Origin: Candidatus Saccharimonadota bacterium
GTDB lineage: Bacteria; Patescibacteriota; Saccharimonadia; Saccharimonadales; Saccharimonadaceae
Length of the DNA: 64,000 nucleotides
Direction: 5' to 3'
Assembly (NCBI GenBank): GCA_024402895.1
Contig: JAKSSX010000002.1
Span: 1-64,000, forward strand
How positions within the stretch are numbered: position 1 is the first letter of the stretch; each line of letters starts with the position of its first letter. The translations under genes were made by a program, and so were the position numbers. The notes beneath the pieces were generated by a model, which ran no database searches, was not told the origin of the DNA, and saw nothing but the letters and a program-made list of their open reading frames with translations. Below are positions 1 to 64,000 of the stretch, piece after piece.

Positions 1-347
1 TCCACTATCAGTGCCCTTATGTACCTTTTTATGCATTGACTTAACTAGTAATTGAAGTTCAATTACTTGCCGTCAATTAAATTTCCTATTGTTGTCTAAT
101 TCCAAATTGTTAATTGATAAAACATTCCGAAGGCGACGGAAGACAACTAAAAGTTTAATTTAGTTTGTTTCCTCGCAGTTTTACCAAACTATAATCAGTG
201 GTTCGTTTGTTTTTGTGAACTTGATTAATTGAACTGTTCCTATATTATCGCAAATACATAGGCTTTGCAAGTACTTTTTTGGACTTTTTTTTACTTTTTT
301 TGGACTTTTTTGGCTTTTTAAAGGTTTTAAGGCCATTTTTACCTGTT
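1..347. other. AT-rich intergenic stretch, no convincing gene
   Basis: No protein gene is supported here. It contains a perfect palindrome at 49-65 (8-bp arms TAATTGAA/TTCAATTA around one base), a separated inverted repeat GTTGTCT (91-97) / AGACAAC (141-147), and at about 270-320 a T-rich run with repeated GGACTTTTTT units. A 62-codon minus-strand frame over 181-369 would encode a Lys/Pro-rich peptide with two SPKK motifs, but it has no Shine-Dalgarno site and overlaps the end of the next gene. Confidence 0.5.
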
Positions 348-1730
348 TTAGTTTAATAAATCCTCGCATATTACTACTTTTTCCATATATTCCGAATCAA
401 ACCAAGGATCACTATCGTAATAGAGGCTCGTAGAACTTCTTTGGCGCAATTCTGCTCGATATTTCTCCATTGTTTCATTGCATCCACTAATCTGAGTGGC
501 ATACACGAGAGCTATAACTACTGGAATAAGAGACAATAATAATACTATTTTCGAATTAATCTCGTTCCTAATCATCTTTTTATTAATTAATTTCGAGCAG
601 ATTATTAAGCTGGCGACATATAGGATTAACTCAAATAGCACATTCGCGTCTTGACGCGTAATTTGTAATTGCGGCATTAAATCATAAGTTTTCACTACAT
701 GCAGTCCACATATACTTATGCTATGGAATATTACAAAGCACAGGGCGAATATTGAAGCCTTACCGATAACAGTATTTCTCTTTAATAATATTAGCGTTCC
801 CAGAAGGATGGACATACTAGGAAGAATCCATAATATTATTTGAGTACACCCTGGTCCACCTAGATTAATATATAGAGCACATAGACTTACAATGGTAATA
901 AATATAATCGATATCGCAGCCGGCAATTCCTTGCGCAAACTATCGGTAGGCGCTTTTTCCCCATATCTATCTAGAACGCTTTGACTCTGCGAATTTTCTT
1001 CAGCTTCTCTTTCTTCGATTTCGCTATCTTGAGTCTCCTCTACTAAGCTATCCTCAGAAGAATCTTCTATAGCTTCTCGGTCAAGCTCGGTCAACTCGTC
1101 ATTAATGCCAGAAGTTACACTTTCATTCTCTACATCTACGGGCTGCGTTTTAGATTTGGGATCTTCAGGTACCTCTTCTATCTCTATGATGTTTCCGTTA
1201 GAATCGAAATCCAATAGCTTATTAGACGAATTAATAGCAGTATCTTTCTGCGAAAGGAGCGTAATTAAAGCAATCAAGAATATCGGGAAAGAACAAACAG
1301 TAATTATTACCTCATATAGCCCAACAACTTCATACAAATCCGATGAACCATCAAACATTGCCATTCTTAGGCCGATGAGTCCAATCATTAATAATATATT
1401 ATATATAGCGATATGCAGAACCGAGCCAAGAATTAGATAAGACGCCGCTTTTCCTTTCTCAATCTTTTTCCGTATCACGACAAATGACGTGAAGCTTATC
1501 TGCCATATAGCGAGAGCTACATGCGAGAGTATTACCCCAATAAATATAATATTTCCGCTTATAGATTCAATAGAGATTAGGCGAATTACGATAATCTGAA
1601 GTATAGCGCTAATAATGTTAAAAGCAGTTATTATTTTAGCGAGTAGTGCAGGCGAACTAAATCCATTTCTAGTTCTCTTAGTATTGGTGAAATTCGATAA
1701 CAGCCCGGCATTATTATCCGAGGAATTCAT
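348..1730 (-). CDS. Polytopic membrane protein with acidic cytoplasmic linker (unknown function)
   Basis: A 460-residue protein of no family I recognise. Residues about 30-165 hold four hydrophobic segments. They are followed by a roughly 110-residue linker very rich in Glu, Asp and Ser (about 170-285), then a second four-helix block (about 285-425) and a polar C-terminal tail. The two helical halves joined by an acidic linker suggest an internal duplication of layout, although the sequences are not obviously alike. The ATG start lies inside the last codons of the upstream aminopeptidase gene (17-bp overlap), so the two are probably co-transcribed and translationally coupled. Membrane location is seen from the sequence; no function can be assigned. 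Confidence 0.8.
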   Translation of the reverse strand: MNSSDNNAGLLSNFTNTKRTRNGFSSPALLAKIITAFNIISAILQIIVIRLISIESISGNIIFIGVILSHVALAIWQISFTSFVVIRKKIEKGKAASYLILGSVLHIAIYNILLMIGLIGLRMAMFDGSSDLYEVVGLYEVIITVCSFPIFLIALITLLSQKDTAINSSNKLLDFDSNGNIIEIEEVPEDPKSKTQPVDVENESVTSGINDELTELDREAIEDSSEDSLVEETQDSEIEEREAEENSQSQSVLDRYGEKAPTDSLRKELPAAISIIFITIVSLCALYINLGGPGCTQIILWILPSMSILLGTLILLKRNTVIGKASIFALCFVIFHSISICGLHVVKTYDLMPQLQITRQDANVLFELILYVASLIICSKLINKKMIRNEINSKIVLLLSLIPVVIALVYATQISGCNETMEKYRAELRQRSSTSLYYDSDPWFDSEYMEKVVICEDLLN

Positions 1731-4086
1731 AAATAGCCTTCCTATCGTCCTTAATTAATTTAAGCCGAGCATCAATCTCCGCGTAGGCTACAGCTATGTC
1801 GCGCTCGAGAATTTTCTCTTTTTCATATTGGCCAAAGAAGTTTTCGAAGTTATTTGCATCACCAATCGTGCGAATGAAGGCCGCCATATAGCGAGGATAC
1901 TCAGAAATAGTCTTATCACCCTCCTCTTTACGGAGCCAATCCCAATTCTTATATACCCAATCGAAGGCTTCCTCGCGAATACGATAATTGCGAAGTAGGC
2001 GCATATAAAATATTAATCTGTCCTGAGCGCGAACCGTTCCATCCATGAGACGATCAAGGTAGCTTAATGCGACTTCTTTGTTACGCACGCCGGTTAGCGC
2101 GTCCATAAGATCACGCTTCAAAGCCGAATCAGGAGTCGATTGATAAATACCGAAGTATTTCATTGAAAGTTCTGGATGAATACGAACTAGCGAGCAGGCA
2201 ATAATATACCTTAAGTTCTGGTCAATCTTAGTAATATATATATTATTATATGTTTCGTCGATAGCCTCGAGATAATCCTCGTCGTCAGCGTAGTGCATCA
2301 TACCCATAATGATTGGGCGAAGCTTAATGTCATTATCAGAATCCTTCTTGCCCTGTTCGATGCCTAGGCGCTCATAGTTCGGGAGAGCTAATCTACGAAC
2401 GAATTCTTTATATTTCTTCTCTTCCTTACTCTCTGGAGTAAAGAATACTTTAAGATCAGCAACGATAGACGATACTAATTCCCAAATAACTGGGTCAGTT
2501 TCATCGGCAAATGCTTCAATGAGAGTCAAAAGCGATGCACTAGCAACACGGTCGGTTTTCGCCAATAAGCGGCGGTCGATCAATAGGCGGAGCTTCTGTT
2601 CCTTATTGAGCTTCTTGAGTTGAGCGAGTTTATCCTCAAGCTCATCATCGGATAAGTTAAGGAGATAATTACCAGTAAGGTCATCTTTTATATCATGGAT
2701 AGGATATTTTTCATCGGTTTGTTCGCCGGAAATCAAGAAACGTTCTTGTTCGCCATCCGTAATTACTGGGTAGCCGGATTGAACTAACCATGGAGTCATA
2801 AATTCTTTAACATCAAAATCAGCATAAGGACTGAGCGCATTCCAGAGATCATCAGCTTCAGTGTTGCCGTATTTATGTTTTTCGAAATAGTCTTTCAAAC
2901 CGTTAAAGAAGTTCTCTTCGCCCATCGTGCGCATAAGCATCATCATGAGGCGAGAGCCCTTGCCGTATACAATTGCGCCATCAAAGAGATTTGCGATTTC
3001 CTCGACATTCTTCACTTCAACCTTAACCGGCTGGACACCCGGCAAACAATCGCGATGGAAAGCACCAAGGATTGCAGACGTATAGAAATCATCCCATGCG
3101 GAAAGTTCTGGACGAATCTTATCCGTAGAATAGACCTCCATCATATTCGCAAATGATTCATTTAGCCACAAATCATCCCACCATTTCATCGTAACAAGAT
3201 CACCGAACCACATATGAGATAACTCGTGAGCGACGACAATTGCGACATATTGCTTCTGATCAATTGCGGAGTTCTCATTCGCAAGCATCGCAATCTCGCG
3301 GAAAGTGACGAGACCCCAGTTTTCCATTGCGCCAGCCTCGAAATCCGGTAAAGCCAATAAGTCCATCTTTGGTAATGGGAATGGAGTCTTAAAGCAGTCA
3401 TCATAAAAATCTAGAACATCAGCCGCAAAATCACCAGCATATTTAAGATCTTCGACTTTCTGATGTAGACCCGCGTAAGCCGTAATAGTAACGCCATGTT
3501 TCGAAACGGTCTGATAACCAATAAAATTACCAACAGCGAAAGCTAGAAGATAAGTAGACATTTTCGGCGTCTCTTCGAAGACAACCGTCTTCATATCTGG
3601 CTCGAGCTGTTCTTCTTTTACCGGCATGTTACCGAGCATGATATCTGTAGGAATCTCAGAGCGGAGAGTAAGATTGAAGGTTGCTTTTGCGCTTGGTTCA
3701 TCTACGCATGGAAAACACTGGCGCGCATAGTGAGATTCGAACTGAGTAGTAACGATTTTTTCGGTTTTATCGCCGAATTCATAAGTAGAGAGATAGACAC
3801 CCTCCATATCCGCTTCGATAGGAGCTGAATAGGTAAATTCTAGGGTGACTTTTTGAGATTTTTTGAGGCCATCAATAATAATGGCGCCATTTTCACGAAC
3901 ATATTCAGATTCTTTGCCGCTAAGTTTAAATTCTTTTATGCGAAGTTTTTCAGCATGAAGCTTAATCTTCTCCGCTTTCGCTTCACCTTTAATCTTAGCT
4001 ATACCGACTAGACGCGTTTTATCGGCGCTAATCGTAAAATCTAAATCGTAATGTTCGGGCTTAAAATAGTCAAAAAATCTCTCCAT
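1714..4086 (-). CDS. pepN: M1 family metallo-aminopeptidase
   Basis: A 790-residue zinc aminopeptidase that removes N-terminal residues from peptides. The substrate-anchoring motif GAMENWG is at residues 252-258, the zinc motif HELSH at 287-291 with the third ligand Glu310 eighteen residues later, and the transition-state Tyr lies in the IVYGKG segment near 370. There is no signal peptide, so the enzyme is probably cytoplasmic and recycles amino acids from imported or degraded peptides. The length and the helical C-terminal domain fit the tricorn-interacting-factor/PepN group. The start is preceded by its own TATAAT box six bases upstream, so the mRNA is probably leaderless, although the gene also follows ackA by 48 bp. 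Confidence 0.95.
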   Translation of the reverse strand: MERFFDYFKPEHYDLDFTISADKTRLVGIAKIKGEAKAEKIKLHAEKLRIKEFKLSGKESEYVRENGAIIIDGLKKSQKVTLEFTYSAPIEADMEGVYLSTYEFGDKTEKIVTTQFESHYARQCFPCVDEPSAKATFNLTLRSEIPTDIMLGNMPVKEEQLEPDMKTVVFEETPKMSTYLLAFAVGNFIGYQTVSKHGVTITAYAGLHQKVEDLKYAGDFAADVLDFYDDCFKTPFPLPKMDLLALPDFEAGAMENWGLVTFREIAMLANENSAIDQKQYVAIVVAHELSHMWFGDLVTMKWWDDLWLNESFANMMEVYSTDKIRPELSAWDDFYTSAILGAFHRDCLPGVQPVKVEVKNVEEIANLFDGAIVYGKGSRLMMMLMRTMGEENFFNGLKDYFEKHKYGNTEADDLWNALSPYADFDVKEFMTPWLVQSGYPVITDGEQERFLISGEQTDEKYPIHDIKDDLTGNYLLNLSDDELEDKLAQLKKLNKEQKLRLLIDRRLLAKTDRVASASLLTLIEAFADETDPVIWELVSSIVADLKVFFTPESKEEKKYKEFVRRLALPNYERLGIEQGKKDSDNDIKLRPIIMGMMHYADDEDYLEAIDETYNNIYITKIDQNLRYIIACSLVRIHPELSMKYFGIYQSTPDSALKRDLMDALTGVRNKEVALSYLDRLMDGTVRAQDRLIFYMRLLRNYRIREEAFDWVYKNWDWLRKEEGDKTISEYPRYMAAFIRTIGDANNFENFFGQYEKEKILERDIAVAYAEIDARLKLIKDDRKAIYEFLG

Positions 4087-4092
4087 AAGTTA

Positions 4093-4098
4093 ATTATA
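4093..4098 (-). promoter_or_regulatory. Leaderless -10 box of the M1 aminopeptidase gene
   Basis: TATAAT on the minus strand, six bases before the ATG at 4086; no Shine-Dalgarno site can fit. Confidence 0.6.
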
Positions 4099-4134
4099 AC
4101 GCTTATGGAGAGATTGACGCTAGGTAAAGATTAA

Positions 4135-5337
4135 TTACTCAGCAGTTTCGCCTTCAGAAAGGAGAGCCTGTGCGCGGTAAATCATCTGATCGGTTTCATC
4201 GGTCATGACAATATAGATAGGCTTACTATCAGAGGTAGAAATGAGCGCATGGCGACCATCGAAGACTGGATTTTCGTTCTTCTCGTTGTCGAGCTTGAAG
4301 CCAAGATATTCCATCTTCTGAGTTACAAAGCGACGGATTTCGTCAGAACGTTCACCGATGGTACCTGCGAAGACAAGCGCATCGCAACCGCCGAGGCTTG
4401 CTGCCATCTGGCCAACATAGCTCTGAATGCGATAAACGAAGATTGAGTGTGCCATAGTTGCACGTAGATCGCCTTCGTCGCGCTTTTGAATAATCTCACG
4501 CATATCGTCAGTGCAGCCAGAAAGACCAAGAAGACCACATTTCTTGTTTAGATAAAGCAAGAATTCTTCGTCGCTTTCAATCTTGAGCTCTTTCTTGAGA
4601 CCAAGTGCAGCTGCAGCATCGATGGTACCGACGCGAGTAGACATTGCAACACCTTCGAGTGGAGTGTAGCCCATGGAGTTATCCATAGCTTTACCTTCGA
4701 AAATAGCGGAAACGCTAGAACCAGAACCAAGATGCATAGCAACTAGCTTCTCTGGAAGAATGCCCTGCTCTTTCATATAGCGAGAAATGAAGGCATAAGA
4801 AAGACCATGATAGCCATAGCGCTTAATTTCAGTCTTGTCTGCGAGTTCCATATCGAAGCTATAATATTTCATCGTATCCGGCTTTTCCCAATGGAAAGCA
4901 GAGTCGGAAACGGAAATAATCTTTACATCTTTGAAAGAATCGCGGATGCCACGAATTTCGTTTGCAGTTGTTGGAACATGAATAGGATTGCGCTTTTCTG
5001 CAATCTTGAGCTGGCTCATATATTCAGCATCAATAACATGATCCTTAGTGAAGTAATCGCCAGGAGCGACAATGCGAACTACGACAGCCTCAAGCTTGTG
5101 TTGCTCGCTAGTATATTCCTCTTCCTTCAAAATACGAGGAACATCTGCAATTGCGCCGTTAAGATCTGTAATTTCAGTCTTAATGTTCTTTTTATTGCCA
5201 TCATTATCTTTGAGCGTGCAGATTACTTTCTTGCCTTCATACTCAAAGTGAAGCTGCGCTAAGAGTTGATCGCCATCGTAAAGCGCATATTTACGACTAG
5301 CGCTGCCCGGATTCGTGATTAAAATAAGTTTGCTCAT
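4135..5337 (-). CDS. ackA: Acetate kinase
   Basis: This 400-residue ASKHA-fold kinase interconverts acetyl phosphate plus ADP with acetate plus ATP. The N-terminal phosphate loop NPGSASRKYALYD (residues 8-20), the NPIHVP segment, RYGYHGLS, the AMHLGSGSSVSAI adenosine loop, DNSMGYTPLEG and the late FAGTIGERS motif follow the family order. Several positions differ from the usual signatures (HLGSGSS for HLGNGAS, FAGTIGE for FTAGIGE), so this is a divergent member. The partner phosphotransacetylase is about 39 kb away (43923-44693) rather than adjacent. A TATAAT box lies seven bases before the start, suggesting a leaderless message. The expected role is ATP formation at the end of fermentation. 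Confidence 0.93.
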   Translation of the reverse strand: MSKLILITNPGSASRKYALYDGDQLLAQLHFEYEGKKVICTLKDNDGNKKNIKTEITDLNGAIADVPRILKEEEYTSEQHKLEAVVVRIVAPGDYFTKDHVIDAEYMSQLKIAEKRNPIHVPTTANEIRGIRDSFKDVKIISVSDSAFHWEKPDTMKYYSFDMELADKTEIKRYGYHGLSYAFISRYMKEQGILPEKLVAMHLGSGSSVSAIFEGKAMDNSMGYTPLEGVAMSTRVGTIDAAAALGLKKELKIESDEEFLLYLNKKCGLLGLSGCTDDMREIIQKRDEGDLRATMAHSIFVYRIQSYVGQMAASLGGCDALVFAGTIGERSDEIRRFVTQKMEYLGFKLDNEKNENPVFDGRHALISTSDSKPIYIVMTDETDQMIYRAQALLSEGETAE

Positions 5338-5344
5338 AAGATAT

Positions 5345-5350
5345 ATTATA
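5345..5350 (-). promoter_or_regulatory. Leaderless -10 box of ackA
   Basis: TATAAT on the minus strand, seven bases before the ATG at 5337. Confidence 0.55.
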
Positions 5351-5374
5351 TATCACGACGCTAGCTCCTGCCTT

Positions 5375-5556
5375 AACTTATGAAGGATTTTTATGCTATT
5401 ATCTCCATTTTTGAACTTATTGAAACCTAACGAACTTATTGAATATACTACAGATAGATAAAAACCTCATTCTCGCCTCAACTCTTTCATAAGTTCGTTG
5501 CGTCTTAATAAGTTGAGAAACGGCGAAATGGGCGTGGAGTTTTTTCAATAAGTTAA
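5375..5556. repeat. Cluster of six AACTTAT(T)GAA-type elements in both orientations
   Basis: Forward copies: AACTTATGAA at 5375-5384, GAACTTATTGAA at 5413-5424 and again at 5432-5443 (19-bp period). Reverse copies: TTCATAAGTTC at 5486-5496, TTAATAAGTTG at 5505-5515 and TTCAATAAGTTAA at about 5544-5556. The region lies between the tsf terminator and ackA. The copies may be regulator sites or part of an RNA structure. Confidence 0.6.
5447..5545 (+). ncRNA. Possible small hairpin RNA between ackA and tsf
   Basis: A TTGAAA / TATACT pair (about 5421-5426 and 5445-5450, 18-bp spacer) precedes a long hairpin. CTCATTCTCGCC (5466-5477) pairs with GGCGAAATGGG (5522-5532) around one bulged C, continued by TCAACT (5478-5483) with AGTTGA (5511-5516), and T6 follows at 5540-5545. 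Read on the other strand the same hairpin is followed by TTTTTA, so it could equally be a terminator or attenuator ahead of ackA. No coding potential was seen. Confidence 0.35.
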
Positions 5557-5570
5557 TATCGGTAGCACAA

Positions 5571-5612
5571 AAAAGAACCCCGCCAAACGGCAAAGGGTTC
5601 TTTTTAATTTTT
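5571..5612 (-). terminator. Rho-independent terminator of rpsB-tsf
   Basis: AAGAACCC (5573-5580) pairs with GGGTTCTT (5595-5602) with an inner GCC/GGC stem; on the minus strand the hairpin is followed by a T run. Confidence 0.85.
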
Positions 5613-5622
5613 TGAGCGTTAA

Positions 5623-6213
5623 TTACTCAGTAACACCAAGCTCGATGCGCTTGAACTGCTTAACGACAATGTTTTCACCAGTCTTTGCGATAGCTTCCTT
5701 GATGAACTGTTCAACAGTCTTGGAATCATCGAGAATGTAAGGCTGATCCATGAGAACCTTGTCAGAGAAAGCTTTCTTGATCTGACCACCAAGAATCTGC
5801 TCTTTCATATTCTCTGGACCCTTGAAGTTAGCTTCGAATTCTTTCATCTTTGCTTCCTTTACGTCTGCAGGAATGTCTGCTTCGCTAACGTAAAGTGGGT
5901 TCATAGATGCAACCTGCATTGCGAGCTGATGTGCGAGAGATTTGAATTCGTCAGTCTTAGCAACGAAAGAAGTCTCACAGTTGAGCTCAATGATAGCGCC
6001 AAGGCGACCATCATGAATGTAAGAATCAACAACACCTTCGCGAGTTTCACGATCGCCACGCTTTTCAGCCTTGGTTAGACCTTTTTTGCGCATAGCTTCG
6101 AGAGCTTTATCGAAATCACCGTCAGCTTCGACGAGTGCCTTCTTTGCATCGGTAAGACCTACGCCGGAGAGCTCTTTGAGTTTTTTGATTGATTCAATGC
6201 TGATTTCAGCCAT
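5623..6213 (-). CDS. tsf: Translation elongation factor Ts
   Basis: This protein of 196 residues catalyses GDP release from EF-Tu. The N-terminal UBA-like domain with the signature LKELSGVGLTDAKKAL (residues 12-27) is followed by the EF-Tu-contacting TDEFKSLAHQLAMQVA region (about 87-102) and one core domain. The length matches the short EF-Ts of Gram-positive and thermophilic bacteria, which has a single core subdomain (E. coli has about 280 residues). It lies 21 bp downstream of rpsB in the conserved rpsB-tsf order and ends at a strong terminator. Confidence 0.97.
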   Translation of the reverse strand: MAEISIESIKKLKELSGVGLTDAKKALVEADGDFDKALEAMRKKGLTKAEKRGDRETREGVVDSYIHDGRLGAIIELNCETSFVAKTDEFKSLAHQLAMQVASMNPLYVSEADIPADVKEAKMKEFEANFKGPENMKEQILGGQIKKAFSDKVLMDQPYILDDSKTVEQFIKEAIAKTGENIVVKQFKRIELGVTE

Positions 6214-6234
6214 TTTTAGCTCCTTTGTTCTAGT

Positions 6235-6933
6235 TTATTTTGCAATTTTTGCTTTGCCATCTTTGATAGCTGCAGCGAAGTAATCGAGAATAAGTTTTAC
6301 GGACTTGATAGCGTCATCGTTTGCTGGAATAGCAAAGTCAGCTTCGCTAGGGTCAGTATTTGTATCGCAGATTGCGAATACAGGAATGTTAAGAGTCTTA
6401 GCTTCCTTGATTGCGTTCTTGTCCTGAATCATATCAGTAACGATAACTGCAACTGGCTGCTCTGCCATATCCTTGATGCCACCGTAGCGTTCATTAAGGG
6501 TATCAATCTCTTCCTGGAAACGCTGAACCTCAAGCTTGTTGTAGCGCTTTTCGAGTTCGCCAGAAGCCATGCGGCGTTCGAGATCTTTAAGTTTGCGAAT
6601 CTGCTTGGTTACAGTTTCGACGTTAGTAAGCATACCGCCTACCCAACGAACAGTAACGTATGGCATATCGATAGACTCAGCAACTTCCTTAACGGTGTCT
6701 TTGAGCTGCTTCTTAGTACCAACAAAGAGAACTTTCTTACCCTTTGCAGCGAGCTTGGTCATTTCAGCCAATGCTTCGTCGAGAGCATCGACAGTCTTCT
6801 CAAGGTTGATAATATGTGCGCCTTCGCGCTTGCTGTGGATGTATGGAGCCATCTTTGGGTGCCAGCGGCTGGTCTTGTGACCAAAATGAGCGCCAGCAGC
6901 AAGAAGCTCTTTGATATCTGCTTTAACAGGCAT
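6235..6933 (-). CDS. rpsB: 30S ribosomal protein S2
   Basis: A 232-residue ribosomal protein S2, needed late in 30S assembly. The N-terminal ELLAAGAHFGHKTSRWHPKM (residues 9-28), the central FVGTKKQLKDTVKEVA and WVGGMLTN motifs, and the C-terminal VFAICDTNTDPSEADFAIP region are the classic S2 signatures. A strong Shine-Dalgarno run (GGAGAAGG) precedes the ATG, in contrast to the many leaderless genes nearby. The promoter is about 58 bp upstream and divergent from the 7098 gene. It is co-transcribed with tsf. Confidence 0.97.
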   Translation of the reverse strand: MPVKADIKELLAAGAHFGHKTSRWHPKMAPYIHSKREGAHIINLEKTVDALDEALAEMTKLAAKGKKVLFVGTKKQLKDTVKEVAESIDMPYVTVRWVGGMLTNVETVTKQIRKLKDLERRMASGELEKRYNKLEVQRFQEEIDTLNERYGGIKDMAEQPVAVIVTDMIQDKNAIKEAKTLNIPVFAICDTNTDPSEADFAIPANDDAIKSVKLILDYFAAAIKDGKAKIAK

Positions 6934-6990
6934 CTTCTACCTTCTCCTTTGCTACAATGTAGCTGTTTCGTTAAAATTTATTACCTAGCA

Positions 6991-6999
6991 ATTATATCA
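6991..6999 (-). promoter_or_regulatory. Extended -10 promoter of rpsB-tsf
   Basis: TGA-TATAAT on the minus strand (TATAAT complement 6991-6996), giving a leader of about 50 nt that carries the Shine-Dalgarno site. Confidence 0.65.
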
Positions 7000-7037
7000 C
7001 ACTATCTGATAGAGTGCTATACTTTGCGCTATTTTTA

Positions 7038-7046
7038 TGTTAAAAT
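7038..7046 (+). promoter_or_regulatory. Extended -10 promoter of the 7098 gene
   Basis: TGT-TAAAAT with TAAAAT at 7041-7046, about 52 bp before the start. It is back to back with the rpsB promoter. Confidence 0.6.
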
Positions 7047-7097
7047 ATGCAACTAGACATTCGTTGTCGTACATTTTCTTGAAAGGCAGGTAGCTAA

Positions 7098-7382
7098 ATG
7101 AAGACCAGAAAGGCAATCGTTAGTATCCTTAAGACTCCTCTTGTTAAATTCGATGTCAAAAATCGAGCCACGGAGACTGATCCGATTATTGTTACTAGAG
7201 ACGGAGACTTAATGATCACAAAGCTGCGCAAAATATTGCGTGATTATGGCGAAAACGTAGCAATCAACAACTCCCTCTTACTCGAGATTCTCGACTCATA
7301 CTGTAAGAAGAGCAAGAAGCTCAAGAAGCTCGAGAAGGAGAACATGGAGCTCAGAAAGGCTCTCAGACCCCCTAGTAAGTAA
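7098..7382 (+). CDS. Small basic protein of unknown function
   Basis: A 94-residue basic, probably cytoplasmic protein. No family is recognised. The second half is Lys/Glu/Leu-rich (residues about 65-90), consistent with a short coiled coil ending in a basic tail. It has a recognisable Shine-Dalgarno site (AGGCAGGT), its own extended -10 promoter and a downstream terminator, which together support a real monocistronic gene. It is transcribed divergently from rpsB. Confidence 0.75.
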   Translation: MKTRKAIVSILKTPLVKFDVKNRATETDPIIVTRDGDLMITKLRKILRDYGENVAINNSLLLEILDSYCKKSKKLKKLEKENMELRKALRPPSK

Positions 7383-7410
7383 GGAACTCTCGTTCTTTTA
7401 CCTCCTTTAT

Positions 7411-7440
7411 AGGGCCGCATCTCCCGATGCGACCCTTTTT
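7411..7440 (+). terminator. Rho-independent terminator after the 7098 gene
   Basis: GGGCCGCAT pairs with ATGCGACCC (one mismatch) around a CTCCCG loop, followed by T5. Confidence 0.85.
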
Positions 7441-7446
7441 CAAGCC

Positions 7447-8688
7447 TTAATCTTCGTAAGCTTCTAGCGTTACGTTCGTAGTAGCCTCTTTCCCGTCACG
7501 AATATAAGTTAACTGAACAGTGTCGCCAACCTTATATTCGCCAATCAAGGTCGAAATTGAGCCAGCGCGGCCAACTTCAATATTACCTACCTTAGTAATA
7601 ACGTCGCCCTTCTTGATACCGGCCTTATCTGCTGGACCACCTTCCACGACAGCATCAGCGTTGCGATTGGAGCTATTGTAGATATATGCGCCATGGTTTA
7701 CGGACAACTTTGCCTCTTTTGCAACTTCCGCAGTAACTGTGACATAGGTTAAGCCAAGATAAGCGCGCTCACTCTTACCATTCTCCATGATATTTGCAAG
7801 CATACCCTTAGTAGCGGAGATAGGAATCGCGAAGCCAAGACCGTTTGCGCTCGTAGAGACAGCAGTATTAATACCAATTACATCGCCAGCAGCGTTTACG
7901 AGTGGGCCACCGGAGTTTCCTGGATTAATTGCGGCATCCGTCTGAAGCATATCGGTAAGAGTTTCCGCATTTCCGCCATTAGAATCACTTGCAGTAACCG
8001 AGCGACCAGTTCCAGAAATAATACCTTGAGTAACCGTATTCTGATATGCGCCAAGCGCGTTACCGATTGCTAATACCGGCTGGCCGACTGCGATAGATTT
8101 TGAATCGCCGAGCGTAATAGTTGGCAAATCTTTAGCATTTTTAATCTTTAAATAAGCTACGTCATTGAGTGGATCTTCGCCAACGATTGAAACGTTATCA
8201 TAAGTATCGCCAGCATCAGTAATTACCTGAACCTTAGTCGCGCCTTCAATAACATGCTTATTAGTAATAATATATCCATCCGCACTTACAATCATGCCAG
8301 TACCGGCAGACTGTGAAGTTCTGCTACCGAAGAGTGATTGGTAGCCAGTGCTACGAGTTTCGGAAATAATCGAAACGACAGCGGGAGTAACTTTACTTAC
8401 AATATTCGCAATAGAAGTTTCTTTAAATTCAGTTGAATTACCAGAATAATAGCCATCAGCTGAAACGGTAGCAACCGTCTCGGTTGGTTTGTTTGCGTTA
8501 AAGATTGAAATAATGCCAAAAGTCAAACCAGCAGCGCCAACTAGCAGTGAGAAGATTGCTAGCGCAATAATGCCACCATTACCATTGCTCTTTTTGCGTT
8601 GATTATTTGTCGAGCCGTCTTTAGTAAGAGTTGCGCCCGTCTTAGTTGCATAATTATGCCAATCTGGTTTGTTTTGATTATTTTCCAC
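7447..8688 (-). CDS. htrA: HtrA/DegP-like membrane-anchored serine protease with PDZ domain
   Basis: This 413-residue trypsin-fold protease is anchored by one N-terminal helix (about residues 39-63), with catalytic and PDZ domains outside the membrane. The triad is visible as His145 (TNKHVIEGA), Asp176 (LNDVAYLK) and Ser259 (NPGNSGGPL). The PDZ domain covers about 305-410, ending in a typical GDTVQLTYIRDGK strand pair. The start is GTG, chosen because GGAGG sits five bases upstream. It follows the membrane-protein gene at 8715 by 26 bp and is probably co-transcribed with it. The role is presumably quality control of secreted proteins. Confidence 0.95.
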   Translation of the reverse strand: MENNQNKPDWHNYATKTGATLTKDGSTNNQRKKSNGNGGIIALAIFSLLVGAAGLTFGIISIFNANKPTETVATVSADGYYSGNSTEFKETSIANIVSKVTPAVVSIISETRSTGYQSLFGSRTSQSAGTGMIVSADGYIITNKHVIEGATKVQVITDAGDTYDNVSIVGEDPLNDVAYLKIKNAKDLPTITLGDSKSIAVGQPVLAIGNALGAYQNTVTQGIISGTGRSVTASDSNGGNAETLTDMLQTDAAINPGNSGGPLVNAAGDVIGINTAVSTSANGLGFAIPISATKGMLANIMENGKSERAYLGLTYVTVTAEVAKEAKLSVNHGAYIYNSSNRNADAVVEGGPADKAGIKKGDVITKVGNIEVGRAGSISTLIGEYKVGDTVQLTYIRDGKEATTNVTLEAYED

Positions 8689-8714
8689 CTTAACCTCCTT
8701 ATTTTAGGAAAAAC

Positions 8715-9500
8715 TTAAACATTGAAACTTGCGACTGAGAAGAAGAATATCATAGTAAACATAACTAAAGTTGTAAAAATTGCTGGCATAAGAATATCGT
8801 CTGCGCGAACTTTGCCGTCATGCAATAATGCGGATTTGTAGCCGCGAGCAAATAAGAAGAATAATACACTTGCAACAATCGGCAGCTGAGGAATAACTAA
8901 TGTCGCCGCGCTATCAAACTTATAAACAATGGACCAATGATAGAAAATCCAGCTAGCCTCACCCATTAATAAGCCACAGATAAAGGTAGTAAAAGTAAAG
9001 TCGCGATCGTCGCTCTGCATCAGGACGTGACGACTTGCACCATAACCGATGATACTACAGACTAATACGCCAACTAGCGGATCAAATTGTGAGCTAACGA
9101 GAGTCGCCGCAAAAGTACCAAAGAAGACGGCAAACATTGCCTGAATCTCAGTCATAATAGTTTCGCTGCGAGGCTTAATAATAACAAGCCAAACCGCATA
9201 AATAGTAGTCAAGATAGCATGCCACGCATTAAACTCATTACCAGCCATATAGACCAGTAGCGCTAAACTCATACCGACAGTTAAATCGACTAAGTTAGCC
9301 TTGATATTAGTCCACCAGTAGCGTGGGCGAACAGCTACAATGCGCCACTTCGAAAGCAGAACGAGCAATACGCCAAAAACCCAGTTGCCACTAATAACAG
9401 TAAGAGCCGTCGAAAAAACAGCCAAAGAAATATTCAAGACAATATGTAGGACGCTACTGAGAGCATTGCGCCCTTTGCGTAGTGCAATATAATCTGCCAT
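8715..9500 (-). CDS. Polytopic membrane protein of unknown function
   Basis: A 261-residue protein with about eight hydrophobic segments and short loops; no family recognised. Polar landmarks are an RPRYWW segment near residue 60 and a short MQSDDRDF loop near 165. The minus-strand TAAAAT box (9511-9516), preceded by TGC, lies ten bases before the ATG, so the message has almost no leader. It precedes htrA in the same direction and is divergent from lepB. The position beside a protease and a signal peptidase hints at an envelope role but proves none. Confidence 0.8.
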   Translation of the reverse strand: MADYIALRKGRNALSSVLHIVLNISLAVFSTALTVISGNWVFGVLLVLLSKWRIVAVRPRYWWTNIKANLVDLTVGMSLALLVYMAGNEFNAWHAILTTIYAVWLVIIKPRSETIMTEIQAMFAVFFGTFAATLVSSQFDPLVGVLVCSIIGYGASRHVLMQSDDRDFTFTTFICGLLMGEASWIFYHWSIVYKFDSAATLVIPQLPIVASVLFFLFARGYKSALLHDGKVRADDILMPAIFTTLVMFTMIFFFSVASFNV

Positions 9501-9510
9501 AACTCTATTT

Positions 9511-9519
9511 ATTTTAGCA
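9511..9519 (-). promoter_or_regulatory. Extended -10 promoter of the 8715-9500 gene and htrA
   Basis: TGC-TAAAAT on the minus strand (complement 9511-9516), ten bases before the ATG; near-leaderless. Confidence 0.55.
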
Positions 9520-9543
9520 TGGAGAGCCTTTTCACGCTACTTA

Positions 9544-9552
9544 TGCTAAAAT
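9544..9552 (+). promoter_or_regulatory. Leaderless extended -10 box of lepB
   Basis: TGC-TAAAAT with TAAAAT at 9547-9552, six bases before the ATG at 9559. Confidence 0.6.
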
Positions 9553-9558
9553 ATAGGA

Positions 9559-10200
9559 ATGGAACAAAAACCGACTTTTGCGCAAAAATATCCAGCTCTT
9601 AAAGATATTCTTAGCTTTTTGGTTTTTGCGGGCGCAGTCGTGCTTGGTACTTTTATTTTGAATTCTTTCGTTTTCCGTAGCTACAGCGTAGTTGGTGGCT
9701 CAATGGAAAATACTCTCATGTCAGGCGATCGCGTCATCGTTAACAGAGTGCCAGTTTCTATGGCTCATTTTGCCGAAAAAGAATATATCCCAGAGCGTGG
9801 TCAAGTAATTGTTTTCGCCAACGGCGGCAATACGTCTGCGACGAATTGTGATGCCCTATCCGGCGTTGCAGATCAGTATATCATCAAGCGCGTGATTGCT
9901 TTCCCTGGCGAGCGCGTCACTGTCGAAAACGGCATTTTAACCGTCTATAATGACGAGAATCCTGATGGCTTCCATCCAGATGAAACAACTCGCAAATCCG
10001 ACACTGATGGGCCAAAAGCAAATACCTCCGGCAATATCAATGTCGTTGTTCCGGAAGGCGAGATCTTCGTATCTGGCGATAATCGTGAGGGTTCAAATTC
10101 GTATGATTCTCGTAATGGTCTTGGCACTATTCCATTCTGTCGCGTTATCGGTCCAGCCGTCATGCGCATCTTCCCATTCACTGGAATACGCTTCTTCTAG
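9559..10200 (+). CDS. lepB: Signal peptidase I
   Basis: A 213-residue membrane protease that removes signal peptides from exported proteins. One N-terminal helix (about 15-38) precedes the catalytic domain. The nucleophile is Ser48 in VVGGSMENTL, the general base is Lys110 in IIKRVIAFPGE, and the SGDN (172-175) and DSRNGLG (183-189) boxes close the fold. This is the bacterial Ser/Lys type, not the archaeal/ER-like SipW type, although the window encodes two proteins with SipW-style signal peptides. The gene stands alone with a bidirectional terminator behind it. Confidence 0.96.
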   Translation: MEQKPTFAQKYPALKDILSFLVFAGAVVLGTFILNSFVFRSYSVVGGSMENTLMSGDRVIVNRVPVSMAHFAEKEYIPERGQVIVFANGGNTSATNCDALSGVADQYIIKRVIAFPGERVTVENGILTVYNDENPDGFHPDETTRKSDTDGPKANTSGNINVVVPEGEIFVSGDNREGSNSYDSRNGLGTIPFCRVIGPAVMRIFPFTGIRFF

Positions 10201-10202
10201 CA

Positions 10203-10230
10203 AAAAACGGGCTTGTGGCCCGTTTTTTCA
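10203..10230. terminator. Bidirectional terminator between lepB and the 10246 gene
   Basis: ACGGGC/GCCCGT hairpin flanked by A6 on the left and T6 on the right; serves both convergent genes. Confidence 0.85.
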
Positions 10231-10245
10231 TGCTTTTATCTTGAA

Positions 10246-10875
10246 CTATTTCCCTAGAGAAACAACAATTGCAACCGCAACTGCAGCAATAGCGACTATG
10301 CCAAGGGCGATTAATAGTACGGTTGGCACTTTGCTCTTCTTTTTCTTCGGAGTACTAATTGAAGCTTGCTCAAGAGAAATATCTTTGTTTGGAGCAGCCT
10401 CAGGAGCACGCGTCACAACAGTTTCGTCTGGGGTACTTGGCGCTACATTATTTGTAAAGTCAGCCGCAGCGACCTCATCGATACCCGCTAGCATTTCGGT
10501 ACCATCAGAGCCGTCATCATCTTTCGGCTTCTCTTCCTCGTCCATAATATCGCCACCGACAAAGGTAGCAGCTGGCTCCTCGGTAGGCTCTTTATAATTT
10601 TCAATTTCCTTAATATCAACAGCACTGTTCGAGCTAGCCAAACTCATATTCGGATCGTCATTCAATTGCTTCTGCAAGTCGGCATCAGAAGTTGGCGTAT
10701 TATCTAACTCAATATCATTTACATCGAAAGAGTTCTGAATATTGGTCGTTTCATCGCTACCAGCAGCAATAGCCTCATTGATAGCGCTCATATCAAAGTC
10801 CGACGCAAATGAAGTTGCGCCATTACCCTCATCTGGCGTAAATGGATTTTGACCAGCATCGTTGTTTGAATCCAT
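10246..10875 (-). CDS. Acidic C-terminally anchored membrane protein
   Basis: This 209-residue protein has no recognised domain. Residues 1-175 are polar and strongly acidic (repeated Asp/Glu/Asn/Ser/Thr, few aromatics), which suggests a disordered region. A short basic patch (KKKKSK) comes next, then one hydrophobic helix (about 183-206) at the very C-terminus. The basic patch before the helix implies that the acidic part stays in the cytoplasm. It resembles in build, not in sequence, the acidic linkers of the proteins at 348-1730 and 35875-36846. No function can be assigned. Confidence 0.75.
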   Translation of the reverse strand: MDSNNDAGQNPFTPDEGNGATSFASDFDMSAINEAIAAGSDETTNIQNSFDVNDIELDNTPTSDADLQKQLNDDPNMSLASSNSAVDIKEIENYKEPTEEPAATFVGGDIMDEEEKPKDDDGSDGTEMLAGIDEVAAADFTNNVAPSTPDETVVTRAPEAAPNKDISLEQASISTPKKKKSKVPTVLLIALGIVAIAAVAVAIVVSLGK

Positions 10876-10929
10876 AAAGATAAATCCTGTTTTTGTTTTT
10901 ATAAAATGCTTTTGCTTATAATAACAAGA

Positions 10930-11691
10930 TTATAGAGATTTTTCAAGTGCTACCCAATCGGCGATAGTTAAGTCAGCTGGGCGAGCATTTTCCGAAATAT
11001 TATTTTCGGCAAATTTCTGCAATATTTCTTCCTTGGAAAGTTTCAAACCAATAGTAAGATTTGTAGCCAATTTTTTGCGAGGCGCAATAAAGCCTAGCTT
11101 AATTAGAGACATGGTTTTTTCGCTAGCAAGCGGCTCATCGAGTGGCTCAAGAATAACAACCTGGCTATCAACCTTTGGAGGTGGCGTAAAGAATTCGCGC
11201 GACACAACAGGACCGAGCGTAACTTTAGCATAAATCTGCGCAGAAAGACCAAGAATCGAATAATCACCGGGTTCAGCAGCAAGACGCTCTGCAACCTCTT
11301 TTTGCATCAATAAGACAATTTTTTCTGGACGGCGAGCAGCATGAATAAATTTCTGAATAATTGGAGAGGTAATGTAATATGGAATATTTCCAGCAACGAC
11401 ATATTTCTTCGGCAAATCTAGCTTCTCTAAATCCAGACTCAAGACATCTTGGTGAATAACCTGAAGATTTTTGCCTGGGAATGATTTCGGCAAGTTCTCT
11501 GCTAAACGATCGTCAAGCTCAACAGCAATCACTTTATCGAAAAACTTAAATAATGCAGACGTAAGAGTGCCGAGACCCGGGCCGATTTCAACTACAGTAT
11601 CCGAATCGTCAACCGATGCATGATCGGCGATATCAATCAAAATATCACGATCCTTAAGCCAGTTTTGTCCTAGTGATTTCTTGTTTTTCAT
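10930..11691 (-). CDS. ksgA: 16S rRNA A1518/A1519 dimethyltransferase
   Basis: This 253-residue SAM enzyme dimethylates two adjacent adenosines in helix 45 of 16S rRNA during 30S maturation. The N-terminal KKSLGQNWL replaces the usual KxxGQNFL, SAM motif I is VVEIGPGLGTLT (residues 34-45), and the catalytic NIPYYITSP motif is at about 103-111. The C-terminal helical domain starts near 180. It starts directly after the stop of the Rpf-like gene (no gap), so it is translated from the same message. Confidence 0.95.
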   Translation of the reverse strand: MKNKKSLGQNWLKDRDILIDIADHASVDDSDTVVEIGPGLGTLTSALFKFFDKVIAVELDDRLAENLPKSFPGKNLQVIHQDVLSLDLEKLDLPKKYVVAGNIPYYITSPIIQKFIHAARRPEKIVLLMQKEVAERLAAEPGDYSILGLSAQIYAKVTLGPVVSREFFTPPPKVDSQVVILEPLDEPLASEKTMSLIKLGFIAPRKKLATNLTIGLKLSKEEILQKFAENNISENARPADLTIADWVALEKSL

Positions 11692-12891
11692 TTACCACCA
11701 TCCTTGTGCGCGCCAGCGACTATAAGCGTTTGCCCAGCTTCCATAACGGCTAGTGGCGTAGCCGGTAGCGGAACGTAATTGACAAACAGGGTCGTTTACC
11801 CAGTTACCGCCACAGTCATTAATTAAACGTGATTGACTTGTCTGATATAGACCAAAATATCTACCGTTAGATGCATTTGGGCGCCAGCTAGATTCATGAG
11901 AGATAATGTAATTCACATAACCATAATCGGAAGCAGAAATACCAGCCGCAGCCATCCAATCTTCGTGTGAACCAGATGGAAGATTTAGCTTCATGCCAAC
12001 TTTAACTTCCTGAGTAACCGGCTCTTTAGTAACGATTACTGATAATACTTTACGAGATAGCTCTTTACCATCCTTCATATTAACTTCGTATGTTACAGTT
12101 TTCTTACCAAGTTCACCATATTTAACAATACTGCGCTTTCCATACTCCATGTCGTAATCCTGAATAGTCTTCTCACTATACGAAATGTTTTCTTCCGCAG
12201 TAATTGTCTGAACACCTTGTGGCTGAATAATGAAATGCATACCGTCGCTAATCTTAGTTTTTAGCGGCATTGAAACCCAGTTCTTCTCTGTATTAGTATC
12301 AATTTCCTGCTCTTTTAGTAGCTCATTAATTGTATTTTTCTGCGTACGAACTGTGACATTTTTGCCATAAAAATTAATATTTACGGTCTTCGCGCGCTTA
12401 ACGCTATAAGCAGTAGTTTTACCGCTTTCGAGGAGACTATTATATGGAACCAGTTCTACTACATCCGCATCTAACAGCTCAACACCCGCATCTGTCGCGA
12501 TTTCTTCCGGGGTCGTACTTGCCGTGCGAACATGCTTTTTATGATAACCATCCAAAACAATAACATCTCTGGCACGGTAAATATTAATGTTGAAATCTTC
12601 TGATGCAATTTTTTCATCTAATGAAGGCTCAACTTTATCGCCAGAATTAAGGACAATTTCAGCGCGTAATAAAACTTCACGCACGGTAGTAGCATCAGAA
12701 CGAATATTTATCTTTTTATCTTCGTCATATACGGAGATATAATGGACGGATTTGTCGTCATTTACTCCCTCAATACTCTCACTAGCAGCAAAAGCATAGC
12801 CACAAAAAGTCGAGACACCAAAAACAATAGCAAAAATAAAGGTTAACAATGCTGTAAGAGAGTTTTTAGCTCTCGTTTTATGCATTTTCAT
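11692..12891 (-). CDS. Secreted YabE/Rpf-like cell-wall hydrolase (DUF348 + G5 + lysozyme-like domain)
   Basis: A 399-residue exported protein. An N-terminal hydrophobic segment (about 14-36) acts as signal or anchor. Up to three ubiquitin-like DUF348 modules follow (about 50-92, 108-150, 168-212), then a G5 domain (about 228-300) and a C-terminal lysozyme/transglycosylase-like domain (310-399) with the candidate catalytic Glu333 in IISHESSW and the FGLYQTSQSRL and YGSWANAYSRW segments. The architecture matches YabE, RpfB and aggregation-promoting-factor-type peptidoglycan hydrolases of Gram-positive bacteria. Two Cys (360, 370) could form a disulfide. A TATAAT box lies eight bases before the first ATG, so the message is nearly leaderless. 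Confidence 0.9.
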   Translation of the reverse strand: MKMHKTRAKNSLTALLTFIFAIVFGVSTFCGYAFAASESIEGVNDDKSVHYISVYDEDKKINIRSDATTVREVLLRAEIVLNSGDKVEPSLDEKIASEDFNINIYRARDVIVLDGYHKKHVRTASTTPEEIATDAGVELLDADVVELVPYNSLLESGKTTAYSVKRAKTVNINFYGKNVTVRTQKNTINELLKEQEIDTNTEKNWVSMPLKTKISDGMHFIIQPQGVQTITAEENISYSEKTIQDYDMEYGKRSIVKYGELGKKTVTYEVNMKDGKELSRKVLSVIVTKEPVTQEVKVGMKLNLPSGSHEDWMAAAGISASDYGYVNYIISHESSWRPNASNGRYFGLYQTSQSRLINDCGGNWVNDPVCQLRSATGYATSRYGSWANAYSRWRAQGWW

Positions 12892-12899
12892 GCACTCTA

Positions 12900-12908
12900 A
12901 TTATATCA
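12900..12908 (-). promoter_or_regulatory. Near-leaderless extended -10 of the YabE/Rpf-like gene
   Basis: TGA-TATAAT on the minus strand (complement 12900-12905), eight bases before the ATG at 12891. Confidence 0.55.
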
Positions 12909-13728
12909 CACGGTAACTATACTTACCGACCTCTAAGAAGTTCGCCCTTCCAAGACTCAGACGCTTCATTGGCGAGTAATGACGAATCGCCTCAACGCAT
13001 CGCTGGAGCTGCGGACGAGTTAGTGAAATATTATTTAAGCTCAAAACATAACGAATAATCTCCATTGCGCAGTCATCTGAGCTATTTTCGATAACATCTT
13101 TCGAATAGTAGCCGCCATCGTTTTGAATAATTTCGCCCAACAGCTCGTCGCACTCATTATATAAATTGGATTGTTTCTGATAGATTTCAAGGATTTTCTT
13201 TTTAGTCTCTTCCGACAGAAAGCGCAGTTTTTCGCGAATCTTATTGCGCAAATAATTACCTTCAGTATTCGTTTGATCCTGCCTAAAAACTAGGCTGTTT
13301 TCTGTAGCATATTTATAAATATCACGCTTAGACCATTCTAGCAGTGGACGCTCGATATTCTTCGAATTCATTGGCGCTAAGCCGCGCCAGCCAGTGCCGC
13401 GCAATAAATTAATTACAATTGATTCGATTACGTCGTCAGCATGATGCGCGACGTAGATTACTCCATCATATTTCTGCGCCAACTCAGCAAAAAACTCATA
13501 TCGTTTTTTACGAGCAATCGCTTCACTGCAATTCTCGCCAAGTTCTTCTCTTCTACATTCGAATTCCAATCCATATTCGTTGGCTAGTTTCTCGACAAAA
13601 TTTGCATCCTCGCTCGAATTTGCGCGAATCCCATGGTCAAAATGAGCAACAATCGGTTTTTCATCTTTAAAAAGATGTAATAAAACTACGGAATCGATTC
13701 CGCCCGAAACTGCCAAGATTTTCCTCAT
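12901..13728 (-). CDS. tilS: tRNA(Ile)-lysidine synthase
   Basis: This N-type ATP pyrophosphatase attaches lysine to C34 of the AUA-decoding tRNA-Ile. The PP-loop SGGIDSVVLLHLF is at residues 8-20, the VAHFDHGIRANS motif near 31-42 and the HHADDVIES motif at about 95-103. At 275 residues it lacks the large C-terminal domain of E. coli TilS (432 residues), as in other compact TilS proteins. The TATAAT box lies eight bases before the ATG. It is in tandem with the Rpf-like gene, whose promoter overlaps its last codons. Confidence 0.94.
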   Translation of the reverse strand: MRKILAVSGGIDSVVLLHLFKDEKPIVAHFDHGIRANSSEDANFVEKLANEYGLEFECRREELGENCSEAIARKKRYEFFAELAQKYDGVIYVAHHADDVIESIVINLLRGTGWRGLAPMNSKNIERPLLEWSKRDIYKYATENSLVFRQDQTNTEGNYLRNKIREKLRFLSEETKKKILEIYQKQSNLYNECDELLGEIIQNDGGYYSKDVIENSSDDCAMEIIRYVLSLNNISLTRPQLQRCVEAIRHYSPMKRLSLGRANFLEVGKYSYRVI

Positions 13729-13736
13729 TACCCTTA

Positions 13737-13742
13737 ATTATA
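13737..13742 (-). promoter_or_regulatory. Near-leaderless -10 box of tilS
   Basis: TATAAT on the minus strand, eight bases before the ATG at 13728. Confidence 0.5.
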
Positions 13743-13770
13743 TATAGAAAAAAGATTTTTATGCCGTTTA

Positions 13771-13779
13771 TGGTATAAT
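13771..13779 (+). promoter_or_regulatory. Leaderless extended -10 of the PRC-barrel gene
   Basis: TGG-TATAAT with TATAAT at 13774-13779, six bases before the ATG at 13786. Confidence 0.6.
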
Positions 13780-13785
13780 TTAAAT

Positions 13786-14415
13786 ATGTTATTGGTCGGT
13801 TCTAAAGTATCAAATATGCCAATTTTAAGCCTTCATGTCGGCGGCCCGATTGCTGAGATTCGCGAGGCTATTATTGATCCAGAAGAATTACAGGTCGTCG
13901 CTTATTCATTGGATGGCCCAATTATTAAAAATGACCCAGAAGTCGGCAATATCCTTGACACTCAGGATGTTCGCGAGATTAGCAATGCTGGCCTCATTGT
14001 AGATTCCGCCGATCGTTTCACTACCAGAGAGGACGTAATTCGTTTCGATAAGATTATGAACCTAGAGTTTCATCTCGTAGGCCTTAAGGTTGTTACTACT
14101 GACGGCAAAAAACTCGGCAAAATCGTAGACTACACTCTAGATTCTGGTACTTTCATGATTTATCAGCTAATCGTTCAACGCCCATTTATGTCTTCATTGC
14201 TCGATCCAGAGCTAACAATTAATCGCTCTCAAATTGTTGAAATTGATGATTTTAAAGTCACCATTAAGCATGACAAAGCTCAGGTAAAAATGCCAAAGAA
14301 AGACAAAAAAGAAGAGGCAAAAGAATTCGTCCCTAACTTCACGAATCCTTTCCGCAAGCCAGCTTACACTGAGGAAGATTCTATCGAAGATAATTCTTCG
14401 GAAATATCTGAATAA
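13786..14415 (+). CDS. PRC-barrel domain protein
   Basis: A 209-residue soluble protein with two PRC-barrel-like halves (about 1-75 and 85-165). The second contains the typical LVGLKVVTTDGKKLGKIVDY opening (residues about 98-117). The tail from about 165 is charged (many Lys then Glu) and probably flexible. PRC barrels occur in RimM-type RNA-maturation proteins and photosynthetic reaction centres, but here no specific partner is indicated. The 3' end overlaps the 3' end of recX by 52 bp in convergent orientation, with no terminator visible between them. Confidence 0.8.
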   Translation: MLLVGSKVSNMPILSLHVGGPIAEIREAIIDPEELQVVAYSLDGPIIKNDPEVGNILDTQDVREISNAGLIVDSADRFTTREDVIRFDKIMNLEFHLVGLKVVTTDGKKLGKIVDYTLDSGTFMIYQLIVQRPFMSSLLDPELTINRSQIVEIDDFKVTIKHDKAQVKMPKKDKKEEAKEFVPNFTNPFRKPAYTEEDSIEDNSSEISE

Positions 14416-15098
14416 TTAAAGCCCTGGCGCAGTAGATATTGAATTAATTTCTGCTCGTCAGGGTATTTTTTTGCCTTGTGCACAATAACCTTACGCAATT
14501 CATCAATATCATCGCGCTCGCTATTTCCTAAAACATCATCAATTACAGCGCTTGAAATACCTTTCTGCTGAAGCTCGATGCGAATTTTCTTCATGCTAGT
14601 ACCCTTACTAACATTGCGATTTTCAACCCATAACTCAGCAAAACGATAGTCATTAATATATCCTCGCTCTTCTAATCTATTAAAAACCAGTTCTATAAGC
14701 GATGCATCGTAGCCTTTTTTCTCTTTTGTCTTATATTTACCAGTCTTCCTATCCTTAACGCGAATCTTACGATCTAGGGTTTTACGTTTTAGATAATCTC
14801 TAATTTCCTTGGAAGAATGTGGGCGAGTCAATGAATACTCGAGCGCCCTAGCATAGAATTTTCCGAAATCAGAGGCACGCTTTAATTGATCAAGTTCATC
14901 CTTTTCTAGTTCACGCCCGATTTTTATATGTAAATCTATAACCTGAGAAATATCCAGAGAACAGAAAAATTTATCGTTAATATAAATATTAACGCGGTTC
15001 TTATCACGAACGGCTTCTTTTATATCCGTTACATGATAGGCTGACGGTTTTTTATTTCCGTCAGCCTCTTGTTCAAAAATCGTATGCGTTTCGAGCAT
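14364..15098 (-). CDS. recX: Recombination regulator RecX
   Basis: A 244-residue helical-repeat protein that binds RecA filaments and modulates recombinase activity. The segment RALEYSLTRPHSSKEIRDYL (about residues 84-103) and the later RLEERGYINDYRFAELWVEN segment (about 142-161) are typical RecX helices. A lysine-rich insertion (about 107-130) separates the first two repeats. It starts eight bases after recA and is therefore translationally linked to it. The last 52 bp overlap the convergent PRC-barrel gene. Confidence 0.92.
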   Translation of the reverse strand: MLETHTIFEQEADGNKKPSAYHVTDIKEAVRDKNRVNIYINDKFFCSLDISQVIDLHIKIGRELEKDELDQLKRASDFGKFYARALEYSLTRPHSSKEIRDYLKRKTLDRKIRVKDRKTGKYKTKEKKGYDASLIELVFNRLEERGYINDYRFAELWVENRNVSKGTSMKKIRIELQQKGISSAVIDDVLGNSERDDIDELRKVIVHKAKKYPDEQKLIQYLLRQGFNYSDISEELSSIESSSV

Positions 15099-15106
15099 TA
15101 ATTATT

Positions 15107-16135
15107 CTACTCGTCGTTCTTAGCAGCCTCGCGAACTTTAGCCTCAATTTCGGCCATAAGTTCTGGTTTTTCCTTAAATAGGCGCTTGACTGCCTCACGG
15201 CCTTGGCCAAGAGTTTCGCCATTATATTTCAAGAATGCACCAGCCTTTTCCATAACGCCATGGCTAACTGCAAGATCAAGAACATCGCCAGTCTTACTTA
15301 CGCCCTCGTTATACATAATGTCAAACTCTGCAGTACGGAATGGCGCAGCAATCTTGTTCTTAACAACTTTAATCTTTGTACGGTTACCGGAAATATCCTC
15401 GCCATCCTTAATCTGGCCAATACGGCGAATATCAATACGAACAGACGCGTAGAACTTTAGAGCATTACCACCAGTAGTAGTTTCTGGATTACCAAACATA
15501 ACGCCGATTTTCATACGAATCTGGTTAATGAAGATAACGGTCGCTTTAGTTTTACTGATAATGCCGGTAAGCTTGCGCATAGCCTGAGACATGAGACGAG
15601 CCTGAAGACCCATCTGAGCATCACCCATATCGCCATCAATTTCTGCTTGTGGCACAAGCGCAGCAACGGAGTCGACTACGATAAGGTCAACTGCACCAGA
15701 GCGAACGAGAGTTTCGCAAATTTCGAGAGCCTGCTCACCATTATCTGGCTGAGAAATTAGTAAATCGCCAGTATTAACACCGATCTTACGCGCGTAAGCT
15801 GGATCCAATGCGTGCTCAGCATCGATAAATGCAGCTTGACCGCCTTGCTTCTGAATTTCAGCAATAGCATGGAGCGCCAAAGTAGTCTTACCAGATGATT
15901 CTGGGCCATAAATTTCAATAATACGGCCTTTTGGATAGCCACCACCGAGCGCCAAATCTAGCGCCAATGAGCCGGTCGAAAATAGCTCAACATCAATCTT
16001 GGATTGATCGCCAAGCTTCATAATAGAACCATCGCCAAACTGTTTTGTAATCTGAGACAATGCAAGATTTAGGGCTTGTTTCTTGCTATCTTCAACTTTT
16101 CCGTCGCCCACCACTTCCTGACTCTTCTTAGCCAT
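15107..16135 (-). CDS. recA: Recombinase A
   Basis: The 342-residue RecA forms ATP-dependent filaments on single-stranded DNA for homologous recombination and repair. Walker A GPESSGKT is at residues 77-84, the Walker B strand is [12 protein letters not shown] (about 155-166), and the L2 region with [12 protein letters not shown] is intact. The protein stops soon after the C-terminal core and lacks the long acidic tail of E. coli RecA. A TGA-TAAAAT promoter (16165-16173) and a GGAGG site precede the ATG, so recA-recX has its own promoter inside the gap behind the 16181 gene. Confidence 0.98.
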
Positions 16136-16164
16136 TAGAAAATTACCTCCAAATTTATGTCTTT

Positions 16165-16173
16165 ATTTTATCA
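16165..16173 (-). promoter_or_regulatory. Extended -10 promoter of recA-recX
   Basis: TGA-TAAAAT on the minus strand (complement 16165-16170); a leader of about 25 nt carries TTGGAGG. Confidence 0.6.
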
Positions 16174-16180
16174 TTCTTTA

Positions 16181-16585
16181 CTATATAGATATAGTCGTAT
16201 CAGATAATTCTTCAACCTCCTCCTCTTCCTTCTTAGATTCGTCGCGATATACCGGAAGCTTCTCGAAGAAGTAATGCAATAGCTTATCAATCTTCTCTTT
16301 TTCTTCCTCGCTAAGCTTGCCACTCATTCCTACGCGTGGATTACGTCGGTTAATTTGCGCCACATAATCTACTTCTCCAGTTTCCAAATTAAAACCAATG
16401 CCGTACACGTTCTCCGGCTGACTGCGCTTCATCAATAGACAATCCCTTAAATCGGCCAGATATTCGTCACCCAAAGAAATAGAGTAATTAGACGAATCGA
16501 CCGCAGCCCATATATAATCATCAAAATCTTGCCTTAGTTTAATTAGCTCCCGCTTTTTAAATTGAATTCGTTTATAGATTTTCAT
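16181..16585 (-). CDS. Conserved-looking cytoplasmic protein of unknown function
   Basis: A 134-residue soluble protein. No family is recognised. The N-terminus is basic (KIYKRIQFKKREL), the middle contains an alternating strand-like segment (YGIGFNLETGEVDYVAQI, about residues 81-98), and the C-terminus is a charged Lys/Glu tail. It is directly upstream of recA in the same direction (45-bp gap), but recA appears to have its own promoter. An imperfect LexA-like motif lies about 95 bp upstream. Confidence 0.7.
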   Translation of the reverse strand: MKIYKRIQFKKRELIKLRQDFDDYIWAAVDSSNYSISLGDEYLADLRDCLLMKRSQPENVYGIGFNLETGEVDYVAQINRRNPRVGMSGKLSEEEKEKIDKLLHYFFEKLPVYRDESKKEEEEVEELSDTTISI

Positions 16586-16679
16586 CTATTTCTCCTCTAT
16601 TTTTAAAAGTAATTTTCGCTAGAATACTCCCGTTCTTTTGTTGCTCGAAGCATGAGTGCTTTATTTTTGGCACTTTTTT

Positions 16680-16691
16680 GAAAATATGTTC
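16680..16691. promoter_or_regulatory. Imperfect SOS-box-like palindrome
   Basis: GAAA-ATAT-GTTC matches the Gram-positive LexA core GAAC-N4-GTTC at seven of eight positions and lies just upstream of the yebC -10 box. A single weak match; could be chance. Confidence 0.25.
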
Positions 16692-16700
16692 TAATAATTG

Positions 16701-16709
16701 TGGTAAAAT
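16701..16709 (+). promoter_or_regulatory. Extended -10 promoter of yebC
   Basis: TGG-TAAAAT with TAAAAT at 16704-16709; a leader of about 30 nt carries GAGG. Confidence 0.6.
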
Positions 16710-16745
16710 AGAATAAATTAGACAAAATACAAGAGGAAATTATTA

Positions 16746-17447
16746 ATGAGTGGACACAGTAAATGGGCAACCACCAAGCGCCAGAAAGCAGTCGTTGATG
16801 CAAAGCGCGGTGCGTTGTTTACGAAAATCGGCAACCAGATCGCAATCGCAGCACGTAGCGGCACCGATCCTGCTATGAACCCAACTCTAGCAATGGTACT
16901 TGAAAAAGCTCGCCTTGCTAACATGCCAAAGGCAAACATTGAACGTGCAATCGCACGCGTCGCAGACAAGAACGCTGCAGCCTTGATTGAAGAAACTTAC
17001 GAAGCTTACGGCCCTGGCGGCGTTGGCATTATTATCGAAATCGCTACCGACAATAAAAACCGCACTATGCCAGAAGTTCGCCACACTCTCGAAAAGAACG
17101 GTGGCCGCATGGCAGATCCAGGTTCAGTCATGTTCCAGTTCACTCGCAAAGGCGTAATCTTCACTAAGGCAAAGGGTGACGAAATCATGATGAGCGCACT
17201 CGACGCCGGCGCTGAAGATGTCGCAGACGAAGAAGATGGCACTACCATCTATACTGTAGCTAGCGACCTCATGAAGGTTCGCGCTGCTCTTATTGAAGCA
17301 GGTTTCGAAATTGATTCCGCAGAACTTCAGTATGTTCCAAACAACAACGTTCCTGTAGACGAAGAAGCTAGCGTAAAGCTAGAGAAACTCCTCGATGCAG
17401 TTGACGATCTTGACGATGTCGTTGCAGTTCATACGAACGCTGAATAG
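16746..17447 (+). CDS. yebC: YebC/PmpR/TACO1-family protein
   Basis: This 233-residue protein has the hallmark N-terminus SGHSKWATTKRQKAVVDAKR (residues 2-21, family form SGHSKWxxIKxxK) and three domains. The middle GPGGVGIIIEIATDNKNRT segment is characteristic. The family has been described both as DNA-binding regulators and, more recently, as ribosome-associated factors that relieve stalling at proline-rich sequences; the sequence alone does not decide. It is transcribed alone from its own promoter and ends at a terminator before the HTH-MurA gene. Confidence 0.95.
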   Translation: MSGHSKWATTKRQKAVVDAKRGALFTKIGNQIAIAARSGTDPAMNPTLAMVLEKARLANMPKANIERAIARVADKNAAALIEETYEAYGPGGVGIIIEIATDNKNRTMPEVRHTLEKNGGRMADPGSVMFQFTRKGVIFTKAKGDEIMMSALDAGAEDVADEEDGTTIYTVASDLMKVRAALIEAGFEIDSAELQYVPNNNVPVDEEASVKLEKLLDAVDDLDDVVAVHTNAE

Positions 17448-17459
17448 TTCTCAAAAACT

Positions 17460-17492
17460 ACAAAAAGAGCCAAGAAAATTGGCTCTTTTTTA
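17460..17492 (+). terminator. Terminator of yebC
   Basis: AAAGAGCCAA pairs with TTGGCTCTTT around GAAAA, followed by a T run. Confidence 0.88.
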
Positions 17493-17501
17493 TGCATTAA
17501 G

Positions 17502-17510
17502 TGATATACT
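17502..17510 (+). promoter_or_regulatory. Leaderless extended -10 of the HTH-MurA gene
   Basis: TGA-TATACT with TATACT at 17505-17510, six bases before the ATG at 17517. Confidence 0.6.
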
Positions 17511-17516
17511 AAAACC

Positions 17517-19058
17517 ATGAAGAAACAAGCAGATTACATGGTTGAAATTGGTAATATTATCGCTTCGGCACGCAGTCGTATAGATATGACTCAGGCCGAA
17601 TTGGCTGAAAAAATCGGAACAAGCCAATCTGCTATCAATCGCATTGAGCATGGTAAGCAAAATGCATCTCTTGAGATAATCTCTAAGATTAGTCACGCCC
17701 TCAATTATCAGATTATTACTATCAACGAAAGTGCAACTCAGGGCTATAGCATCAACGGCGGCAAAGAGCTTCATGGCTCCGTCACGATTAATACTTCAAA
17801 GAATGCTGCTGTCGGCCTTCTCTGCGCAGCTTTGCTTAACGAAGGCAAAACCACCTTCCGCCATCTTGCGCATATCGAGGAAGTTTACCGTATCCTCGAA
17901 GTACTTGATTCAATTGGCGTAAAAACCGCTTGGGTCAACAATGGTCGCGATCTTGAAATTGATCCACCACGCAAGCTAAATCTTGAAAACCTCGATATGA
18001 ACGCCGCTCGTCGCACGCGCACCGTAATCATGATGATGGGTCCACTTCTCCATCATTTCAAAGAGTTCCGTCTCCCTTACGCCGGCGGCTGTTCTCTTGG
18101 CTCACGCACCGTAGAGCCACATTTACATGCTCTAAAATCTTTCGGTCTCACCGTCGATGCTAAATCGAACCCTGGTTTTTATGAAGCTAAGGTCAAAGAT
18201 ATCAGTGATGCAAAGAGAAAAATTGTCCTTACTGAGCGCGGTGATACTGTTACCGAGAACGCAATTATGGCCGCTGCACTATGCCCAGGTGAAACCCTAA
18301 TCGTTGGTGCTAGCCCAAATTACATGGTTCAGGATGTCTGTTTCTATCTTGAAAAGCTAGGCGTAAGAATTGACGGCATCGGTACAACCAATATTACCGT
18401 CCATGGCGTCAAACATATCTGCAAAAATATCGAATACGCACCAAGCGAAGACCCAATCGAAGCAATGAGCTTCATAGCAGCAGGCATCGTAACAAAATCC
18501 CAAATTGAGATTAAGCGCGTCCCAATCGAATTCCTCGAAATCGAGCTCGAAGTACTCCGTAGCATGGGTCAGAAAATGACTATTTCCGACGAATACGTCG
18601 CCGATAATGGTCGCACGCGTCTAGTTGATTTGAAGCTTCAAAAGTCAAAGCTTAAAGCACCAGTCGACAAGATTCACCCAATGCCATTCCCTGGCCTCAA
18701 TATTGATTCTTTGCCATTCTTCTCCGTAATTGCCGCCACCGCTGAAGGCCGCACACTTATTCATGACTGGGTTTTCGAAAACCGCGCAATTTATTCTACT
18801 GAGCTAGCAAACCTTAATGCTAAGGTCGAGCTCCTCGATGCACATCGCATCTTCATTAATGGCCCAACCAACTGGCGCCCAGCAGAAATGATGGCTCCAC
18901 CAGCTCTACGCCCAGCAGTCGTTATCATGCTTGCTATGCTCGCCGCCCCTGGACGCTCCGTTCTTCGCAATACTTACTCAATCGCTCGTGGCTACGAGAA
19001 TTTCGCCCATCGCCTTGTTCAACTTGGCGCAGATATCGAGCAGTTATCTGACCTGTAA
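17517..19058 (+). CDS. murA: HTH-XRE domain fused to UDP-GlcNAc 1-carboxyvinyltransferase (MurA)
   Basis: A 513-residue fusion. Residues about 10-66 form a Cro/C1-type helix-turn-helix (AELAEKIGTSQSAINRIEHG, 28-47). Residues about 78-513 are a complete MurA/EPT-fold enzyme that transfers enolpyruvate from PEP to UDP-GlcNAc in the first committed step of peptidoglycan synthesis. Catalytic features remain: Lys95-Asn96 in NTSKNAAVG and Cys192 in the AGGCSLGSRTVEPH loop, the position targeted by fosfomycin. Standard MurA is about 420 residues, so the HTH is an added N-terminal module in one uninterrupted frame. It could let the enzyme sense substrate and control transcription; this is inference. 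The message is probably leaderless. Confidence 0.93.
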   Translation: MKKQADYMVEIGNIIASARSRIDMTQAELAEKIGTSQSAINRIEHGKQNASLEIISKISHALNYQIITINESATQGYSINGGKELHGSVTINTSKNAAVGLLCAALLNEGKTTFRHLAHIEEVYRILEVLDSIGVKTAWVNNGRDLEIDPPRKLNLENLDMNAARRTRTVIMMMGPLLHHFKEFRLPYAGGCSLGSRTVEPHLHALKSFGLTVDAKSNPGFYEAKVKDISDAKRKIVLTERGDTVTENAIMAAALCPGETLIVGASPNYMVQDVCFYLEKLGVRIDGIGTTNITVHGVKHICKNIEYAPSEDPIEAMSFIAAGIVTKSQIEIKRVPIEFLEIELEVLRSMGQKMTISDEYVADNGRTRLVDLKLQKSKLKAPVDKIHPMPFPGLNIDSLPFFSVIAATAEGRTLIHDWVFENRAIYSTELANLNAKVELLDAHRIFINGPTNWRPAEMMAPPALRPAVVIMLAMLAAPGRSVLRNTYSIARGYENFAHRLVQLGADIEQLSDL

Positions 19059-19076
19059 AAACAGAGATAGATGTAG

Positions 19077-19082
19077 TATAAT
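19077..19082 (+). promoter_or_regulatory. Leaderless -10 box of the gat operon
   Basis: TATAAT at 19077-19082, six bases before the gatC ATG at 19089. Confidence 0.6.
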
Positions 19083-19088
19083 TTAACT

Positions 19089-19376
19089 ATGTCTATTACT
19101 AGAAACGATGTCCTGCATTTGGCAGATTTGTCCAATATCACTCTTAGTGAAGAACAGATTGAGCCACTTATCCGGGATCTCAGCAATATTGTCAATTATT
19201 TTTCGCAGCTTGACGAATTGAACACCGAGAACGTCGAGCCAACATACCAATGTTTTGACATGCAGAATGTTTGGCGCGAAGATATCATCGAAGAATTCGA
19301 AGCAGACCGCGAAGACCTACTTGCGCTCACAGTCGAGAGCGAAGATAACCAGATAAAGGTTCCAAAAGTTCTATGA
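19089..19376 (+). CDS. gatC: Asp/Glu-tRNA(Asn/Gln) amidotransferase subunit C
   Basis: The 95-residue GatC stabilises the GatA-GatB pair that converts misacylated Glu-tRNA-Gln and/or Asp-tRNA-Asn. The helix VLHLADLSNITLSEEQIEPL, the FSQLDELNTENVEPTYQ segment and the C-terminal IKVPKVL are typical. It ends in TGA overlapping the gatA ATG (ATGA), showing translational coupling and that TGA is a real stop in this genome. Confidence 0.96.
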   Translation: MSITRNDVLHLADLSNITLSEEQIEPLIRDLSNIVNYFSQLDELNTENVEPTYQCFDMQNVWREDIIEEFEADREDLLALTVESEDNQIKVPKVL

Positions 19377-20758
19377 TTATTGCCGATAAGAATACCAAAG
19401 CGGTCGATCTAGTTCGCGCCGCGCTTGAAAAAGCAAAAGAATACGAAGAATATCACGCTTTCATTTCTATGAATGAGGCTCGTGCACTTGAGCATGCTCG
19501 CGAAATCGACGCAAAGATCGAAAAAGGTGAGCCAGTCGGTCGCCTAGCAGGCGTTCCTTTTGCGCTCAAGGATAACTACCTCAGCCCAGAAGGCATGACT
19601 ACCGCAGCTGCAAAGATGCTCGAAGATTTTGCTTCCCCAATCACCGCAACTGCAGTCAAGAAGCTTGAAGCAGAGGGCGCAATCATGATTGGTCGCGCAA
19701 ACCTTGACGCTTACGCACATGGTGGTAGCACTGAAAACTCTTATTTTGGTCCAACTTCCAACGCTCACGATAAGACTCGCGTTGCTGGTGGCTCTAGTGG
19801 CGGTAGTGCAGTAGCTGTAGCTCTCGATATCGTTCCATTCGCGCTCGGTAGCGATACTGGTGGTTCAATTCGCCAGCCAGCTAGCTTCAACGGCGTAGTC
19901 GGCGTTAAGCCAACTTATGGCACCGTTAGCCGCTATGGTGTAGTCGCTATGGCTTCTTCCACTGATGTTATGGGTTGTTTTGCGAAGAATGTCGAAGATG
20001 CTAATTTAATAATGTCCATCATTGCTGGCAAAGACGCAAAAGATTCAACCACCCTCAATGATTTCTGGACTAAGAATCTAGCTGACGCAAAGCCAGAAAA
20101 GAAGAAAATTGGTCTTATTACCGATTTCATGGGCGAAGGCATCGACGAGGACGTCAAGAAGACCGTTAAAGATTATGCAGCAAAGCTAAAGAAAGCTGGC
20201 TACACGGTCGAGGACGTAAACATTCCGATGCTCAAATACGCCCTAGCTATTTACTACATCGTTCAGCCTGCTGAGGTTGCTTCAAACCTTAGCCGCTATG
20301 ATGGTATTCGCTATGGCCATCGTTCTAGTGATATTAAGGGACTTAATGACGTTTATAGTAACTCTCGCAATGAAGGTTTCATGTCCGAGAATAAGCGCCG
20401 CATTCTTATCGGCAACTTTGTCCTAAGCTCCGGCTTCTTTGATGCATATTTCGTAAAGGCACAGAAAGCTCGCACTCTCTTGATTAACGCTTATAATGAC
20501 GTTTTCAAAGAATACGACGCATTGCTCTGCCCAGTTTCACCACGCCCAGCATTCAAGCTCGGCGAAAATACTAGCGATCCACTTCAGATGTATCTCGAAG
20601 ATGTTATGACCGTTCCACCAAGCATGGCTGGTATTCCTGCTATTTCTGTTCCTGCCGGCAAAAGCAAAGAAGGCCTCCCAATCGGCGTTCAGCTCGTTGG
20701 TCCACGCCAGAGCGATCAGATCTTGCTTCATATCGCGAGCGAATTGGAGGATAAATAG
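19373..20758 (+). CDS. gatA: Asp/Glu-tRNA(Asn/Gln) amidotransferase subunit A
   Basis: The 461-residue amidase subunit releases ammonia from glutamine or asparagine. The Ser-cisSer-Lys triad is complete: Lys66 (FALKDNYL), Ser141 (GGSSGGSA) and the nucleophile Ser165 (SDTGGSIRQPAS). The spacing Lys-Ser of 99 and Ser-Ser of 24 equals the known GatA spacing. It overlaps gatC by four bases and is followed three bases later by the HEPN-like membrane protein gene. Confidence 0.97.
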   Translation: MIIADKNTKAVDLVRAALEKAKEYEEYHAFISMNEARALEHAREIDAKIEKGEPVGRLAGVPFALKDNYLSPEGMTTAAAKMLEDFASPITATAVKKLEAEGAIMIGRANLDAYAHGGSTENSYFGPTSNAHDKTRVAGGSSGGSAVAVALDIVPFALGSDTGGSIRQPASFNGVVGVKPTYGTVSRYGVVAMASSTDVMGCFAKNVEDANLIMSIIAGKDAKDSTTLNDFWTKNLADAKPEKKKIGLITDFMGEGIDEDVKKTVKDYAAKLKKAGYTVEDVNIPMLKYALAIYYIVQPAEVASNLSRYDGIRYGHRSSDIKGLNDVYSNSRNEGFMSENKRRILIGNFVLSSGFFDAYFVKAQKARTLLINAYNDVFKEYDALLCPVSPRPAFKLGENTSDPLQMYLEDVMTVPPSMAGIPAISVPAGKSKEGLPIGVQLVGPRQSDQILLHIASELEDK

Positions 20759-20761
20759 TCC

Positions 20762-21184
20762 ATGGACGGCTCATTGATAGCTTTTGCGGTCGCAATTGTT
20801 CTTGTAGGAATCTTAATGATTCTTGCAATTCGTATGACCGGAAAGCATGGCCATAAGTTCGACAAGGAAGATTATCAGATTGATTTTCTTCGCATCGAAC
20901 GTTCTCTTGAGAAGGATAATGAATCCAGCTACGCAATGGCTATCATTGAAGGCGACAAAATTCTTGATCGCGCCATGATGGAAATGGGCGTTCAAGGCCG
21001 CACAATGGGCGATCGCCTAAAGCGCATCGGCAAAGCTAAGTTCACACAACTTAATTCTGTCTGGCATGCACACAAACTCCGCAACCAGATTGCACACGAG
21101 CATGATTTTAGACCGGATTATCGCCAGGCGCTTCACGCGCTCGAAACTTATAAACAAGCATTAAAAGACTTAGGAGCAATTTAG
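20762..21184 (+). CDS. Membrane-anchored HEPN-like protein inside the gat operon
   Basis: This 140-residue protein sits between gatA (3-bp gap) and gatB (adjacent). One N-terminal helix (about 4-24) anchors a cytoplasmic, mostly helical domain. Near the end it carries KLRNQIAHEHDF (residues 106-117), in which Arg107-Asn108-x3-His112 matches the RNxxxH signature of HEPN domains, many of which are RNases or nucleotide-binding toxin/defence modules. The match is short, and the motif also appears in catalytically silent HEPN proteins, so RNase activity is only a possibility. The start ATG is placed right after the gatA stop. GatCAB operons normally lack such a gene. Confidence 0.75.
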   Translation: MDGSLIAFAVAIVLVGILMILAIRMTGKHGHKFDKEDYQIDFLRIERSLEKDNESSYAMAIIEGDKILDRAMMEMGVQGRTMGDRLKRIGKAKFTQLNSVWHAHKLRNQIAHEHDFRPDYRQALHALETYKQALKDLGAI

Positions 21185-22603
21185 ATGAGTGAATATAAAA
21201 TTACCATCGGCATCGAATGTCACGTCCAGCTAAACACCAAGACTAAATTGTTTAGCGCAGTCGACAATGACGCCGTAGACAAAGAACCAAACTCTTGTGT
21301 TAGTCCAATCGACTACGCACTTCCAGGCATGTTGCCAGTTCTAAACAAGGCAGCTGTCGAAAAGGCAGTTCGCGCTGGTCTCGCAATGAACTGTGATATC
21401 AACTTAGTTAGCCGCTTTGATCGCAAGCACTACTACTACCCAGATTTGCCAAAGGGCTATCAGATTTCTCAGCTTTACCAGCCAATTATTGGCGCAGGCG
21501 TTGTTCATCTACCAGACGGCTCCGATGTTCGCATCGAGCACGCACATCTCGAAGAGGATGCAGGTAAGCTAACTCACTTCGGCAATTATTCCCTCGTCGA
21601 TTTGAACCGTGCCGGCACTCCACTTATCGAGATTGTCTCTATGCCAGACATTCATTCTGCAGCTCAGGCTCGCGCATACTGCGAAGAGCTTCATCGCTTA
21701 ATGATGTACGCCGGCGTAACCAATGGCGATCTCTACCAGGGTAACATGCGCTTCGATATTAATATCTCTATCTCTAACACCGATGAGCTCGGTAAGCGCG
21801 CAGAGATTAAGAACCTCAACTCCTTCCGCAGCATCGAACGCGCAGTCGAATACGAATACAAGCGCCAGAAGTCTTTGCTTGAAAAAGGCGAACGCGTCAT
21901 TCAGGAAACTCGCGGCTGGAACGATACTACTGGCAAAACTACTTCTCAGCGTAGTAAGGAAGAGGCTCAGGATTATCGCTACATGCCAGAACCAGATGTT
22001 CCACCTATTGTTCTCGAACGCGCATACGTCGATAAGGTTGCAGCTTCCATGCCAATGATGCCAGCGGATTATCGTTCCAAGTTTGATATTCTCAACCTCG
22101 ACGAAAGCGAACGTGAAGCTATTATTAACTATCCTATTCTTGCAAAGCGCCTCGCTGAAGCTTGTGATAAGAACATTAATCTTAGCCCACGCATCGCTCA
22201 CTGGTTCTCGAGTACTCTTCTTACCGAAGAAAATCAGGATAAAGATTTCGCTCTAGCAACCGCAAGCGAACTTCTAGAACTATCTGAAATGGTCGAGAAG
22301 AAAGAACTCTCCTCTACCGCAGCCAAAGACGTCTTGATGGAAATGTACGACAGAAAGAACACATCAAAGACGCCACATCAGCTCGCAAAAGAAATGAATC
22401 TCCTTCAGGAGAATGACGAAAACGCACTTTCTGCAATTATTGACGAAGTATTAATGATGCCAGAGTGCGCAAAAGCAGCCGAAGATGTCAGAAACGGCGA
22501 AATGAAAGCGATTGGATTCCTAGTTGGACAAGTAATGAAGAAATCGAAAGGGAAAGCAAACCCAGCTAGCGTGAACGAATTAATCAAAAATAAGCTATCA
22601 TAA
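21185..22603 (+). CDS. gatB: Asp/Glu-tRNA(Asn/Gln) amidotransferase subunit B
   Basis: The 472-residue GatB binds misacylated tRNA, phosphorylates the side chain and uses ammonia from GatA. The N-terminal GIECHVQLNTKTKLF (residues 8-22), the KHYYYPDLPKGYQISQ motif (about 75-90), the HLEEDAGK motif and the AGTPLIEIVS segment are diagnostic; the C-terminal YqeY-like tail domain is present from about 325. It completes the gatCAB set, which implies this organism lacks or supplements GlnRS and/or AsnRS. It begins directly at the stop of the HEPN-like gene. Confidence 0.97.
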   Translation: MSEYKITIGIECHVQLNTKTKLFSAVDNDAVDKEPNSCVSPIDYALPGMLPVLNKAAVEKAVRAGLAMNCDINLVSRFDRKHYYYPDLPKGYQISQLYQPIIGAGVVHLPDGSDVRIEHAHLEEDAGKLTHFGNYSLVDLNRAGTPLIEIVSMPDIHSAAQARAYCEELHRLMMYAGVTNGDLYQGNMRFDINISISNTDELGKRAEIKNLNSFRSIERAVEYEYKRQKSLLEKGERVIQETRGWNDTTGKTTSQRSKEEAQDYRYMPEPDVPPIVLERAYVDKVAASMPMMPADYRSKFDILNLDESEREAIINYPILAKRLAEACDKNINLSPRIAHWFSSTLLTEENQDKDFALATASELLELSEMVEKKELSSTAAKDVLMEMYDRKNTSKTPHQLAKEMNLLQENDENALSAIIDEVLMMPECAKAAEDVRNGEMKAIGFLVGQVMKKSKGKANPASVNELIKNKLS

Positions 22604-22623
22604 TAGAAGGAGAATTAAATAAA

Positions 22624-23466
22624 ATGTCATATAAAGCCCCAACGAAAGCAGTCATCACTGACGCTGGCTTTGCTAGCCGCTTTCTTCCTATTACCAAGAC
22701 AGTACCAAAAGCTATGATTCCACTTGGCGCAAAGCCAATCATGCAATATGTCGTTGAGGAATGTGTCGCTGGCGGTATCAAAGATATCATCATCGTCGCA
22801 ACTCACGAAGGTAAACCAATTTACGAAGACTACTTCAAGAACCCTTGTGAAAAGATTTACAAGCAGCTCGAATCTCAGGGTAAGCTCGATCGCTTTGATG
22901 CAGTTCGCGAAGTCCTTTCCATCGCAAACATTACCGTTATCGAGCAGGATCCTAGCTACCCATACGGCAACGGTTCCCCAATCGCTAGCGCAAAGCCATA
23001 TCTAAATGACGACGAAGCTTTCGTTGCTCTCTATAGCGATGACCTTATCTTCGGCGAAGGCGACGTTAAGACTCTCGTTGATGCTTACAAGCTTAATCCG
23101 GACGCAAAGGCAATTATTACCGCTCAGGAAATGCCTCAGGAAGTTTGGAATAAGTACGGCATGATTGCACTTAAAGACGAAAAGAAGATGACTCTTAGCC
23201 ATATCGTCGAAAAGCCAGCAACCCCAGAAGAGAGCCCAAGCAACCTTACTTCTTACGGCCGCTACCTTCTAACTCCAGAAGTATTCGCACATCTCGTACC
23301 AACCAACACTGGTCTCGATGATGAGCTCTGGACTGTAGACGCAATCACTAAGCTTGCAAAGTCTGGCGACGTTCTAGTTACTAAGTCTAAGGGTAAATGG
23401 CTAACTACCGGCGACCCAAAGAACTACTACGCAGCTTACGAAGAATTCATTAACATGGGAGAATAA
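22624..23466 (+). CDS. galU: UTP-glucose-1-phosphate uridylyltransferase
   Basis: This 280-residue sugar nucleotidyltransferase makes UDP-glucose. The order is as in GalU: an N-terminal nucleotide loop, KTVPKAMIPLG, IMQYVVEECVAGG, then ALYSDDLIFGEG and VEKPATPEESPSNL. The loop reads DAGFASRFLPITK where the usual form is AGxGTRxLPxTK, so two normally conserved loop residues (Gly-Thr) are replaced by Ala-Ser, although the Arg is kept. GGAG stands 11 bases before the ATG and the gene follows gatB by 20 bp. UDP-glucose could feed the GT4 enzyme at 41406 or wall/glycolipid synthesis. Confidence 0.92.
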   Translation: MSYKAPTKAVITDAGFASRFLPITKTVPKAMIPLGAKPIMQYVVEECVAGGIKDIIIVATHEGKPIYEDYFKNPCEKIYKQLESQGKLDRFDAVREVLSIANITVIEQDPSYPYGNGSPIASAKPYLNDDEAFVALYSDDLIFGEGDVKTLVDAYKLNPDAKAIITAQEMPQEVWNKYGMIALKDEKKMTLSHIVEKPATPEESPSNLTSYGRYLLTPEVFAHLVPTNTGLDDELWTVDAITKLAKSGDVLVTKSKGKWLTTGDPKNYYAAYEEFINMGE

Positions 23467-23468
23467 TC

Positions 23469-23744
23469 ATGGAAACACCTGCTTGGATTTTAGTATTTAT
23501 CTTATCAATTACACTATTCCTATTCCTTCTAGTTGGCATCATCCTTCTAGTTAAGCTCATCGGAGCTACAAAGGAAGCAAAGAAGATCATGCTTCAGGGT
23601 CAGAATATCGCTGAAAAAGCTGACGATATTGCAGATAACGTTCGCGATATGACTACCGTGGGTGGCTTAGTAAAGTACTTCACCGAGAATTATCTCGAGA
23701 AGGCCGAAAAGAAGAAAGCCAAAAAATCCAAGAAAGGAGAGTAG
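23469..23744 (+). CDS. Small single-helix membrane protein
   Basis: A 91-residue protein with one N-terminal transmembrane helix (about 7-32), an amphipathic Ala/Asp/Lys-rich middle and a Lys-rich C-terminus. It starts three bases after galU and ends just before the YtxH-like gene, so the three are one transcription unit. The build resembles DUF948-type small proteins that accompany YtxH, but I cannot assign the family with certainty. Confidence 0.75.
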   Translation: METPAWILVFILSITLFLFLLVGIILLVKLIGATKEAKKIMLQGQNIAEKADDIADNVRDMTTVGGLVKYFTENYLEKAEKKKAKKSKKGE

Positions 23745-23745
23745 C

Positions 23746-23985
23746 ATGACAGAAAAGAAAGGAAATGGCGGTGGCAAATTCTTCCTAGGCGCAGTCCTTG
23801 GAACAATCGCTGGCGCAGTCGCAGGCGTCCTTATGGCTCCAAAGTCCGGTAAGGAAACCCGCAAAGATATCGCCGACGGCGCAAAGAAAGCTGGCGCAAA
23901 AGCAAAAGCTGGCGGCAAAAAACTTGTCGAAAAAGGCAAAAAAGAAGCTAAAAACATCAAAGAAAAAGTTTCTAAGAAAGATTAG
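23746..23985 (+). CDS. YtxH-like glycine-zipper membrane protein
   Basis: A 79-residue protein. The N-terminal hydrophobic helix with small-residue spacing (FFLGAVLGTIAGAVAGVLMA, about residues 10-29) followed by PKSGKETRKDI and a Lys/Ala-rich tail fits the YtxH general-stress family of Gram-positive bacteria. Localisation is presumably the cytoplasmic membrane; function unknown. It closes the galU unit and is followed by a terminator. Confidence 0.8.
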   Translation: MTEKKGNGGGKFFLGAVLGTIAGAVAGVLMAPKSGKETRKDIADGAKKAGAKAKAGGKKLVEKGKKEAKNIKEKVSKKD

Positions 23986-23995
23986 TTTTATTCAT

Positions 23996-24028
23996 AAAGA
24001 TAAGCTCCATTTGGGGCTTATCTTTTTT
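23996..24028 (+). terminator. Terminator of the gat-galU-YtxH unit
   Basis: AAGATAAGC(TCC) pairs with (GGG)GCTTATCTT around ATTT, followed by T6. Confidence 0.88.
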
Positions 24029-24031
24029 ATC

Positions 24032-24040
24032 TGTTATACT
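24032..24040 (+). promoter_or_regulatory. Leaderless extended -10 of the P-loop kinase gene
   Basis: TGT-TATACT with TATACT at 24035-24040, seven bases before the ATG at 24048. Confidence 0.55.
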
Positions 24041-24047
24041 AGTAGCA

Positions 24048-24623
24048 ATGGAAAAGAAAGACGTAAAAATCCTAGCAATCGTAGGTATGTGCGGTAGTGG
24101 TAAATCGACCGCCATTGATTATCTTACTGAACGTAAAATTCCAAAAATCTATTTTGGTGGCGTAATCCTTAAAGGCATGGCAGAAGCCGGCCTCGAAGAC
24201 ACTCCCGAGAATGAAAAGAAATTCCGCGAAGAAATCCGCGAAAAAGAAGGTAAAGATTTCGTCGTTAAGCGCGTCGTTAAGGAAGCAAAAGACCTCATTA
24301 ATGCTGGTCAGAAGCGCATCGTTCTCGATGGCCTATATTCTTGGACTGAATACAAGATTTTGCGCCAGGAATTCCCTACCGAAATGACCGTTATTGCAAT
24401 TGTCGTTCCTAAGGCTCTTCGCCGTAAGCGCTTAGCAGAGCGCCCAGTTCGCCCATTCAATGCCCAGGAAGCAGCAGAGCGCGATAAGACCGAGATTGAG
24501 AATCTCGAAAAAGGTGGCCCAATCGCGATTGCAGATTACTATGTCGATAACTCAGTAGATATGAAGACCTTCCATGAGAAGTTTGCTTCCCTCTGCAAGG
24601 AAATTGGTTTTCTAGATGCCTAA
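24048..24623 (+). CDS. P-loop NTPase, dephospho-CoA-kinase-like (UPF0200-like)
   Basis: A 191-residue nucleotide kinase-fold protein. Walker A GMCGSGKS is at residues 13-20 with an acidic/Gly-rich substrate segment after it. The C-terminal pattern AERDKTEIENLEKGGPIAIADYYVDNS is of the kind seen in the UPF0200 and dephospho-CoA kinase group, where it closes the lid and C-terminal helix. The true substrate is not evident; a CoA or nucleoside-phosphate kinase role is possible. It overlaps the downstream methyltransferase gene by eight bases. Confidence 0.75.
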   Translation: MEKKDVKILAIVGMCGSGKSTAIDYLTERKIPKIYFGGVILKGMAEAGLEDTPENEKKFREEIREKEGKDFVVKRVVKEAKDLINAGQKRIVLDGLYSWTEYKILRQEFPTEMTVIAIVVPKALRRKRLAERPVRPFNAQEAAERDKTEIENLEKGGPIAIADYYVDNSVDMKTFHEKFASLCKEIGFLDA

Positions 24624-25200
24624 AGAACTACAAATCCCAAATCGCGAAACCGAATTGCTCTTGGCAGAAATGCGCAAGACAATTGATTTGCCTGGCGACG
24701 TAACAGAATTTGGCTGTTATGAAGGCGATACGTCCATTTTACTTGCCGGAGAGCTTCGCAATACGCCAGATAAGTGGCTCTATCTTTACGACTCTTTTGA
24801 AGGACTTCCAGCAAAGACCGCCGAAGATAAGAGCAGTGACGGTTGGCGTTTCAAAGAGGGCGAGCTTAAAGCTTCACCAGATACGGTTCTTCATAAGTTC
24901 AAGAAGTATGCCCTTCCCGATCCAGTAATCGTTCAGGGCTGGTTTAATGAACTCACCGATTCAGATTTGCCAGGCCAGATTTCTTTCGCTCTTCTCGATG
25001 GCGATTTCTACGAGTCAATCAAAACTAGTCTCGCATTAGTTGCGCCACGCATGATTGCTGGTGGAATTATCGCAATCCATGACTATCGTAACGCTCGTTT
25101 GCCAGGCAGCGGTAAAGCAGTCAACGAGTTCCTCGCAGACCATGCCGACGAGTTTGCGCTACGCATCGTCGCAACGATGGCTATTCTAGAGAAAAAGTAG
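24616..25200 (+). CDS. TylF/MycF-like class I SAM methyltransferase
   Basis: A 194-residue protein with the SAM-binding motif VTEFGCYEGDTSILLA (about residues 19-34), the acidic post-II segment YLYDSFEGLP and a C-terminal LLDGDFYESIKTSL followed by IIAIHDY. This is the pattern of macrocin O-methyltransferase (TylF)-type enzymes, which methylate sugar hydroxyls using a metal. In a CPR-like genome the substrate is more likely a surface glycan than an antibiotic. It shares eight bases with the upstream kinase gene and overlaps the convergent TraX gene by 15 bp. Confidence 0.82.
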   Translation: MPKELQIPNRETELLLAEMRKTIDLPGDVTEFGCYEGDTSILLAGELRNTPDKWLYLYDSFEGLPAKTAEDKSSDGWRFKEGELKASPDTVLHKFKKYALPDPVIVQGWFNELTDSDLPGQISFALLDGDFYESIKTSLALVAPRMIAGGIIAIHDYRNARLPGSGKAVNEFLADHADEFALRIVATMAILEKK

Positions 25201-25839
25201 TCGAATCAGTACAATTATAAAGAGGTGCGCCGGATAAAATACGTATCCAAAAATACGTGGAAGCCGGCGTCCTTTTTTGCCCGAATATAACGCAATCGGA
25301 ACGCTAGCAAATATGGCAAAAATCTGAACAGGCCAAGCGTACTCATTTATCATTAATAGCGTTATAGCTGTCAAAACCGCCAAGTTCAAAGCTATTTTTG
25401 TAAAAAACTTATCGCGGAATAATCCATCAACACAATAAAACCCTAATACAAGCAAAACGCCCCAGATGCCGTAGCTACAATTTACTGCGCCCGCAGCTAA
25501 TACTAGCAATGGAATGGCAACAATAAAGAAACCACCATATTCAATACATAGAAGCGCGATTAGTGAGAAGCAGAAAGAAAATAGAACGTTATAATTAGAC
25601 CACTTATCAAGGAAAGCAATCGCAAATTGAGCAACGATAGCCGTGACTAATATGCGCGCGAAGTATTTCGGAAACGAGCGCGTATGCTTAAAACCTTCAA
25701 CCAGCAGAAAGGCAAAAATTGGAAATGCCATGCGCCCAATCGCGCGAAGCCAAAGTTGCTCCGGAAAAAAATAACAGCCGACATGATCTATTACCATAGT
25801 GACGATTGCTATAATCTGCAAAACCGCTGAGCTTAACAT
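25186..25839 (-). CDS. TraX-family membrane protein
   Basis: A 217-residue protein with about eight hydrophobic helices. It opens with a TMVIDHVGCYFFPEQLWLRAIGR segment of the TraX type, then AFPIFAFLLVEGFKHTRS. The family is named for the F-plasmid pilin N-acetylation protein and is common in Gram-positive bacteria as a presumed acyl/acetyl transferase in the envelope. I place the start at 25839, because a TATAAT box lies exactly six bases upstream. A longer frame beginning at 25995 would run through the divergent promoter. The neighbouring methyltransferase is convergent. Confidence 0.82.
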   Translation of the reverse strand: MLSSAVLQIIAIVTMVIDHVGCYFFPEQLWLRAIGRMAFPIFAFLLVEGFKHTRSFPKYFARILVTAIVAQFAIAFLDKWSNYNVLFSFCFSLIALLCIEYGGFFIVAIPLLVLAAGAVNCSYGIWGVLLVLGFYCVDGLFRDKFFTKIALNLAVLTAITLLMINEYAWPVQIFAIFASVPIALYSGKKGRRLPRIFGYVFYPAHLFIIVLIRLLFL

Positions 25840-25845
25840 GATATT

Positions 25846-25851
25846 ATTATA
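25846..25851 (-). promoter_or_regulatory. Leaderless -10 box of the TraX gene
   Basis: TATAAT on the minus strand, six bases before the ATG at 25839; this decides the start codon. Confidence 0.6.
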
Positions 25852-25855
25852 CATC

Positions 25856-25884
25856 TTGACTTTTAAGCATAAACGTTGTATAAT
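25856..25884 (+). promoter_or_regulatory. Strong sigma-70-type promoter of the 25936 gene
   Basis: TTGACT at 25856-25861, 17-bp spacer, TATAAT at 25879-25884. The leader contains the hairpin CTTTCGT/ACGAAAG (25903-25921) immediately before a GGGGG ribosome-binding stretch. Confidence 0.85.
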
Positions 25885-25935
25885 AAAGAGATAGGCGTGG
25901 TGCTTTCGTTCTTTACGAAAGGGGGATTTAAGAAG

Positions 25936-26217
25936 ATGAGAAATGATTATACTCCAATTTACGACACTGCAAATATGGAGACAACTTCTGAGCATATCAG
26001 AAATGCAAACATACGGTTTTTAATTTATTTACTGATCGCAGCGGGATGCTGGTGTGGAGGTTCCATCTTATTAATGATGGTTCCAAAAAGCGTCGGACTT
26101 ATATATGTACCGCTGAAGTTCATTTATTATCTAGGTAAATTCGCCACTATAATTGGCTGGCCTATTTGGGTTATTATCGAGATAATTGGATTCATCGAAA
26201 GACACCACGAAAAGTAG
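25936..26217 (+). CDS. Small two-helix membrane protein
   Basis: A 93-residue protein with two hydrophobic segments (about 25-48 and 53-82), the first containing CWCGG. No family recognised. The start is the ATG at 25936, after the G-rich ribosome-binding stretch; an upstream in-frame TTG lies inside the promoter and cannot be the start. A near-consensus promoter, a leader hairpin next to the binding site and a strong terminator show it is an independent, probably well expressed gene. Confidence 0.78.
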   Translation: MRNDYTPIYDTANMETTSEHIRNANIRFLIYLLIAAGCWCGGSILLMMVPKSVGLIYVPLKFIYYLGKFATIIGWPIWVIIEIIGFIERHHEK

Positions 26218-26223
26218 CCTACC

Positions 26224-26253
26224 GGGAGCAAGTGTTGCTCCCTTATTTTTTTG
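26224..26253 (+). terminator. Terminator of the 25936 gene
   Basis: GGGAGCAA pairs with TTGCTCCC around GTG, followed by TTATTTTTTT. It overlaps the last codons of the convergent P-type ATPase gene. Confidence 0.85.
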
Positions 26254-28873
26254 CCACAAGGCGTACGAAGAATTTATAGATTTCCATCGCTACTAAGATA
26301 ACTAGCGCGATTACGAAATATATAGCAATTAGTAATGGCGGCATCGAAACAGTCTGGAGAAGCTGAGTAAATACTGGAACTTCCATCACAACTAATTGCA
26401 ATAGAATCGTTCCCACAATACCAAAGAAGAAGACGGGGTTATTAAACAGCGACAAACGGAAGACGGACTGCTTCTCGCTTCTACAGTTGAAGGCGTGAAT
26501 GTTCTGAATGAAGACCATCATACACATCGTATAAGTGCGAGCCGTCACGATATCAAGCTGAGCGACGCGAACGAGATAGTAATAAAGCGCAAAGATAACA
26601 CCAGTAATTATGCCTGCCGAAAATAGAATCTTATGAAGAAGAGTCTTATCGAAAATTGATTCCTTCGGATCGCGTGGTTTCTCGCGAAGAATATCCTTCT
26701 CCGCCTTCTCAAAGCTAAGCGCAAAGTCCTGAATACCGTCAGTAACAACGTTGAGCCATAGCAACTGCACCGCAACAAATGGCATAGGCATGTCTAACGC
26801 AATCGCGAGACAGAAGAAGATAGCCTCGGCAACATTACAAGAGATTAGGAACAGGATAATCTTACGAATATTCGCATAAGCAACGCGACCCTCTTTAACA
26901 CCGGCAACGATAGACTTAAAGTTATCGTCAACAATAATCATGTCAGCCGTTTCGCGAGCAATATCCGTGCCTGAGCCCATCGCGATACCAATGTTCGCCG
27001 CTTTCAGAGCTGGTGCATCATTTACGCCATCGCCAGTAACGGCAACAAACTCGCCCTGGCGCTTCAAAGAATTTACAATATGTAATTTCTGCAATGGAGT
27101 AACACGCGCAAATACAAGCTTCTCGGAAACAAACTTATCGAATTCTTTTTCGCCGCGGCGATACATTTTCTCTACTTCGTCGCCACTAGAAACCTGATCC
27201 ATACTATTCGTTAATTCGAGATCGCGAGCGATAGAAAACGCGGTAAGTGGATGGTCGCCAGTAATCATAATTACCTTTATGCCGGCAGTATGGCATTCGT
27301 GAATCGAGGAGACAGCCTCTTTGCGAATCGGATCAATAAATCCTACCATACCCATAAAGGTAAGGCCCTTAATATCTTTTTCAGTATAATCTTTCTTGCT
27401 TGCAACCTTGCCGACAGCCAATGCAATCACGCGATAGCCATCGGTCGCCAATGCTTCATTTTGCGCATGCAATTTGCGGACATCTTTGCGATTCAAGAAA
27501 TTTACCTTATCGCAAAAATCAGCAACTACTTCTAGTGACCCCTTAACAGCGCAATAAGTTTCGCCGTCACGCTCATAGAATACGGCGGAATATTTATTCT
27601 CGGACTCATACGGAATGCGCTCGACAATCTTAATTCCCTTCGTATTAACTTTGAGCTTCTCGCCAAGTACTAGGAACGCAATATCAATAGAGTCTCCGAT
27701 GCGCTTATTGCCATCAATACTTGCTTCGTTATTAAGTACGCCCAATAAGCCAATTTCTTCAGCATAGCTAATCGCATTACCAGTAACCTTACCTGCCGTA
27801 CTAAAGCCAGTGCCGGAAACCTGATATTCCTCACCGTTAGGCAAGACGATACGTTTCGCGGTCTGCTGGTTAACCGTCAAAGTGCCAGTCTTATCAGAAG
27901 CAATCACAGTACAGCTGCCGAGAGATTCTGCTGAATTCAACTTGCGAACAATCACATTTTTCTTCGCCATACGATTCGAAGCAATACTCAGCGCCATCGT
28001 AAGTGCGAGCGGCAAACCTTCTGGCATAGCAGAAACAGCGAAGGCGATAACAGTAAGAAGAATTTCCGTATACGGAACATGCTTAACGATAAGAAGCGTC
28101 GTTAGGATAATTGCGATGATTACAATCATAATTGTAATTTGACGCGAAAGCTTTTCTACGCGTAGCGCTAGTGGCGATTTTGCTTTATCGGTATTATTAA
28201 TGCTATCAGCAATTTTACCTAATTCAGTGCTTAGACCAGTCTTAACAACGATGGCTTTTGCGCGACCAGAAACAACAGTCGTACCGGAGAAAGCCATATT
28301 GCGCTGATCGCCAAGCGAAGCATTGGATTTTGTAATAGTCTCAATATTTTTAGCAACCTGAACACTTTCGCCAGTCAAAACAGATTCATCGACCGAGAAA
28401 TTATGCGTCTCAACAAGGCGCATATCAGCAGAAATCTTATCGCCAGATTCTAGCATTACGTAGTCGCCAGGAACCAAATCTTCGGCGCCAATGATTTGTT
28501 CTTCGCTATCACGAACAACCTTCACTTGAACTTTAATATAGTTCGCCAACGCCTCAGCCGTATTGTTAGCCTTATTTTCCTGATAGGCGCCCATTACGGC
28601 ATCAACAAGAATAATAAATGCAATCACAGCCGCGTCAATCATTTCGCCAGCAATGATACTAGCAGTAATTGCCACAACAAGTAGCAAAACCATTGGATCA
28701 ATAAACTCGCGGAAGAAAATCTTAAAGATACTATCTTTTTTCTTTTTCGGCAAAATATTTGCACCATATTTTGCGCGACGAGCACGAGCTTCAGCTGCTT
28801 TTAGACCAAGCTCATTAGTTCCTAATTCATACTGAATATCAGAAATATCTTTCTTGTAATATTCCTGGTCCAT
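26243..28873 (-). CDS. Calcium-transporting-type P-type ATPase (P2)
   Basis: An 876-residue cation pump. A cation-ATPase N-terminal domain (1-70), the actuator TGES (167-170), the M4 ion site PEGLP (284-288), the phosphorylated Asp327 in DKTGTLT, MITGDHP and GDGVNDAPALK in the P domain, and a six-helix C-terminal cation domain are all present. The PEGLP motif and the C-terminal domain place it with P2A/P2B Ca2+ (SERCA/PMCA-like) pumps; Mn2+ or another cation cannot be excluded. It begins two bases after the CHAP-protein gene and ends the ftsE-ftsX-CHAP-pump series. Confidence 0.93.
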   Translation of the reverse strand: MDQEYYKKDISDIQYELGTNELGLKAAEARARRAKYGANILPKKKKDSIFKIFFREFIDPMVLLLVVAITASIIAGEMIDAAVIAFIILVDAVMGAYQENKANNTAEALANYIKVQVKVVRDSEEQIIGAEDLVPGDYVMLESGDKISADMRLVETHNFSVDESVLTGESVQVAKNIETITKSNASLGDQRNMAFSGTTVVSGRAKAIVVKTGLSTELGKIADSINNTDKAKSPLALRVEKLSRQITIMIVIIAIILTTLLIVKHVPYTEILLTVIAFAVSAMPEGLPLALTMALSIASNRMAKKNVIVRKLNSAESLGSCTVIASDKTGTLTVNQQTAKRIVLPNGEEYQVSGTGFSTAGKVTGNAISYAEEIGLLGVLNNEASIDGNKRIGDSIDIAFLVLGEKLKVNTKGIKIVERIPYESENKYSAVFYERDGETYCAVKGSLEVVADFCDKVNFLNRKDVRKLHAQNEALATDGYRVIALAVGKVASKKDYTEKDIKGLTFMGMVGFIDPIRKEAVSSIHECHTAGIKVIMITGDHPLTAFSIARDLELTNSMDQVSSGDEVEKMYRRGEKEFDKFVSEKLVFARVTPLQKLHIVNSLKRQGEFVAVTGDGVNDAPALKAANIGIAMGSGTDIARETADMIIVDDNFKSIVAGVKEGRVAYANIRKIILFLISCNVAEAIFFCLAIALDMPMPFVAVQLLWLNVVTDGIQDFALSFEKAEKDILREKPRDPKESIFDKTLLHKILFSAGIITGVIFALYYYLVRVAQLDIVTARTYTMCMMVFIQNIHAFNCRSEKQSVFRLSLFNNPVFFFGIVGTILLQLVVMEVPVFTQLLQTVSMPPLLIAIYFVIALVILVAMEIYKFFVRLVAKK

Positions 28874-28875
28874 AA

Positions 28876-30021
28876 TTATTTACCGAAGTAAATGTATTGA
28901 TACATTCCCTTATCAACCCACTGCTCAGAATATTCGCCAGCGCGATAGCCAGTTGCAGCATTGCGATAATTGTATTGAGAAATGTAAACACGATTTCCAG
29001 AAACAGCTTCTACCCAAACTGCGTGACCGTATGCGCCACCAGTAGAGATACCAACTGTGCCAACTTTTGGAATATTAGAGACAGTATAGCCAGCTGCGCG
29101 AGCATTTGCAGGCCACTGCTTTGCATTACCGCGGCCGCCCCAGTATGGCATATAGCCATAGGTGCTGTATACTTTCCATGCAGTATAAGATACACATTCG
29201 CAAATATACATACCCCACTGATCAGCGAAAGCATCTTTGTTCTGAGGGCATTGATTTGAATATGGATAGCCGCCCTTTCTTGGATCACCGGCAGTAACAC
29301 CAGTAACGTTATACTGACGAGCGAGATCGGTAAGAATCTTCTGTTGCTCTTCTTCTAGAGCCGCTTTCTGAGCCGCAAGGCCAGCCTTGAGCTGACGATA
29401 GCTATTCTCGCTTTCACGTGTCTGAGCAAGCAAGACAGCCTGTTCACTCTCGAGCTGAGCGAGCTGAGTGCGCTGAGCATCCAAATCTTTCAAAATAAGT
29501 TCTGCATTTTTCTTCTTCGTTTCGAGCTCCGCTTTGAGATTCTTATTCTCTTCAATAATCTTCGAGAGGGTGTCAGAAATGCTAGACATCTGCATTTCTT
29601 CATCGATAAAGCTCGAGAAAGAATCCGAAGAAGCCATTCGCTCTAGCGTAGAAATTTCGTCATTATAGTAGAACTGAGCAATCGTATAACCAACCGTATC
29701 AGAGTTAGTATTAATGCGCTTAGTAATAGTATCAATTTCGATAATTAGTTGCTGGCGCTCAGCTTCCTTGAGCTCAATCTGAGTCTTTAGGGATGCTTGC
29801 TGTACTCTAAGTGAATTGATTTCATTCTGAATACTATTCGCTTCAGCAGCAAAAGCACTAGCCTGAGCTTCATATTCATTCATCTGAGTACGTAGCTCGG
29901 AGATTTTTGAGTTAACATTATTGAGGTCCTGCTGAGTATAGGCGCTCGTGCGAGGCGCAGGAAGGATGCTGGCAAGAATTGCCAATGAGGCGAGACATAA
30001 GCTATAGATGCTTCGTTTCAT
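28876..30021 (-). CDS. PcsB-like secreted CHAP-domain peptidoglycan hydrolase with coiled coil
   Basis: A 381-residue exported protein. A signal peptide (1-27, ending PAPRTSA) is followed by a long coiled coil (about 30-235) and a CHAP amidase/endopeptidase domain (about 250-381) with Cys276 (YICECVSYTAW) and His333 (AYGHAVWVE). This is the layout of streptococcal PcsB, which is activated at the septum by FtsEX; ftsX and ftsE lie immediately upstream. The start at 30021 is chosen because TGT-TATAAG lies seven bases upstream and the signal peptide begins there. The longer frame to 30279 would overlap ftsX. The pump gene follows after two bases. Confidence 0.92.
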   Translation of the reverse strand: MKRSIYSLCLASLAILASILPAPRTSAYTQQDLNNVNSKISELRTQMNEYEAQASAFAAEANSIQNEINSLRVQQASLKTQIELKEAERQQLIIEIDTITKRINTNSDTVGYTIAQFYYNDEISTLERMASSDSFSSFIDEEMQMSSISDTLSKIIEENKNLKAELETKKKNAELILKDLDAQRTQLAQLESEQAVLLAQTRESENSYRQLKAGLAAQKAALEEEQQKILTDLARQYNVTGVTAGDPRKGGYPYSNQCPQNKDAFADQWGMYICECVSYTAWKVYSTYGYMPYWGGRGNAKQWPANARAAGYTVSNIPKVGTVGISTGGAYGHAVWVEAVSGNRVYISQYNYRNAATGYRAGEYSEQWVDKGMYQYIYFGK

Positions 30022-30028
30022 TTTCATA

Positions 30029-30037
30029 CTTATAACA
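30029..30037 (-). promoter_or_regulatory. Leaderless extended -10 of the PcsB-like gene
   Basis: TGT-TATAAG on the minus strand (complement 30029-30034), seven bases before the ATG at 30021. Confidence 0.5.
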
Positions 30038-30095
30038 TAGCATAAGGGGGATGTTTCTTCAAGATTACACCCTCTTACGCCTCCTTTCTCTTTTT

Positions 30096-31133
30096 TTATT
30101 TTTGTTTGAGGTATTTGCGAGTTGCCAATAGCGACGAAATGACACCAATTAGAATACCGGTAACGATGAGCGCGCTTATGGCAAGATACCAGAAGTTGCG
30201 CATAATCTCTAGGGTTGGATCTAGGGTTGCACCAAACTGAGATTGCAACGCGAAAGCGCCAGCATAAGAAACTGCGCAAGCGATAATAGCAGCAATAATA
30301 CCATAGAAGCTTGCCTCAACTACGAATGGGCCAACAATAAACCAGCGGCTTGCACCGACTAGACGCATCATATAAATTTCTTCCTTGCGATTGAAGATTG
30401 CCATGCGAATAGTATTGAAGACAACTAGGATAGCAATAAGTGCAAAGACACCAGCAGCTACGAGACCAATGAGCTCAACGCGATTCATCATACCAGCGAT
30501 GCGATCGATAGTGTCGCGACGTTCAGATGCGTAGCTAGGTGGATTGTTCTCGTCTAGCAATTCATGGACTTCCTCATCATTGGCAACAAAATCTTCAAGC
30601 TCTTGAGTATTATTGAGGTTTACAAGCTTAATATTAAGAGTCCATGGAAGCTTGTTCGGAGCCTCAAGGAGATTCTGGCGATAGATTTCCCTATCTTTCT
30701 TCGATAAATCTTTACTGCGTGAAAGAATCTTTTCGATAGCCTCTTCGTTTGCCTGGCTAGGAGAAGTTGAAGTAACAGTAATAACCGTTTCTAGGCCAGA
30801 CATACGTTCAATAATCTTCTCGATTTGTTCGTCGGTTGCGCCCTGCTTTAGATAAACAGACATATCAACCTGCTGCTCAATCTTATTAACAACAGTACCC
30901 ATAGTGTGAGTTGCAATAATAGTCGCAGACAAAACAATCAAGGTGACCGCCATGATCGCAATCGCAGCAACACTCAACCAAGTATTACGCACAAAACTCT
31001 TTGCACCATATTTCAAAACACGAGCATTCGTGCGCATATGATGGCGACGAGTTTTAGTGATGCGAGCTAGGCGTTCTTTACTAAGTTCCGCCGTTGCTTG
31101 CTGCTGTTCTTTTGTAACTTTTCTACTTGGCAT
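30096..31133 (-). CDS. ftsX: Cell-division ABC transporter permease FtsX
   Basis: A 345-residue protein. After a basic cytoplasmic N-terminus there is one helix (about 52-75), a large extracellular loop of about 140 residues, then three helices (about 220-340) with the FNTIRMAIFNRKEEIYMMRLVGA motif between the second and third, which contacts FtsE. The extracellular loop would bind the PcsB-like hydrolase encoded next. The start ATG overlaps the ftsE stop (TAATG), so the pair is translationally coupled. Confidence 0.95.
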   Translation of the reverse strand: MPSRKVTKEQQQATAELSKERLARITKTRRHHMRTNARVLKYGAKSFVRNTWLSVAAIAIMAVTLIVLSATIIATHTMGTVVNKIEQQVDMSVYLKQGATDEQIEKIIERMSGLETVITVTSTSPSQANEEAIEKILSRSKDLSKKDREIYRQNLLEAPNKLPWTLNIKLVNLNNTQELEDFVANDEEVHELLDENNPPSYASERRDTIDRIAGMMNRVELIGLVAAGVFALIAILVVFNTIRMAIFNRKEEIYMMRLVGASRWFIVGPFVVEASFYGIIAAIIACAVSYAGAFALQSQFGATLDPTLEIMRNFWYLAISALIVTGILIGVISSLLATRKYLKQK

Positions 31134-32056
31134 TAGTGTATAAACTTCCTTCTTTTAGCAACTGGCTTAGCTGCGCTTGCTGCTTTAGCTTTTTCCATTT
31201 GTTCTAATACTGCAGAGCCGGATGCGCTTGGTGCTTTCTCAACAGGAGCGACTGGCTCAGTTTTTGCTTCAGCAGTTGTAATGATTTGAGTCTGAGGAAC
31301 AACGATATGCTGAGGTTGAGCAGATGCATTACCGCCCAATGAACGCTTAGAAATTCTAGAATAAGAACCATCAAGATCGTAACGGCCGCCCACTTTCTGG
31401 TCGCCAATAATCTTACCGTTGTCCATAGTAATAACGCGCTTTTTGAGCTGGTTAACTACCTCTGCGTCGTGCGTAGTGACTAGAATAGTTGTACCAAAGT
31501 TATTAATCTCTTCGAGAAGTTTAATAATACCCCAAGAGTTTTCTGGATCAAGGTTGCCAGTAGGCTCATCTGCGATGAGAATCTTTGGCTGGCGCGCCAT
31601 AGAACGCGCAATTGCAGTACGCTGACGCTGACCGCCAGAGAGGTCACCCGGGAACTTGTGCGCCTTATCGCTAAGACCAACAAGCTCGAGAACTTTTGGA
31701 ACAGTGCGCTTAATTTCGGAACTAGAAACACCAACGATTTCTAGAGCAAATGCAACGTTTTCGTAAACAGTACGATTCGGAAGAAGTTTGAAATCCTGAA
31801 AGACAACACCAATACGGCGGCGAAGATGAGGAATGTGCCTCCTCTTCATATATTTATAATCAATACCGCCAACCATAATATCGCCATAGCTTGGCTTCTC
31901 TTCGCGGGTTAGCATTTTGATTAGAGTAGATTTGCCGGCGCCAGAAGGACCAACAAGAAAGACGAATTCTTTCGGCTGAATATGAAGATTAACCTCGTCT
32001 AGAGCCGGCTTTTTATCGCCCTTGTAATATTTCGACACATTATCGAGTAATATCAT
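31133..32056 (-). CDS. ftsE: Cell-division ATP-binding protein FtsE with C-terminal extension
   Basis: A 307-residue ABC ATPase driving FtsX. Walker A GPSGAGKST is at residues 36-44, the LSGGQRQR signature near 139-146 and Walker B ILIADEPTGNLD near 159-170. FtsE is usually about 220-230 residues; this one continues with about 75 residues rich in Ala, Pro, Lys and Gln ending KRRKFIH, which look disordered. A TGT-TATCAT box six bases before the ATG suggests a leaderless start for the whole ftsE-ftsX unit. Confidence 0.95.
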   Translation of the reverse strand: MILLDNVSKYYKGDKKPALDEVNLHIQPKEFVFLVGPSGAGKSTLIKMLTREEKPSYGDIMVGGIDYKYMKRRHIPHLRRRIGVVFQDFKLLPNRTVYENVAFALEIVGVSSSEIKRTVPKVLELVGLSDKAHKFPGDLSGGQRQRTAIARSMARQPKILIADEPTGNLDPENSWGIIKLLEEINNFGTTILVTTHDAEVVNQLKKRVITMDNGKIIGDQKVGGRYDLDGSYSRISKRSLGGNASAQPQHIVVPQTQIITTAEAKTEPVAPVEKAPSASGSAVLEQMEKAKAASAAKPVAKRRKFIH

Positions 32057-32062
32057 ATAACT

Positions 32063-32071
32063 ATGATAACA
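32063..32071 (-). promoter_or_regulatory. Leaderless extended -10 of ftsE-ftsX
   Basis: TGT-TATCAT on the minus strand (complement 32063-32068), six bases before the ATG at 32056. Confidence 0.5.
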
Positions 32072-32080
32072 TAAGCGTTA

Positions 32081-33151
32081 TCAATTGTCCAAATAGCTCA
32101 TGATAAAGCCATCTATACTACCATCAAGAACCGCTTCTGCGTCATTTTCTTCATATTTTGTACGCGTATCTTTGACGAGCTTATATGGATGTAAAACGTA
32201 GTTACGAATTTGCTGCCCCCAGCTAGCAGATTCACCAGCGCGAAGCTTGTCTACGGATTCCGCATTCTGTTCCTGCATCATCTGCTGAAGTTTGCCGCGA
32301 AGAATCTCCATTGCTTTTTCTTTGTTCTGAAGCTGACTGCGTTCATTTTGAATCGCTACAACAATATTTGTCGGAATATGTGTAATACGAACTGCTGAAT
32401 TAGTTGTATTAACAGACTGACCGCCGTGGCCGCCCGAATGATAAACATCGATGCGAAGATCTTTTGGATCGATTTGGACTTCATCGTCGTTTTCAATAAT
32501 TGGCAAAACTTCGACTAAAGCAAATGAAGTTTGGCGCAAATGATCGGCATTAAATGGACTAAGGCGAACGAGACGATGTGTGCCATGCTCAGACTTTAAC
32601 TGGCCATAGATATTATTGCCAGTCATTTCAATTACGCTCGTTTTAATTCCAGCTTCTTCCCCGTCAACACGGTCGAGAATTGTCGCTTTTACATTATGAC
32701 GTTCAGCCCAGCGTAAATACATACGCTCGAGCATGCCAGACCAATCCATCGCTTCCGTTCCGCCGGCGCCAGCAGTAATACGTAGAATTGCGCCATTATG
32801 ATCATATTTGCCAGTAAAACGAAGTTCTTGCTTGAGACTATCAAGACTCTGCTCCATTGCGGCAAGTTGGTCAGAAAATTCTTCAACTAAGCTTTCATCG
32901 CCGAGCTGCATGAGCTCCGCCAAATCATTGATTTGAGTCTTCAATAAAGTCCATGGATCGAGCGCATCATGAAGCTGAGCTACTTTCGTAGTCTTTTCGC
33001 GCGCAACATCAGGATTATTCCAAATTTCCGGAACAGCAACTTCGATTTCGAGCTGCCTTAAAAGCTCGAGACGGTCGTCTAATTCAAGTTTCTGCCAAAC
33101 AAGACCAAAGGATTCTTTCAGGGCATCAAGTCGCTTCTGCAAATCAAACAT
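32081..33151 (-). CDS. prfB: Peptide chain release factor 2
   Basis: This 356-residue class I release factor recognises UAA and UGA. The codon-reading tripeptide SPF is in LVRLSPFNADHLRQTS and the catalytic GGQ in SGGHGGQSVNTTNSAVRITH. The reading frame is continuous from the first codons, so the autoregulatory +1 frameshift found in many prfB genes is absent. Its presence fits TGA acting as a stop here. TATAAT six bases before the ATG indicates a leaderless message; ftsE follows. Confidence 0.96.
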   Translation of the reverse strand: MFDLQKRLDALKESFGLVWQKLELDDRLELLRQLEIEVAVPEIWNNPDVAREKTTKVAQLHDALDPWTLLKTQINDLAELMQLGDESLVEEFSDQLAAMEQSLDSLKQELRFTGKYDHNGAILRITAGAGGTEAMDWSGMLERMYLRWAERHNVKATILDRVDGEEAGIKTSVIEMTGNNIYGQLKSEHGTHRLVRLSPFNADHLRQTSFALVEVLPIIENDDEVQIDPKDLRIDVYHSGGHGGQSVNTTNSAVRITHIPTNIVVAIQNERSQLQNKEKAMEILRGKLQQMMQEQNAESVDKLRAGESASWGQQIRNYVLHPYKLVKDTRTKYEENDAEAVLDGSIDGFIMSYLDN

Positions 33152-33157
33152 AAAAGT

Positions 33158-33163
33158 ATTATA
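33158..33163 (-). promoter_or_regulatory. Leaderless -10 box of prfB
   Basis: TATAAT on the minus strand, six bases before the ATG at 33151. Confidence 0.6.
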
Positions 33164-33165
33164 CC

Positions 33166-33882
33166 TTACATTTCGCGACGAGAGACAGATATGGATGAGT
33201 CATCGTCAGAAAAATCGTCCTTAATTTCGCGATTAAATAGAATCGCAATCACAGTATTGAGTTCTGCGTAGCCAAGAAGGTTCTCATCTTTATCGATAAT
33301 TAGAACGTAGTCAGTATGATTGCGCAAAAATACCGCAAGAAGTTGTTCGAGCGTATAATCATCACGCGCAAAAACAACTTTATGCTCCATTATTTTTGTA
33401 ACCGGCTGATCTTTGGAAATATTAAGTAAATCTAGCTTATCAGTCCTAACCAAACCGCAAACTTTCTTTGCTTTATTTAAGACTGGAAAAATCGTATCGC
33501 CAGTATGATAAAGTTTATCTAAATTTAGCGGACCTAGAAAATCCGAATCATTCAAGAAAACAATATCTTCGCGAGGCATCGTCACGAGCATTGCGCGACG
33601 TTTCGCAAACGACATGGCGCCAGAAATTAGATTGCGATCACGAACGCTAAGTACTTCACGTGGCGTACGGCGAATAATTTGAACAAGTTCTTTTTCGCTT
33701 TCTGGAACATAGTTTTCGCGCTCCATTTTAACGGCAGCCGTCAATTGTTCTTCGAATTGCGCGCGATCTTTTTTACGATCATTCTCAGCTTCCGACATAG
33801 GCTTTTCGCGGTATTTCTCAAAACGCGGATCAAGTGCTTTTACAAGCTTTTTCATCATCTTGTTTAGGAATGATTGTTTCAT
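33166..33882 (-). CDS. CBS-domain-pair protein
   Basis: A 238-residue soluble protein. A basic helical N-terminus (1-85) is followed by two CBS modules (about 90-150 and 160-222), opening with the IIRRTPREVLSVRDRNLISG segment familiar from CNNM/CorC-type CBS pairs, and ending with a Ser/Asp tail. The membrane DUF21 and C-terminal CorC domains of CNNM proteins are missing, so it is probably a stand-alone adenosyl-ligand sensor. The start at 33882 is set by a TATAAT box six bases upstream; an upstream TTG falls inside that box. Confidence 0.82.
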   Translation of the reverse strand: MKQSFLNKMMKKLVKALDPRFEKYREKPMSEAENDRKKDRAQFEEQLTAAVKMERENYVPESEKELVQIIRRTPREVLSVRDRNLISGAMSFAKRRAMLVTMPREDIVFLNDSDFLGPLNLDKLYHTGDTIFPVLNKAKKVCGLVRTDKLDLLNISKDQPVTKIMEHKVVFARDDYTLEQLLAVFLRNHTDYVLIIDKDENLLGYAELNTVIAILFNREIKDDFSDDDSSISVSRREM

Positions 33883-33888
33883 ACCATA

Positions 33889-33894
33889 ATTATA
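33889..33894 (-). promoter_or_regulatory. Leaderless -10 box of the CBS gene
   Basis: TATAAT on the minus strand, six bases before the ATG at 33882; divergent from the promoter of the TasA-like gene. Confidence 0.6.
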
Positions 33895-33900
33895 CAACAC

Positions 33901-33930
33901 TTGACGATTCCTATCTGTTTATGCTTAAAT
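33901..33930 (+). promoter_or_regulatory. Likely promoter of the first TasA-like gene
   Basis: TTGACG at 33901-33906, 18-bp spacer ending in TGC, then TTAAAT at 33925-33930. The leader has no clear Shine-Dalgarno site. Confidence 0.45.
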
Positions 33931-33966
33931 TTTGGAAAAGGTTCATAAAAAATAAACACTTAAATT

Positions 33967-34563
33967 ATGAAAAAGAAACGCGTTTTAGCTTTTATTGCAT
34001 TAACAGCACTAGTCGCAACAGTTGGCGGCACCGTTGCATATTACAGTAATGTTTTCGAGTTCGATAATAATTTTAAATTAGGTAGCGCAGTAACCGAATA
34101 TGTCGAAACTTTCGAAAGTCCAGATAACTGGAAGAGTTGCGACACTACACCAAAAACTCTCGTTATCACTAATAAATCCAACACGCCAGTCGCAGCGCGT
34201 TTCAAGATCGAAGAATATTGGAAGAAAGCCGGTAGCACTAGCACTGGTCACGACAGCGATCTTTCTTCGACTTACATGGATGAAAAAGTTGCTATTATCA
34301 ACTTTCAGAACGAGGGTGATTGGGAGAAGAAAGGTGATTGGTATTACTTTAAGCGCACTCTTGACGAAGGCGAATCTACCACTTCTCTACTTGAATCCGT
34401 CTCATTCAACTGTAATGTAAACTTCGCTGGCGACGTCGTTTATTCCGAAGACGGAAAGACCGGTTATAGTACAACCAACGATTATCAAAACGCAAAATAT
34501 CATCTATATATTACCGCGCAAACAGTAGAAGAATCGCATAGACTTGAAGCCTGGGGACAATAA
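33967..34563 (+). CDS. TasA/camelysin-like secreted protein with SipW-type signal (paralog 1)
   Basis: A 198-residue exported protein. The N-terminus (MKKKRVLAFIALTALVATVG followed by GTVAYYSN) has the short hydrophobic core and G-T-x-A-Y-Y end typical of SipW-dependent signals of TasA, camelysin and BsaA proteins. The mature part contains SPDNWKSCDTTPK, TNKSNTPVAARFKIEEYW and SVSFNCNVNF. It is clearly paralogous to the protein at 44743-45324, sharing both Cys-containing motifs. Family members form extracellular fibres or matrix; a surface-fibre role here is inference. It ends at a strong terminator. Confidence 0.85.
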   Translation: MKKKRVLAFIALTALVATVGGTVAYYSNVFEFDNNFKLGSAVTEYVETFESPDNWKSCDTTPKTLVITNKSNTPVAARFKIEEYWKKAGSTSTGHDSDLSSTYMDEKVAIINFQNEGDWEKKGDWYYFKRTLDEGESTTSLLESVSFNCNVNFAGDVVYSEDGKTGYSTTNDYQNAKYHLYITAQTVEESHRLEAWGQ

Positions 34564-34594
34564 AAATATTCCACCAATCGGTGGAATATTTTTA
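34563..34594. terminator. Bidirectional terminator between the TasA-like and DHH genes
   Basis: AAAAATATTCCACC pairs perfectly with GGTGGAATATTTTT around AATC. Confidence 0.9.
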
Positions 34595-35563
34595 TTCAGC
34601 GTCTAGTAATTTCATTGTTGCGCCGACTAGTTCCGGCAAAGCAACTTCATAATCTTCGTAAATACGGAAGCCCGCTGCGTATGGATGGCCGCCACCACCA
34701 AAGAATCCAGCTAGCTGATCAGCGATTGGCTTGCTACTGCGAATCTTGCCGGTCAACTTACCGTCAGGATAAGTTTTAATCGCGACCGCAATTTCTACAC
34801 CTTCGACAAGACGAAGTTCCTCGAGGATAAGAACATTTGGATTATATTCGTCGGAATATTCTTGAATATCTTCAAATGGAATTCTGACCGTCGCCAAACG
34901 ACCGTCAAGATGATATTCTACACGCTTAATAAGTTCTGCTTTGTAATCCAAAATACGTGGAGATTTCTTTGAAAATTCACGACGACGTTCTTCCATGTCC
35001 GCAATCTTCGCGCCATCGTCGAGTAATTCTGCAGCAGCACGAAAATCATCAGAGCTAGTAGATGGAGACGTGAGACCAAGAGTATCAGCAAGAATGCCGT
35101 AGAGCAAATGCTCGGCACACTGCGCATTAATCTCGATATTATTCTCTTTAAAAATCTTATATAGCAAAGCGCAGCAACTAGAAGTTGTTTCAATAATACT
35201 TTCATATTTGAAATCTAGGTCAGCCTCAGTTTCGTGGTGATCGATTACGAAAACTGGCATAGTATATAGGCAATTGCGAATAACAGGATCGTCAATTAAC
35301 TTGCTCAAAAGAGTCGAGCTTGCAGTATCGACAATAATAATCGCGTCAGCTCTATAAGCGAAATCGTTCGAAACACGATCCCAGCCAGCGAAATAGCGCA
35401 TATATTTAGGCACATCTACCGGGCAATACAAAGAAACAGTCTTGCCTTCTAGTGCTTCTTCCAAAGCGAGCGCGGAGCCCAAAGAATCACCGTCCGGATT
35501 CTCGGCCTGAATAACGCAAATATGATTTTTATCTTTTATAAAGTTTTTGAAGTTTTCGTACAT
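34592..35563 (-). CDS. nrnA: DHH/DHHA1 phosphoesterase (NrnA-like)
   Basis: A 323-residue manganese-type phosphoesterase. The metal motifs appear in order: NPDGDSLGSALAL (about 23-35), VDTA (about 78-81), VIDHHET (about 107-113), and the DHHA1 RNA-binding motif GGGGHPYAAGFRI (about 288-300). The size and layout fit NrnA, which degrades nanoRNA and removes the 3' phosphate of pAp; cyclic-dinucleotide hydrolysis is also known in the superfamily. TGC-TAGAAT seven bases before the ATG suggests a leaderless start. Confidence 0.9.
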   Translation of the reverse strand: MYENFKNFIKDKNHICVIQAENPDGDSLGSALALEEALEGKTVSLYCPVDVPKYMRYFAGWDRVSNDFAYRADAIIIVDTASSTLLSKLIDDPVIRNCLYTMPVFVIDHHETEADLDFKYESIIETTSSCCALLYKIFKENNIEINAQCAEHLLYGILADTLGLTSPSTSSDDFRAAAELLDDGAKIADMEERRREFSKKSPRILDYKAELIKRVEYHLDGRLATVRIPFEDIQEYSDEYNPNVLILEELRLVEGVEIAVAIKTYPDGKLTGKIRSSKPIADQLAGFFGGGGHPYAAGFRIYEDYEVALPELVGATMKLLDAE

Positions 35564-35570
35564 TACAATA

Positions 35571-35579
35571 ATTCTAGCA
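35571..35579 (-). promoter_or_regulatory. Leaderless extended -10 of the DHH gene
   Basis: TGC-TAGAAT on the minus strand (complement 35571-35576), seven bases before the ATG at 35563. Confidence 0.5.
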
Positions 35580-35581
35580 TA

Positions 35582-35827
35582 TTAGTAGACATAGACGCTG
35601 CTGCTGCTAATTTCTTTTAGCATCTGATATAGCGATACGCCATAATCACGGCAATAAAGAATATCGTCAAAAAAGTCAGAAGTAAATTTGGTGCCTTCTT
35701 TGCGACCAAAAGCATATTCACTCGTAGAGCGATAATCAACTAGTTTAACCGTATAACGGTATGCACCATATTCGAACTCTACTTCGCGCCCACGCCAAAG
35801 CAAGTCCTTGAGATAACTTGGGTCCAT
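35582..35827 (-). CDS. Small protein of unknown function
   Basis: An 81-residue soluble protein starting MDPSYLKDLLWRGREVEFEY. It is rich in Tyr and Asp; no family recognised. The ATG at 35827 is preceded by AGGAG at a proper distance; an in-frame TTG 42 bases upstream is less likely. It follows the membrane protein gene at 35875 in the same direction by about 47 bp and precedes the DHH gene, which has its own promoter. Confidence 0.65.
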   Translation of the reverse strand: MDPSYLKDLLWRGREVEFEYGAYRYTVKLVDYRSTSEYAFGRKEGTKFTSDFFDDILYCRDYGVSLYQMLKEISSSSVYVY

Positions 35828-35874
35828 CACTTCTCCTAGAACTTTAAGGTTTTGTATATTATTACACAATAATA

Positions 35875-36846
35875 CTAGTTTGACAATACGCTGCGCTCTG
35901 GTGTCGTTATTTCAGAATCAAGATTCAATTCATACATGTCACCGGAGTCGAAACGGTAGGCGCTAGCTTCATTTTTTTCGTTAATGCGTACAAAAATAAA
36001 GCCAACTGGATCGGAGGAAATATTAGGCAAATTATATTCGCCGTCCTGACCGATTTTTCTGTCAGTGGTTTGTAGTTCAAAATAATAAACAGAGTTTACA
36101 TCAAACGAATCTCTAATTGCTGGAAAAATATTCTTAATTTCTTCCTCTGTCCTCTTTGCTGCACCTAATGCACTATTCCCTTGGCGGACGTCTAGAATTT
36201 TTCCAAAGTCATAATTATTATCCAAATCACTACATCTCTTAGACCAGTAAAATTCTTCGTTTTCCGTGAAGATATAGCAAGAACCGTCGCCAACATTTGA
36301 TTTCCATGAACCGACAATACGCTCAATCGGCGTCTCAGTTAAGCTACTCTGCTCATTATTGCTCAGAGATAGATTCTTCCCATTCGAAAGAAGCACGTGG
36401 GCTACTGCTACGCCAGCGATAGCCATAATTATTAACAAAATTACAATAGTAACGATTGGTTTTTTCTTCTTGGCCGGTTTTTCTTCATTACCCTCAGTAT
36501 CATCTTCATATTTTGCGAGCTTCATATTTGCAGCAGCTTTCAATTCTGCCGCAATCGATTCTGGCGTCGGAGCTCCTTTTTCGCTATAAGCACGCTCCAT
36601 TGCCGCTTCTTGCTCGGCAGAAATCTCAATTTCTCCACTCGCAACCTCACCACTTATCGGCTCATCTACCTGCTCTGGATATTTTATTGAAGTCATCGGA
36701 TCAAAAGGCTCTGGCTCACTTGTCGAGATTAGAGTAGGATCAATATCGCTTTCTTCAGCCGAAGGAAAATCCTCGGCAAGAATTTCTACATCAGTCTCAT
36801 TAGCCTTAATAATAAGGCCTTCTTCTAGTCCGTTATCTTTATTCAT
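35875..36846 (-). CDS. Single-pass membrane protein with acidic cytoplasmic region
   Basis: A 323-residue protein of unknown family. Residues 1-125 are highly acidic and low in aromatics (probably disordered), a KKKKP patch precedes one transmembrane helix (about 132-155), and about 165 residues follow outside. The outer part contains ERIVGSWKSNVGDGSCYIF near 185-203, a start typical of small beta-sheet lipocalin-like or DUF-type extracellular domains. Two Cys in the outer part could pair. AAGG stands six bases before the ATG, and a TGA-TACAAT promoter lies at 36872-36880, divergent from tRNA-Trp. Confidence 0.75.
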   Translation of the reverse strand: MNKDNGLEEGLIIKANETDVEILAEDFPSAEESDIDPTLISTSEPEPFDPMTSIKYPEQVDEPISGEVASGEIEISAEQEAAMERAYSEKGAPTPESIAAELKAAANMKLAKYEDDTEGNEEKPAKKKKPIVTIVILLIIMAIAGVAVAHVLLSNGKNLSLSNNEQSSLTETPIERIVGSWKSNVGDGSCYIFTENEEFYWSKRCSDLDNNYDFGKILDVRQGNSALGAAKRTEEEIKNIFPAIRDSFDVNSVYYFELQTTDRKIGQDGEYNLPNISSDPVGFIFVRINEKNEASAYRFDSGDMYELNLDSEITTPERSVLSN

Positions 36847-36871
36847 CCACGACCTTCTTGTTTATGCTTAC

Positions 36872-36880
36872 ATTGTATCA
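36872..36880 (-). promoter_or_regulatory. Extended -10 promoter of the 35875-36846 gene
   Basis: TGA-TACAAT on the minus strand (complement 36872-36877), about 25 bp before the start. Confidence 0.5.
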
Positions 36881-36901
36881 CGTATTTAAGATGTTCTATG
36901 A

Positions 36902-36907
36902 TATAAT
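36902..36907 (+). promoter_or_regulatory. -10 box of tRNA-Trp
   Basis: TATAAT at 36902-36907, thirteen bases before the mature tRNA start. Confidence 0.6.
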
Positions 36908-36919
36908 AGGTAAGTACTT

Positions 36920-36995
36920 AGGGGCGTAGCTCAGTTGGTAGAGCACTGGTCTCCAAAACCAGGTGTCGCGAGTTCGAGTCTTGCCGCCCCTGCCA
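36920..36995 (+). tRNA. trnW: tRNA-Trp (anticodon CCA)
   Basis: A complete cloverleaf. The acceptor AGGGGCG (36920-36926) pairs with CGCCCCT (36985-36991), the anticodon stem-loop CTGGT-CTCCAAA-ACCAG carries CCA, the T arm is GCGAG-TTCGAGT-CTTGC, the discriminator is G and the 3' CCA is encoded. It reads UGG only, so it gives no support for UGA decoding as Trp. A terminator hairpin follows 15 bases later. Confidence 0.96.
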
Positions 36996-37008
36996 TAAGA
37001 AATTATTT

Positions 37009-37036
37009 GGTCGAACTAGCAATAGTTCGATTTTTA
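37009..37036 (+). terminator. Terminator of tRNA-Trp
   Basis: TCGAACTA (37011-37018) pairs perfectly with TAGTTCGA (37023-37030) around a GCAA loop, followed by T5. Confidence 0.88.
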
Positions 37037-37056
37037 TTATTTTTTATTTTATATGC

Positions 37057-37085
37057 TTGACTCTTTGTCAAATCTATGGTAAAAT
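37057..37085 (+). promoter_or_regulatory. Strong promoter of structured RNA 1
   Basis: TTGACT at 37057-37062, exactly 17 bp, then TAAAAT at 37080-37085, preceded by an extended TGG. Predicted start near 37092. Confidence 0.85.
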
Positions 37086-37091
37086 AAGAAT

Positions 37092-37405
37092 ATAGCCTGA
37101 TTTAACGGATCAGGCACCACATATAGCAAACTCAAAATATCAGGGCCTGATGGGGGCCGATTACCTACTGATATTCTTGGGTTTTATGGGCTCCTTTAAA
37201 TGCGATTAAGAATAATGCAGTAACTAGCTACGAGATAAGTATAAAAAGGTTAAGGTGAACAATAGCAGAATGACATAGAAATTAATATTGAGGAAAGCTA
37301 GCCTCAACAATCCGCGCATTATTCTTTCGCAACTGGCGTGCAACTACATTTCTTGCCGCCAACAACCTCGCCCAGCGCCGATAAAAAGGTGCTGGGTTTT
37401 TTTAT
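37092..37405 (+). ncRNA. Structured non-coding RNA 1 (about 310 nt, family not recognised)
   Basis: A self-contained transcription unit between tRNA-Trp and RNA 2, with a near-consensus promoter, a terminator and no credible reading frame. Seen stems: GCCTGAT/ATCAGGC (37095-37101 with 37109-37115); a 16-bp helix 37128-37143 with 37168-37184 (one bulged C) capped by a GGCC hairpin; an 11-bp helix AAGAATAATGC/GCATTATTCTT (37208-37218 with 37316-37326), extended by TGCG/CGCA, closing a roughly 97-nt domain; inside it TTGAGG/CCTCAA (37288-37293 with 37302-37307), whose loop AGCTAG (37296-37301) can pair with CTAGCT (37224-37229) as a pseudoknot; and TGGCG-GCAA/TTGC-CGCCA after it. Signature motifs of RNase P, tmRNA and SRP RNA were looked for and not found. 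Confidence 0.82.
37371..37405 (+). terminator. Terminator of structured RNA 1
   Basis: CCCAGCGCC pairs with GGTGCTGGG (one G-T pair) around GATAAAAA, followed by T7. Confidence 0.9.
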
Positions 37406-37412
37406 TTTTATA

Positions 37413-37421
37413 TGTTATAAT
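37413..37421 (+). promoter_or_regulatory. Extended -10 promoter of structured RNA 2
   Basis: TGT-TATAAT with TATAAT at 37416-37421. The -35 region is within the RNA 1 terminator tract. Predicted start near 37428. Confidence 0.7.
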
Positions 37422-37427
37422 ACGTTT

Positions 37428-37723
37428 AGTTGCTTCATTTCGAGGTTTATATACGTGCATACACGAACTATGCAATCTACAGCACCTCTTTATTAATCGA
37501 GAGAAGCACTCGTAACTTATCAACCGACTTCGGACCGACTTTTCAAGAAAAAGTAATGAGTCGTAAGACTCAAAAGGTATACCAGTAACGCAGAACATAC
37601 AATAAGAACAGATTTGGGATTTTTATAAGAATGCACCAGTCAGTCCGAAGTCAATTTTTGCTCCTATCGTGCACCATGCATTAGGAGCCCCCTTAAGGCC
37701 TCTCTTCGTAGAGGCCTGTTTTT
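37428..37723 (+). ncRNA. Structured non-coding RNA 2 (about 295 nt, family not recognised)
   Basis: A second complete unit directly after RNA 1, with an extended -10 promoter, a terminator and no credible frame. Seen stems: GAGGT/ACCTC (37442-37446 with 37484-37488) enclosing TGCATA/TATGCA (37456-37461 with 37469-37474); a long-range helix GACTTCGGAC/GTCCGAAGTC (37526-37535 with 37643-37652), extended past a 1x1 mismatch by GACT/AGTC, closing about 105 nt; inside it TGAGTC-GTAA-GACTCA (37557-37572, a GNRA-type loop); and after it GCTCCTA/TAGGAGC (37660-37666 with 37682-37688) with an inner TGCA/TGCA. The layout, one long-range closing helix with an inner hairpin and a 3' hairpin before the terminator, recalls RNA 1, though no sequence similarity is obvious. 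Confidence 0.8.
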
Positions 37724-37724
37724 A
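37695..37724 (+). terminator. Terminator of structured RNA 2
   Basis: AGGCCTCT (37696-37703) pairs with AGAGGCCT (37710-37717), followed by GTTTTT. Confidence 0.9.
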
Positions 37725-37733
37725 TGCTATAAT
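37725..37733 (+). promoter_or_regulatory. Extended -10 promoter of the ABC exporter operon
   Basis: TGC-TATAAT at about 37725-37733, right behind the RNA 2 terminator; a leader of about 55 nt ends in AAAAAAGGAT before the ATG. Confidence 0.65.
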
Positions 37734-37792
37734 TAGTTGGTTATGCTATCACTCAGATAGACATATTCTAATAACGATAGAAAAAAGGATAT

Positions 37793-39550
37793 ATGTTTAA
37801 GATTTTCAAAAATTTCCACTGGAAAGATTTAGTTTTTCTTTTTAGCGGTATTATCTTGGTCGCCGTTCAAGTCGGTCTCGAATTAAAGATGCCAGACTAC
37901 ATGTCTGAAATCACAAAGCTCGTTCAAACAGAAGGTAGCGAAATGAGCGATATTTTACTCAATGGCGGCTGGATGCTTGCCTGCGCATTAGGTAGCTTTA
38001 TCGCAACGGTTGGCGCCGGTTTTTGTTTCGCGACTGCAAGTGCTCGCCTTTCAATGAATACGCGCAAAAAGCTCTTCGATAAAGTCGAAAGCCTTGATAT
38101 GCATGAGATTAAAAAGTTCTCAACCAGTAGTCTCATTACTCGCTCGACAAACGATATTACCCAGATTCAGATGTTCGTTGCTATGGGTGCACAGATGCTT
38201 ATTCGCGCTCCAATGACTGCTATTTGGGCAATTATTAAGATCTCCAACAAGAGTTGGCAATGGAGCACCGCTACCGGCATTACCGTCGTAGTCCTTCTTT
38301 CTATTATGTTCACCGTTATGGCAATTGTTATTCCACGCTTCAAGAGAGTCCAGAAGCTCACCGATCGTGTTAACGGAATTACTCGCGAAAACCTTACTGG
38401 TATTCGCGTTATTCGCGCTTTTAATGCCGAAAAATATCAGGAAAAGAAGTTTAGTAAGACTAACAATGAGCTCACGAACACGCAGCTCTTCACTTCCCGC
38501 ACTCTATCCGTCGTTTCGCCAATCATGTATCTCGCAATGAATGGCCTTACGGTCATTATCTACACGATCGGCGCATACTTAATTAGCGAAGCAACCGCAT
38601 TCGATAAACTCACCATTTTTAGCGACATGGTCGTCTTCTCTACTTACGCAATGCACGTCATCATGAGCTTCCTTTTCGTCGCATTCGTTTTGATGATTCT
38701 TCCACGCGCACAGGTTTCTGCATCACGCATTAACGAAGTCATGAAAACAAAAATTTCAATCAAAGACGGTAACTTTGATGACGAAACCGCAGAACGTGGC
38801 ACCGTCGAATTTCGCAACGTTTCTTTCAAATATCCAGACGCAGAAGACTATCTTTTGAAAGACATTTCTTTCCGCGCTAATACTGGTGAAACGGTAGCCT
38901 TCATTGGCTCCACCGGCTCAGGCAAAACTACTCTTATTAATCTCGTTCCACGTTTCTATGATGCAACTGAGGGTGAAGTTTTCGTCGACGGCGTAAATGT
39001 TCGCGATTATAAATTGAAAGAACTACATAACCGCATTGGCTACGTTCCTCAGAAAGCCGTCATGTTTAATGGCACCGTCACTTCAAACGTCGCTTATGGT
39101 GATAATGGTTGCGGTAAAAAGAGTGAAGAAACTATCAAAAAAGCCATCAAAGTTGCTCAGGCAAAGAACTTTGTTGAGAAAATGGATAAAGATTACAAGG
39201 CTCATATCGCTCAGGGCGGCACCAACGTTTCTGGTGGTCAGAAACAGCGCCTCGCAATCGCACGCGCAATTGCACGTGATCCAGAAATCTACATCTTCGA
39301 CGATAGCTTCTCTGCGCTCGACTATAAGACTGATGCAACTTTGCGTCATGAACTCAAAAAGCATACTGGCGGCGCAACAAATCTCATCGTCGCTCAACGT
39401 ATTGGTACGATTATGCATGCAGATAAAATCATCGTGCTCGACGAGGGCAAATGCGTCGGCATGGGTACTCACAAAGAATTGTTAAAGAATTGTAAGGTCT
39501 ATAAGCAGATTGCACTCTCTCAGCTAACAAAGGAGGAACTCGATGTTTAA
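37793..39550 (+). CDS. Heterodimeric ABC exporter, half with degenerate catalytic site
   Basis: This 585-residue half-transporter has six transmembrane helices (about 15-320) and a C-terminal nucleotide-binding domain. Walker A is GSTGSGKTT, the signature NVSGGQKQR is canonical, and the switch His is replaced by Gln (AQRIG). After Walker B (IYIFDDSFSALD) the catalytic Glu is Asp, the typical change in the non-canonical member of LmrCD/BmrCD/TM287-288-type exporters. It overlaps the partner gene by eight bases. Substrate unknown; multidrug or lipid/peptide export is plausible. Confidence 0.93.
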   Translation: MFKIFKNFHWKDLVFLFSGIILVAVQVGLELKMPDYMSEITKLVQTEGSEMSDILLNGGWMLACALGSFIATVGAGFCFATASARLSMNTRKKLFDKVESLDMHEIKKFSTSSLITRSTNDITQIQMFVAMGAQMLIRAPMTAIWAIIKISNKSWQWSTATGITVVVLLSIMFTVMAIVIPRFKRVQKLTDRVNGITRENLTGIRVIRAFNAEKYQEKKFSKTNNELTNTQLFTSRTLSVVSPIMYLAMNGLTVIIYTIGAYLISEATAFDKLTIFSDMVVFSTYAMHVIMSFLFVAFVLMILPRAQVSASRINEVMKTKISIKDGNFDDETAERGTVEFRNVSFKYPDAEDYLLKDISFRANTGETVAFIGSTGSGKTTLINLVPRFYDATEGEVFVDGVNVRDYKLKELHNRIGYVPQKAVMFNGTVTSNVAYGDNGCGKKSEETIKKAIKVAQAKNFVEKMDKDYKAHIAQGGTNVSGGQKQRLAIARAIARDPEIYIFDDSFSALDYKTDATLRHELKKHTGGATNLIVAQRIGTIMHADKIIVLDEGKCVGMGTHKELLKNCKVYKQIALSQLTKEELDV

Positions 39551-41342
39551 CGGTGGAAATAAAGCTGGAAAAGTTCCCGGCAAGAGTAAAGATTTTAGTG
39601 GCGCCATCAAACGCCTTTTCCGTGAGCTTCGCAATAATAGAATCCTAGTCCTTATCGGCATCGTTTTAGCTGTAGGCGGCTCAGTTCTAACAATCATTGC
39701 ACCAGATAGACTCTCTGATTTAATTGACCAAATTACAATCGGCCTAATTCCTGGCATGTCGATTAATTTCGACGAAGTTTGGGGTATTATCGCGCTCATC
39801 GCGACCCTCATTGCATCTTCCGCTTTGCTTGAGCTTGGCGAAGGCCTATTAATGACTCAGGTTTCAAATACTTTCGCGCGCGATTTACGTGAACGTATTT
39901 CAAAGAAGATCAATCGCTTGCCTTTGAAGTATTTCGATCACAACCAGACCGGCGATGTTTTGTCTCGCGTCACAAACGATGTCGACACTGTCGCTCAAGG
40001 TCTAAGCAATTCCCTTTCTACGCTCATCAGTGAAGCTGCTCTTATGATCGGTGTCGTAATTATGATGTTCATTACGAACTGGACAATGGCATTGGTTGCC
40101 GTCGCGGCGAGCCTTATTGGCTTTGTTGGCATGGGTGCAATACTCGGCAAATCTCAGAAGTATTTCGCAATGCGCCAGCAAGAGCTTGGTAAAATTAATG
40201 CTCATATTGAAGAAACTTATTCAAATCTTAATGTCGTCAAAGTTTACAACGGCAAAGCTGAGAGTGACCGCAAGTTTGACATGCTCAACAAGCGCGTTTA
40301 CACCGCAAACCAGCGCAGCCAGTTCCTTTCTGGTTTAATGCATCCAATGATGGCCTTCATCGGCAACTTTGGTTACGTCGCAGTCTGTGTTACCGGTGCT
40401 ACCCTAGTTACTAACGATGTTATTACTTTTGGTGTTATCGTTGCCTTTATTAGCTACGTTCGCCTCTTCACTTCTCCACTTTCACGCATCGCGCAGTCTA
40501 TGTCTAGCCTTCAGACCGCAGCAGCAGCAGGCGAACGCGTGTTCGAGTTTATCGACGAAGATGAATTACTCGATCAGTCCAAGATTAAGAGCAATATCAA
40601 TAAAGATAACATTCGTGGCGATATCGAGTTCGATCATGTTAAGTTCGGCTACGACGACAGCAAGAAACTCACCATTAAAGATTTCTCCGTCAAGGCAAAA
40701 GCTGGCCAAAAAATTGCTATCGTCGGCCCAACCGGTGCCGGTAAAACTACGATGGTTAACTTGTTGATGAAGTTCTATGAAATTAATTCTGGCGACATTC
40801 GTATTGACGGCATTTCTACTCATGAGATGACGCGTGAAGACGTTCATTCTCTATTCACAATGGTCCTTCAGGATACATGGCTATTCTCTGGCACTGTTCG
40901 CGATAACATCATCTACAACCGCCGTAGCATTAGCGATGATGAGATTATGAAGATTTGCGATACCGTCGGTTTGACGCACTTCATTAAGACTCTTCCGAAA
41001 GGTCTTTCTACTGAAATTAGCGAGAATGATTCGATTTCTGCTGGTCAAAAGCAGCTTCTTACTATCGCTCGCGGCATGGTTGAAGATGCGCCATTCCTAA
41101 TTCTCGACGAAGCAACATCGAACGTCGATACTCGCACGGAAGAATTAGTTCAGAAAGCTATGGACAAGCTCATGGAAGGCCGCACCTCATTCATCATTGC
41201 GCATCGCCTTTCAACCATCAAGAATGCCGACCTTATTCTCGTTATGAATGAAGGTAATATTGTCGAGACTGGCTCCCATGCGCAGCTCATGAAGCAGAAC
41301 GGTTTTTATGCCGATCTCTACAACTCGCAATTTGCATTATAA
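39543..41342 (+). CDS. Heterodimeric ABC exporter, canonical-catalytic half
   Basis: The 599-residue partner of the preceding gene: six helices (about 35-335), Walker A GPTGAGKTT, Walker B with the normal catalytic Glu (FLILDEATSNVD) and switch His in IAHRLST. Its signature is altered (SISAGQKQL for LSGGQ). The distribution of intact and altered motifs across the two subunits gives one competent and one degenerate ATP site, as expected for a heterodimer. No terminator is visible before the GT4 gene 63 bp downstream, which has its own -10 box. Confidence 0.93.
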   Translation: MFNGGNKAGKVPGKSKDFSGAIKRLFRELRNNRILVLIGIVLAVGGSVLTIIAPDRLSDLIDQITIGLIPGMSINFDEVWGIIALIATLIASSALLELGEGLLMTQVSNTFARDLRERISKKINRLPLKYFDHNQTGDVLSRVTNDVDTVAQGLSNSLSTLISEAALMIGVVIMMFITNWTMALVAVAASLIGFVGMGAILGKSQKYFAMRQQELGKINAHIEETYSNLNVVKVYNGKAESDRKFDMLNKRVYTANQRSQFLSGLMHPMMAFIGNFGYVAVCVTGATLVTNDVITFGVIVAFISYVRLFTSPLSRIAQSMSSLQTAAAAGERVFEFIDEDELLDQSKIKSNINKDNIRGDIEFDHVKFGYDDSKKLTIKDFSVKAKAGQKIAIVGPTGAGKTTMVNLLMKFYEINSGDIRIDGISTHEMTREDVHSLFTMVLQDTWLFSGTVRDNIIYNRRSISDDEIMKICDTVGLTHFIKTLPKGLSTEISENDSISAGQKQLLTIARGMVEDAPFLILDEATSNVDTRTEELVQKAMDKLMEGRTSFIIAHRLSTIKNADLILVMNEGNIVETGSHAQLMKQNGFYADLYNSQFAL

Positions 41343-41391
41343 AATCGCCAAAAATAGCTCATTTTCTGATGCATTTTCATTACGCTAGTGC

Positions 41392-41397
41392 TATACT
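41392..41397 (+). promoter_or_regulatory. Near-leaderless -10 box of the GT4 gene
   Basis: TATACT at 41392-41397, preceded by TGC, eight bases before the ATG at 41406. AGGAG between them is too close to the start to act as a normal ribosome-binding site. Confidence 0.5.
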
Positions 41398-41405
41398 AGT
41401 AGGAG

Positions 41406-42623
41406 ATGAAAATTCTAATGCTAGGATGGGAACTCCCGCCTCACAACAGTGGTGGTTTAGGAGTAGCCTGCTTGAATCTTTCTAAATCCCTAGCCAATAT
41501 GGGTGCGGATATTGATTTTGTTGTCCCATATGAAGCCGAGCATAATCTCGAATATATGAAGGTTATCTCCGCAATGCGCCTCGATCCACTTATTCGCTAC
41601 GGTGGCGCTTATGAATCTAAAGAAATTGAAGTTAAGAAATTCCATAAAACAGATACGAAACAGACTGTTTCTATTCGTGATATCCAGAAAACTTACTGCG
41701 AATTCATTCACAAATACCTTATGCAATACAAGCCAGACGTCGTTCACGCTCACGACTGGCTCACTTACGAAGCAGGTATTCTAGCAAAGAAGCATTTCGG
41801 TATTCCTCTAGTTGCACATGTTCATGCGACCGAGTTTGATCGTGGCGGTGCAGACGGTGGCAACCCACTCATTCACCAGATTGAATATGAAGGCCTAATT
41901 TGGGCTGATAAGATTATCGCAGTTAGCCAAGCTACCAAGAATATCATCGTTGAGCGCTACGGCATTCCACCTAGCAAGATTGACGTCGCTTACAATGGTT
42001 GGACTATGCCAGATGAAGAGTATCATTACGATGGCTCTAGCTATCAGTATCTCGAAGGTCTCAAAAAGAAAGGCTACACCATTGTTTCGACTGTTGGTCG
42101 CTTTACTCTTCAGAAAGGCCTCTTCCACTTGATGCGCGCAGCCGCTCGCGCCATTAGTATCCACCCAAAGATGGTTTTCCTCTTTGCTGGCGATGGCGAA
42201 CAGAAGGAACAGTTAATGCGCATGAGCGCCGATCTTGGCATTTCTCAGAACGTCATCTTTACTGGCTTTATTCGCGGTAAACAGCTTCGCGACATCTATA
42301 GCATTTCTGACGTTTTTGTCATGTCTTCCGTATCTGAGCCATTTGGTCTCACCGCTCTCGAAGCCGCACATCACGGCAATGCCCTAATCGTCACGAAACA
42401 ATCCGGTGTTGGCGAAGTTCTACATTCAATCGTTCGCTATGACTTCTGGGATGAAGATAAGCTTGCTGGCGCACTAGTTAATATCGCCGAAAGCCCTGCT
42501 CTCGTAAATTCCTTACGCGATGGCATCAAACACGAATACGCACGTATCTCTTGGGATGACGTTGCTAAAAAGTGCGTAGAAGTGTATGATGAAGTAAGGA
42601 AACATAAGAGAAATCGTTTTTAG
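41406..42623 (+). CDS. GT4-family glycosyltransferase (glycogen-synthase-like)
   Basis: A 405-residue GT-B enzyme. The N-terminal half opens with LMLGWELPPHNSGGLGVACL (residues 4-23), the donor-loop type of GT4/GT5 glucan synthases, and contains DVVHAHDWLTYEAG. The C-terminal half has VGRFTLQKGLFHLMRA and the sugar-nucleotide motif SVSEPFGLTALEAAHHG with the conserved Glu pair. The next gene is a GH57 glycosidase, a pairing seen in alpha-glucan metabolism. GalU (22624) could provide the UDP-glucose donor. Glucan synthesis is inferred; the acceptor is unknown. Confidence 0.88.
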   Translation: MKILMLGWELPPHNSGGLGVACLNLSKSLANMGADIDFVVPYEAEHNLEYMKVISAMRLDPLIRYGGAYESKEIEVKKFHKTDTKQTVSIRDIQKTYCEFIHKYLMQYKPDVVHAHDWLTYEAGILAKKHFGIPLVAHVHATEFDRGGADGGNPLIHQIEYEGLIWADKIIAVSQATKNIIVERYGIPPSKIDVAYNGWTMPDEEYHYDGSSYQYLEGLKKKGYTIVSTVGRFTLQKGLFHLMRAAARAISIHPKMVFLFAGDGEQKEQLMRMSADLGISQNVIFTGFIRGKQLRDIYSISDVFVMSSVSEPFGLTALEAAHHGNALIVTKQSGVGEVLHSIVRYDFWDEDKLAGALVNIAESPALVNSLRDGIKHEYARISWDDVAKKCVEVYDEVRKHKRNRF

Positions 42624-42643
42624 GCGAGAGGTAATACAAACTA

Positions 42644-43867
42644 ATGCGTTCTATTGTTCTATATTTGCATATGCACCAGCCATGGCGCCTTAAGCACTAC
42701 AATATTTTTTCTGTCGACCACGATCATGATTACTGGACTGAAAAAGATTGGTATGCAGGCACCAATAATGAGCGTATCTTCAAGAAGGTAGCAGACAAGT
42801 CCTACCGTCCTATGTTGGCTCGCCTTGAAAAATGTATCAATACTTATGAAGGTTTTAAATTCTCACTTTCTATTACTGGTACTTTCTTAGATCAGGCAGA
42901 ACAGTGGGCTCCAGACGTAATCGACACCCTTAAGCGTCTCGTTAAGTCTGGTCGTGTCGAGATTGTCGCGGAAACTTATTACCATTCCCTAGCATTCTTC
43001 TATGATCGCGAAGAGTTCGAAGCTCAGGTTAAGCTTCATCAGGATCGTATTTACGAACTATTCGGCGTTCGCAGCAAAGTCTATCGCAATACTGAGCTTT
43101 CCTACAATAACGAGCTTGCTAGATGGGCAGATGGCTACGGCTTTAAGGGTGTTCTAGCAGAAGGTTGGGATAAGATTCTTGAATGGCGCAGTCCAAACTT
43201 CGTTTATCGCCCAGAAGGCTGTAAGAATATTAAGCTTCTCATGAAGAATTATCGTCTTTCTGACGATGTTGCTTTCCGCTTCTCAGATAAGCATTGGAAA
43301 GAATGGCCACTTACTGTCGATAAATATATTCAGTGGCTCGAAGCTGCAACTCTACGTGGCCCATTAATTAACCTATTCATGGATTTCGAAACCTTCGGCG
43401 AAAACATTTGGGAAGATACCGGCATCTTCGAGTTCTTCGAGCATCTAGTTTATCGCTGGGATCGCGACAAGGATAATAACTTCCTTACCGTTTCAGAAGC
43501 TTGCGATAGCGCAGAACCAACTGCAGAGATTTCAATGCCTTGGACAGTCACTTGGGCAGACACGGAGCGCGATTTGAGCGCATGGCTCGGCAACTCTATG
43601 CAACACGAAGCTATGAAGGCTATCTATGACATCAAGTCCGAAGTTCTCGCAACTGGCGATGAAACACTAATTGAAGACTGGCGCCGCTTACAGACTTCCG
43701 ACCATCCATACTACATGTGTACTAAGTACTTCAACGATGGCGACGTTCATGCATACTTCTCGCCTTATGATTCACCATATGACGCGTTCTTATACTACAT
43801 GAACTCATTACGCGACATGCGCGGCCGCCTAGAAGGCGTAACGAAGCCAAAACGCAGCAAGAAATAG
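42644..43867 (+). CDS. GH57-family alpha-amylase/glucanotransferase-like enzyme
   Basis: A 407-residue (beta/alpha)7-barrel glycosidase. The GH57 landmarks are in order: HMHQPWR (9-15), EIVAETYYHSLAFF (106-119), the nucleophile region YRNTELSYNN with Glu151, and MDFETFGENIW with Asp247 as likely acid/base. The short length lacks the C-terminal extensions of branching enzymes, so an alpha-amylase or 4-alpha-glucanotransferase is most likely. It sits 20 bp after the GT4 gene, with its own GAGAGG site, and ends at a strong bidirectional terminator. Confidence 0.9.
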   Translation: MRSIVLYLHMHQPWRLKHYNIFSVDHDHDYWTEKDWYAGTNNERIFKKVADKSYRPMLARLEKCINTYEGFKFSLSITGTFLDQAEQWAPDVIDTLKRLVKSGRVEIVAETYYHSLAFFYDREEFEAQVKLHQDRIYELFGVRSKVYRNTELSYNNELARWADGYGFKGVLAEGWDKILEWRSPNFVYRPEGCKNIKLLMKNYRLSDDVAFRFSDKHWKEWPLTVDKYIQWLEAATLRGPLINLFMDFETFGENIWEDTGIFEFFEHLVYRWDRDKDNNFLTVSEACDSAEPTAEISMPWTVTWADTERDLSAWLGNSMQHEAMKAIYDIKSEVLATGDETLIEDWRRLQTSDHPYYMCTKYFNDGDVHAYFSPYDSPYDAFLYYMNSLRDMRGRLEGVTKPKRSKK

Positions 43868-43873
43868 TCATTT

Positions 43874-43908
43874 AAAAAGTAGCTAGTCGAACTAGCTACT
43901 TTTTTTGA
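43874..43908. terminator. Bidirectional terminator between the GH57 and pta genes
   Basis: AAAAAGTAGCTAGT pairs perfectly with ACTAGCTACTTTTT around CGA. Confidence 0.92.
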
Positions 43909-43922
43909 TTATCTTTTCCTCC

Positions 43923-44693
43923 TTAGATTAGCTTTATTAAGCTTTCAGCCGTAAGAATGACATCTTCAACCGTTGAGCCACGAGATAGATCTGAGACCGG
44001 TTTTGCGAAGCCTAGTAGAATTGGTCCGGCAACCGTAGCGCCCGCAAATTGTTCGAGCGATTTATATAGAATGTTTCCAGAATTAATGTCAGGAACGATA
44101 AGAACGTTTGCATGGCCGGCAACCTCAGAGCCACCATGAGTAGCAGCTTTCTTCTCGCCAACACGAGGATTAACGGCCGCATCGAGCTGCATTTCACCAT
44201 CAATCAGAATGTCCGAGCGACGTTCGCGAATCATAGCAATCGCCTCAGCGGTTTTATCCATAGAAGGATCCTTGCCGCCGGAGCCAAAAGTCGAGAAGCT
44301 CAGGACCGCAACGCGAGGCTGCTCATCGAGAATTTTTGCCGCAGCATCATGTGCGAGTTCAATAATATCTGCCAATTGCGCACTAGTAGGATTCTTGCAA
44401 GTCGCACCGTCAGATAGAATTACGCGCTTTCCATTCGGAAATTTAGCAACAAATAGGCTAGAGAAGGTCTTCTTGCCATCAGCAATCCCAATCGTGTCAC
44501 GAGTCGCCAAAATAACATCGCGCGAAGAATAATCGATACCCGCAATCATCGCATCGGCTTCACCATCGAGAACGCGAGCTGCCGATTCTTCAACTTTTTC
44601 ATCAATTAGAACCGGCTCGCAAATATCAGATAATTTCGATGCCGCCTCTTTAATAAATTCATTATTTGCTTCTGGAAAGACAATCTTATACAT
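43923..44693 (-). CDS. pta: Phosphate acetyltransferase (short form)
   Basis: This 256-residue PTA_PTB-family enzyme interconverts acetyl-CoA and acetyl phosphate. Diagnostic segments are LSFSTFGSGG, DGEMQLDAAVNP, VLIVPDINSGNILYK and the C-terminal DLSRGSTVEDVILTA. The family norm is about 320-330 residues. Here the N-terminal domain is shortened by roughly 70 residues, including most of the first Rossmann-like unit, without any sign of a frameshift. With ackA (4135-5337) it would form the acetate/ATP pathway. TGG-TAAAAT six bases before the ATG gives a leaderless start. Confidence 0.9.
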   Translation of the reverse strand: MYKIVFPEANNEFIKEAASKLSDICEPVLIDEKVEESAARVLDGEADAMIAGIDYSSRDVILATRDTIGIADGKKTFSSLFVAKFPNGKRVILSDGATCKNPTSAQLADIIELAHDAAAKILDEQPRVAVLSFSTFGSGGKDPSMDKTAEAIAMIRERRSDILIDGEMQLDAAVNPRVGEKKAATHGGSEVAGHANVLIVPDINSGNILYKSLEQFAGATVAGPILLGFAKPVSDLSRGSTVEDVILTAESLIKLI

Positions 44694-44699
44694 ACTTAT

Positions 44700-44708
44700 A
44701 TTTTACCA
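44700..44708 (-). promoter_or_regulatory. Leaderless extended -10 of pta
   Basis: TGG-TAAAAT on the minus strand (complement 44700-44705), six bases before the ATG at 44693. Confidence 0.6.
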
Positions 44709-44733
44709 TCAAAAAGCTGCGACTTAATCGCAG
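44707..44733 (-). terminator. Terminator of the second TasA-like gene
   Basis: AGCTGCGA pairs with TCGCAGCT; on the minus strand it is followed by T5. It partly overlaps the pta promoter. Confidence 0.85.
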
Positions 44734-44742
44734 CTCTATTCT

Positions 44743-45324
44743 CTATTTCTGATTTGCCTGGATGTTTGCAGTTAGATGATACTTTGATCTGAGATATTCA
44801 TTTTCGCTACTTGTGCCAATAGTGCCAGTTTCGGTTTCTACGTAAGTAATTTCTTCTTTAACGAAGTTTACATTACAGTTAAAAGTAACAGATTTCATTA
44901 GAGATTCCGTAGTTTCACCAGGCTGGAGATCGCGATAATAGTTATAATACTCACCATCAAACGTCCATTTATCAGTATTGTCTAAGTTAATGATTGCGAT
45001 TCTACTATCTTGGCCATCAATATTAACAGTAAGTGGTAGATTCTCATTATTTTGACCCTTCCATGACTCGCTCAATTTTACACGAACACTTACCGGACCA
45101 TTACTACGGTTAGTCGCAACAATCGTCTTCGGAGTTTCTTCGCATGGAGACCAGTTGTCTGGGCTATCAAAAGTCTCGATATAGTCCATTATGAAGCTAG
45201 CAGCCGTAAATCTATTCGTAAAGAACATTTTATCAGCATAGTAAGCAATTGTACCGCCAACTGCCGCCAAAGCAAGAACAGCTACCATGACAATCAATGT
45301 CTTTTTATTTTTTATTTCTTTCAT
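44743..45324 (-). CDS. TasA/camelysin-like secreted protein with SipW-type signal (paralog 2)
   Basis: A 193-residue exported protein paralogous to the one at 33967-34563. The signal region (LIVMVAVLALAAVGGTIAYY) has the SipW-dependent pattern, and the mature protein keeps SPDNWSPCEETPK, TNRSNGPVSVRVKLSESW and SVTFNCNVNF, with both Cys in the same places. AAAAAGG lies six bases before the ATG. It has the best-matching promoter of the window (TTGACA, 17 bp, TATACT), suggesting high expression, as expected for a structural surface protein. It follows a coiled-coil membrane protein and an OatA-like acyltransferase. Confidence 0.86.
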   Translation of the reverse strand: MKEIKNKKTLIVMVAVLALAAVGGTIAYYADKMFFTNRFTAASFIMDYIETFDSPDNWSPCEETPKTIVATNRSNGPVSVRVKLSESWKGQNNENLPLTVNIDGQDSRIAIINLDNTDKWTFDGEYYNYYRDLQPGETTESLMKSVTFNCNVNFVKEEITYVETETGTIGTSSENEYLRSKYHLTANIQANQK

Positions 45325-45357
45325 GTGTAGCCTTTTTATTTTAGTTATTTTGCTAAA

Positions 45358-45386
45358 AGTATAAGCATTTTAGCGCATTTTGTCAA
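45358..45386 (-). promoter_or_regulatory. Near-consensus sigma-70-type promoter of the second TasA-like gene
   Basis: Minus strand TTGACA (complement 45381-45386), 17-bp spacer, TATACT (complement 45358-45363). Confidence 0.88.
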
Positions 45387-45387
45387 T

Positions 45388-46113
45388 CTAGAGCTCACCG
45401 AGTTGCTTGATTAGGTCACTCATATCGTACTTTTTTGATGCTTCAACACTTGCGTCTTTCAGTGACTTCTCATATTTTTCTTTGATTTGTTTTAGCTTTC
45501 CTTGTTTCTCGGCAAAACTGCTCTTCGGACAGACCGAAATGCAAATCGCAGTACTCTCGGATAGACTAATTATTTCCTTAGAAAATGACTCCAGCGGTTC
45601 TTTGATTGTAGAAATATTTTCCGATTCGATTTTTTCCAAAACGTCCAATAATTTCTGGAAAGTTTCCTGAAGATTATAGAAATTTACTGCCTCAATTTTC
45701 TTGCCATCACTAATCTGTAGCTCCGATTCAATACTAGCTAGAGCTGCGCTTAGCTCTAAGAACTCATTAATTTCATCACGATTCGTTTTTAATTTATTAC
45801 CATATTCGCGTAGAGAATTTAGCAATTCTGGATGACGGCGATGGACATATTCATTATTTGCGAAGCCAGCTAAGGTTGCATTGTAGCGCTCAATTGAATC
45901 TTCAAAAAGTTTCTTGTTGCCGGAACTTAATGATGAAGAAATTAATCCAAGTTCTACAGATAATTCTTCTGACGATTCTTTTGCTCGTCCATAATCGTAA
46001 TTATTTTTTGCGGTACATACAGCAAAAACTTCCGCGCCAAAGAAAACAAAAACAAGAACAAAAACTAATACTGCATAATTACGCGCTACGTTAGTTTTCT
46101 TTTTATTGCTCAT
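45388..46113 (-). CDS. Single-pass coiled-coil surface protein
   Basis: A 241-residue protein with a basic N-terminus, one transmembrane helix (about 13-33) and an outer region dominated by heptad-like helices rich in Leu, Glu, Lys and Ser. No family recognised. Its ATG overlaps the stop of the acyltransferase gene (ATGA), so the two are translationally coupled. It could be a surface spacer or sensor stalk; function unknown. Confidence 0.75.
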   Translation of the reverse strand: MSNKKKTNVARNYAVLVFVLVFVFFGAEVFAVCTAKNNYDYGRAKESSEELSVELGLISSSLSSGNKKLFEDSIERYNATLAGFANNEYVHRRHPELLNSLREYGNKLKTNRDEINEFLELSAALASIESELQISDGKKIEAVNFYNLQETFQKLLDVLEKIESENISTIKEPLESFSKEIISLSESTAICISVCPKSSFAEKQGKLKQIKEKYEKSLKDASVEASKKYDMSDLIKQLGEL

Positions 46114-47954
46114 CGCATCCCCTTAATTACATTACTTAGCAAATTTGCATACGCGGTACGGCCAGACGGATTCAAATGTATATGATCAGCATACATGAGC
46201 GACCAGTTATCGTGCGATACGGCCCACCAGTCCGCAATATATACATTGTCGCGCGCGGCAGCAAAGTTCTTTAGTGCGCTGTTCTGAGTGTCGCGTGGCT
46301 GAAGTGGTCCAGCATAGGCCGTGACAAAAATGAATTTATGATTATTACCCGCAACATTAATGATATCCTGAAGAATTTGATCCGTAATTGTGCGCTGATT
46401 CGTCGCAAGACTTACGATAATAATTGACGGTAATCTTCCAGATGCGCCATAGTTCGCAAGAAGCGTGCGCGCCGCCTCGATGCCGCGATTTTCTTTCGCA
46501 TCAACAAACGACTTCGCGATTGTCGCTTCGATAGCCTGCTTTGCGCCAAGCGTTACCGAATCACCAATTACTAATACATTCGCAACATTAGCATTTGCGG
46601 CAGCTAGCGAACCGGTCGGAGCAGAAAGAACTTCCGCATTCTGAGCTTTCTGAAGATGTGAATCAAAAACAGAAACAGTCTCATTCAAAATCGAAGCTAT
46701 ATTGAAATAGTCAGTAACCTGCTCCCCCTGCGAAATTAATTCTTTATCGTCGTAGTTTGCAGAAATATTTAGCTGTTCCGAAATACTAGAAGTTTCCGGT
46801 GAACGAACGAGCGTAAAACCAGCAATCAATACTAACGCGCCAACAACAGTCAAACGCATAACGCGCGAAATACGACGACGCTTACGGAACTTCTTTAGCG
46901 GATTTTTAATACTAATGAGGCGATAGACGATCGATGCGCAGAAGGTACTTAATAATATATTTATCACTACATAACCCCAAGGCGCGGTGTCATATGGCAA
47001 AAGATGTGGCAATAAAATATATAGCGGCCAGTGGAATAAATATATCCCGTACGCCAAGTTTCCAAAGCTTTCAATCACGCGGATAACATTCATCGTCTTG
47101 CGGCGCTCGCGGATATTATTTTGCAAACGAATAATACAAGTAAGCGCAATAATGGTCAGCGCTATCATTAGTGGCGTCATAACGATAAAGCTGAGAGGGT
47201 TGTCATATTTAGCTACGAATACTAATGCTGTTATGCTAGCTAACGCGGCCGCTAGGCAGACAAATGGCAAGCGATTTACAGTGCGCGGTGGGCGTGGCTT
47301 GAAATAATTCAGAACCGCAAATGCAGCACCAAAACAAAGCGCCGCCATATGCGAATCGAGCGCAAAATATGCTCGATCGGACATATCGAAGAAGCCGCCA
47401 TAACATGCCATCAAAATCGTTGACGAAATGCCCAAAACAACCAGCGCAATTCCGGAAGCACGAATAGCTTCGCGGGGTTTCGAACTGATTTTTAAGAAGA
47501 GTTTAAAAATTAACGGCAATAGCAGATAGAACTGAAACAACAAGCCTAAATACCAAGTATGCTCAAAAATATTCGGTAAGAACGTATTTTCATAACTGCC
47601 GCCGGCAAATAATTCTGCAATGTTTGTCGAGAAAGTAAGCGCCGTAAGTGTATTAATTCGCGCGCCAGTAAGAATATCCGGATTAACTAAAATACCAAGA
47701 ACCAAGCTCGCCAAGACGCAGATTAATAGCGTTGGAAAAAGCCTAAAAAAGCGCGAAACGACAAAATTACGATAACTAACTTTGCCGCTTTTTGCTTCTT
47801 TAATAATCTTTTTTGTTACTAAAAATCCAGAAATACACAAGAAGATTTCGACCGCTAGATAACCACCCGGCATAAAATCTCTACATAAATGGTAGGTGAC
47901 GATAAAGGCAATCGCCAAAAACCGAAGTGAATTAATACCTACCAACTTAGACAT
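46110..47954 (-). CDS. OatA-like membrane acyltransferase with extracellular SGNH domain
   Basis: A 614-residue protein. The N-terminal acyltransferase-3 domain (about 1-350, ten hydrophobic helices) has the conserved start LVGINSLRFLAIAFIVTYH with His22. A linker leads to a secreted SGNH hydrolase-like domain (about 430-614) with VIGDSVTLGA (Ser nucleophile), an SLATNQRT block and DHIHLNP (Asp/His). This architecture is that of OatA-type O-acetyltransferases of peptidoglycan or surface glycans. The start at 47954 is set by TATAAT six bases upstream. The stop is TGA, overlapping the next gene. Confidence 0.92.
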   Translation of the reverse strand: MSKLVGINSLRFLAIAFIVTYHLCRDFMPGGYLAVEIFLCISGFLVTKKIIKEAKSGKVSYRNFVVSRFFRLFPTLLICVLASLVLGILVNPDILTGARINTLTALTFSTNIAELFAGGSYENTFLPNIFEHTWYLGLLFQFYLLLPLIFKLFLKISSKPREAIRASGIALVVLGISSTILMACYGGFFDMSDRAYFALDSHMAALCFGAAFAVLNYFKPRPPRTVNRLPFVCLAAALASITALVFVAKYDNPLSFIVMTPLMIALTIIALTCIIRLQNNIRERRKTMNVIRVIESFGNLAYGIYLFHWPLYILLPHLLPYDTAPWGYVVINILLSTFCASIVYRLISIKNPLKKFRKRRRISRVMRLTVVGALVLIAGFTLVRSPETSSISEQLNISANYDDKELISQGEQVTDYFNIASILNETVSVFDSHLQKAQNAEVLSAPTGSLAAANANVANVLVIGDSVTLGAKQAIEATIAKSFVDAKENRGIEAARTLLANYGASGRLPSIIIVSLATNQRTITDQILQDIINVAGNNHKFIFVTAYAGPLQPRDTQNSALKNFAAARDNVYIADWWAVSHDNWSLMYADHIHLNPSGRTAYANLLSNVIKGMR

Positions 47955-47960
47955 ACTTTC

Positions 47961-47966
47961 ATTATA
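47961..47966 (-). promoter_or_regulatory. Leaderless -10 box of the OatA-like gene
   Basis: TATAAT on the minus strand, six bases before the ATG at 47954; this decides the start. Confidence 0.6.
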
Positions 47967-48007
47967 TAGATTTAGATTAGATATTAAAAACATAAGCATT
48001 TTAATAG

Positions 48008-48016
48008 TGCTACAAT
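48008..48016 (+). promoter_or_regulatory. Leaderless extended -10 of the exonuclease I gene
   Basis: TGC-TACAAT with TACAAT at 48011-48016, six bases before the ATG at 48023. Confidence 0.55.
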
Positions 48017-48022
48017 GTCATT

Positions 48023-49375
48023 ATGGAGCAAACATTTTTCTTTTACGACCTAGAAACATCCGGCTTAAGCCCTCGCACCGATCGCATTATGCAGTTCGCC
48101 GGCCAACGTACGACAATGGACTTAGAACCAATTGGCGATCCAGTAAACATCCTAGTTAAACTCCCGAATGATACTCTCCCAAGCCCTGACGCCATCATGG
48201 TTACCGGCATCACTCCACAAAGCACTCAGCTTGATGGTCTTACCGAAGCAGAATTCTGCAAATACGTTCTCGAAGAAATCTTTACACCAGGCACAGTCGC
48301 CTGCGGTTATAACTCTGTCCGCTTTGATGACGAACACATGCGTCATTGTTTCTGGCGCAATTTCTACGATCCATACGAATGGCAGTGGAAAGACAATCGC
48401 AGTCGCTGGGACTTGCTTGACGTAGTTCGCATTACTCGCGCCCTTCGACCAGAAGGAATTAATTGGCCAGTCACGCCGGACGGCAAAGCTACCAACCGCC
48501 TAGAACTTATGACGAAGCTAAACGGCATTTCGCACGAGAACGCCCATGACGCTCTTTCCGACGTGAACGCACTCATCGACGTTACTCGTTTAATTCGCGA
48601 TCATCAGCCGCAGCTTTACGATTATCTATTCAAGATGCGCGACAAAAAAGCAGTTCAAAAACTCATCAATTTGCAGACGCCAACTCCGTTCGTTTATACC
48701 TGCGGTCAGTACTCCAGCGCTAACCAAAAAACGACCGTCGCCTACCCTATCGCGCCAGCAAAAAATGGCAACGTCTTAGTCTTTGATTTACGCTACAATC
48801 TCGACGAAATTCTTGCACAGGAAGAGCCAAAATTCTTCCCATTAGTTAAGGAATTAAAGTATAACCACTGTCCTGCAGTTGCGCCGCTTGGTGTACTAGA
48901 ACAAGGTGATGGCTGGCAAAAAATCGGCTTAGACAAAGCAACTGTCGAGAAAAATCTCAAAGCTCTACTCGCGCATCCGGATTTCATCGAACGCATGCGT
49001 AGCGATAACGAAGCACGCGCAGAATTTCCACCATCAGTCGACAGTGAAAGCGCGCTATACGACGGCTTCCTTGATATGCCAGATCGCACGATTTGCAAAG
49101 CGATCACTCGCGCAAAACTCAACGATTTATCTGATTTCCATCCAGAATTCCATGACCCACGTTTGCCGGATTTACTGCTTCATTACAAGGCTCGCAATTT
49201 CGAACGCTCACTCTCCGAATCCGAGCAGGCCGCATGGGAAAAGTATCGCGTTGAGCGCATAAAAAATAGCGCCAATAATTACATTAAGCGCATTCAGGAA
49301 TTAGCCAAAGAAGGCAAAGATTCGTTCTTGCTTGAAGAGCTTCAACTTTGGTATCAGTCACTTTTGCCATACTAA
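48023..49375 (+). CDS. sbcB: Exodeoxyribonuclease I-like 3'-5' exonuclease
   Basis: This 450-residue DEDD nuclease degrades single-stranded DNA 3' to 5'. Exo motifs: Asp-Leu-Glu in FFYDLETSGLSP (residues 5-16), GYNSVRFDDEHMRH (about 93-106) and HENAHDALSDVNALIDV (about 173-189). The rest aligns in character with the SH3-like and helical C-terminal domains of E. coli ExoI (475 residues). ExoI of this form is best known in gammaproteobacteria, so its presence in a Gram-positive-type genome is worth noting. Confidence 0.9.
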   Translation: MEQTFFFYDLETSGLSPRTDRIMQFAGQRTTMDLEPIGDPVNILVKLPNDTLPSPDAIMVTGITPQSTQLDGLTEAEFCKYVLEEIFTPGTVACGYNSVRFDDEHMRHCFWRNFYDPYEWQWKDNRSRWDLLDVVRITRALRPEGINWPVTPDGKATNRLELMTKLNGISHENAHDALSDVNALIDVTRLIRDHQPQLYDYLFKMRDKKAVQKLINLQTPTPFVYTCGQYSSANQKTTVAYPIAPAKNGNVLVFDLRYNLDEILAQEEPKFFPLVKELKYNHCPAVAPLGVLEQGDGWQKIGLDKATVEKNLKALLAHPDFIERMRSDNEARAEFPPSVDSESALYDGFLDMPDRTICKAITRAKLNDLSDFHPEFHDPRLPDLLLHYKARNFERSLSESEQAAWEKYRVERIKNSANNYIKRIQELAKEGKDSFLLEELQLWYQSLLPY

Positions 49376-49377
49376 GA

Positions 49378-49404
49378 AAAAGAGCCAGTCGAAACGACTG
49401 GCTC
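49378..49404 (-). terminator. Terminator of the 49422 gene
   Basis: GAGCCAGTCG pairs perfectly with CGACTGGCTC around AAA; the T run is on the minus-strand side. Confidence 0.88.
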
Positions 49405-49421
49405 GCAGAGAATCATGGTTC

Positions 49422-50132
49422 TTAAATAGCTTTCACTTTAATTGGAGTAACCTTACCGTTACTTCCGTCAACTATTTCAGCATACTGTTTTCTTGCCTTC
49501 TTCATTGCGCGCTCCTTACGGAGTTCTTTTCTAATTTCGCCAACTGCCCATGCTAAGCGTCTAGCGATGAAAACGGCGTGTGGCTTCTCGATAATAACAG
49601 GCTTCTTTTTGTGAACGAAGAAATACTCTCTATAGAGTTTTACGGCACGCTTATACTGAGCGCACTCACGAACAATATAGTAGCCACCTGCTGCACCGAG
49701 CGCCATGAAGAATACGACAATTGAGGCCATTATATCACCCCAAGCCGCACCGTCCGTAGGTGCAAGTACATTAATAAATGCCTGAACCATGCCGAACCAA
49801 TGCTCGGCGCAGAAAACGCCGGCGAATATGATACCAGCAATAATCGACTGGAAGATATCAGCTGTCACGCTAGGCATGACAATTGTAGAATCCGACATCT
49901 CTCTGCGGAGGTTTAATTTAAGTACATGCTTAAACTCCTCCTTAACTACCTTCACTTTTGTTGAAACAAAGCGAGGCTCTCCTTTCTGGTATTCATAGTT
50001 ACTTACTCGTCTCGGACGAACTTTTACAGACTTGATGCCTGTAAAAATTGCTACTGCGATAAGTGCAATAACTGTAAGAAGAACTGTTACTGAACCAGTT
50101 GGAACAAAACTATGGTAATACTCAAATGCCAT
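49422..50132 (-). CDS. Membrane protein of unknown function under a structured leader
   Basis: A 236-residue protein. Hydrophobic segments lie at about 12-33, 94-115 and 130-152, separated by a basic cytoplasmic-looking region, with a highly basic C-terminal 75 residues. No family recognised. The start at 50132 is fixed by AGGAGGT at 50139-50145. A longer frame to 50189 would run through the leader hairpins. Expression appears to be controlled by the long leader described separately. Confidence 0.78.
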   Translation of the reverse strand: MAFEYYHSFVPTGSVTVLLTVIALIAVAIFTGIKSVKVRPRRVSNYEYQKGEPRFVSTKVKVVKEEFKHVLKLNLRREMSDSTIVMPSVTADIFQSIIAGIIFAGVFCAEHWFGMVQAFINVLAPTDGAAWGDIMASIVVFFMALGAAGGYYIVRECAQYKRAVKLYREYFFVHKKKPVIIEKPHAVFIARRLAWAVGEIRKELRKERAMKKARKQYAEIVDGSNGKVTPIKVKAI

Positions 50133-50310
50133 GCGAATACCTCCTAAAAATAAATTTTGCGTCTCTAGACGCGGTGCTTTTATTCGCATTTCATAGTACT
50201 TCTCGGAGAAATGCTACGGAATGCGAATAAAAACATGGAGGTTTTTGTCGCTATTTAAGATATGATTTCTCGTAAGGATCGATGATGCTTGTATATATTA
50301 TACGCATCAT
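50133..50310 (-). promoter_or_regulatory. Structured 5' leader with mutually exclusive helices (candidate translational switch)
   Basis: About 178 nt of untranslated leader. A first hairpin pairs ATGATGC with GCATCAT (50282-50309 region). A second has 13-bp arms, 50220-50232 with 50178-50190. A third is GCGTC/GACGC (50159-50172). The 3' arm of the second hairpin can alternatively pair nine bases with TATTCGCAT at 50131-50139, which runs from the last base of the Shine-Dalgarno site into the AUG. ACCTCC (50237-50242) is complementary to the Shine-Dalgarno GGAGGT (50139-50144). Confidence 0.75.
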
Positions 50311-50316
50311 GCCTTC

Positions 50317-50345
50317 ATTATAGCACACTTTATTCAAAAAGTCAA
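50317..50345 (-). promoter_or_regulatory. Sigma-70-type promoter of the leader and 49422 gene
   Basis: Minus strand TTGACT (complement 50340-50345), 17-bp spacer ending in TGC, TATAAT (complement 50317-50322). Confidence 0.85.
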
Positions 50346-50401
50346 GTACGCTTACGCTTATTTTCCTGACAGTCAAGTGAACTACATCTATATATTTTCG
50401 C

Positions 50402-50433
50402 ACAAAAAATGCCCCCGTAAAGAGGCATTTTTA
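50402..50433 (-). terminator. Terminator after pheST-FKBP
   Basis: AAAAATGCC pairs with GGCATTTTT around a loop of about ten bases; T run on the minus-strand side. Confidence 0.86.
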
Positions 50434-50439
50434 TTATTT

Positions 50440-51168
50440 TTATTGCTGGCGAAATGAGTAGCCGTAGAGTTCGTTTGCTAGTTGCTCGAGTTCGTCGGAA
50501 ACTTCAAGAGCTTCTGGCTTTTCGATCATCATAACAATAAACTTAAGTGGCGAGTTTGCAGGAATTGTTCCCTGTGCAGTATCGCCATAACCAAGAACAG
50601 CTGGAATAGTAATCTCACGAATACCACCAATACGCATGCCCTCGATACCTTCGAGCCAACCCTGAATCATGCTCGAAGAACCGGTTAGTGGGCTCTTGAG
50701 CTCTGCTGGATTTTCAGTGCTATCAAATGAAGAATCGAAGATTGTTTCATCGGAAAGCCAACCGATATAGTATGCTGCGTAATCAGTGTCCCAAGCCTCA
50801 GACTTGCCATTCTCGTCAATATTGGACTTAATTTCGCGACCAGTACCGACAACGATATCCTTCGTAGTGAGCGTATTTACGCCAGCTGCGTTGAAGGCCT
50901 TAACGTCAGTGCGGCGAGCCTTAAAAGTATCAAAATACTTCTTAGAAAGCTCTCTTGCCTGAGCGTCTTCGCGATTCTGATAGTCAGCATAAAGCTCATT
51001 AAAACGATTAGTTTTCTCAGTCGAAATAGTCTGCTGATTTTCAGTGTTTTTGTAGCCCAAAACAATACCGGCATAAAGCGCAAAAGTACTTCCGAGCAAA
51101 ACAATCGCAATCAAAGCAACAATGATGCGCTGCTTTGGCGTGGTTTTTCTGTCATTATTAACAATCAT
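50440..51168 (-). CDS. Membrane-anchored FKBP-type peptidyl-prolyl isomerase
   Basis: A 242-residue protein with a basic N-terminus and one anchor helix (about 15-36), then a polar spacer and a C-terminal FKBP domain (about 110-225). The domain shows YYIGWLSDETIFDSSFD, GWLEGIEGMRIGGIREITIP and GYGDTAQGTIPANSPLKFIV, the classic FKBP core. It lies outside the membrane and would help fold secreted proteins. The ATG at 51168 is chosen because GGAGGT precedes it by three bases; an upstream GTG at 51186 lacks such a site. It follows pheT by about 22 bp. Confidence 0.92.
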   Translation of the reverse strand: MIVNNDRKTTPKQRIIVALIAIVLLGSTFALYAGIVLGYKNTENQQTISTEKTNRFNELYADYQNREDAQARELSKKYFDTFKARRTDVKAFNAAGVNTLTTKDIVVGTGREIKSNIDENGKSEAWDTDYAAYYIGWLSDETIFDSSFDSTENPAELKSPLTGSSSMIQGWLEGIEGMRIGGIREITIPAVLGYGDTAQGTIPANSPLKFIVMMIEKPEALEVSDELEQLANELYGYSFRQQ

Positions 51169-51190
51169 ATTACCTCCGTTATCCACCCAA

Positions 51191-53617
51191 TTATTTTACT
51201 GCTTCTAATTTCTTCATTATATCGGAAATTTCAGCCTTTGTCAGGGTCTTGTCTGGTGCTGCAAATTCGATATGGAAGCTTAGATTCTTAGTTGCGCTAC
51301 CTTCTGCCTGATAGATCGAAGTTGGAGCGAGCTTATAGATGAAGCCGTCGAGAACTGCGCGAAGCTGAGCCTCGATTGCGTCATATTTTGCGTCGCTAGC
51401 AACAGTCAAAGTAATGTCGCGAAGTACGGCTGGATAATCACTAGTGCGGAAATCTTTGCTATTTACTTCGCCCTTTGCGCTGAGCAATTTCGCCATCGAA
51501 AGTTCAAATGCAGCGGTGCCGTTAGTGAGCTTGAAGCCGCGTAGAACTTTGCGCTGAATTTCGCCGATATAGCCTAAAACTACGTCGCCGGATTTAATCG
51601 TAGCGGAGCGCTTTGGCTCGTAATAACTATTGGTTTCGTTGCTTTCAAATTCAACAATTTCAAATGAAATATTCAAGCTAGAAAGAAGGCTTTCGAGATA
51701 TTTCTTTGCAATGTAGTAATTGCTCTGCTCTTTCTGAGTTGCGAAGACAAAGCCGAGTTCGTGGCTGCCCTGCGGAACCTGCTGATTATCGACACCAAGA
51801 TTGCGTGGATAAACCTGGTTCATTTCGAAGAGTGCGAACTGATCGTGACCAGCACGAAGGTTTGCATAGCTCTTGTCGAGAAGGCTAGGAACGATGCTCT
51901 GGCGAATGTGCTGAAGTTCTGGAGAAATCGAGTTGATAATCTTGTAAGAGTTCTCTGGTTTCTGACCAACCTTCTGCATGAGATCGCCGTGAACGAAGCT
52001 ATAAGTTAGAACTTCATTTGCGCCACGTGCGGAGAAATGATTGCGAATCTGAGATTTGAGCGCGAACATTTCGTTTGGAGTTGAAGTACCATGAAGTGGC
52101 AAAACTGGAGCGATATTATCGAAGCCAGAAAGACGACCAACTTCCTCGATGATATCTTCTGCGATATGAATATCAGTGCGCCAGAATGGAATAATAACGT
52201 TAACTACGTTGTCATCGCAAGATACCTTGAACTCGACGTTTTCGAGAATAGTTTTAACTTCGTCAGCGGAGAAATCTGAGCCAAGAAGACCATTGATTTG
52301 GTCGAGTGAAACAGAAACTTCAATTGGAGCTGGTTCAGTTTTTTGCGTATCGAACAATGCGAGTGGCTTGAGATATTTGCTTGCTTTTTCAGCAAAGCGA
52401 ATTGCAACAGCCTTAGTCTGGCCTGCTGGCTGACCTTTAGTGAAGCGAGTAATGGCTTCGGAGAAAATACCGTGCTTCATCTGAGTCTTGCGCAAGTTGT
52501 AGAGACTGAAAGTTGCAGATTCGAGAATAACACGCTTGGTGTTTTCATCGATTGCAGTGCTTGCGCTACCCATAGCACCAGCGAGTGCGACAGGAATATC
52601 ATTACTCGTGATTACGATATCGTTTTCATCCAATTCAGCAACAGTGCCGTCGAGCAATTCGAGCTTTTCGCCCTTCTTTGCTGCACGAACAATAATTTTT
52701 GGAGTCTTACTACCACCAACTGCTACGAATTTATCGTAGTCGAAAGCATGAAGTGGCTGGCCAGTTGCAAGCATGATGATATTCGTTGCGTCAACGATTG
52801 GGCTGACTGCGCGCATGCCGGAACGAGCAAGTAAAGTTGCATCAAAATCCAAATATGGATTAACGTTTGGCTCGGTAGCTTCGAATACGATTGCCGTATA
52901 GCGAGGGCAAAGATTCTCGTCGATTTGAATATCTAGTTCGACGCTAGAATCATTTTCGAAAAGCTGTTCTGGCGCAGTATACCAAGTATCAGTAGTATGT
53001 TTCTGACCAAGAATACCAGCGACCTCGCGGCGGAAACCAAGAATACCAAAAGTATCTGGGCGATGAGTAAGAGACTTGTTTTCAATATCAAGAATCTTAT
53101 CATTAAGATTGCCAAAAGTCTCAGAAAGAGTTTTGCCTGGCTTTGCGAGAGCTGGATTAATCTCAACGATGCCACTGTGATCGTCGCCAAGATCAAGCTC
53201 ATCGGCGCCAGCCATCATACCATAGCTGTCATACTTTTTGAGCATTTTGCGCATGCTGATTTCGAATGGTTCGTCAGTATTGTAGGTTTGTGGAACGATT
53301 GCGCCTGGAGCAATCCAAACAGCAAACATGCCTTCATGGACGTTTGGTGCGCCACACATTACCTGAACGTAGCCATTTTCGTCACGCTCGACATCAGAAG
53401 CTACGCCACCATCATCGATCTTGCAAAGGTGAAGATGAGTACCTTCAATCGCTTCGCAATACTTAACTTCGACAACGTAGATTTTGTCGTATTTATGAGT
53501 TTGATCAATGACGCCTTCAACCTCAACGAGACGAGCGCCGATCAATTTTACGAGTTCTTCGTCAGAAATATTATCAGTCTGAAGACCGCCTTTTAGCCAG
53601 TTAAGAGAAATTAGCAT
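51191..53617 (-). CDS. pheT: Phenylalanyl-tRNA synthetase beta subunit
   Basis: The 808-residue PheT holds, in order, an OB-fold tRNA-binding domain (about 40-150), the B3/B4 editing domain (about 205-370), B5 (about 400-475), catalytic-like modules and the C-terminal anticodon-binding FDX-ACB domain (about 715-808). Segments such as IVDATNIIMLATGQPLHAFD and HIAEDIIEEVGRLSGFDNI are diagnostic. It overlaps pheS by seven bases in the usual pheS-pheT order. Confidence 0.97.
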   Translation of the reverse strand: MLISLNWLKGGLQTDNISDEELVKLIGARLVEVEGVIDQTHKYDKIYVVEVKYCEAIEGTHLHLCKIDDGGVASDVERDENGYVQVMCGAPNVHEGMFAVWIAPGAIVPQTYNTDEPFEISMRKMLKKYDSYGMMAGADELDLGDDHSGIVEINPALAKPGKTLSETFGNLNDKILDIENKSLTHRPDTFGILGFRREVAGILGQKHTTDTWYTAPEQLFENDSSVELDIQIDENLCPRYTAIVFEATEPNVNPYLDFDATLLARSGMRAVSPIVDATNIIMLATGQPLHAFDYDKFVAVGGSKTPKIIVRAAKKGEKLELLDGTVAELDENDIVITSNDIPVALAGAMGSASTAIDENTKRVILESATFSLYNLRKTQMKHGIFSEAITRFTKGQPAGQTKAVAIRFAEKASKYLKPLALFDTQKTEPAPIEVSVSLDQINGLLGSDFSADEVKTILENVEFKVSCDDNVVNVIIPFWRTDIHIAEDIIEEVGRLSGFDNIAPVLPLHGTSTPNEMFALKSQIRNHFSARGANEVLTYSFVHGDLMQKVGQKPENSYKIINSISPELQHIRQSIVPSLLDKSYANLRAGHDQFALFEMNQVYPRNLGVDNQQVPQGSHELGFVFATQKEQSNYYIAKKYLESLLSSLNISFEIVEFESNETNSYYEPKRSATIKSGDVVLGYIGEIQRKVLRGFKLTNGTAAFELSMAKLLSAKGEVNSKDFRTSDYPAVLRDITLTVASDAKYDAIEAQLRAVLDGFIYKLAPTSIYQAEGSATKNLSFHIEFAAPDKTLTKAEISDIMKKLEAVK

Positions 53618-54573
53618 GTGAACTCCTTCAAGAAATCTAGTTTTGCAGATTCGAAGTTACGAACGTCACTAAGACCGTAGCGCAACATTACTAGACGGTC
53701 GATACCGCCGCCCCATGCAAAGCCCTGATATTTAGTTGGATCAATGCCGGCATTCTTAAGAACGTTTGGATGAATCATGCCACAGCCGAGCATTTCTAGC
53801 CAACCGTCACCCTTGCCACCGAGGGAAGCTGGTTTTTCAATAAGAAATTCAAGACTTGGCTCAGTGAATGGGAAGTAGCCTGGCTGAGTCTTGATGTTAA
53901 GTTTTTGGCCATAATATTTTTCAAAGAATTCGCGCAAAATACCGAGCATATTGCCAAGTGTACAATCTTTAGAAACGTAGACGCCCTCACACTGATAGAA
54001 AGTATGCTCGTGAGTTGCATCAACATCCTCGTTGCGGTAAACGCGACCAGGAACAGCAACAGCAATTGCCTTGCCCTCTTCAAGCTTGTAAGCATTCGCT
54101 TTTAGAACACGATTCTGCATTGTACTAGTGTGAGCTGGAGGAATAAAACCTTCTTCCGTGCGGAAAGTATCATAACCATCACGTGCAGGATGGCCCTTCG
54201 CAAAGTTGAGGCTATCGAACATATGATATTCATCATCAAGCTGAACGGATTCTGCAATATCAAAACCCATGCTCTGATAAATCGCAATAACGCGATCGAG
54301 CTCAGTCATGAGTGGATGTTTGCTACCAAAATCGGCAGTCAAAAATTCAGGCATTTGTCCGTTAATATCACATGGTGCGCTAATGTCTAGCGGCGCAACA
54401 TCTTCCTGTTCGGCAGCGGCCTCGGCGGCTGCGATTTCGGCGTTTATTTGTTGTTTTTTAATGTTTAGTTCTTTGCCAAAATCTGCACGTTGGTCGGCCG
54501 GTAGGTCCTTGATTTTTGCATATTCTGCATTGAGCTTTTTGAGCTCATTTTTCAGTTCCTGTAATGTGGCCAT
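53611..54573 (-). CDS. pheS: Phenylalanyl-tRNA synthetase alpha subunit
   Basis: The 320-residue catalytic subunit. An N-terminal coiled coil (1-55) interacts with tRNA. The class II core shows HPLMTELDRVIAIYQSMGF, FRTEEGFIPPAHTSTMQNRV (motif 2 region), GRVYRNEDVDATHEHTFYQ and the motif 3 GFAWGGGIDRLVMLRYG. The usual PheS HPLxxxxxxI pattern is kept. A TGC-TAAAAT box lies nine bases before the ATG, giving an almost leaderless message for pheST-FKBP. Confidence 0.97.
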   Translation of the reverse strand: MATLQELKNELKKLNAEYAKIKDLPADQRADFGKELNIKKQQINAEIAAAEAAAEQEDVAPLDISAPCDINGQMPEFLTADFGSKHPLMTELDRVIAIYQSMGFDIAESVQLDDEYHMFDSLNFAKGHPARDGYDTFRTEEGFIPPAHTSTMQNRVLKANAYKLEEGKAIAVAVPGRVYRNEDVDATHEHTFYQCEGVYVSKDCTLGNMLGILREFFEKYYGQKLNIKTQPGYFPFTEPSLEFLIEKPASLGGKGDGWLEMLGCGMIHPNVLKNAGIDPTKYQGFAWGGGIDRLVMLRYGLSDVRNFESAKLDFLKEFTC

Positions 54574-54582
54574 AATAGATAT

Positions 54583-54591
54583 ATTTTAGCA
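54583..54591 (-). promoter_or_regulatory. Near-leaderless extended -10 of pheST
   Basis: TGC-TAAAAT on the minus strand (complement 54583-54588), nine bases before the ATG at 54573. Confidence 0.5.
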
Positions 54592-54611
54592 TATCTATTA
54601 GATAGCGACTA

Positions 54612-54839
54612 CTAGCTGACGATAAAAATTACCACCAAGGCAGCAGCGGCTAGGAACGACAAAATGAACCAGAACCAGCTGAATTTATTGGTCTTGCGAG
54701 TATTGCGCAAGTATTCGGAATCTTCGACTGCATCGTAATCTTCTTGCTTGCTTGCTCTCACTGCGCGCTCGCGCAAATCTGCGCTGATGCGGCGGCCTAA
54801 TTCACTACGTTCTTCATCCTTTTCAACTAGAATTCCCAC
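54612..54839 (-). CDS. Small C-terminally anchored membrane protein
   Basis: A 75-residue protein with a charged N-terminal region rich in Glu and Arg and one C-terminal transmembrane helix (about 53-74). No family recognised. The start is GTG, chosen because AGGAGG stands five bases upstream. It is divergent from the aquaporin gene and lies ahead of pheS, which has its own promoter. Confidence 0.7.
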   Translation of the reverse strand: MGILVEKDEERSELGRRISADLRERAVRASKQEDYDAVEDSEYLRNTRKTNKFSWFWFILSFLAAAALVVIFIVS

Positions 54840-54883
54840 TATTACCTCCTAAATTATTCTCTAAGTATAGCATATCCATAATT

Positions 54884-54892
54884 GTGTTATAA
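54884..54892 (+). promoter_or_regulatory. Extended -10 promoter of the aquaporin gene
   Basis: TGT-TATAAT at about 54884-54892; a leader of about 25 nt contains AAAGGAGG before the ATG at 54921. Confidence 0.6.
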
Positions 54893-54920
54893 TGAAGCTA
54901 TATCATTTAAAGGAGGTACG

Positions 54921-55979
54921 ATGGCAACATCCAAAGCCAAGTCGACCAAGAGTTCTTCTGCGAAGAAGTCTACGGCAGCAAAGAAACCTGCTGCAAAGAA
55001 GACTACTGCTAAGAAACCAGCTGCAAAGAAGACTACTGCGTCGAAAAATACAGTCAAGACTGTCAAAGCTACCGCTAAGGTAACCGCAGTCGAAGCAGAA
55101 AAGGTGGGCAGCGAAAAAACCAAAATCGTCTCCGAAGAATTCAAGACTGAGAAAAAGAGCGTCGTCAAAGAATTCTTTGCTCGTAAGGGCGATCCAAACG
55201 AAAATATCCTTACCATTTTCAAGGATACTAAGATTATCGGTGCAATCATTGGTGAGATTATCGGTACCGGTCTTGTTACTAGCGTAGCTTTGACCCTAGG
55301 TCTATTTAATCCACTATATTTGATCTTTGCTTATACCGGTATTACTGCAGCAGTTTTTGCGCTATCTGGTGCACATCTTAACCCAGCAATCACCGCTGGT
55401 ATGATGGCAACCCGTCGCGTATCTGCAATCCGCGGTACTATCTACATCATCGCTCAGCTTATCGGTGCATGGGCTGGCTTCATGATCGTCAACGCTTTCT
55501 ATAATGCAGGCGTTAACAGTGGCAATATTGATGCAGCTAATACTCTTCTACCAACCCTAGCAACTGCTGATTCTATCACTGCTAGCGTAGAGGGTTACAG
55601 CTTCTTCTGGCCAATCACTATGATCGAGTTCCTCGGCGCAATGATTATTTCATTCTTCTTTGCACGTGCTCTCGATTACAAGCGCGGTGCGTTCACTTTC
55701 GCAGCAGTAGTTGCAGGTGGCGTATTTCTAGCAACCCTATTTGCAGTAGTTATCTGCAGCAACTTCTTGGGAATCCAGGAAAATGTATTCATCATGAACC
55801 CTGCTTCAGCATTCATGTATGGTCTATTACCAGCTAGCGCAGAAGGCTTCGATGCACTCATCGGTCAGCTAATGCCTATGCTTGCAACTTATGTAATCTT
55901 CCCAGTATTCGGTGGTATTTTAGGTTTCTATATTTCCGATATCGCTGGCAAGCTTAGCCACAAAGAGCTAAAAGCTTAA
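54921..55979 (+). CDS. Aquaporin/MIP channel with histone-H1-like lysine-alanine-rich N-terminal tail
   Basis: A 352-residue protein. Residues 1-60 are a Lys/Ala/Thr-rich tail with two exact KKPAAKKTTA repeats (21-40), of the kind seen in histone-H1-like proteins. Residues about 98-350 form a six-helix MIP channel with a first NPA motif (154-156, GAHLNPAITAG) and a second (293-295). The residue after the second NPA is Ser296 instead of the Arg that normally lines the ar/R selectivity filter. Water or small-solute transport is likely, with unusual selectivity. The start is set by AAAGGAGG; the upstream in-frame codons are not used. Confidence 0.88.
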   Translation: MATSKAKSTKSSSAKKSTAAKKPAAKKTTAKKPAAKKTTASKNTVKTVKATAKVTAVEAEKVGSEKTKIVSEEFKTEKKSVVKEFFARKGDPNENILTIFKDTKIIGAIIGEIIGTGLVTSVALTLGLFNPLYLIFAYTGITAAVFALSGAHLNPAITAGMMATRRVSAIRGTIYIIAQLIGAWAGFMIVNAFYNAGVNSGNIDAANTLLPTLATADSITASVEGYSFFWPITMIEFLGAMIISFFFARALDYKRGAFTFAAVVAGGVFLATLFAVVICSNFLGIQENVFIMNPASAFMYGLLPASAEGFDALIGQLMPMLATYVIFPVFGGILGFYISDIAGKLSHKELKA

Positions 55980-56004
55980 CACTTAGGGCAATTTAACACG
56001 ACTT

Positions 56005-56036
56005 AAAAGTCAGGTCTCAAGTACCTGACTTTTTTG
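56005..56036 (+). terminator. Terminator of the aquaporin gene
   Basis: AAAGTCAGGT pairs with ACCTGACTTT around CTCAAGT, followed by a T run. Confidence 0.9.
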
Positions 56037-56055
56037 TTGGCTTCCCCTGTTCAGA

Positions 56056-56084
56056 TTGACTAAAAGGCGTAAGTGTGATATAAT
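56056..56084 (+). promoter_or_regulatory. Strong sigma-70-type promoter of the 56143 gene
   Basis: TTGACT at 56056-56061, 17 bp, TATAAT at 56079-56084 with an extended TGA. The leader carries a hairpin (GAATGTT/AACATTC and TGACG/CGTCA, about 56092-56128) directly before the GGAGG site. Confidence 0.85.
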
Positions 56085-56142
56085 AATATATGAATGTTGA
56101 CGTCTTTTTGATCGTCAAATTTGAACATTCTTGGAGGTTGTT

Positions 56143-56712
56143 ATGAGTAAAGAAAAGAAGTCCAGTAGCAAGCCGGACTACAACTTCGTTAGCGAATTAA
56201 CTTACCATTATTATCCCGATGAGGACGGTATTCAGCTAACGGAAAGGCAGGCAAAGATCTTCGTAGCATGCATTGCGATCCTTTTCGTAGGCGTTATGGC
56301 TTTCGCATTATTCTTCCAGGATAATAGCGAGACGGTCTACGGCGATCAGATTCCGAATCAGGAGCTACAACTCAATTCCTTGCATACCGATTTGATTACA
56401 GAGGCCGACAAACTCTGTTCAGTGCGAATCGACTATTACACTTACGACGACGTAATTGAAGCAGACGACTTCATTGCTAGTTACAAGTTCACAAAGTCAG
56501 ACAAAGTATGGACCGGAGCGAATGGTTCCCTTTCGTTCTCTGACAACGTAATATCGTTTACGCCAACCGGTAGCGAAACTACCCTGTCATACATCTGCGA
56601 AGCAGGCAACGACTACTACATTAAGTTCGAAAAAGGCGTTCAGTCTTTCAGTACTAATGATATGAAGGCGCTCGGAAGAGTTTTAGCAGGCGTATATGAC
56701 GATTTCCACTAA
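56143..56712 (+). CDS. Single-pass membrane protein of unknown function
   Basis: A 189-residue protein: polar N-terminus (1-38), one transmembrane helix (about 40-62) and an outer domain of about 125 residues rich in Asp, Tyr and Ser with two Cys. No family recognised. The ATG at 56143 follows GGAGG by five bases. A near-consensus promoter, a leader hairpin touching the ribosome-binding site and a terminator show a separately controlled gene. Confidence 0.78.
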   Translation: MSKEKKSSSKPDYNFVSELTYHYYPDEDGIQLTERQAKIFVACIAILFVGVMAFALFFQDNSETVYGDQIPNQELQLNSLHTDLITEADKLCSVRIDYYTYDDVIEADDFIASYKFTKSDKVWTGANGSLSFSDNVISFTPTGSETTLSYICEAGNDYYIKFEKGVQSFSTNDMKALGRVLAGVYDDFH

Positions 56713-56733
56713 GGCACACGTGCCTCAAAAAAG

Positions 56734-56765
56734 GAACCCCGAATTGATGTTCGGGGCTTTTTTTA
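56734..56765. terminator. Terminator shared by the 56143 gene and the M16 gene
   Basis: CCCCGAA pairs with TTCGGGG around TTGATG, with T7 on the plus side and A-rich sequence on the other. Confidence 0.86.
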
Positions 56766-58040
56766 TACCGTATCAAGAATCCTCTGCCACATTTCGTTTA
56801 GCATGGCCTTATCGATGTTGCCAACCGCAGCTAGACCGGAAACGCCAGATTGCATAAAGATACGTGCGAGCTGAACGATAGTACTTTTGTCGATATTTTC
56901 AATCATTTTTGGAGCACTTTCCATTGGTTGATAGTTGCCCATAATGACATAATCGCGTAGATAATAAGCACTGACCTGATCTGCAGTTTGCGCAAGCATC
57001 TGATGATGACCGAGCGCATAAGCCTTAGCAGCTTCAATGTCCTGTTCAGAAATATCACCGTTAATAATCTTGCCGAGCTCAACCGCAATGAGATCGAAGA
57101 GATCCATAGCATTCTCGGCATTCACTTCGCCATCAAAGTCCCAAGTACTGAACCATTTGTCCGATTCAGTCTGCGAACCCATGCCATAGACAAGGCCCTT
57201 CTTGCGAGCTGCACCAAAGATTTTACTATTCATCGTGCCATTCAAAATATGGTTGAGACAACCCATCGCATATTGCTCTTGCTGAGTAAGCGCGCGCTGA
57301 ATAATAAACGAAAAACCGAAGCTCATGTTGCTTGCGTCTTTGCGGCGAATAAGGACGGGCGCAGAAGCGCGATAAGCGGACATAGGAAGCTCGAATTGCT
57401 CTCCAGGCTTTAGAGCCCAGCTTTCGAGCATACTGACAATTTTGCGCTTACGGCCACGCAAATTACCGACAATAATAAATTGCATATTATTTGCCGTATG
57501 AGTGCGACGATAGTGTTCACGAACATCTTTTAGTTCGATATTGTTGATTGTTTTTAGACGCTCGCTATAAGTCAAAACTTCCTCGCCAAGTGCTTGCTGC
57601 AACTTTGGCCAAATTAGGCGTGCATAATCGTTCTGATAACCAGTTAGCTCAGATTTAACATTGCCCTTTTCGCTGGCAAGTTCTTCTTCATTAAAACGTG
57701 GCTCAGCAACTGCGAGCTCCTGCAAATCTAGGACGCGCTGCCACTCAAAATCTGCGCACTCCGCCTCGTAAGCAATAAAGCAGTCCGAAGTCCAGGCGTT
57801 ATGATAAGCACCATTTTTTGTAAATTCAGACTCATAAGCCTGCTCGTCGCGGAACTTCGCGTTGCGACCAAAAGCCATATGCTCCATCAAGTGAGCGACT
57901 TCATAGATATCCTGAGATTTCGTGAATTTATTGCCCGCACGAAAAACAACCCGGATATTAAAAACTGGGCTGCCTGGCGCATCAATAAGGAGGCCCTTGG
58001 CGCCATTTTTTAGCCGGACCTCCTCAATTGAATGTTTCAA
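56763..58040 (-). CDS. M16 family (pitrilysin-like) zinc peptidase
   Basis: A 425-residue peptidase of the two-domain M16B type. The inverted zinc motif HLMEH (His50, Glu53, His54) with a downstream Glu (about 131) forms the active site, so this is probably the catalytic rather than the inactive half. The C-terminal domain contains a GLVYGMGSQTESDKWFSTWD segment (about 287-306). It starts directly at the secA stop and lies at the end of the serS-hpf-secA series. It may degrade short peptides or process a precursor. Confidence 0.9.
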   Translation of the reverse strand: MKHSIEEVRLKNGAKGLLIDAPGSPVFNIRVVFRAGNKFTKSQDIYEVAHLMEHMAFGRNAKFRDEQAYESEFTKNGAYHNAWTSDCFIAYEAECADFEWQRVLDLQELAVAEPRFNEEELASEKGNVKSELTGYQNDYARLIWPKLQQALGEEVLTYSERLKTINNIELKDVREHYRRTHTANNMQFIIVGNLRGRKRKIVSMLESWALKPGEQFELPMSAYRASAPVLIRRKDASNMSFGFSFIIQRALTQQEQYAMGCLNHILNGTMNSKIFGAARKKGLVYGMGSQTESDKWFSTWDFDGEVNAENAMDLFDLIAVELGKIINGDISEQDIEAAKAYALGHHQMLAQTADQVSAYYLRDYVIMGNYQPMESAPKMIENIDKSTIVQLARIFMQSGVSGLAAVGNIDKAMLNEMWQRILDTV

Positions 58041-60944
58041 CTATTTACGACCTTTTTTCTTGTTCTGACGTGCTTTTTTCTTGGTCTTGCGAGCCGCATT
58101 GCGCTTTGCATTGCGATCATTATTCTTGCTGGAAGCACCGGACTTCTTGCTAGAACCGACAGAAGACTTGTGTTCAGCTGCTTTGCCTACACCATGTTCA
58201 TCTTTAGTGAATTCATCGTCCATGCTCTTAACACCAGCAGATACTTCGTTAACACCCTTCTCAGTGGCACTTTCGGCCATCTTGGTGAGCTCAGTATCAT
58301 ACTTATCATCGGAAACTTCTGCAACTTCCTGCATGCGGAGAGTTAGAAGAATCTTCATAACTTCTTCGCGAAGTGCACGCTGAAGACCATCAAAGAGCTT
58401 CTGAGACTCAGAGCGATACTCTACGAGTGGATCGCGCTGACCAACACTGCGCCAGTGAATACCTTCGCGGAGGTGCTGCATGTTTTCAAGATGCTGCATC
58501 CAGAGAGTATCGAGAACGTTGAGGTAAACCTCACGCTCAATCTTGCGCATAGTATCTTCACCGAACTCAAGTTCCTTGTCATGATACATTTCTTCAACAG
58601 CAGCAAGAGCAAGCTTATTGCGATCTTTCTCTTTGCGCATGAGACCGATAGAATCGATCAAATCTTCATCAAGATCAAAGACGCTCTTGAAGCTTTCTTT
58701 GAAACGCTTGTTAATGCGAGAGCTAAACTGAACAAGCTCTGCAATCTCCTCTTTATAGAGGCGAGTAATCTCTGGGCGAATGTTATCACCGTCGAGAATC
58801 TTGCGACGCATAGTGTAAACAACTTTGCGATGGCGGTTAATAACGTTATCGTACTGAACGACGTTCTTGCGGCTATCGAAGTTGAAGCCCTCAATGCGCT
58901 TCTGGGCAGATTCGAGAGTGCGGCTAACCATCTTATTACGGATTGGCATATCATCGTCAACACCAAGACGCTTCATGATCATAGAGATACGATCGCCCTG
59001 GAAGATACGCATAAGGTCATCTTCGCAGCTGACGAAGAACTGAGTAGTACCAGGATCACCCTGACGGCCACCACGACCGCGGAGCTGGTTATCAACGCGG
59101 CGAGAGTCATGACGAGCAGTGCCAATAACTACGAGACCGCCCAATTCAGTGACGCCATCAGCGAGCTTAATATCGGTACCACGACCAGCCATGTTGGTTG
59201 CTAGAGTGACAGCACCCTTTTCGCCGGCCTTAGCAATAATTGCAGCCTCACGCTCGTTGTTCTTTGCGTTCAAGATCTCGAATGGAATGTTTTCTTTTTC
59301 GAGGTAGGCAGCAATGCGCTCGTTGTTTGCGATAGAATCAGAACCGACGAGAACTGGCTGACCTTTTTCGTGATACTTATGAATCTCAGCAGCAATAGCT
59401 TTAAGCTTTGCATCCTCAGTGCGATAAATAAGATCGTCTTTATCGACACGAACGATTGGTTTGTTAGGTGGAATCTGAATAACATCCAATGCATAAATCT
59501 GCTGGAATTCCTCTGCCTCGGTAAATGCAGTACCAGTCATACCGGAAAGCTTGTTGTAGAGACGGAAGAAGTTCTGGAAGGAAATAGTTGCGAGAGTTGT
59601 AGATTCCTCACGAACCTGTACACCTTCCTTAGCCTCGATAGCTTGATGGAGACCTTCGTTATAGCGGCGACCATGCATGAGACGACCGGTATGCTCATCG
59701 ACGATCATTACTTCGCCGGAGTTGGTTACAACATAGTCTTTATCACGCTTGAAGAGAGTCTCTGCGCGAAGAGCCTGCTCGAGGTGATAAACGATACGAG
59801 TATTCTCGGTAGTGTAGAGAGTGTCTACGCCAAGAATCTTCTGAATCTTCTCGACACCAGCATCGGTCAAAGATACAGTGCGGCGTTTTTCGTCGACGAT
59901 ATAATCTTCATCAGCGAGCTGAGCGCAAACCTTTGCGAACTGATAGTAGCTCTCTGGGTTATCTGCGGCTGGAGCGGAAATAATAAGTGGAGTACGAGCC
60001 TCATCGATAAGAATAGAGTCGACCTCATCTACGATCGCGAAGTTCAATTCGCGCTGGCGTAGGTACTGAGAATCCTTAACCATGTTATCGCGGAGATAAT
60101 CGAAGCCGAATTCGTTGTTCGTACCGTAGGTAATATCGCACATATAAGCCTCTTTACGAGTTGCAGGCTTGAGATGCTTCATACGAGGATCATCATGATC
60201 TTCGTTTTCATAATCTTTGTCGTAGATAAAGCTTGCTTCATTGATAATGACACCGACGGTGAGACCGAGGAAGTCATAGAGCTCACCCATCCAACCAGCG
60301 TCACGCTGAGCAAGATAATCGTTAACAGTAACAACATGGACACCACGACCGGAAAGTGCGTTGAGATATGCTGGAAGAGTTGCGACGAGAGTCTTACCTT
60401 CACCGGTCTTCATCTCGGCAACGTTACCTTCATGAAGGGCCATACCACCAATCAACTGAACGTCGAATGGGCGAAGACCTAGGACACGTTCGCTAGCTTC
60501 GCGAACGAGAGCAAATGCCTCTGGCAAAATCTGATCAAGAACCTTATTGTCAGCAGCAATCTGAGCTTTCTTGTCGATTTTCTTAGTCTTCTTAGCTTTC
60601 TTGTCGCTCTTCTTCTCTGCGGCAACTTTTTCTTTTGCAGCAGTAGCCTGAGCCTGCTTATTAAGCTTCTCGAAGCGTTTCTTGAGCTCTTTAGTCTGCA
60701 TAGCGAGCTCTTCTTTATTCATCTCTGAATATTTGCCAGCTAGACGATTGATCTCAGCTACGCGTTTGCGAAGGCGCTGAAGCGTCTTTTTCTGCGCATC
60801 GCCAAAAATATGCTGCAAGAATTTAGTCGTTGCGGTTTTATCGGCCAATTTATCAGTTGGTTTTTTATCTTTTGGAGCCTTTTTAGCTTTTTTAGCTTCG
60901 GCTACTTTTTCCACCCTTTTCTGATCTGACTTCCTCTCTTTCAT
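58041..60944 (-). CDS. secA: Preprotein translocase ATPase SecA
   Basis: The 967-residue motor of the Sec export pathway. The N-terminal 45 residues and a later stretch (about 95-130) are Lys/Ala-rich additions. After them the canonical core follows: FDVQLIGGMALHEGNVAEMKTGEGKT with Walker A, VVTVNDYLAQRD, FDYLRDNM, DEVDSILIDEARTPLI, TATNMAGRGTDIKL, GRGGRQGDPG and the helical scaffold. The C-terminus ends in a Lys/Arg/Asn-rich tail instead of the Cys-based zinc SEC-C motif. TGC-TATACT six bases before the ATG marks a leaderless start inside the hpf gap. Confidence 0.97.
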   Translation of the reverse strand: MKERKSDQKRVEKVAEAKKAKKAPKDKKPTDKLADKTATTKFLQHIFGDAQKKTLQRLRKRVAEINRLAGKYSEMNKEELAMQTKELKKRFEKLNKQAQATAAKEKVAAEKKSDKKAKKTKKIDKKAQIAADNKVLDQILPEAFALVREASERVLGLRPFDVQLIGGMALHEGNVAEMKTGEGKTLVATLPAYLNALSGRGVHVVTVNDYLAQRDAGWMGELYDFLGLTVGVIINEASFIYDKDYENEDHDDPRMKHLKPATRKEAYMCDITYGTNNEFGFDYLRDNMVKDSQYLRQRELNFAIVDEVDSILIDEARTPLIISAPAADNPESYYQFAKVCAQLADEDYIVDEKRRTVSLTDAGVEKIQKILGVDTLYTTENTRIVYHLEQALRAETLFKRDKDYVVTNSGEVMIVDEHTGRLMHGRRYNEGLHQAIEAKEGVQVREESTTLATISFQNFFRLYNKLSGMTGTAFTEAEEFQQIYALDVIQIPPNKPIVRVDKDDLIYRTEDAKLKAIAAEIHKYHEKGQPVLVGSDSIANNERIAAYLEKENIPFEILNAKNNEREAAIIAKAGEKGAVTLATNMAGRGTDIKLADGVTELGGLVVIGTARHDSRRVDNQLRGRGGRQGDPGTTQFFVSCEDDLMRIFQGDRISMIMKRLGVDDDMPIRNKMVSRTLESAQKRIEGFNFDSRKNVVQYDNVINRHRKVVYTMRRKILDGDNIRPEITRLYKEEIAELVQFSSRINKRFKESFKSVFDLDEDLIDSIGLMRKEKDRNKLALAAVEEMYHDKELEFGEDTMRKIEREVYLNVLDTLWMQHLENMQHLREGIHWRSVGQRDPLVEYRSESQKLFDGLQRALREEVMKILLTLRMQEVAEVSDDKYDTELTKMAESATEKGVNEVSAGVKSMDDEFTKDEHGVGKAAEHKSSVGSSKKSGASSKNNDRNAKRNAARKTKKKARQNKKKGRK

Positions 60945-60950
60945 TGCACT

Positions 60951-60959
60951 AGTATAGCA
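60951..60959 (-). promoter_or_regulatory. Leaderless extended -10 of secA
   Basis: TGC-TATACT on the minus strand (complement 60951-60956), six bases before the ATG at 60944. Confidence 0.62.
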
Positions 60960-60966
60960 CCTAAAA

Positions 60967-61323
60967 CTACTTCTTCAAAAGACGCTTTAGGAATCCTTTC
61001 TTATCGTAATTAGTTTTCTCGGTCTTGAAGCGACGAATCTGACCATCAAGTTTAGCCTCAATAATGTCGATGCCAGCATAAACATTTGATGCCTCGTCTT
61101 TTGCTGCGAGTACCTTACCGCCAGGGATATCCATAGATACGGAAAGCTCATATTTATTGCCGTGATCGCGGTTTACCTCAGTTACAACGACCTTAACAAT
61201 AACGTCTTTGCGATGATCGCGTGGTAGATGGCGATCAAGTTTGCCGATACGCTTAATAACGTACTTCTTAAAGCTCTCTTCAACCTTATAGTTGGAGCCA
61301 CTAATTTCAATATTATCGATCAT
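60967..61323 (-). CDS. hpf: Ribosome hibernation promoting factor (short HPF/RaiA)
   Basis: A 118-residue ribosome-binding protein of the beta-alpha-beta-beta-beta-alpha RaiA fold: IEISGSNYKVEESFKKYVIKRI at the N-terminus and AAKDEASNVYAGIDIIEAKLDGQI in the last helix. It lacks the C-terminal dimerisation domain of long HPF, so it is the short form. It would inactivate or protect 30S/70S ribosomes in slow growth. It starts right after the serS stop. Confidence 0.93.
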   Translation of the reverse strand: MIDNIEISGSNYKVEESFKKYVIKRIGKLDRHLPRDHRKDVIVKVVVTEVNRDHGNKYELSVSMDIPGGKVLAAKDEASNVYAGIDIIEAKLDGQIRRFKTEKTNYDKKGFLKRLLKK

Positions 61324-62625
61324 CTAGATATTCTCCTTTCCATCAAGATATTTTTGCAAAACCTTAGGCACGCGCACGGTCATGTCTGGGTTTTGGTTGT
61401 TTTCGATAATTGCAATCATAATACGACCAAGCGCAAAGGCAGTTGCATCGTTAGTATGAACTAATTCAAGGTCGCCATTGTCGCGACGAACGCGAGTCTG
61501 GAGACGGCGAGACTGATAATCTGTCATGTAATCTGCGGTATGAGTCTCACGATATTTGCCTTGGCCAGGTAGCCAAACCTCAATATCCATACCACGAGCA
61601 TCTGGTTTTCCGATATCAAATGTGCACTTGCGAATAACACGATAAGGAAGCTCTAGCTGTTCGACTAGCCAACGCTGAATAGCAATAAACAACTCATGCT
61701 CTTTGCGGCTAGTTTCCTTAGTAGAGAAGCCTTCCATTTCAAGTTTATCGAACTGATGAACGCGGAAGATGCCTTCCATATCTTTACCGTAAGTGCCAGC
61801 CTCTTGGCGGAAGCTAGTTGCGTAACCAAGATAGCGAGCTGGGAGTTCTTTTTCTTCGAAGATTTCGCCTGCATGCATAGAGCCAAGAACATGCTCTGCG
61901 CTACCCTGAAGCCAAAGTTCTTCGTCTTCAATCTTGTAGCGATCTTCACGTGGCTCTAGGCGGTCCATAGCATCATACATTTCGGTACGAAGCATAAGTG
62001 GAGGAAGAACAATCGTGAATGGTTTTTCGGAAACCTGACCCTTGAGGCCTGCTTTTTCAACGATTTCAGAGATGATCTTCTCGTTAGAGAGGCTATTCAT
62101 GACGAAGTTCACAATAGCCATCTGAAGCTTGACTAGGTCGCCCTTAAGATAAGCAAAGCGAGAACCGGAAACCTTTGCTGCGCGTTCCTTGTCGATCCAG
62201 CCACGAGCCTGACCGATTTCGAAGTGATTCTTTGCGTTCTCAATCTGAGGAATTTCGCCGCAAACTTCAGCGATCTGATTATCATCCTCAGTTAAGCCAA
62301 TAGGAACATCATCTTCATAGACGTTTGGTACCTGTTTGAGCTTAGAGATGAAATTCTGTTCGATCTCAGCTAATTTTGGCTCTACTTCAGCAAGTTTAGC
62401 CTTTAGTTCCTTGCCCTGCTCAATAAGCTTAGGGTCTGGCTTTCCGCCCTTCATTTGAGCGGAAATTTTATTGCGTTCCTGGCGAAGCTCGTCAATCTCG
62501 CGTGATAATTCTTTGCGCTCGTCATCAAGGCGCAAAATCTCGTCGAGGTCTATATCATAGACCTTGTTATGAATTGCATCCTCAACTTTCTGGCGATTCG
62601 CACGGATGAAATTAATATCTAACAT
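61324..62625 (-). CDS. serS: Seryl-tRNA synthetase
   Basis: A 433-residue class II synthetase charging tRNA-Ser. The N-terminal antiparallel coiled coil (about 30-105, ELRQERNKISAQMKGGKP) grips the long variable arm. The core shows motif 2 YLGYATSFRQEAGTYGKD, FRVHQFDKLE, WLPGQGKYRETHTADYMTDYQSRR, and motif 3 near ALGRIMIAIIENNQ. A TGC-TATAAT box lies nine bases before the ATG, so the serS-hpf message is almost leaderless. Confidence 0.97.
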   Translation of the reverse strand: MLDINFIRANRQKVEDAIHNKVYDIDLDEILRLDDERKELSREIDELRQERNKISAQMKGGKPDPKLIEQGKELKAKLAEVEPKLAEIEQNFISKLKQVPNVYEDDVPIGLTEDDNQIAEVCGEIPQIENAKNHFEIGQARGWIDKERAAKVSGSRFAYLKGDLVKLQMAIVNFVMNSLSNEKIISEIVEKAGLKGQVSEKPFTIVLPPLMLRTEMYDAMDRLEPREDRYKIEDEELWLQGSAEHVLGSMHAGEIFEEKELPARYLGYATSFRQEAGTYGKDMEGIFRVHQFDKLEMEGFSTKETSRKEHELFIAIQRWLVEQLELPYRVIRKCTFDIGKPDARGMDIEVWLPGQGKYRETHTADYMTDYQSRRLQTRVRRDNGDLELVHTNDATAFALGRIMIAIIENNQNPDMTVRVPKVLQKYLDGKENI

Positions 62626-62634
62626 ACTGATTTT

Positions 62635-62643
62635 ATTATAGCA
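62635..62643 (-). promoter_or_regulatory. Near-leaderless extended -10 of serS-hpf
   Basis: TGC-TATAAT on the minus strand (complement 62635-62640), nine bases before the ATG at 62625. Confidence 0.55.
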
Positions 62644-62645
62644 TG

Positions 62646-64000
62646 CTAGACGGTGTCTTGGCGTATTGTCTCGATAATATTCTGCTTAGAAACACGGCGA
62701 ACCGAATAATTCATAATCACGGCAATCAAAGCTGCAACCGCAACAATGGAAATAATGATTGGGAGGATCGGCAGCTCGTAGCTCAGACCGATGCCGCCAG
62801 CATCAAATACGTAATGAACACCATACGAAATCGCGATTCCAATAGGGATGCCAATCGCTAACGCGCGGACGGAATAGAGAATACTTTCTAGGCGAATCAT
62901 GCGATTAAATTCATCGTCAGTCATACCAACGGATTTCAGAATCGCGAACTCTTTTGCACGAAGTTGAATGTTGGTCGTGATCGTATTAAAGATATTCGTG
63001 AGACCAATCAACGCAATAAATGCGATGAAGCCATACATAAAGATTGCAACTAGAAGCATAATGTCACTAGTTTGCTTCTTTGCACCCCTAATATCGAAAG
63101 CATAGAGTTGGACTTCGCTATTAGCGTCTCTGTGCTCATTGATTGTTTCGATATATCTCAATAAATCTTCCGACTGATCGCCCGGATTTGCGTAGAGCAT
63201 ATTTGTATAATCGCTAAATACTAACTCTTTTGCATTAACGTGATTCTCGGAAATGAAAATAGTAGGATTCGATATTCTATCAATACCGAGAGGCTTTTTA
63301 TCTGTAACTTTAGAGATAGTAACATTAAACGTCTTAATTGTATTCTCGTCAAATTCGTCTTTTGTGTAGTCGATAACTTTTGGACTTAATTCGTCGCCTT
63401 CCATATTTGTTAAAGCACGAGAAACAGAAATCGCGCCGTTTGAATGAGACTTTTCTACATAATCGTTCAATATCGCTGCTTTTTCAAAATCATTCGTAAT
63501 TCCCAATGAGCGAGCATACTTCTCAAAATATTCGCTCGATAATGCAAACACTTCCAGACGCCCTGCGAGCGCATGCTGATAATAAACGTGCTCGCCTAGA
63601 TTAAAACTATCTTCCAATTCTTTATAATCCGTAATCGAGCCGCCCTCGACGATAAAGTTTACGTCTTTATACGGAAATGCATTATCGATAATGCGCTGGC
63701 TATCTGCGATAAAACCAGATAAGCCAACAAAGGCCGCAACGCTAACAATAATCGAAATTACCGTCGTGCGATATTTCTGTTTGCTACGTTTTAGATTCTT
63801 ACTGGCAACAATGCCGCCAACGCCAAAATAATTACTAATAAACTTGCTGGTTTTTAGCTTCTTTGGATTTACGGCAACATCCTGCGTGCTACGAATCGCA
63901 TCAATCGGCGTCAAACGTCCGGCGCGAATTGCTGCGCTCGCACTCGACAAAAGAATGATAATAAATCCAGAAACAACGTCGATTACGATCGCCCACCAAG
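62646..64000 (-). CDS. ABC transporter permease of the MacB/FtsX type (5' end outside the window)
   Basis: An incomplete gene: the frame is open to the window edge, with residues WWAIVIDVVSGFIIILLSSA continuing upstream of the first internal start codon. The visible C-terminal part (over 430 residues) has the SAAIRAGRLTPIDAIRS motif that ends one FtsX unit. It then has a second unit: helix at about 65-85 of the visible part, an extracellular domain of about 200 residues, and three helices with NTITTNIQLRAKEFAILKSVG between them. This is the layout of large efflux or lipoprotein-type MacB/LolE-like permeases with two FtsX domains. The partner ATPase is not in the window. Confidence 0.88.
   Translation of the reverse strand, partial: WWAIVIDVVSGFIIILLSSASAAIRAGRLTPIDAIRSTQDVAVNPKKLKTSKFISNYFGVGGIVASKNLKRSKQKYRTTVISIIVSVAAFVGLSGFIADSQRIIDNAFPYKDVNFIVEGGSITDYKELEDSFNLGEHVYYQHALAGRLEVFALSSEYFEKYARSLGITNDFEKAAILNDYVEKSHSNGAISVSRALTNMEGDELSPKVIDYTKDEFDENTIKTFNVTISKVTDKKPLGIDRISNPTIFISENHVNAKELVFSDYTNMLYANPGDQSEDLLRYIETINEHRDANSEVQLYAFDIRGAKKQTSDIMLLVAIFMYGFIAFIALIGLTNIFNTITTNIQLRAKEFAILKSVGMTDDEFNRMIRLESILYSVRALAIGIPIGIAISYGVHYVFDAGGIGLSYELPILPIIISIVAVAALIAVIMNYSVRRVSKQNIIETIRQDTV

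Follow-up and report, generated by a model that had tools for sequence, protein, structure and literature searches.

An unusual stretch of noncoding DNA lies between a tRNA-Trp gene and an ABC exporter in the 785-kb genome of a Saccharibacteria bacterium (G000; contig G000:C12). We consider that its first gene, hereafter unit 1, is the first member of a tandem, lineage-specific array of trans-acting sRNAs, which probably block ribosome-binding sites in an Hfq-free manner. The features of the locus within the 64,000-nucleotide stretch analysed here (the window) are given in Table 1; for comparison we used relatives that are, for the most part, MAGs of 'Candidatus Saccharibacteria' from gut and rumen.

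Table 1. Features of the unit 1 locus, in window coordinates
Feature	Position	Strand	Basis or remarks
tRNA-Trp (CCA anticodon)	36920-36995	+	Syntenic marker upstream of the locus; Rfam, ARAGORN
Terminator-like hairpin between tRNA-Trp and unit 1	37009-37032	+	Terminator scan
Promoter of unit 1, sigma-70-type, TTGACT-17-TAAAAT	37057-37085	+	
Unit 1, noncoding RNA gene, ~310 nt	37092-37405	+	
P1, 5' hairpin (GCCTGAT/ATCAGGC)	37095-37115	+	Fold prediction
P2, outer stem enclosing the pseudoknot hairpin	37128-37143 with 37168-37184	+	One bulge/internal loop
P3, hairpin GGCC-TGATGGG-GGCC	37144-37158	+	4/4 pairs with two-sided changes
Pseudoknot, loop GGG with CCT	37152-37154 with 37164-37166	+	CCT lies 3' of invariant ATTA (37160-37163)
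Anti-Shine-Dalgarno-like exposed stretch GGGCTCCTTTAAA	37188-37200	+	CUCCUUU predicted unpaired, probability ~0.98
P4, long-range helix	37201-37205/37327-37331 and 37208-37218/37316-37326	+	Closes multiloop; 8/8 pairs with two-sided changes
Intrinsic terminator hairpin of unit 1	37370-37397	+	7-T run
Extended -10 promoter of unit 2, TGTTATAAT	37413-37421	+	Read from sequence
Unit 2, second structured noncoding RNA	about 37428-37724	+	Terminator 37696-37717; z -4.67
ABC exporter half-transporter (MsbA/multidrug type)	37793-39550	+	Syntenic downstream marker
Second ABC exporter half-transporter	39543-41342	+	

By computation, the unit 1 family has a promoter, a terminator, a conserved architecture and an enrichment in anti-Shine-Dalgarno (anti-SD) motifs. 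An initial annotation of this DNA had claimed the promoter and the T-tailed terminator hairpin of unit 1, and both could be located. The promoter matches the consensus at 10 of 12 positions, with a TG ahead of its -10 box; as shuffled sequences give 3.3 promoter-like sites for the 1-kb region, in which one was found, this match is not significant alone. Terminator-like sites in the 1-kb region are significantly frequent (six found versus 0.6 expected). No SD-led ORF of at least 12 codons was found in unit 1, in agreement with the annotation, which saw no coding frame here. Shuffled sequences average -72.6 +/- 5.6 kcal/mol, whereas unit 1 has a minimum free energy of -96.2 kcal/mol (z -4.25); not one of 100 shuffles was as stable.

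Searches at the DNA level returned no full-length homologue of unit 1 among 44 relatives of the genus (45 genomes with G000). The downstream exporter is present in all 45, and through its synteny we reached homologues in seven relatives, upstream of the same exporter; Rfam places tRNA-Trp upstream in 11 of 12 extended homologous loci. The unit-1 RNAs of the resulting eight genomes (G000, G020, G002, G043, G041, G013, G033 and G012) share pairwise identities of 58-77%, and have in common P2, P3 with a GGG loop, an invariant AUUAC, a 3-bp pseudoknot and P4, with UCCUUU standing between the P2/P3-pseudoknot domain and the long-range P4 in six of the eight. Near-consensus promoters in the homologues sit where that of unit 1 does. 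The conserved architecture of unit 1, as modelled, is P1, P2 with an H-type pseudoknot hairpin, CUCCUUU, P4, a 3' hairpin and the terminator; P2 and P4 are the 16-bp helix and the 11+4-bp long-range helix that had already been read from the window.

The stem sequences differ while the pairing stays: the fold is kept by compensatory changes. Because plain MAFFT could not align the core, it was aligned by hand at a fixed length (alignment A3), and the resulting pair counts thus lean towards structure: 98.2% of cells are paired, versus 58% after shuffling and no more than 55% after sliding. On this hand-fitted alignment, 18 of 21 pairs have two-sided changes, with a covariation score of 1.16 versus 0.27. 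Since A3 is hand-made, we turned to models with held-out genomes. Model R3, trained on five genomes without G000, G020 and G002, gave the sites of these three genomes its three highest ranks in 68.6 kb (E-values of 0.0012 for G002, 0.0037 for G020 and 0.11 for G000). Model R2, trained without G013, G033 and G012, ranked the G013 site first (E 0.0037) and did not recover those of G033 and G012, both of which have long inserted hairpins, so that R2 and R3 together placed four of six held-out copies at the top. A covariance model, R1, which is weak and was run with strict filters on the 45 genomes of the genus and 199 of the family, found the closest copies only, and under these settings neither a second copy of unit 1 elsewhere in G000 nor any outside the genus. 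The assemblies used are MAGs, and unit boundaries were delimited semi-manually.

The pairs of the pseudoknot vary by G-C/G-U only, and its support therefore rests on recurrence. In homologues the partner of GGG is CCC, CCU or CUC, and a descriptor without fixed stem sequences matches all eight unit-1 RNAs and none of 28 other units, against a background of 12/800 shuffles and 12/800 random genomic windows (1.5%). It is this pairing that has support, instead of the AGCTAG/CTAGCT pseudoknot of the initial annotation: the complementarity between 37296-37301 and 37224-37229 is present, but no equivalent was seen in homologues. Similarly, the GCCTGAT/ATCAGG repeats recur where they had been described, but their reading as a palindrome or dimer contact is disfavoured because the GGCC within the ATCAGG-G-CCTGAT palindrome pairs with GGCC 37155-37158 in a covarying hairpin.

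What could such a scaffold present? Positions 37191-37200 (CUCCUUUAAA) resemble the 3' tail of 16S rRNA. Counted over 36 units in 20 genomes, TCACCTCCTTTCT hexamers were observed 93 times versus 19.7 +/- 5.6 expected from dinucleotide shuffles (maximum 34 in 200 sets), a result of which the effect size, and not the z-score, matters, because hexamer counts overlap and the genomes are related, and for which the units were delimited after the motif had already been noticed. The reference here is the usual bacterial anti-SD, taken because the 16S tail is absent from the ~96% of the genome examined. The reverse complements, i.e. SD hexamers, are not enriched (16 observed versus 15.3 expected). Anti-SD density is 10.4/kb in units; in G000, intergenic DNA of the same strand has 1.3/kb and coding DNA 1.1/kb. 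Anti-SD sites in units are more unpaired than average (0.58 versus 0.43). ACCTCC also occurs in three RNAs found later, outside the 36-unit set (L166, L167 and L168). CUCCUUU is missing at its usual place in unit 1 of G043 and G041, the latter having ACCTCCTTTT elsewhere, and for G020 and G002 the ensemble prediction puts part of the motif in pairs (0.25-0.6 unpaired). As for what such motifs might meet, AGGAG precedes 105 of 534 ATG starts in G000, versus 43 in a reversed control; by this count, SD sequences are in use. A target scan in G000 returned generic SD sequences as the best complementarities, with no specific target standing out. Elsewhere in this genome, a ~320-nt noncoding unit (about 18260-18593 of L148; G000:C1, minus strand, promoter 98593) has a 10/12 promoter, a fold of -112.8 kcal/mol and a TTACCTCC stretch, and is possibly a further anti-SD RNA.

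Unit 1 is followed directly by unit 2, which has its own promoter and terminator, folds better than shuffles and contains a 10-bp helix (GACTTCGGAC/GTCCGAAGTC); its diverged counterparts in G020 and G002 have a UAUCCUCCC hairpin. Neither this tandem unit nor the anti-SD motif featured in the initial annotation. In relatives, the region upstream of the exporter holds one to five noncoding promoter-terminator units of ~170-430 nt each, with four in G015 and five in G030, every one with a near-consensus promoter. Other members of the genus have at this place a small membrane-peptide gene (L019-L021) or coding DNA, so that only some of its members have the array. Many units have UUUUU in a hairpin or loop at the 5' end, e.g. 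GGCGTTTTTGGTGCC, GTCTTTTTGAC and GGTTTTTGGGC, as noted in units of L007-L010, L012, L014, L015 and L018. The nearest non-Saccharibacteria relatives of the first exporter protein come from gut Bacilli and Clostridia MAGs, at up to ~70% identity, which suggests horizontal transfer or mis-binned contigs.

We posit that the array occupies the interval between tRNA-Trp and the ABC exporter in one gut/rumen Saccharibacteria genus, with units that would be transcribed independently. The folded domains could act as a scaffold that holds the 16S-tail-like CU-rich stretch single-stranded, leaving it to pair in trans with the SD regions of mRNAs and so to lower their translation. This would proceed without Hfq, which was detected in none of the 45 genus genomes. 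Tandem duplication and divergence may then have allowed copies to drift to other targets or expression settings. The likely targets would be SD-led mRNAs elsewhere, and less so the adjacent exporter: in many relatives the exporter -10 box adjoins the ATG (upstream ends L009, L012, L014-L018 and L023-L025), so that its mRNA looks leaderless and its own SD is an unlikely target. One could go further and imagine the array as a broad brake on SD-led mRNAs that spares leaderless ones, such as that of the adjacent exporter, in these Hfq-less epibiotic bacteria; we regard this extension as a long shot, although, if true, a single RNA locus could move the cell between programmes of growth and of survival.

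The same exposed motif could be read differently, with the RNAs serving not as antisense regulators but as decoys or scaffolds, much as CsrB and RsmZ act as sponges. They would bind a ribosome-associated or RNA-binding factor whose normal site is the 16S 3' tail or some other CU-rich sequence. Close copies of the 16S tail do occur in some units (ACCTCCTTTCTAAAG in G030_u4, GGATCACCTCC in a hairpin loop of G033), many have several CU-rich sites per RNA, and the elaborate conserved pseudoknot and P4 suggest a role beyond that of a pairing site. However, the register of the motif varies (CUCCUUU, ACCUCC, CCUCCC), which fits SD pairing better than a single protein site, and there is no known candidate protein; we find decoys unlikely, if worth keeping in mind. 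It is less likely again that the units act in cis, as leaders or attenuators for the exporter operon: they do always lie directly upstream of it in the same orientation, but each is closed by its own terminator, their number ranges from one to five, and the exporter of many relatives has its own promoter with the -10 box beside the ATG. That the region encodes mRNAs for short peptides serving the exporter, such as leaders or bacteriocin-like ones, might be entertained given the exporter gene downstream and the membrane-peptide gene at this place in other genus genomes, but it seems highly improbable, considering that no ORF is common to the eight unit-1 RNAs, that unit 1 of the window lacks an SD-led frame of at least 12 codons, and that the compensatory changes keep stems and not codons.

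Known RNA families offer little competition to a trans-acting sRNA. At gathering scores, Rfam 15 found nothing but tRNA-Trp in the window and no family but tRNA in 12 homologous loci; on its own strand, unit 1 had no match at E-values up to 10. With this search, which the annotation had also recommended, and with the many compensatory changes that preserve the stems at a single syntenic locus across eight genomes, its proposal of a lineage-specific structured ncRNA holds up well. It had likewise seen no hallmarks of RNase P RNA, tmRNA or a T-box, and we concur: the genome has separate genes for RNase P RNA (RF00010, G000:C10:128-480) and tmRNA (RF00023, G000:C8:11081-11447; in the window ARAGORN found nothing but tRNA-Trp), while a T-box or other leader is rejected in view of the missing Rfam match and the unit's own promoter and terminator. 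Nor does unit 1 match 6S RNA (RF00013), having a multidomain pseudoknotted fold and not a single rod with a central bubble. A strongly diverged housekeeping RNA (6S, RNase P, tmRNA or SRP) would suit the length, the free-standing gene and the lack of a 6S match in G000, but is barely credible next to these findings, the varying copy number, a conserved pseudoknot and anti-SD foreign to 6S, and a better 6S candidate at about 76061 on G000:C12. The latter (L153, about 11850-12061, minus strand, promoter 76061) is a noncoding unit of ~190 nt, rod-like in its fold, whose TTGACA-17-TATAAT promoter is perfect, and, with no Rfam match of its own, is a candidate for the 6S RNA of the lineage.

The unit 1 family shares two traits with C-rich anti-SD sRNAs, namely an independent promoter with a Rho-independent terminator, and an enriched unpaired CU-rich motif. 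A tandem sRNA array with an anti-SD-like motif is reminiscent of the CcsR/cuckoo RNAs of Alphaproteobacteria, reportedly treated by Reinkensmeier and Giegerich in 2015. The anti-SD-like loop motif of CcsR/cuckoo RNAs is CCUCCUCCC, which is not in unit 1, where CUCCUUUAAA is found instead. Furthermore, CcsR1-4 are cotranscribed and processed from a DUF1127 (ccaF1) operon in Alphaproteobacteria (PMC10253847), whereas here promoter and terminator are separate for every unit, structure and phylum are different, and the neighbours of unit 1 are tRNA-Trp and an ABC exporter rather than a DUF1127 gene. Closer in likely function are the LhrC sRNAs of Listeria monocytogenes, multicopy genes with their own promoters whose several exposed CU-rich (UCCC-type) motifs cover SD sites, and which act on lapB without need of Hfq (PMC4132741). 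The units share with LhrC the multicopy genes, own promoters and exposed CU-rich motifs, their mode of action being predicted; whilst LhrC copies are near-identical, ~111-114 nt long and made of two stem-loops, the units are ~170-430 nt, highly diverged, and combine a pseudoknotted domain with a long-range helix. No homology to LhrC was found for unit 1 (no Rfam match on its strand), and we would say that the units resemble LhrC in their presumed mode of action and are unrelated in structure. RNAIII, RsaE, SprD and FsrA of low-GC Gram-positives also block SD sequences with a C-rich unpaired UCCC motif (PMC4132741); the units have such a motif and are predicted to block SD sequences, with no homology to these RNAs detected (no Rfam match).

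In a limited literature search, no work on regulatory RNAs of Saccharibacteria/Patescibacteria or other CPR bacteria came to light. Divergence can put an RNA family beyond the reach of ordinary DNA searches and yet leave it recoverable by synteny and covariation, and, as this held for the unit 1 family, other CPR RNAs may be missed. In this locus one has an sRNA family whose fold is conserved, whose binding site is plausible and whose copy number varies naturally (1-5). Set beside the known systems, it suggests that Hfq-free anti-SD regulation, familiar from low-GC Gram-positives, arose separately in the candidate phyla.

Follow-up and report, generated by a model that had tools for sequence, protein, structure and literature searches.

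A candidate portable translation-control leader in one family of Saccharibacteria

The window, the whole stretch of 64,000 nucleotides that was analysed, carries on its minus strand a gene for a membrane protein (P0001), preceded by a promoter and a structured leader of about 178 nt. The features of the locus, from the promoter to the 3' end of the transcript, are as follows.

50317..50359, minus strand: promoter, with AAGCGTAAGC as upstream element, TTGACT (-35) and TG + TATAAT (-10); the signature recurs before homologous leaders
50282..50310, minus strand: HP1, hairpin at the transcript 5' end (MFE fold and folds of relatives)
50274..50280, minus strand: GATCCTT, counterpart in the window of the GYACNUU stretch conserved behind HP1 (alignments)
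50237..50242, minus strand: anti-SD, ACCUCC (DNA ACCTCC; MFE and own-versus-swapped pairing test)
50176..50234, minus strand: HP2, long hairpin with core GCAUU[C]..[A]AAUGC and C50219 opposite A50191 (covariation)
50181..50189, minus strand: complement of the start region 50131-50139 within the HP2 3' arm (lineage-specific and energetically unfavourable)
50159..50172, minus strand: HP3, small hairpin between HP2 and the SD (fold; only some relatives have it)
50139..50145, minus strand: Shine-Dalgarno (SD) AGGAGGT, predicted to be sequestered in the ground state (fold)
49422..50132, minus strand: P0001, the presumably leader-controlled gene, encoding a basic membrane protein of 236 aa, family not assigned
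49382..49404, minus strand: terminator-like hairpin 3' of P0001

The start codon of P0001 is the ATG at 50130-50132 (minus strand), and the terminator-like hairpin after the gene is consistent with a single-gene transcript. P0001 matched no family in Pfam or NCBIfam, and its AlphaFold2 model, made of long helices and confident (pLDDT 88.5), matched no fold in the PDB. Relatives of P0001 were detectable by protein homology in 13 of 45 genomes of the genus. In most genomes the P0001-type gene was flanked by genes for an FKBP-type isomerase (49-75% identical to that of the window) and for exonuclease I (ExoI; 70-88%), and aligned products at this locus had only 17-40% identity to P0001. P0001 is a fast-evolving membrane protein. 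Positions 49422-51186 of the window and the orthologous loci hold a hypervariable membrane-protein gene at a fixed site between conserved FKBP and ExoI genes, and the promoter and leader of P0001-type genes were conserved better than the coding sequence.

The promoter, TTGACT-17-TATAAT with TG before the -10, matched the consensus at 11 of 12 positions, and a signature AAGC-TAAGC/TTGAC/TGTGNTATAAT precedes the homologous leaders. On the minus strand, the HP2 arm TTTTATTCGCATT (50220-50232) has its exact complement in AATGCGAATAAAA (50178-50190), and the repeat TATTCGCAT occurs at 50221-50229 and again at 50131-50139, the latter copy ending inside the ATG. The MFE of the whole leader was -59.2 kcal/mol (z = -6.2; 0 of 200 shuffles as low), and HP2 alone was also more stable than its shuffles (z = -8.1). 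In the MFE of the window HP2 is formed while ACCTCC pairs with the SD, so that HP2 is present and the SD closed in the predicted ground state. Most of the 38 leaders compared had a hairpin close to the 5' end (z = -2.0 on average). The elements of the initial annotation, namely the strong promoter, the 13-bp hairpin, the repeat, ACCTCC, SD and ATG, two further hairpins (here HP1 and HP3) and a leader of about 178 nt, were all present on the minus strand at the coordinates given there.

A promoter signature AAGCATAAGC-N3/4-TTGAC-N18-TATAAT was present in 1-6 copies in most genomes of the genus (e.g. G000:C1:118976-119018), with zero matches for a reversed control of the AAGCATAAGC-type pattern; by sequence reading, the AAGCATAAGC-type signature also stands before other genes, one of them RelA/SpoT-like. 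Enrichment of an HP1-GYAC module at other promoters of its own genome was not supported (8 matches vs 7 in the control). A 19-codon ATG frame, MMRIIYTSIIDPYEKSYLK, occupies minus-strand positions 50251-50310 of the window and begins in HP1, almost at the transcript 5' end. As a conserved upstream ORF it was rejected on sequence reading, many relatives having no ATG at that place.

A direct DNA search of relatives found no homologous leader; leaders were reached via protein homology, and a recognisably homologous one was present in 12 of the 13 genomes with P0001 relatives. Homologous leaders share the order of promoter signature, first hairpin, GYACNUU-like stretch, SD-complementary segment, HP2, SD and start. 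With a covariance model (R1) the leader was found in 29 of the 45 genus genomes; a second model (R2), built from 39 matches, found it in 35 of the 45, with up to four matches per genome. Across the family, R2 had matches in 50 of 295 genomes, which belong to 8 of the 61 genera (the genus and seven others); in an order-wide sample searched with R1, matches were confined to the family of the window. Leader matches were nearly always followed by an SD and an ORF. An Rfam search, proposed in the initial annotation, matched no family: at the gathering score of Rfam 15 the window yielded only a tRNA, and a permissive search (E up to 10) returned nothing relevant to the leader. A literature search, of incomplete coverage, did not turn up a leader of this kind described from Saccharibacteria.

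The site after the FKBP gene was also read in genomes without an R1 match at that place. Five genomes (G008, G033, G018, G029 and G003) had a diverged leader at the same locus, and four (G068, G023, G064 and G014) had a short leader in which the first hairpin was present and HP2 absent; in others the membrane-protein gene was absent after FKBP. Four genomes (leaders L103, L105, L110 and L111) thus keep a membrane-protein gene after FKBP behind a short leader without HP2, which indicates that gain or loss of the control element is possible.

Additional copies of the leader precede unrelated genes, for example one for a nucleoside 2-deoxyribosyltransferase-like protein. Two leaders (L130 and L131) were 95% identical over 196 bases with unrelated products, and two leaders within one genome (G027) were 88% identical ahead of unrelated genes. 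Near-identical leaders before unrelated genes make the leader a portable module, and suggest that the promoter-leader cassette has been copied. L130, L131, L139, L143, L129 and L074 form a group of near-identical leaders with unrelated genes in two genera, two of them in G027. Taken with its distribution, the leader looks like a new, portable translation-control element, absent from Rfam and restricted to one family.

Covariation in HP2 was complete, with 19 of 19 modelled pairs changing on both sides among 39 aligned matches. Cells of HP2 were paired in 94.6% of cases vs 70.7% in shuffles (0 of 500 shuffles reached the observed value) in an alignment fitted to the modelled structure and thus biased in its favour, and the covariation signal was lost when columns were slid by one. 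An alignment of 12 leaders made with MAFFT only gave the same HP2 helix, with 14 of 19 pairs compensated. Wobble cells in HP2 comprised 97 G·U vs 17 A·C on the transcribed strand, a bias that an RNA of this strand would show and a DNA palindrome would not; one plus-strand match (L009), a reverse-strand match to the palindrome, was left out of these counts and retained among the 39 rows of the covariation test and in R2. Part of the HP2 core sequence was fixed (GCAUU[C]../..[A]AAUGC); at its mismatch position 22 of 38 leaders had C·A and 13 had U-A. Comparison of the leaders shows that HP2 exists as an RNA structure.

To compare SD pairing between leaders, the 24 nt at the base of HP2 on its 5' side were paired either with the 20 nt that precede the start codon of the same leader or with the corresponding 20 nt of other leaders. 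Among 36 leaders the own pairing was stronger than the swapped one (-11.3 vs -8.5 kcal/mol; z = -7.3; 0 of 20,000 permutations), as it was among 19 later leaders that had not been used in forming the idea (z = -4.9) and among all 53 (z = -9.2), with related leaders inside these sets, so that the permutation numbers are not exact probabilities. By sequence reading, the complementarity tracks divergent SD surroundings, as with AUUCCUCCA/UGGAGGAAU in L075 and AUAUUCUCUC/GGGAGGAUAU in L068. The SD was paired with the 30 nt before HP2 in most of 38 MFEs, and its opening was predicted to cost about 9 kcal/mol. Predicted SD accessibility was 0.25 vs 0.36 for 21 SD-bearing ORFs of the window, a set that includes P0001 itself (p = 0.03); accessibility as such is only a modest discriminator because folding programs pair many SDs. 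By comparison of leaders, the SD is shown to pair with the segment 5' of HP2, and the advantage of the own SD over those of others makes SD sequestration beside HP2 a conserved feature. Helix covariation in homologues and association with a gene start, the marks of a conserved structured cis-regulatory leader, were thus both found. The check for covariation in relatives, proposed in the initial annotation, upheld its structured leader with an SD paired by ACCTCC beside the hairpin: both parts covary, HP2 at every modelled pair and the SD with its own partner.

The leader is probably a portable, family-restricted, cis-acting RNA that holds translation off until the SD is freed by a factor, perhaps one that works on HP2. 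Transcription from the strong promoter would yield, in order, HP1, the GYACNUU-like stretch, the anti-SD segment and directly thereafter HP2; the emerging SD would then pair with the anti-SD beside HP2, leaving an mRNA that is made and, by default, presumably not translated. An event at the conserved HP2 core, either cleavage by RNase III or binding of a protein, may open the SD. Judging from its shape, a cut by RNase III in HP2 would separate anti-SD from SD; an HP2-binding protein is equally possible as the releasing factor. Between the anti-SD and the SD lies a duplex of about 20 bp or more, and of the 45 genomes of the genus 40 carry an RNase III gene, the genome of the window among them. 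Against this explanation stand the four genomes whose leader at this locus is short and has no HP2, and an SD accessibility only modestly below that of the 21 SD-bearing ORFs of the window.

HP1 and HP2 could instead mainly stabilise the mRNA, with SD pairing only tuning down a potentially harmful membrane protein and no switch involved. Hairpins at the 5' end can protect mRNA, and a strong promoter combined with a closed SD would fit such a role, which is possible but rather doubtful: conservation of the HP2 core sequence exceeds the need of base pairing, and the same leader also stands ahead of soluble proteins. A classical riboswitch, with a small molecule bound to the GYACNUU stretch or the HP2 core and an SD helix that opens or closes in response, is unlikely. 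The conserved core letters with their C-A mismatch, the conserved stretch after HP1 and an SD sequestration that could serve as expression platform speak for it; against it, HP2 is a nearly perfect duplex with a variable loop and no multi-helix pocket, and the genes behind the leaders are unrelated to one another, most of them without a known family. The riboswitch-like architecture initially proposed found neither an Rfam match nor an association with metabolic genes.

The initial annotation had also proposed that the 3' arm of HP2 can give up the 5' arm and pair with the start-codon region instead. The exact 9-base repeat and its complementarity to the start region hold in the window, and an equivalent repeat in other letters was found in G012 and G034 (UAUCUGUAU and GUCUGCG), with arm-to-start energies of -13.1 (window), -12.0 (G012) and -11.2 kcal/mol (G034). 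As a general mechanism, however, mutually exclusive pairing is very unlikely. The repeat was not kept in G030, G007, G010 and most others, and most homologous leaders drop it yet keep the gene, the outcome that the initial annotation had itself named as refuting; own-versus-swapped pairing of arm and start was marginal among 36 leaders (z = -1.7, p about 0.05) and driven by the window, G012 and G034. When forced, the alternative fold of the window was 17 kcal/mol worse (-44.1 vs -61.4 kcal/mol), and HP2 is transcribed before the start region. With strong pairing in few leaders and this cost, the arm switch would be at most lineage-specific, kept in different letters in the window and two relatives.

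An RNA thermometer, with heat melting the short helix that closes the SD, is highly improbable, and the thermosensor-like claim was not borne out: the predicted unpaired probability of the SD was essentially constant at 10-50 °C in ten leaders, and no known thermometer family was matched. Equally improbable is HP2 as a DNA-level inverted repeat, either a regulator site or the recombination site of a mobile cassette, which would fit a portable leader ahead of unrelated genes and a hypervariable gene at a fixed locus but not the excess of G·U over A·C on the transcribed strand, a pairing with the SD region that extends beyond the SD core, or the fixed position of HP2 between promoter and SD.

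The control of differentiation in Patescibacteria is unknown, with translation regulation likely to be key, and the switching of epibiotic Saccharibacteria between host-attached and free states is not understood, with translation control likewise proposed as key (review, PMC11665869). Tentatively, the leader might define a post-transcriptional regulon specific to Saccharibacteria, with one portable promoter-leader cassette and one trans-acting factor that recognises HP2, in which mRNAs of fast-evolving membrane and soluble proteins would not be translated before a cue arrives, for instance host contact. Comparative support for this concrete RNA element is strong; the leader occurs at up to four sites in a genome and is amenable to reporters and probing without growing the organism.

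In Escherichia coli adhE, a leader processed by RNase III frees a sequestered SD. The present leader resembles it in having a long leader duplex and an SD closed by an upstream segment, such that a cut in the hairpin would part the strands; unlike adhE, the element is common to unrelated genes in one Saccharibacteria family, and its cleavage in HP2 is putative. With anti-SD translational riboswitches as a general class it shares an SD paired in one state and the same output logic, whereas it has no aptamer-like pocket, metabolic gene association or Rfam match. RNA thermometers (FourU, ROSE and others) likewise hold the SD paired in the leader, but here no melting is predicted at 10-50 °C and the SD pairing adjoins a very stable hairpin.
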